Shown here in pieces: positions 1 through 6,451 of a stretch of DNA of 6,451 bases. The DNA is taken from the NCBI GenBank assembly GCA_020851015.1, contig JADZDN010000248.1, positions 1 to 6,451 on the forward strand. Direction: 5' to 3'. Below the pieces are notes generated by a model, which worked only from the letters and a program-made list of their open reading frames with translations, did no database searches and was not told the origin of the DNA. The position numbers and the translations under genes were made by a program. The first letter of the stretch is position 1, and every line of letters begins with the position of its first letter. Source of the DNA: Alphaproteobacteria bacterium (GTDB lineage Bacteria > Pseudomonadota > Alphaproteobacteria > JAEULC01).

Positions 1-1359
1 GACGGCAAGCCGCCGCAGGCGTTCACGCTGTTCCGCAACGTGCGCCTGGCGGATACCTGGCAGCGCGTGGTCGGCGAGTCCGAGGCCGCGGGCGGATCGC
101 GCGAGAAGCGCATCGATGCCGCGCGGCGCGCCTGGTACCAGGGCTTCGTCGCCGAGGCGATCGGCCGGTTCTGCGCCAAGAACGAGGTGATGGACGCCTC
201 GGGCCGGCGCCATCGCGGCCTGATGACGGAAGGCGACCTGGCGCGCTGGCAGGCCACCTACGAGGAGCCGCTGGCGCTGGAGTACGGCCGCTACACGATG
301 CTGAAATGCGGGCCGTGGAGCCAGGGCCCGTCGATGCTGGAGGCGATGGCGCTGCTCGCGGGCTACGACCTGGGCAAGATGGATCCGAACGGGCCGGAGT
401 TCGTGCATGTGATGGTCGAGGCGTTCAAGCTGGCGCTGGCCGACCGCGAGGCCTTCTACGGCGACCCCGACTTCGTCGACGTGCCGGTAAAGAAGCTGCT
501 CGACAAGGCCTATGCCGACCAGCGCCGCAAGCTGATCGGCGACACGGCCTCGCACGAGCTGCGGCCAGGCTCGATCCCCGGCTTCGGCGGACCGATCCTG
601 AGCGGCCAGGCGCCCGCGACGCTTCCCGACGGGTCGATCGGCGAGCCCACGGTCGCGCGCTCGCCCATCCACACGGGGCATGGCGCGGGCGATGATCCGC
701 CCGCGCGCAATTTAAAGCCGGCCGGATCGACGGCCGGCGCGGGCGAGCCCACGGTCCAGCGTAGCGGCGTCACCGCCGGCGATACCTGCCATGTCGACGT
801 GATCGACAAGCACGGCAACATGGTCTCGGCGACGCCGAGCGGCGGCTGGCTGCAGAGCTCGCCGGTGATCCCGGAGCTCGGCTTCTGCCTGGGCACGCGC
901 GGGCAGATGTTCTGGCTGGACACCGCCTCGCCTTCCGCGCTGGCGCCCGGCAAGCGGCCGCGCACCACGCTGACCCCGTCGATGGCGATGCGCGACGGCA
1001 AGCCCTACATCGCCTTCGGCTCGCCCGGCGGCGACCAGCAGGAGCAGTGGTCGCTGACGGTGTTCCTGCGCCACGCGCACCACGGCCTGAACCTGCAGGA
1101 GGCGATCGACGCGCCGCATTTCCACAGCGAGCACGTGCCGAGCTCGTTCTGGCCGCGCGCCGCCAAGCCGGCGGTGATCGGCGTGGAGGACCGCCTGCCC
1201 GCCGCGACCTTGACCGAGCTGCAGCGCCGCGGCCACATCGTCGAGAAGCGCGGGGAATGGGCGCTGGGCCGCGTATCGGCCGCCGCGCGCGAGCCCGACG
1301 GCCGTCTCAAGGCCGCCGCCAACCCGCGCGGGATGCAGGGATACGCCGTCGGGCGGTAG
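1..1359 (+). CDS. Gamma-glutamyltransferase-family protein (Ntn hydrolase), 5'-truncated by window edge
   Basis: The frame is open from base 1, so the true start lies upstream; 452 residues are visible. The family makes a proenzyme that cleaves itself before a Thr. That Thr becomes the N-terminal nucleophile of the small subunit, which hydrolyses or transfers gamma-glutamyl groups, usually in the periplasm. The nucleophile is visible as G-D-T-C-H (Thr262 of the visible protein, codon 784-786), leaving a small subunit of 191 residues, essentially the size of E. coli Ggt's (190). The oxyanion motif GSPGG is at 340-344. The start and any signal peptide are outside the window. Compared with my recollection of E. 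coli Ggt, the glutamate-recognising residues differ: N411 is Gly282, Q430 is kept as Gln302, D433 is Trp305, and S462/S463 are Thr322/Thr323. The natural substrate may therefore not be glutathione. The linker before the nucleophile carries repeats (separate entry). The gene converges on the ABC gene. Family assignment is firm; substrate is unknown. Confidence 0.93.
   Translation, partial: DGKPPQAFTLFRNVRLADTWQRVVGESEAAGGSREKRIDAARRAWYQGFVAEAIGRFCAKNEVMDASGRRHRGLMTEGDLARWQATYEEPLALEYGRYTMLKCGPWSQGPSMLEAMALLAGYDLGKMDPNGPEFVHVMVEAFKLALADREAFYGDPDFVDVPVKKLLDKAYADQRRKLIGDTASHELRPGSIPGFGGPILSGQAPATLPDGSIGEPTVARSPIHTGHGAGDDPPARNLKPAGSTAGAGEPTVQRSGVTAGDTCHVDVIDKHGNMVSATPSGGWLQSSPVIPELGFCLGTRGQMFWLDTASPSALAPGKRPRTTLTPSMAMRDGKPYIAFGSPGGDQQEQWSLTVFLRHAHHGLNLQEAIDAPHFHSEHVPSSFWPRAAKPAVIGVEDRLPAATLTELQRRGHIVEKRGEWALGRVSAAAREPDGRLKAAANPRGMQGYAVGR
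640..756 (+). repeat. In-frame direct repeats and two hairpins in the GGT inter-subunit linker
   Basis: A perfect 15-base direct repeat (GGCGAGCCCACGGTC) occurs at 640-654 and 742-756, exactly 34 codons apart and in the same phase. A second direct repeat, GGCGCGGGCGA, occurs at 682-692 and 736-746, 18 codons apart. Between them lie two perfect inverted repeats: 683-690 with 699-706 (8-bp stem, 8-base loop) and 717-724 with 731-738 (8-bp stem, 6-base loop). At protein level three related units result: GEPTVARS (214-221), GDDPPARN (230-237) and GEPTVQRS (248-255). All lie in the stretch just before the catalytic Thr, a tolerant surface linker in this family. It could be a palindromic insertion or a local duplication. 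Confidence 0.7.
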
Positions 1360-1392
1360 CCGATTTCATGCTTTCCGGTCCGACCGCGCCGG

Positions 1393-1545
1393 CCCTCACC
1401 TTCCCATTGCTCCGCAATGGGCCCCTCCCTCTCCCGCCTGCGGCGGGCGAGGGTTTCTTCGATCCTTCCCTAGCCACCCGCGCAGCGGGGGGAGAGGGGT
1501 GCGGAGGCTTAAGGGCGAAGCCCCTTAGCCGAAGCTGGGTGAGGG
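1393..1545. repeat. Nested inverted-repeat cluster between convergent genes (REP/MITE-like, possible bidirectional terminator)
   Basis: The gap 1360-1595 holds no gene but is packed with inverted repeats. The outer arms CCCTCACC (1393-1400) and GGTGAGGG (1538-1545) are perfect complements. Inside are CCCATTGC-tcc-GCAATGGG (1403-1421, perfect), a 12-bp arm at 1427-1438 facing 1442-1453 with one mismatch and a 3-base loop, CCCGC/GCGGG (1477-1481 and 1485-1489), and a 9-bp stem with one bulged T at 1506-1530. Arm 1427-1435 is also perfectly complementary to 1490-1498, so two alternative folds exist. There is no T-tract, so a classical intrinsic terminator is not shown. The placement between two converging genes suits transcript ends or a dispersed palindromic element. 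It resembles intergenic repeats I associate with alphaproteobacterial genomes, but copy number cannot be judged here. Confidence 0.65.
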
Positions 1546-1595
1546 GGGCTCGGCGATGATCGTCAGCACGCTGATGTCGGCGCGCTGAGGCCGGC

Positions 1596-4271
1596 CTACT
1601 CGGCCTTCACGAGGGCGGCGAGCTTGCCGCCGTTGCCGGCAAGATCGGAATAGCTCCCCTCTTCGGCCACGCTGCCGTCGGCCATCACCAAGACGCGGTC
1701 GAAGCGCCGCGCGGCGCCGGCCTTTTGCAGCGCCCAGATGACGCCCTTGCCCTCGAGCCGCTTCAGCACGGCATCGAGCAGGCGCGCGTCGCTGGCGGCG
1801 TCGAGCGCGGTGGTCGCGTCGGCCAGCACCATCAGGTCGGGGTTCTTCAGCAGCGCGCGGGCGATGGCCAGCTTCTGGCGCTGCGCCGCCGACAGGCGCG
1901 AGCCGCGCGTGCCCACGTGGAAGGCCAATCCAGCCTCGACGATCGTATCCCGCAGATCGAGCGCGGCGATCACCTCGGTAATCATCGCGTTGGCGCGCTG
2001 GGGCGCCTGGGCCTGGTTCAGCGCGACCTTGCCGAACAGGATGTTGTCGCGCAGCGTCAACGCCGAGTTGAACCGTTCGGGATCGAAGAACTCGACCCTG
2101 CCTTTCAATGACGATGGCAGGCCGTCGGCGAAGGTGCGGCGGGCCTGCAGCATCTTTTCCTTGAAGGTCGGACCGATCGTGACATGGCGGTCGCGCAGCG
2201 GCACCAGCTTGAACGGCACCGACAGCACCATGGCTTTCTCGTCGCCGCTCAGCGCCTTGGTGCCGTCGCGCCTGGCCTTGTCGACTACCGGGCGGAACTG
2301 CGGCAGATCCTCGATGCGGATCACGCTGAATTCCGCCAGCAGCGTATTGCCCGCCGGCAGGTCGCCGGCAAGTTCCAGCAGGTTGCCCGCCACGGTGACG
2401 CCGATGTCGGCGAATTCGTCCTCGAGCTCGGTGCGCTTCAGCACCGAGCGGACATAGGTATTGCCGCCCAGGTTGTCCGGGTCGAAAACGCGGCTGTCGG
2501 CCGTGCCGAAGAAAAGATTCTCCGCCAGCGTCGCGTTCATGATGAAGCTCTGCGGATTGAACGGCTCCACCAGCGCGGCATTGGCCGGTTCCGCCAGGCG
2601 CGCCCGCATCGCGGCGCGCGCGCGCAGCAGCCGCGACACGAGGTCGGGCTGCGCCTTGGCGTCGATGTTGACCCGCAGCCCGAGCTGGTAGACGTCGTCC
2701 ATCATGTCCGCGCAGGCAAGCGCGGCCAGCGATTCGCGCTTCAGCCCTTCCTCGTCGCCGACGTCCAGCGCTTCGTAGTCGATCCACTGCGCGGCCACGT
2801 CGTCCACCGAGTTGCCGGCGATCGCCGACTCGGCCAGCGCGCGCCGGCGCAGGGCCGCGTCGTTCGGCGCGAATTCGGGCGGCCGCACCGGCCGGTGCTT
2901 CAGCACGTAGTGCAGGTTGTCGCCCAGCGTGCCCGACATCATCCCGGCGTCGCCGCCGACATAGGCGATGCGGCGGCCCAGCACGGCGGCCGGCAGGTCG
3001 ACGATCTCCTTGCCGCCGATCTTGAGCGAGCCGCTGCTGGGCTTGACCAGCCCGGCGACGAGCTGCGCCAGCACGTCCTTGCCGCTGCCCGTCGGGCCCA
3101 CCACCGCCACCCGCTCGTCCAGCGACACGGCGAAATTCAGGCGTTCCAGCAGGGTCACGTCCTCGTCGACGACCGACACGTCGCGCGCCACCACGTCGCC
3201 GGCCAGCCGCTCGACCCGCTCCGGCGGCGCCTCGACCGGCATCAGTCCCTCGACGTTGAACGCGGTCACGACCTGCTCGTACTTCTGCTGCGAGTCCTGC
3301 TGGATCTGGTAGTTGTTCAGCAGCTCGTTCCAGGGCGACAGCAGGTCCTTCTGCGCCGCCAGCGCCGCCACCAGCGCACCGACCGACAGCTGGCCCTCGA
3401 TCACGAGGTAGCCGCCGATCGAGACGAACAGGAACGGCGTCATCTGGGTCAAGAAATTGTTCAGGAACTTGACGAAGAACTTCAGGTTGTAGATCCGGAA
3501 ACGGATCGTGTAGACGCGACCCATGCGGTCGGAATAGTCGGCGCGCTCGTAGTCGACGGTATTGTGGGCGCGGATCTCGCGGGCCAGGTTTACCGTGTCG
3601 CCGATGCGCTCGCTGACCTTGCGCATTTCGCGCACCCGGTCCTTGCCAAGCAGGCGCACCCGGCGCTGCAGCTTGGGGATCACGTAGCCCTGGATCGGGT
3701 AGAGCACGACCGACGCCAGGCCCATGCGCCAGTCCTGCATGAAGATGAAGAAGATCGCGGTGAAAAGCAGCCCGCCCTGGTAGAGCGGCACCACGAAGGC
3801 ATCGCCGATGAACCCGCCGACCGGCTCGACCTCGGCGGTGATCATGTTGATCATCTCGCCTTCCGAGGTCTTGCGGAAATGCGGCAGCGGAAAGCGCAGG
3901 ATCGTGTCGTAGAGCTGGTAGCGCAGGCGACGCAACATGCGCTCGCCCAGCCGCCCCTTCAGCACGTTGATGTAAAGCTTGAACCCGCCGTTCACCAGCG
4001 TGAAGAACAGGAAGATGGCGCACAGAAACCCGAGCAGCTTGAAGCGGTCGCCGTGGAACAGGTCCAGCTCGATGCCGAGGAAGGCCGGCGGCCGCAGGTG
4101 ATCGCGGTGGCCGGTGTCGAGCACCTTGTTGATGATCTGCTTCGGCACGTCCAGCGACGCGTAGTAGAAGGGCAGCGACGCCAGCGTGACGAAGACGATG
4201 AAAAGCTGCGCCCGCCAGCTGTAGCGCAGGATGTACTTGAACAGGGATGGGTCGAAGACCGGCTGCGTCAT
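1596..4271 (-). CDS. ABC exporter-like membrane protein with expanded, catalytically atypical nucleotide-binding domain
   Basis: The protein has 891 residues; usual half-transporters have about 580-620. Residues about 20-310 form an ABC exporter transmembrane domain, with hydrophobic segments near 21-40, 78-97, 157-178, 181-200 and 278-303 and a cytosolic-loop motif HFRKTSEGEMINMITAEVE at 131-149. The NBD runs from about 355 to the end. Walker A is GPTGSGKD (392-399), with Asp where Ser/Thr binds Mg. The Q-loop reads YVGGD (437-441), with Gly440 for Gln. An extra region of roughly 270 residues follows. Then come the signature LSAAQ (793-797), Walker B LMVLAD (813-818, Ala817-Asp818 instead of Asp-Glu), D-loop ALD (822-824) and H-loop Gln849 for His. 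The fold and order are those of an ABC NBD. Substrate and direction are unknown, and it probably forms a homodimer since no partner gene adjoins. ATG 4271 is chosen because the homologous region starts soon after; no Shine-Dalgarno lies at normal spacing, the nearest GGAGG being 25 bases upstream. Confidence 0.9.
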   Translation of the reverse strand: MTQPVFDPSLFKYILRYSWRAQLFIVFVTLASLPFYYASLDVPKQIINKVLDTGHRDHLRPPAFLGIELDLFHGDRFKLLGFLCAIFLFFTLVNGGFKLYINVLKGRLGERMLRRLRYQLYDTILRFPLPHFRKTSEGEMINMITAEVEPVGGFIGDAFVVPLYQGGLLFTAIFFIFMQDWRMGLASVVLYPIQGYVIPKLQRRVRLLGKDRVREMRKVSERIGDTVNLAREIRAHNTVDYERADYSDRMGRVYTIRFRIYNLKFFVKFLNNFLTQMTPFLFVSIGGYLVIEGQLSVGALVAALAAQKDLLSPWNELLNNYQIQQDSQQKYEQVVTAFNVEGLMPVEAPPERVERLAGDVVARDVSVVDEDVTLLERLNFAVSLDERVAVVGPTGSGKDVLAQLVAGLVKPSSGSLKIGGKEIVDLPAAVLGRRIAYVGGDAGMMSGTLGDNLHYVLKHRPVRPPEFAPNDAALRRRALAESAIAGNSVDDVAAQWIDYEALDVGDEEGLKRESLAALACADMMDDVYQLGLRVNIDAKAQPDLVSRLLRARAAMRARLAEPANAALVEPFNPQSFIMNATLAENLFFGTADSRVFDPDNLGGNTYVRSVLKRTELEDEFADIGVTVAGNLLELAGDLPAGNTLLAEFSVIRIEDLPQFRPVVDKARRDGTKALSGDEKAMVLSVPFKLVPLRDRHVTIGPTFKEKMLQARRTFADGLPSSLKGRVEFFDPERFNSALTLRDNILFGKVALNQAQAPQRANAMITEVIAALDLRDTIVEAGLAFHVGTRGSRLSAAQRQKLAIARALLKNPDLMVLADATTALDAASDARLLDAVLKRLEGKGVIWALQKAGAARRFDRVLVMADGSVAEEGSYSDLAGNGGKLAALVKAE

Positions 4272-4347
4272 CGGAACATAGGATTGTTCGCGACCGCCTC
4301 CGGGCGTGCCGGGCCGATATAGCCAGGGATCGGATTGCTCTTCCTAT

Positions 4348-4359
4348 GCAAACGCTTGC
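4348..4359. promoter_or_regulatory. Possible LacI/PurR-type operator upstream of the ABC gene
   Basis: GCAAACGCTTGC is a near-perfect palindrome (10 of 12 positions symmetric) with the central CG typical of LacI-family operators. It lies 76 bases upstream of the ABC start codon. A weak TATATC (-10-like, - strand, 4321-4316) lies between it and the gene, without a recognisable -35 element. This is a motif resemblance only: no LacI-family regulator gene is in the window, and one such 12-mer can occur by chance. Confidence 0.25.
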
Positions 4360-4457
4360 GCGCTCCCGGCGGGCGGATCCCGGCGTCGGGGCAAGGGCAA
4401 GCGCCCGCCGCGAACGCCTGTCCGGCCCGGACGGCGCCAAGGTACACGGGGATTTCC

Positions 4458-4474
4458 CCCGGCTTCAAGCCGGG
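4458..4474 (-). terminator. Hairpin just after the glutamine synthetase stop codon
   Basis: CCCGGCTT and AAGCCGGG flank a single base, giving a 7-bp stem with a 3-base loop. It begins 4 bases beyond the synthetase stop codon (4479-4481). A second small stem (GGGG 4448-4451 with CCCC 4456-4459) abuts it. No T-run follows on the - strand, so an intrinsic terminator is unproven; it may act as a transcript-end or RNA-stabilising structure. Other inverted repeats in the same spacer are 4367-4375 with 4402-4410 (9 bp, 26-base loop) and 4420-4432 (6-bp arms around one base). Confidence 0.35.
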
Positions 4475-4478
4475 ACGG

Positions 4479-5785
4479 TCAGCAATCGACGGTGCGCTGA
4501 AACTCGAACGCGCTCAAATGTCGCTGGTGGGCGTCCCAATCCTCCAGCCTCACCTTCACATAGCTGTCGACGACCCCCTCGCCAAAGCCCTGGCGCAGCA
4601 CCTCGCTGGCCCCGAACTGGCGCAGCGCATCGAGAAGGTTGAGCGGCAGGCGGCGCACCTCCTTCAGCTTGTGGCCTTCGGTGTACATGTTGAGGTCGCT
4701 GCGCTTGCCGGGATCGCGACCCTGGGCGATGCCGTCCAGCCCGGCCGCCAGCAGCCCGGCCTGCAGCAAATGGGGTTCGCCGCCCCGTCGGCCAGGCGAA
4801 GCTCGAACCGGCCAACATCGGGGATGCGGACCATGTGGGTGCGGTTGTTGCCGCCAAAGGTCACCGCGTTGGGCGACCAGGTGGCGCCGGAGGTCGTAAC
4901 CGGGGCGTTGATTCGCTTGTAGCTGTTGACCGTCGGGTTGAACAGCGCGCAGAGCGCCTCGGCCGAATGCACCACCCCGCCTAGGAACTGGTAGGCGAGC
5001 CTGGACAGGCCGAGTTCGCCCTTGGCGTCCAGGAACAGGTTGTTGGCCCCCGCCCTATCCCACAGGGATACATGGGCGTGGCAGCCGTTGCCGGTCAGGT
5101 TGGTGAAGGGCTTGGGCATGAAGGTCGCCCGCGCCCCGTGCCTCTCGGCCAGCGTCTTCACCATGTACTTGAAGAAGACGTGCCGGTCGGCCGTCACCAG
5201 GCAGTCATCGTATTCCCAGTTCATCTCGAACTGGCCGTTGGCGTCCTCGTGGTCGGTCTGGTAGGGCTTCCAGCCCAGCCCCAGCATGCCGTCGAGGATT
5301 TCGCTGATCACCGGGTAGCGGCGCATCAGCGCCGCCTGGTCGTAGCAGGGCTTGGCCTGCACGTCGCGCGGGTCGGAGATCGCGCCGCCGTCGGGCTGGA
5401 TCAGGAAGAACTCGCATTCCACGCCGGTCTTCATGCGCCAGCCCTGCTTAGCGGCCTGCGCGATCTGGCGCTTCAGCATGGCGCGCGGCGCCGCCGCGAC
5501 CTCCTTGCCGTCCATCCACAGGTCGCCGGCCAGCCAGCCGACCTGGCTGTCCCAGGGCAGCACGATCAGGCTTTCGGGATCGGGCACCGCGAACATGTCG
5601 CTGTCGGCGGGCGTCATGTCCAGGTGGGTGGCGAAGCCGGCGAAGCCCGCGCCCGCCTTCTGCATCTCGCCGATCGCCGGCGCCGGCACCAGCTTGGCGC
5701 GCAGCACGCCGTAGAGATCGACGAAGGAGATCAGGAAGAAGCGGAGCTTCTTGTCCTTCGCCACTTTCGCCAGATCGATCGCCAT
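4479..5785 (-). pseudogene. glnT: Type III glutamine synthetase (GlnT) / gamma-glutamylmethylamide synthetase, frameshifted near 4772
   Basis: The enzyme joins glutamate to ammonia, or to methylamine in the GmaS branch, using ATP. ATG at 5785 gives an N-terminus that fits GlnT. Visible GS motifs are the metal Glu pair GVECEF (121-126), the DHEDANGQFEMNWEYDD block (178-194), NGCHAHVS (233-240), NSYKRINAP (287-295), NNRTHMVRIP (313-322) and RFELRLADGAANP (326-338). After Pro338 (codon 4774-4772) the frame shifts: the original frame runs 35 garbled residues to a stop at 4664. The expected C-terminus (LLQAGLLAAGLDGI, then the NMYTEGHKL block, ending TVDC) continues in the next frame from 4769 to the stop at 4479. 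One added base restores 435 residues, the length I recall for rhizobial GlnT. Adding the base that makes TAT after CCC would also restore the usual Asn-Pro-Tyr-Leu. No other lesion is present, so this is either a very recent mutation or an assembly error at a C-run. It lies 43 bases behind the glxD-like gene and is probably co-transcribed with it. The GlnT/GmaS choice cannot be made from sequence alone. Confidence 0.88.
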
Positions 5786-5820
5786 CCCCCGTCCCCTTGC
5801 CCCTGCCCTTACCCTTGCCC
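5786..5820 (-). promoter_or_regulatory. Six-tract G-quadruplex motif over the ribosome-binding region of glnT
   Basis: On the mRNA-sense (-) strand the gap before glnT reads as six G-tracts of 3, 3, 3, 4, 4 and 5, separated by loops of 2-3 bases. On the + strand these are C-runs at 5818-5820, 5812-5814, 5806-5808, 5800-5803, 5793-5796 and 5786-5790. The last tract abuts the ATG. The only Shine-Dalgarno-like sequence, AAGGGGA, is itself one of the tracts. Four tracts suffice for a quadruplex, so several registers are possible. A fold here would mask ribosome entry. The sequence is certain; the regulatory role is inference. Confidence 0.6.
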
Positions 5821-5828
5821 GGATCGGC

Positions 5829-6451
5829 CTAGCGTCCGGGTATCCAGTCCGTTCCCGCCAACGGCACCCGCGCCATGGCCGCCGCCTCCACGGTCAGCGC
5901 CACCATATCCTCGGGCTCGAGATTGCGCAGGTGGCTCTTGCCGCAGGCCCGGGCCAGGGTCTGCGCCTCCATGACCATCGTCGAGAGATAGTTGCGCAAG
6001 AGCCGCGCCCCCTGTTCGGGCGGCAGCCGGGCCTGCAACTCGTCGATCTGGGTGGTGATGCCCACGGGGCACTTGCCGGTGTGGCAGTGGTGACAAAAGC
6101 CGGGCGCGGTGCCGAGCCTGGCGTAGTCCTCGGGATAGACGGGCTTGTTGCAACCCATTGCGATCAGCGCCGCCGTGCCGATCGACACGGCATCGGCGCC
6201 CAGCGCCATCGCCTTGGCCAGGTCGGCGCCCGTGCGGATGCCGCCCGACACGATCAGCTGCACCTTGCGGTGCATGTCGAGTTCCTTCAGCGCGTCGACC
6301 GCCAGGCGCACCGCCGGCAACGTCGGAATGCCGGCGTTCTCGATGAACGTGTCCTGCGTCGCCGCCGTGCCGCCCTGCATGCCGTCCAGCACGATCACGT
6401 CGGCGCCCGCCTTGACGCACAGCGCCACGTCGTAGGCCACGCGGGTCGCGC
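5829..6451 (-). CDS. glxD: FMN-binding glutamate synthase-family protein (GlxD/MgsC-like), C-terminal half, 5' end beyond window
   Basis: The frame is open to the right edge; 206 residues are visible, roughly the second half of a family member of about 440. The family is the FMN- and Fe-S-binding domain of glutamate synthase as a separate subunit. It moves nitrogen from a glutaminase-type partner to a keto acid, or makes N-methylglutamate in the Mgs complex. Visible are the barrel motifs VLDGMQGGTAATQD (20-33), the phosphate-binding strand VSGGIRTGAD (67-76) and ALGADAVSIGTA (82-93). The cluster cysteines are in CHHCHTGKCPVG (Cys119, 122, 127; C-x2-C-x4-C, tighter than the C-x5-C-x4-C I recall for GltB). 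The TAG stop lies 43 bases before the synthetase ATG, supporting an operon. The GTG at 6440 is internal, because family-like residues (Ala-Thr-Arg) precede it. GlxD and MgsC cannot be separated here. Confidence 0.9.
   Translation of the reverse strand, partial: ATRVAYDVALCVKAGADVIVLDGMQGGTAATQDTFIENAGIPTLPAVRLAVDALKELDMHRKVQLIVSGGIRTGADLAKAMALGADAVSIGTAALIAMGCNKPVYPEDYARLGTAPGFCHHCHTGKCPVGITTQIDELQARLPPEQGARLLRNYLSTMVMEAQTLARACGKSHLRNLEPEDMVALTVEAAAMARVPLAGTDWIPGR

What the first reader, a model, noticed from the sequence alone, without database searches (positions are those of the whole stretch)
1596..4271. ABC exporter with an intact frame but nearly all catalytic NBD residues replaced
Five canonical positions are changed together: Walker A Ser/Thr is Asp399, Q-loop Gln is Gly440, Walker B Asp is Ala817 with the catalytic Glu reduced to Asp818, and the H-loop His is Gln849. 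The signature is LSAAQ rather than LSGGQ. The hydrophobic framework, the D-loop ALD and 891 uninterrupted codons are kept, which argues for selection rather than decay. A homodimer would have no normal ATP site, so it may bind nucleotide without hydrolysis, use another residue set, or act as a gated channel or regulator. I have an unverified memory of similar long proteins in alphaproteobacterial genomes.
Basis: partly seen in the sequence, partly recalled or inferred. Interest (0 to 1): 0.75.

Follow-up and report, generated by a model that had tools for sequence, protein, structure and literature searches.

The report
ATPase-dead ABC exporter with signal partner
A membrane pump-like protein, found in roughly a third of the alphaproteobacterial genomes sampled, seems to have lost the parts needed to burn ATP while staying closely tied to a cyclic-nucleotide-binding protein, so it may be a gated channel or sensor rather than a pump.

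Summary
The 891-codon ORF (1596-4271, minus strand) belongs to a widespread alphaproteobacterial family (89 of 289 genomes) with the ATP site altered family-wide. Among 282 sequences the Walker A Ser/Thr is Glu/Asp in 253, the Walker B Asp remains in 12, and the adenine-stacking A-loop Tyr is Asp/Glu in 277. Canonical exporters of the same genomes keep the standard residues. dN/dS against the nearest relative is 0.15.

A ~280-residue NBD insertion seems to carry an extra helical-subdomain copy. In 80 of 89 genomes a cyclic-nucleotide-binding protein with an intact-looking pocket follows directly, as a gene or a fused domain; some fusions add a motif-less GGDEF domain. A glycosyltransferase operon often lies divergently upstream. 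In the window's clade the ABC gene stands apart from these partners, which stay together elsewhere.

Best reading: an ABC-derived membrane module controlled by nucleotide signalling instead of ATP hydrolysis. No biochemistry was found; activity and substrate are unknown.

The parts
1596..4271 (-). ORF of the degenerate ABC exporter-like protein, 891 aa
3258..4250 (-). transmembrane domain, residues 8-338 (ABC_membrane match 45-305; more conserved than the NBD)
3165..3167 (-). A-loop position 369: Asp where canonical exporters have Tyr
3075..3098 (-). Walker A GPTGSGKD, residues 392-399 (Ser/Thr replaced by Asp399)
2952..2954 (-). Q-loop position 440: Gly instead of Gln
2067..2903 (-). mostly helical insertion in the NBD, residues 457-735
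2352..2594 (-). internal repeat copy 2, residues 560-640 (start of a probable extra helical-subdomain unit)
1917..2120 (-). internal repeat copy 3, residues 718-785, leading into the signature
1881..1895 (-). signature LSAAQ, residues 793-797
1818..1835 (-). Walker B residues 813-818, ending Ala817-Asp818
1800..1808 (-). D-loop ALD, residues 822-824, conserved
1725..1727 (-). H-loop position 849: Gln

Best explanation
It is an ABC exporter-fold half-transporter (ABCB/MsbA type) whose nucleotide-binding domain has become a non-hydrolysing structural and regulatory domain. SHOWN by sequence: family-wide replacement of the residues for adenine stacking and Mg2+ coordination, and mostly of the Q-loop Gln, under purifying selection; an NBD with a ~280-residue insertion; a stable tie (next gene, or C-terminal fusion) to a small CRP-type cyclic-nucleotide-binding protein without a detected DNA-binding domain and with conserved pocket residues; co-occurrence with a glycosyltransferase operon. 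INFERRED: it works as a homodimer; ligand binding to the partner, not ATP hydrolysis, sets the arrangement of the two NBDs and so opens, closes or biases the transmembrane pathway; the pathway serves a product of the glycosyltransferases, such as a glycolipid or lipid-linked glycan. In the window's clade the ABC gene lies apart from the partner genes, which persist together elsewhere in the three genomes checked, so there the link would have to act in trans.
Against: No biochemical data of any kind. The Walker A Lys/Arg, the Leu, Ser and Gln of the signature, the D-loop Asp and mostly the Walker B Glu are kept, which a wholly unused site need not keep; some nucleotide or other ligand may still bind. 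Homodimerisation, transport and the partner's ligand are untested. The window's own clade has the partner beside the ABC gene in 0 of 4 loci, and separation is also seen in G159, G225 and G212. Co-occurrence p-values ignore shared ancestry. The glycosyltransferase link is adjacency and co-occurrence only; 5 of 89 ABC genomes lack GTa at the threshold used, and in the Rhizobium record the glycosyltransferases lie on the same strand, not divergent.
Confidence: 0.45

Rival explanations
1. It is a membrane receptor or signalling scaffold, not a transporter: the transmembrane domain senses an envelope or lipid-linked glycan and reports through the NBD and the nucleotide-binding partner to the glycosyltransferases.
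For: The C-terminal order ABC - cNMP - GGDEF in relatives resembles the usual input-to-output layout (recalled); the tails of all 37 relatives of 1140 aa or more lack a G[GDES][DEN]EF motif (34 of them have a PF00990 match), so an output would be by binding, not catalysis; the TMD is the most conserved part.
Against: A motif-less GGDEF domain fits a regulatory input as well as an output. No DNA-binding or kinase domain was found by Pfam in the two partner proteins or the five fusions scanned.
Confidence: 0.22
2. It still uses ATP in an unusual way: Glu/Asp at the Walker A position and Ser/Asn at the Walker B position exchange roles in holding the metal, and the retained Glu at 818 catalyses slowly.
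For: Pairs at 399/817 are E/S 88, D/N 66, E/N 50 of 282; Walker B Glu 239 of 282, His 192 of 282, Walker A Lys/Arg 280 of 282.
Against: A-loop aromatic replaced by an acid in 277 of 282; Q-loop Gln in only 70 of 282; the window copy has Ala817, Asp818 and Gln849, so little of this set remains here.
Confidence: 0.15
3. It is the degenerate half of a heterodimeric exporter, paired with a canonical half-transporter that supplies the one working site.
For: Heterodimers with one degenerate site are common (review PMC7756269, passages); canonical TIGR02204 exporters are encoded elsewhere in 24 of 25 genomes searched.
Against: A profile of the control exporters found no other exporter-like ORF in the 64 fetched loci (0 with over 400 profile columns at E <= 1e-30; 9 partial, NBD-only matches); the working site would need this protein's signature, whose second Gly is kept in only 18 of 282.
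Confidence: 0.1
4. The gene is decaying and only looks conserved.
For: The window copy has lost one more residue (Glu818) than the other 16 sequences of its clade, and the clade's gene stands apart from its partners.
Against: dN/dS 0.146 against L001, an open frame spanning the protein in all 64 loci, and the same pattern across the family.
Confidence: 0.03

Closest known systems
MsbA / ABCB-type half-transporters (TIGR02203, TIGR02204)
   Same: Same domain order and NBD fold; MsbA_lipidA is the best NCBIfam match at 217.6 bits against a cut-off of 602; the model aligns over the whole NBD.
   Different: ATP-site residues replaced family-wide; ~280-residue insertion; TMD more conserved than NBD.
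Type I exporters with one degenerate site (TAP, TmrAB, TM287/288, MsRv1273c/72c)
   Same: Degenerate ATP-site residues that stay under selection (PMC7756269, passages).
   Different: In the passages read those keep one consensus site and bind ATP at the degenerate one; here the A-loop Tyr is an acid as well and no canonical partner gene lies in the locus.
CFTR (ABCC7)
   Same: An ABC exporter fold turned into a gated pathway; a works-like comparison only (recalled, plus passages).
   Different: In the passages read CFTR holds ATP at site 1 and hydrolyses it at site 2; a cNMP partner is not known to me for it (recalled).
HetC, peptidase-containing ABC exporter of Nostoc with a cNMP domain (PMC10986499, passages)
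   Same: ABC exporter joined to a CRP-type domain that is required for function; the N-terminal part holding that domain binds ppGpp in vitro.
   Different: HetC has N-terminal cNMP and C39 peptidase domains and needs its catalytic Glu (E970); here the cNMP domain is C-terminal or a separate protein, no peptidase domain was found, and the ATP site is degenerate.

Membership tests
ABC exporter fold (ABCB/MsbA type) | ABC_membrane TMD followed by ABC NBD in one chain | tested here: met
Catalytically competent ABC ATPase | Walker A Ser/Thr, Walker B Asp-Glu, Q-loop Gln, H-loop His | tested here: not met
   D399, A817-D818, G440, Q849 in the window; family columns, canonical controls
Catalytically competent ABC ATPase | ATP binding and hydrolysis by the protein | not testable with these tools
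   needs purified protein
MsbA (TIGR02203) or MsbA_rel (TIGR02204) | score above the curated cut-off | tested here: not met
   217.6 bits against 602, and 169.7 against 780.4
Heterodimeric exporter with one degenerate site | a second exporter half encoded in the same locus | tested here: not met
   0 exporter-like ORFs beside the family member in 64 loci of about 6-19 kb; a partner encoded elsewhere is not excluded
Heterodimeric exporter with one degenerate site | physical heterodimer | not testable with these tools
   no multimer prediction or protein data
HetC-like cNMP-containing PCAT | C39 peptidase domain | tested here: not met
   no such Pfam match in the window protein or the relatives scanned
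CFTR-like gated channel | conductance gated by a ligand | not testable with these tools
   proposed only as a works-like analogy

The most novel reading that the evidence does not exclude
A widespread bacterial family in which the ABC exporter scaffold has dropped ATP as its energy source or gate and is instead opened, closed or read out by a cyclic-nucleotide-binding subunit (in trans, or fused, at times with a motif-less GGDEF domain): an ATP-independent, second-messenger-gated channel, flippase or receptor for an envelope glycan, with an NBD enlarged by a duplicated helical subdomain.
Probability: 0.35. Interest if true: 0.9.

Novelty: new variant of a known kind. Interest (0 to 1): 0.72.

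Why it matters
ABC transporters are defined by ATP-driven NBDs, and the degenerate examples in the review passages I read keep one working site. A widespread, selected family with the ATP site altered throughout would show what an ABC NBD can do without ordinary catalysis. The tight tie to a cyclic-nucleotide-binding protein makes it directly testable, for example in rhizobia, whether second messengers can gate an ABC scaffold. Where sources name these proteins the name is plainly 'ABC transporter ATP-binding protein', 'multidrug transport' or similar, which probably misleads.

Tried and rejected

The window's neighbours (gamma-glutamyltransferase, type III glutamine synthetase, glutamate synthase domain) were considered as partners and set aside: GGT lies near the ABC gene in L001-L003, but the other two matched only in L001. 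I did not search the other 60 loci for these three genes; they are not among the 13 neighbour profiles counted.

Literature: searches (0 papers; 1; 4; 20 listed of 28; 18; 10 listed of 15) gave no title or abstract start that describes this family. Only passages of PMC7756269 and PMC10986499 were read. The held library lacks most subscription papers, so this does not show that none exists.

Dropped rows and limits: 4 of 286 sequences under 800 aa before the counts; 3 control sequences below the family cut-off and 2 of the remaining 25 in wrong frame; 2 of 120 relatives under 800 aa. Sequences are related, not independent, and come from lists capped at 120 per search. The 89 of 289 was counted at E <= 1e-150 with 3 candidates scored per genome, one match each; at looser limits G156 has three places, and G045 two, so the family is not single-copy everywhere. 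Of 10 genomes with the cNMP match but no ABC match, 5 held a relative at E <= 1e-70. A phylum-wide draw found 27 of 398 genomes, classes not told. The tree is a quick one with warnings for long rows L041, L046 and L044. Residue roles of the A-loop, Walker motifs and the cNMP pocket are recalled knowledge.

Full report
Observation. The ORF at 1596-4271 on the minus strand encodes 891 aa. Pfam finds ABC_membrane at 45-305 and ABC_tran in two stretches. In an alignment with 28 sequences picked from a TIGR02204 search (family matched in 24 of 25 genomes), 26 carry canonical residues in these columns; the other two are wrong-frame picks of mine.

Family, not outlier. A protein search listed 120 of 4880 hits; the 120 are 817-981 aa long and 46-100% identical to the window protein in the best local alignment. 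The 4880 may include ordinary exporters, so the family's size is not known from this. In an even draw of 289 genomes of the class, 89 have a match at E <= 1e-150, one each, 88 of 89 without an internal stop. Over 282 sequences (223 database proteins and 63 loci, less 4 under 800 aa) position 399 is Glu 158, Asp 95; 817 is Asn 127, Ser 109, Ala 31, Asp 12; 818 is Glu 239, Gln 19, Asp 13; 440 is Gln in 70; 849 is His in 192, Gln in 37; Walker A Lys is Lys 244, Arg 36. No sequence has more than 4 of 7 canonical features; 2 of 282 have 4. In the window's clade of 17, Gln849 is in 16 and Asp818 only in the window copy.

Selection. Nei-Gojobori dN/dS between the window and L001 is 0.146 (TMD 0.124, NBD core 0.152, insertion 0.158); against L002 and L003 it is 0.32 and 0.37, with the NBD core at 0.36 and 0.43 and the insertion at 0.30 and 0.52. 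Synonymous change is estimated crudely in GC-rich DNA. In control exporters of the same genomes the NBD is more conserved than the TMD (0.693 versus 0.574, 23 sequences); in this family it is the reverse (0.489 versus 0.597, 25 sequences).

Partners. In 64 loci (window, L001-L003 and 60 from other genomes) a profile of the downstream gene of L083, a cyclic-nucleotide-binding protein of 151 aa with no other Pfam domain, matches in 56 outside the ABC ORF and in 59 when the fused ABC ORFs L039, L040 and L045 are included. Its pocket positions are Gly 59, Glu 57, Arg 59 of 59. Over 289 genomes ABC and cNMP occur together in 87, ABC alone in 2, cNMP alone in 10, neither in 190; a cNMP match lies within 600 nt downstream on the same strand in 80 of 89, median gap 49 nt between matches, fused domains included. 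The first glycosyltransferase (GTa) of a divergent operon (in L083 GT28-like, GT4, GT4, histidine phosphatase, GT28-like) is present in 84 of 89 ABC genomes and divergent within 600 nt in 57 of 89; ABC without GTa 5, GTa without ABC 8, neither 192. None of this is corrected for ancestry. Named examples are Rhizobium leguminosarum pRL3b4, where three glycosyltransferases precede the ABC gene on the same strand and the cNMP gene follows, and S. meliloti pSymB. 262 plasmid records match, 144 Rhizobium and 80 Sinorhizobium. No second exporter-like ORF lies in the 64 loci.

Fusions. L039, L040 and L045 carry PF00027 at the C-terminus, as do the Ruegeria sp. TM1040 and Azospirillum ramasamyi proteins. 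Among the 120 listed relatives of L040 (itself included), 87 have PF00027 and 34 also PF00990 (my count of the list). Of 37 relatives of 1140 aa or more, 34 of them with PF00990, none has a G[GDES][DEN]EF motif after residue 1000, so the GGDEF domain looks non-catalytic. In these more distant relatives the ATP site is altered too (399 Glu/Asp 39, Ser/Thr 18 of 84; 817 Asp 3 of 84), with weaker Walker A conservation. The three fused loci group together in a tree of 68 rows (99*).

The window's clade. WIN, L001, L002 and L003 group at 100* and sit in a 9-row group (99*) with L058, L060, L061, L063 and L065, all five of which have the cNMP and glycosyltransferase neighbours. The clade's ABC gene has none of the 13 profiled neighbours (0 of 4) and lies near a gamma-glutamyltransferase gene. 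In the genomes of L001-L003 the cNMP and GTa genes stand side by side elsewhere, 230-331 nt apart, with no ABC gene between; tblastn at E <= 1e-10 found no ABC remnant there. In G001 the cNMP match contains one TGA, though a 148-aa open frame is listed. The same separation occurs in G159, G225 and G212, and G028 has the pair with no ABC match. So the gene moved, or was lost and re-acquired, while its partners stayed; for the window's own genome this is not known, as no whole genome is held.

Interpretation. Shown: a selected ABC exporter family with family-wide replacement of ATP-site residues, an enlarged NBD, and a stable genetic tie, fusion included, to a nucleotide-binding partner with conserved pocket residues. 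Inferred: no ATP hydrolysis, homodimer, control by the partner, a glycan-related substrate. Rivals are a receptor role, unusual ATP use through exchanged metal ligands, and a heterodimer. HetC of Nostoc shows that a cNMP domain can be essential to an ABC exporter (PMC10986499, passages), but HetC needs its catalytic Glu. The review of degenerate sites (PMC7756269, passages) deals with exporters that keep one working site. I found no description of this family in the listings.

Noticed in passing
window 4480-5785 (-): The type III glutamine synthetase gene is frameshifted near 4770: its first ~339 residues and its C-terminal 96 aa lie in different frames, while L001 has both in one frame. Sequencing error or pseudogene; not resolved.
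   Followed up: partly
window 1395-1560: GC-rich intergenic stretch with inverted-repeat-like segments (by eye) between GGT and the ABC gene; the spacing differs from L001.
   Followed up: no
L083:16909-18599 and L126:143-6114: An Opp-type ABC ATPase gene follows the glycosyltransferase operon (profile c7 in 43 of 64 loci), and importer genes flank it in R. leguminosarum: perhaps a larger import-plus-glycosylation locus.
   Followed up: partly
G212 (L045, L130): One genome holds a fused ABC-cNMP protein and, elsewhere, a separate cNMP gene beside GTa with no ABC gene between.
   Followed up: partly
P0240 and other ~1180 aa relatives: ABC-cNMP-GGDEF fusions whose GGDEF domain lacks the signature motif.
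   Followed up: partly
G028, G126, G177, G272, G284: Genomes with the cNMP match but no ABC family member at E <= 1e-70; possibly incomplete assemblies.
   Followed up: no
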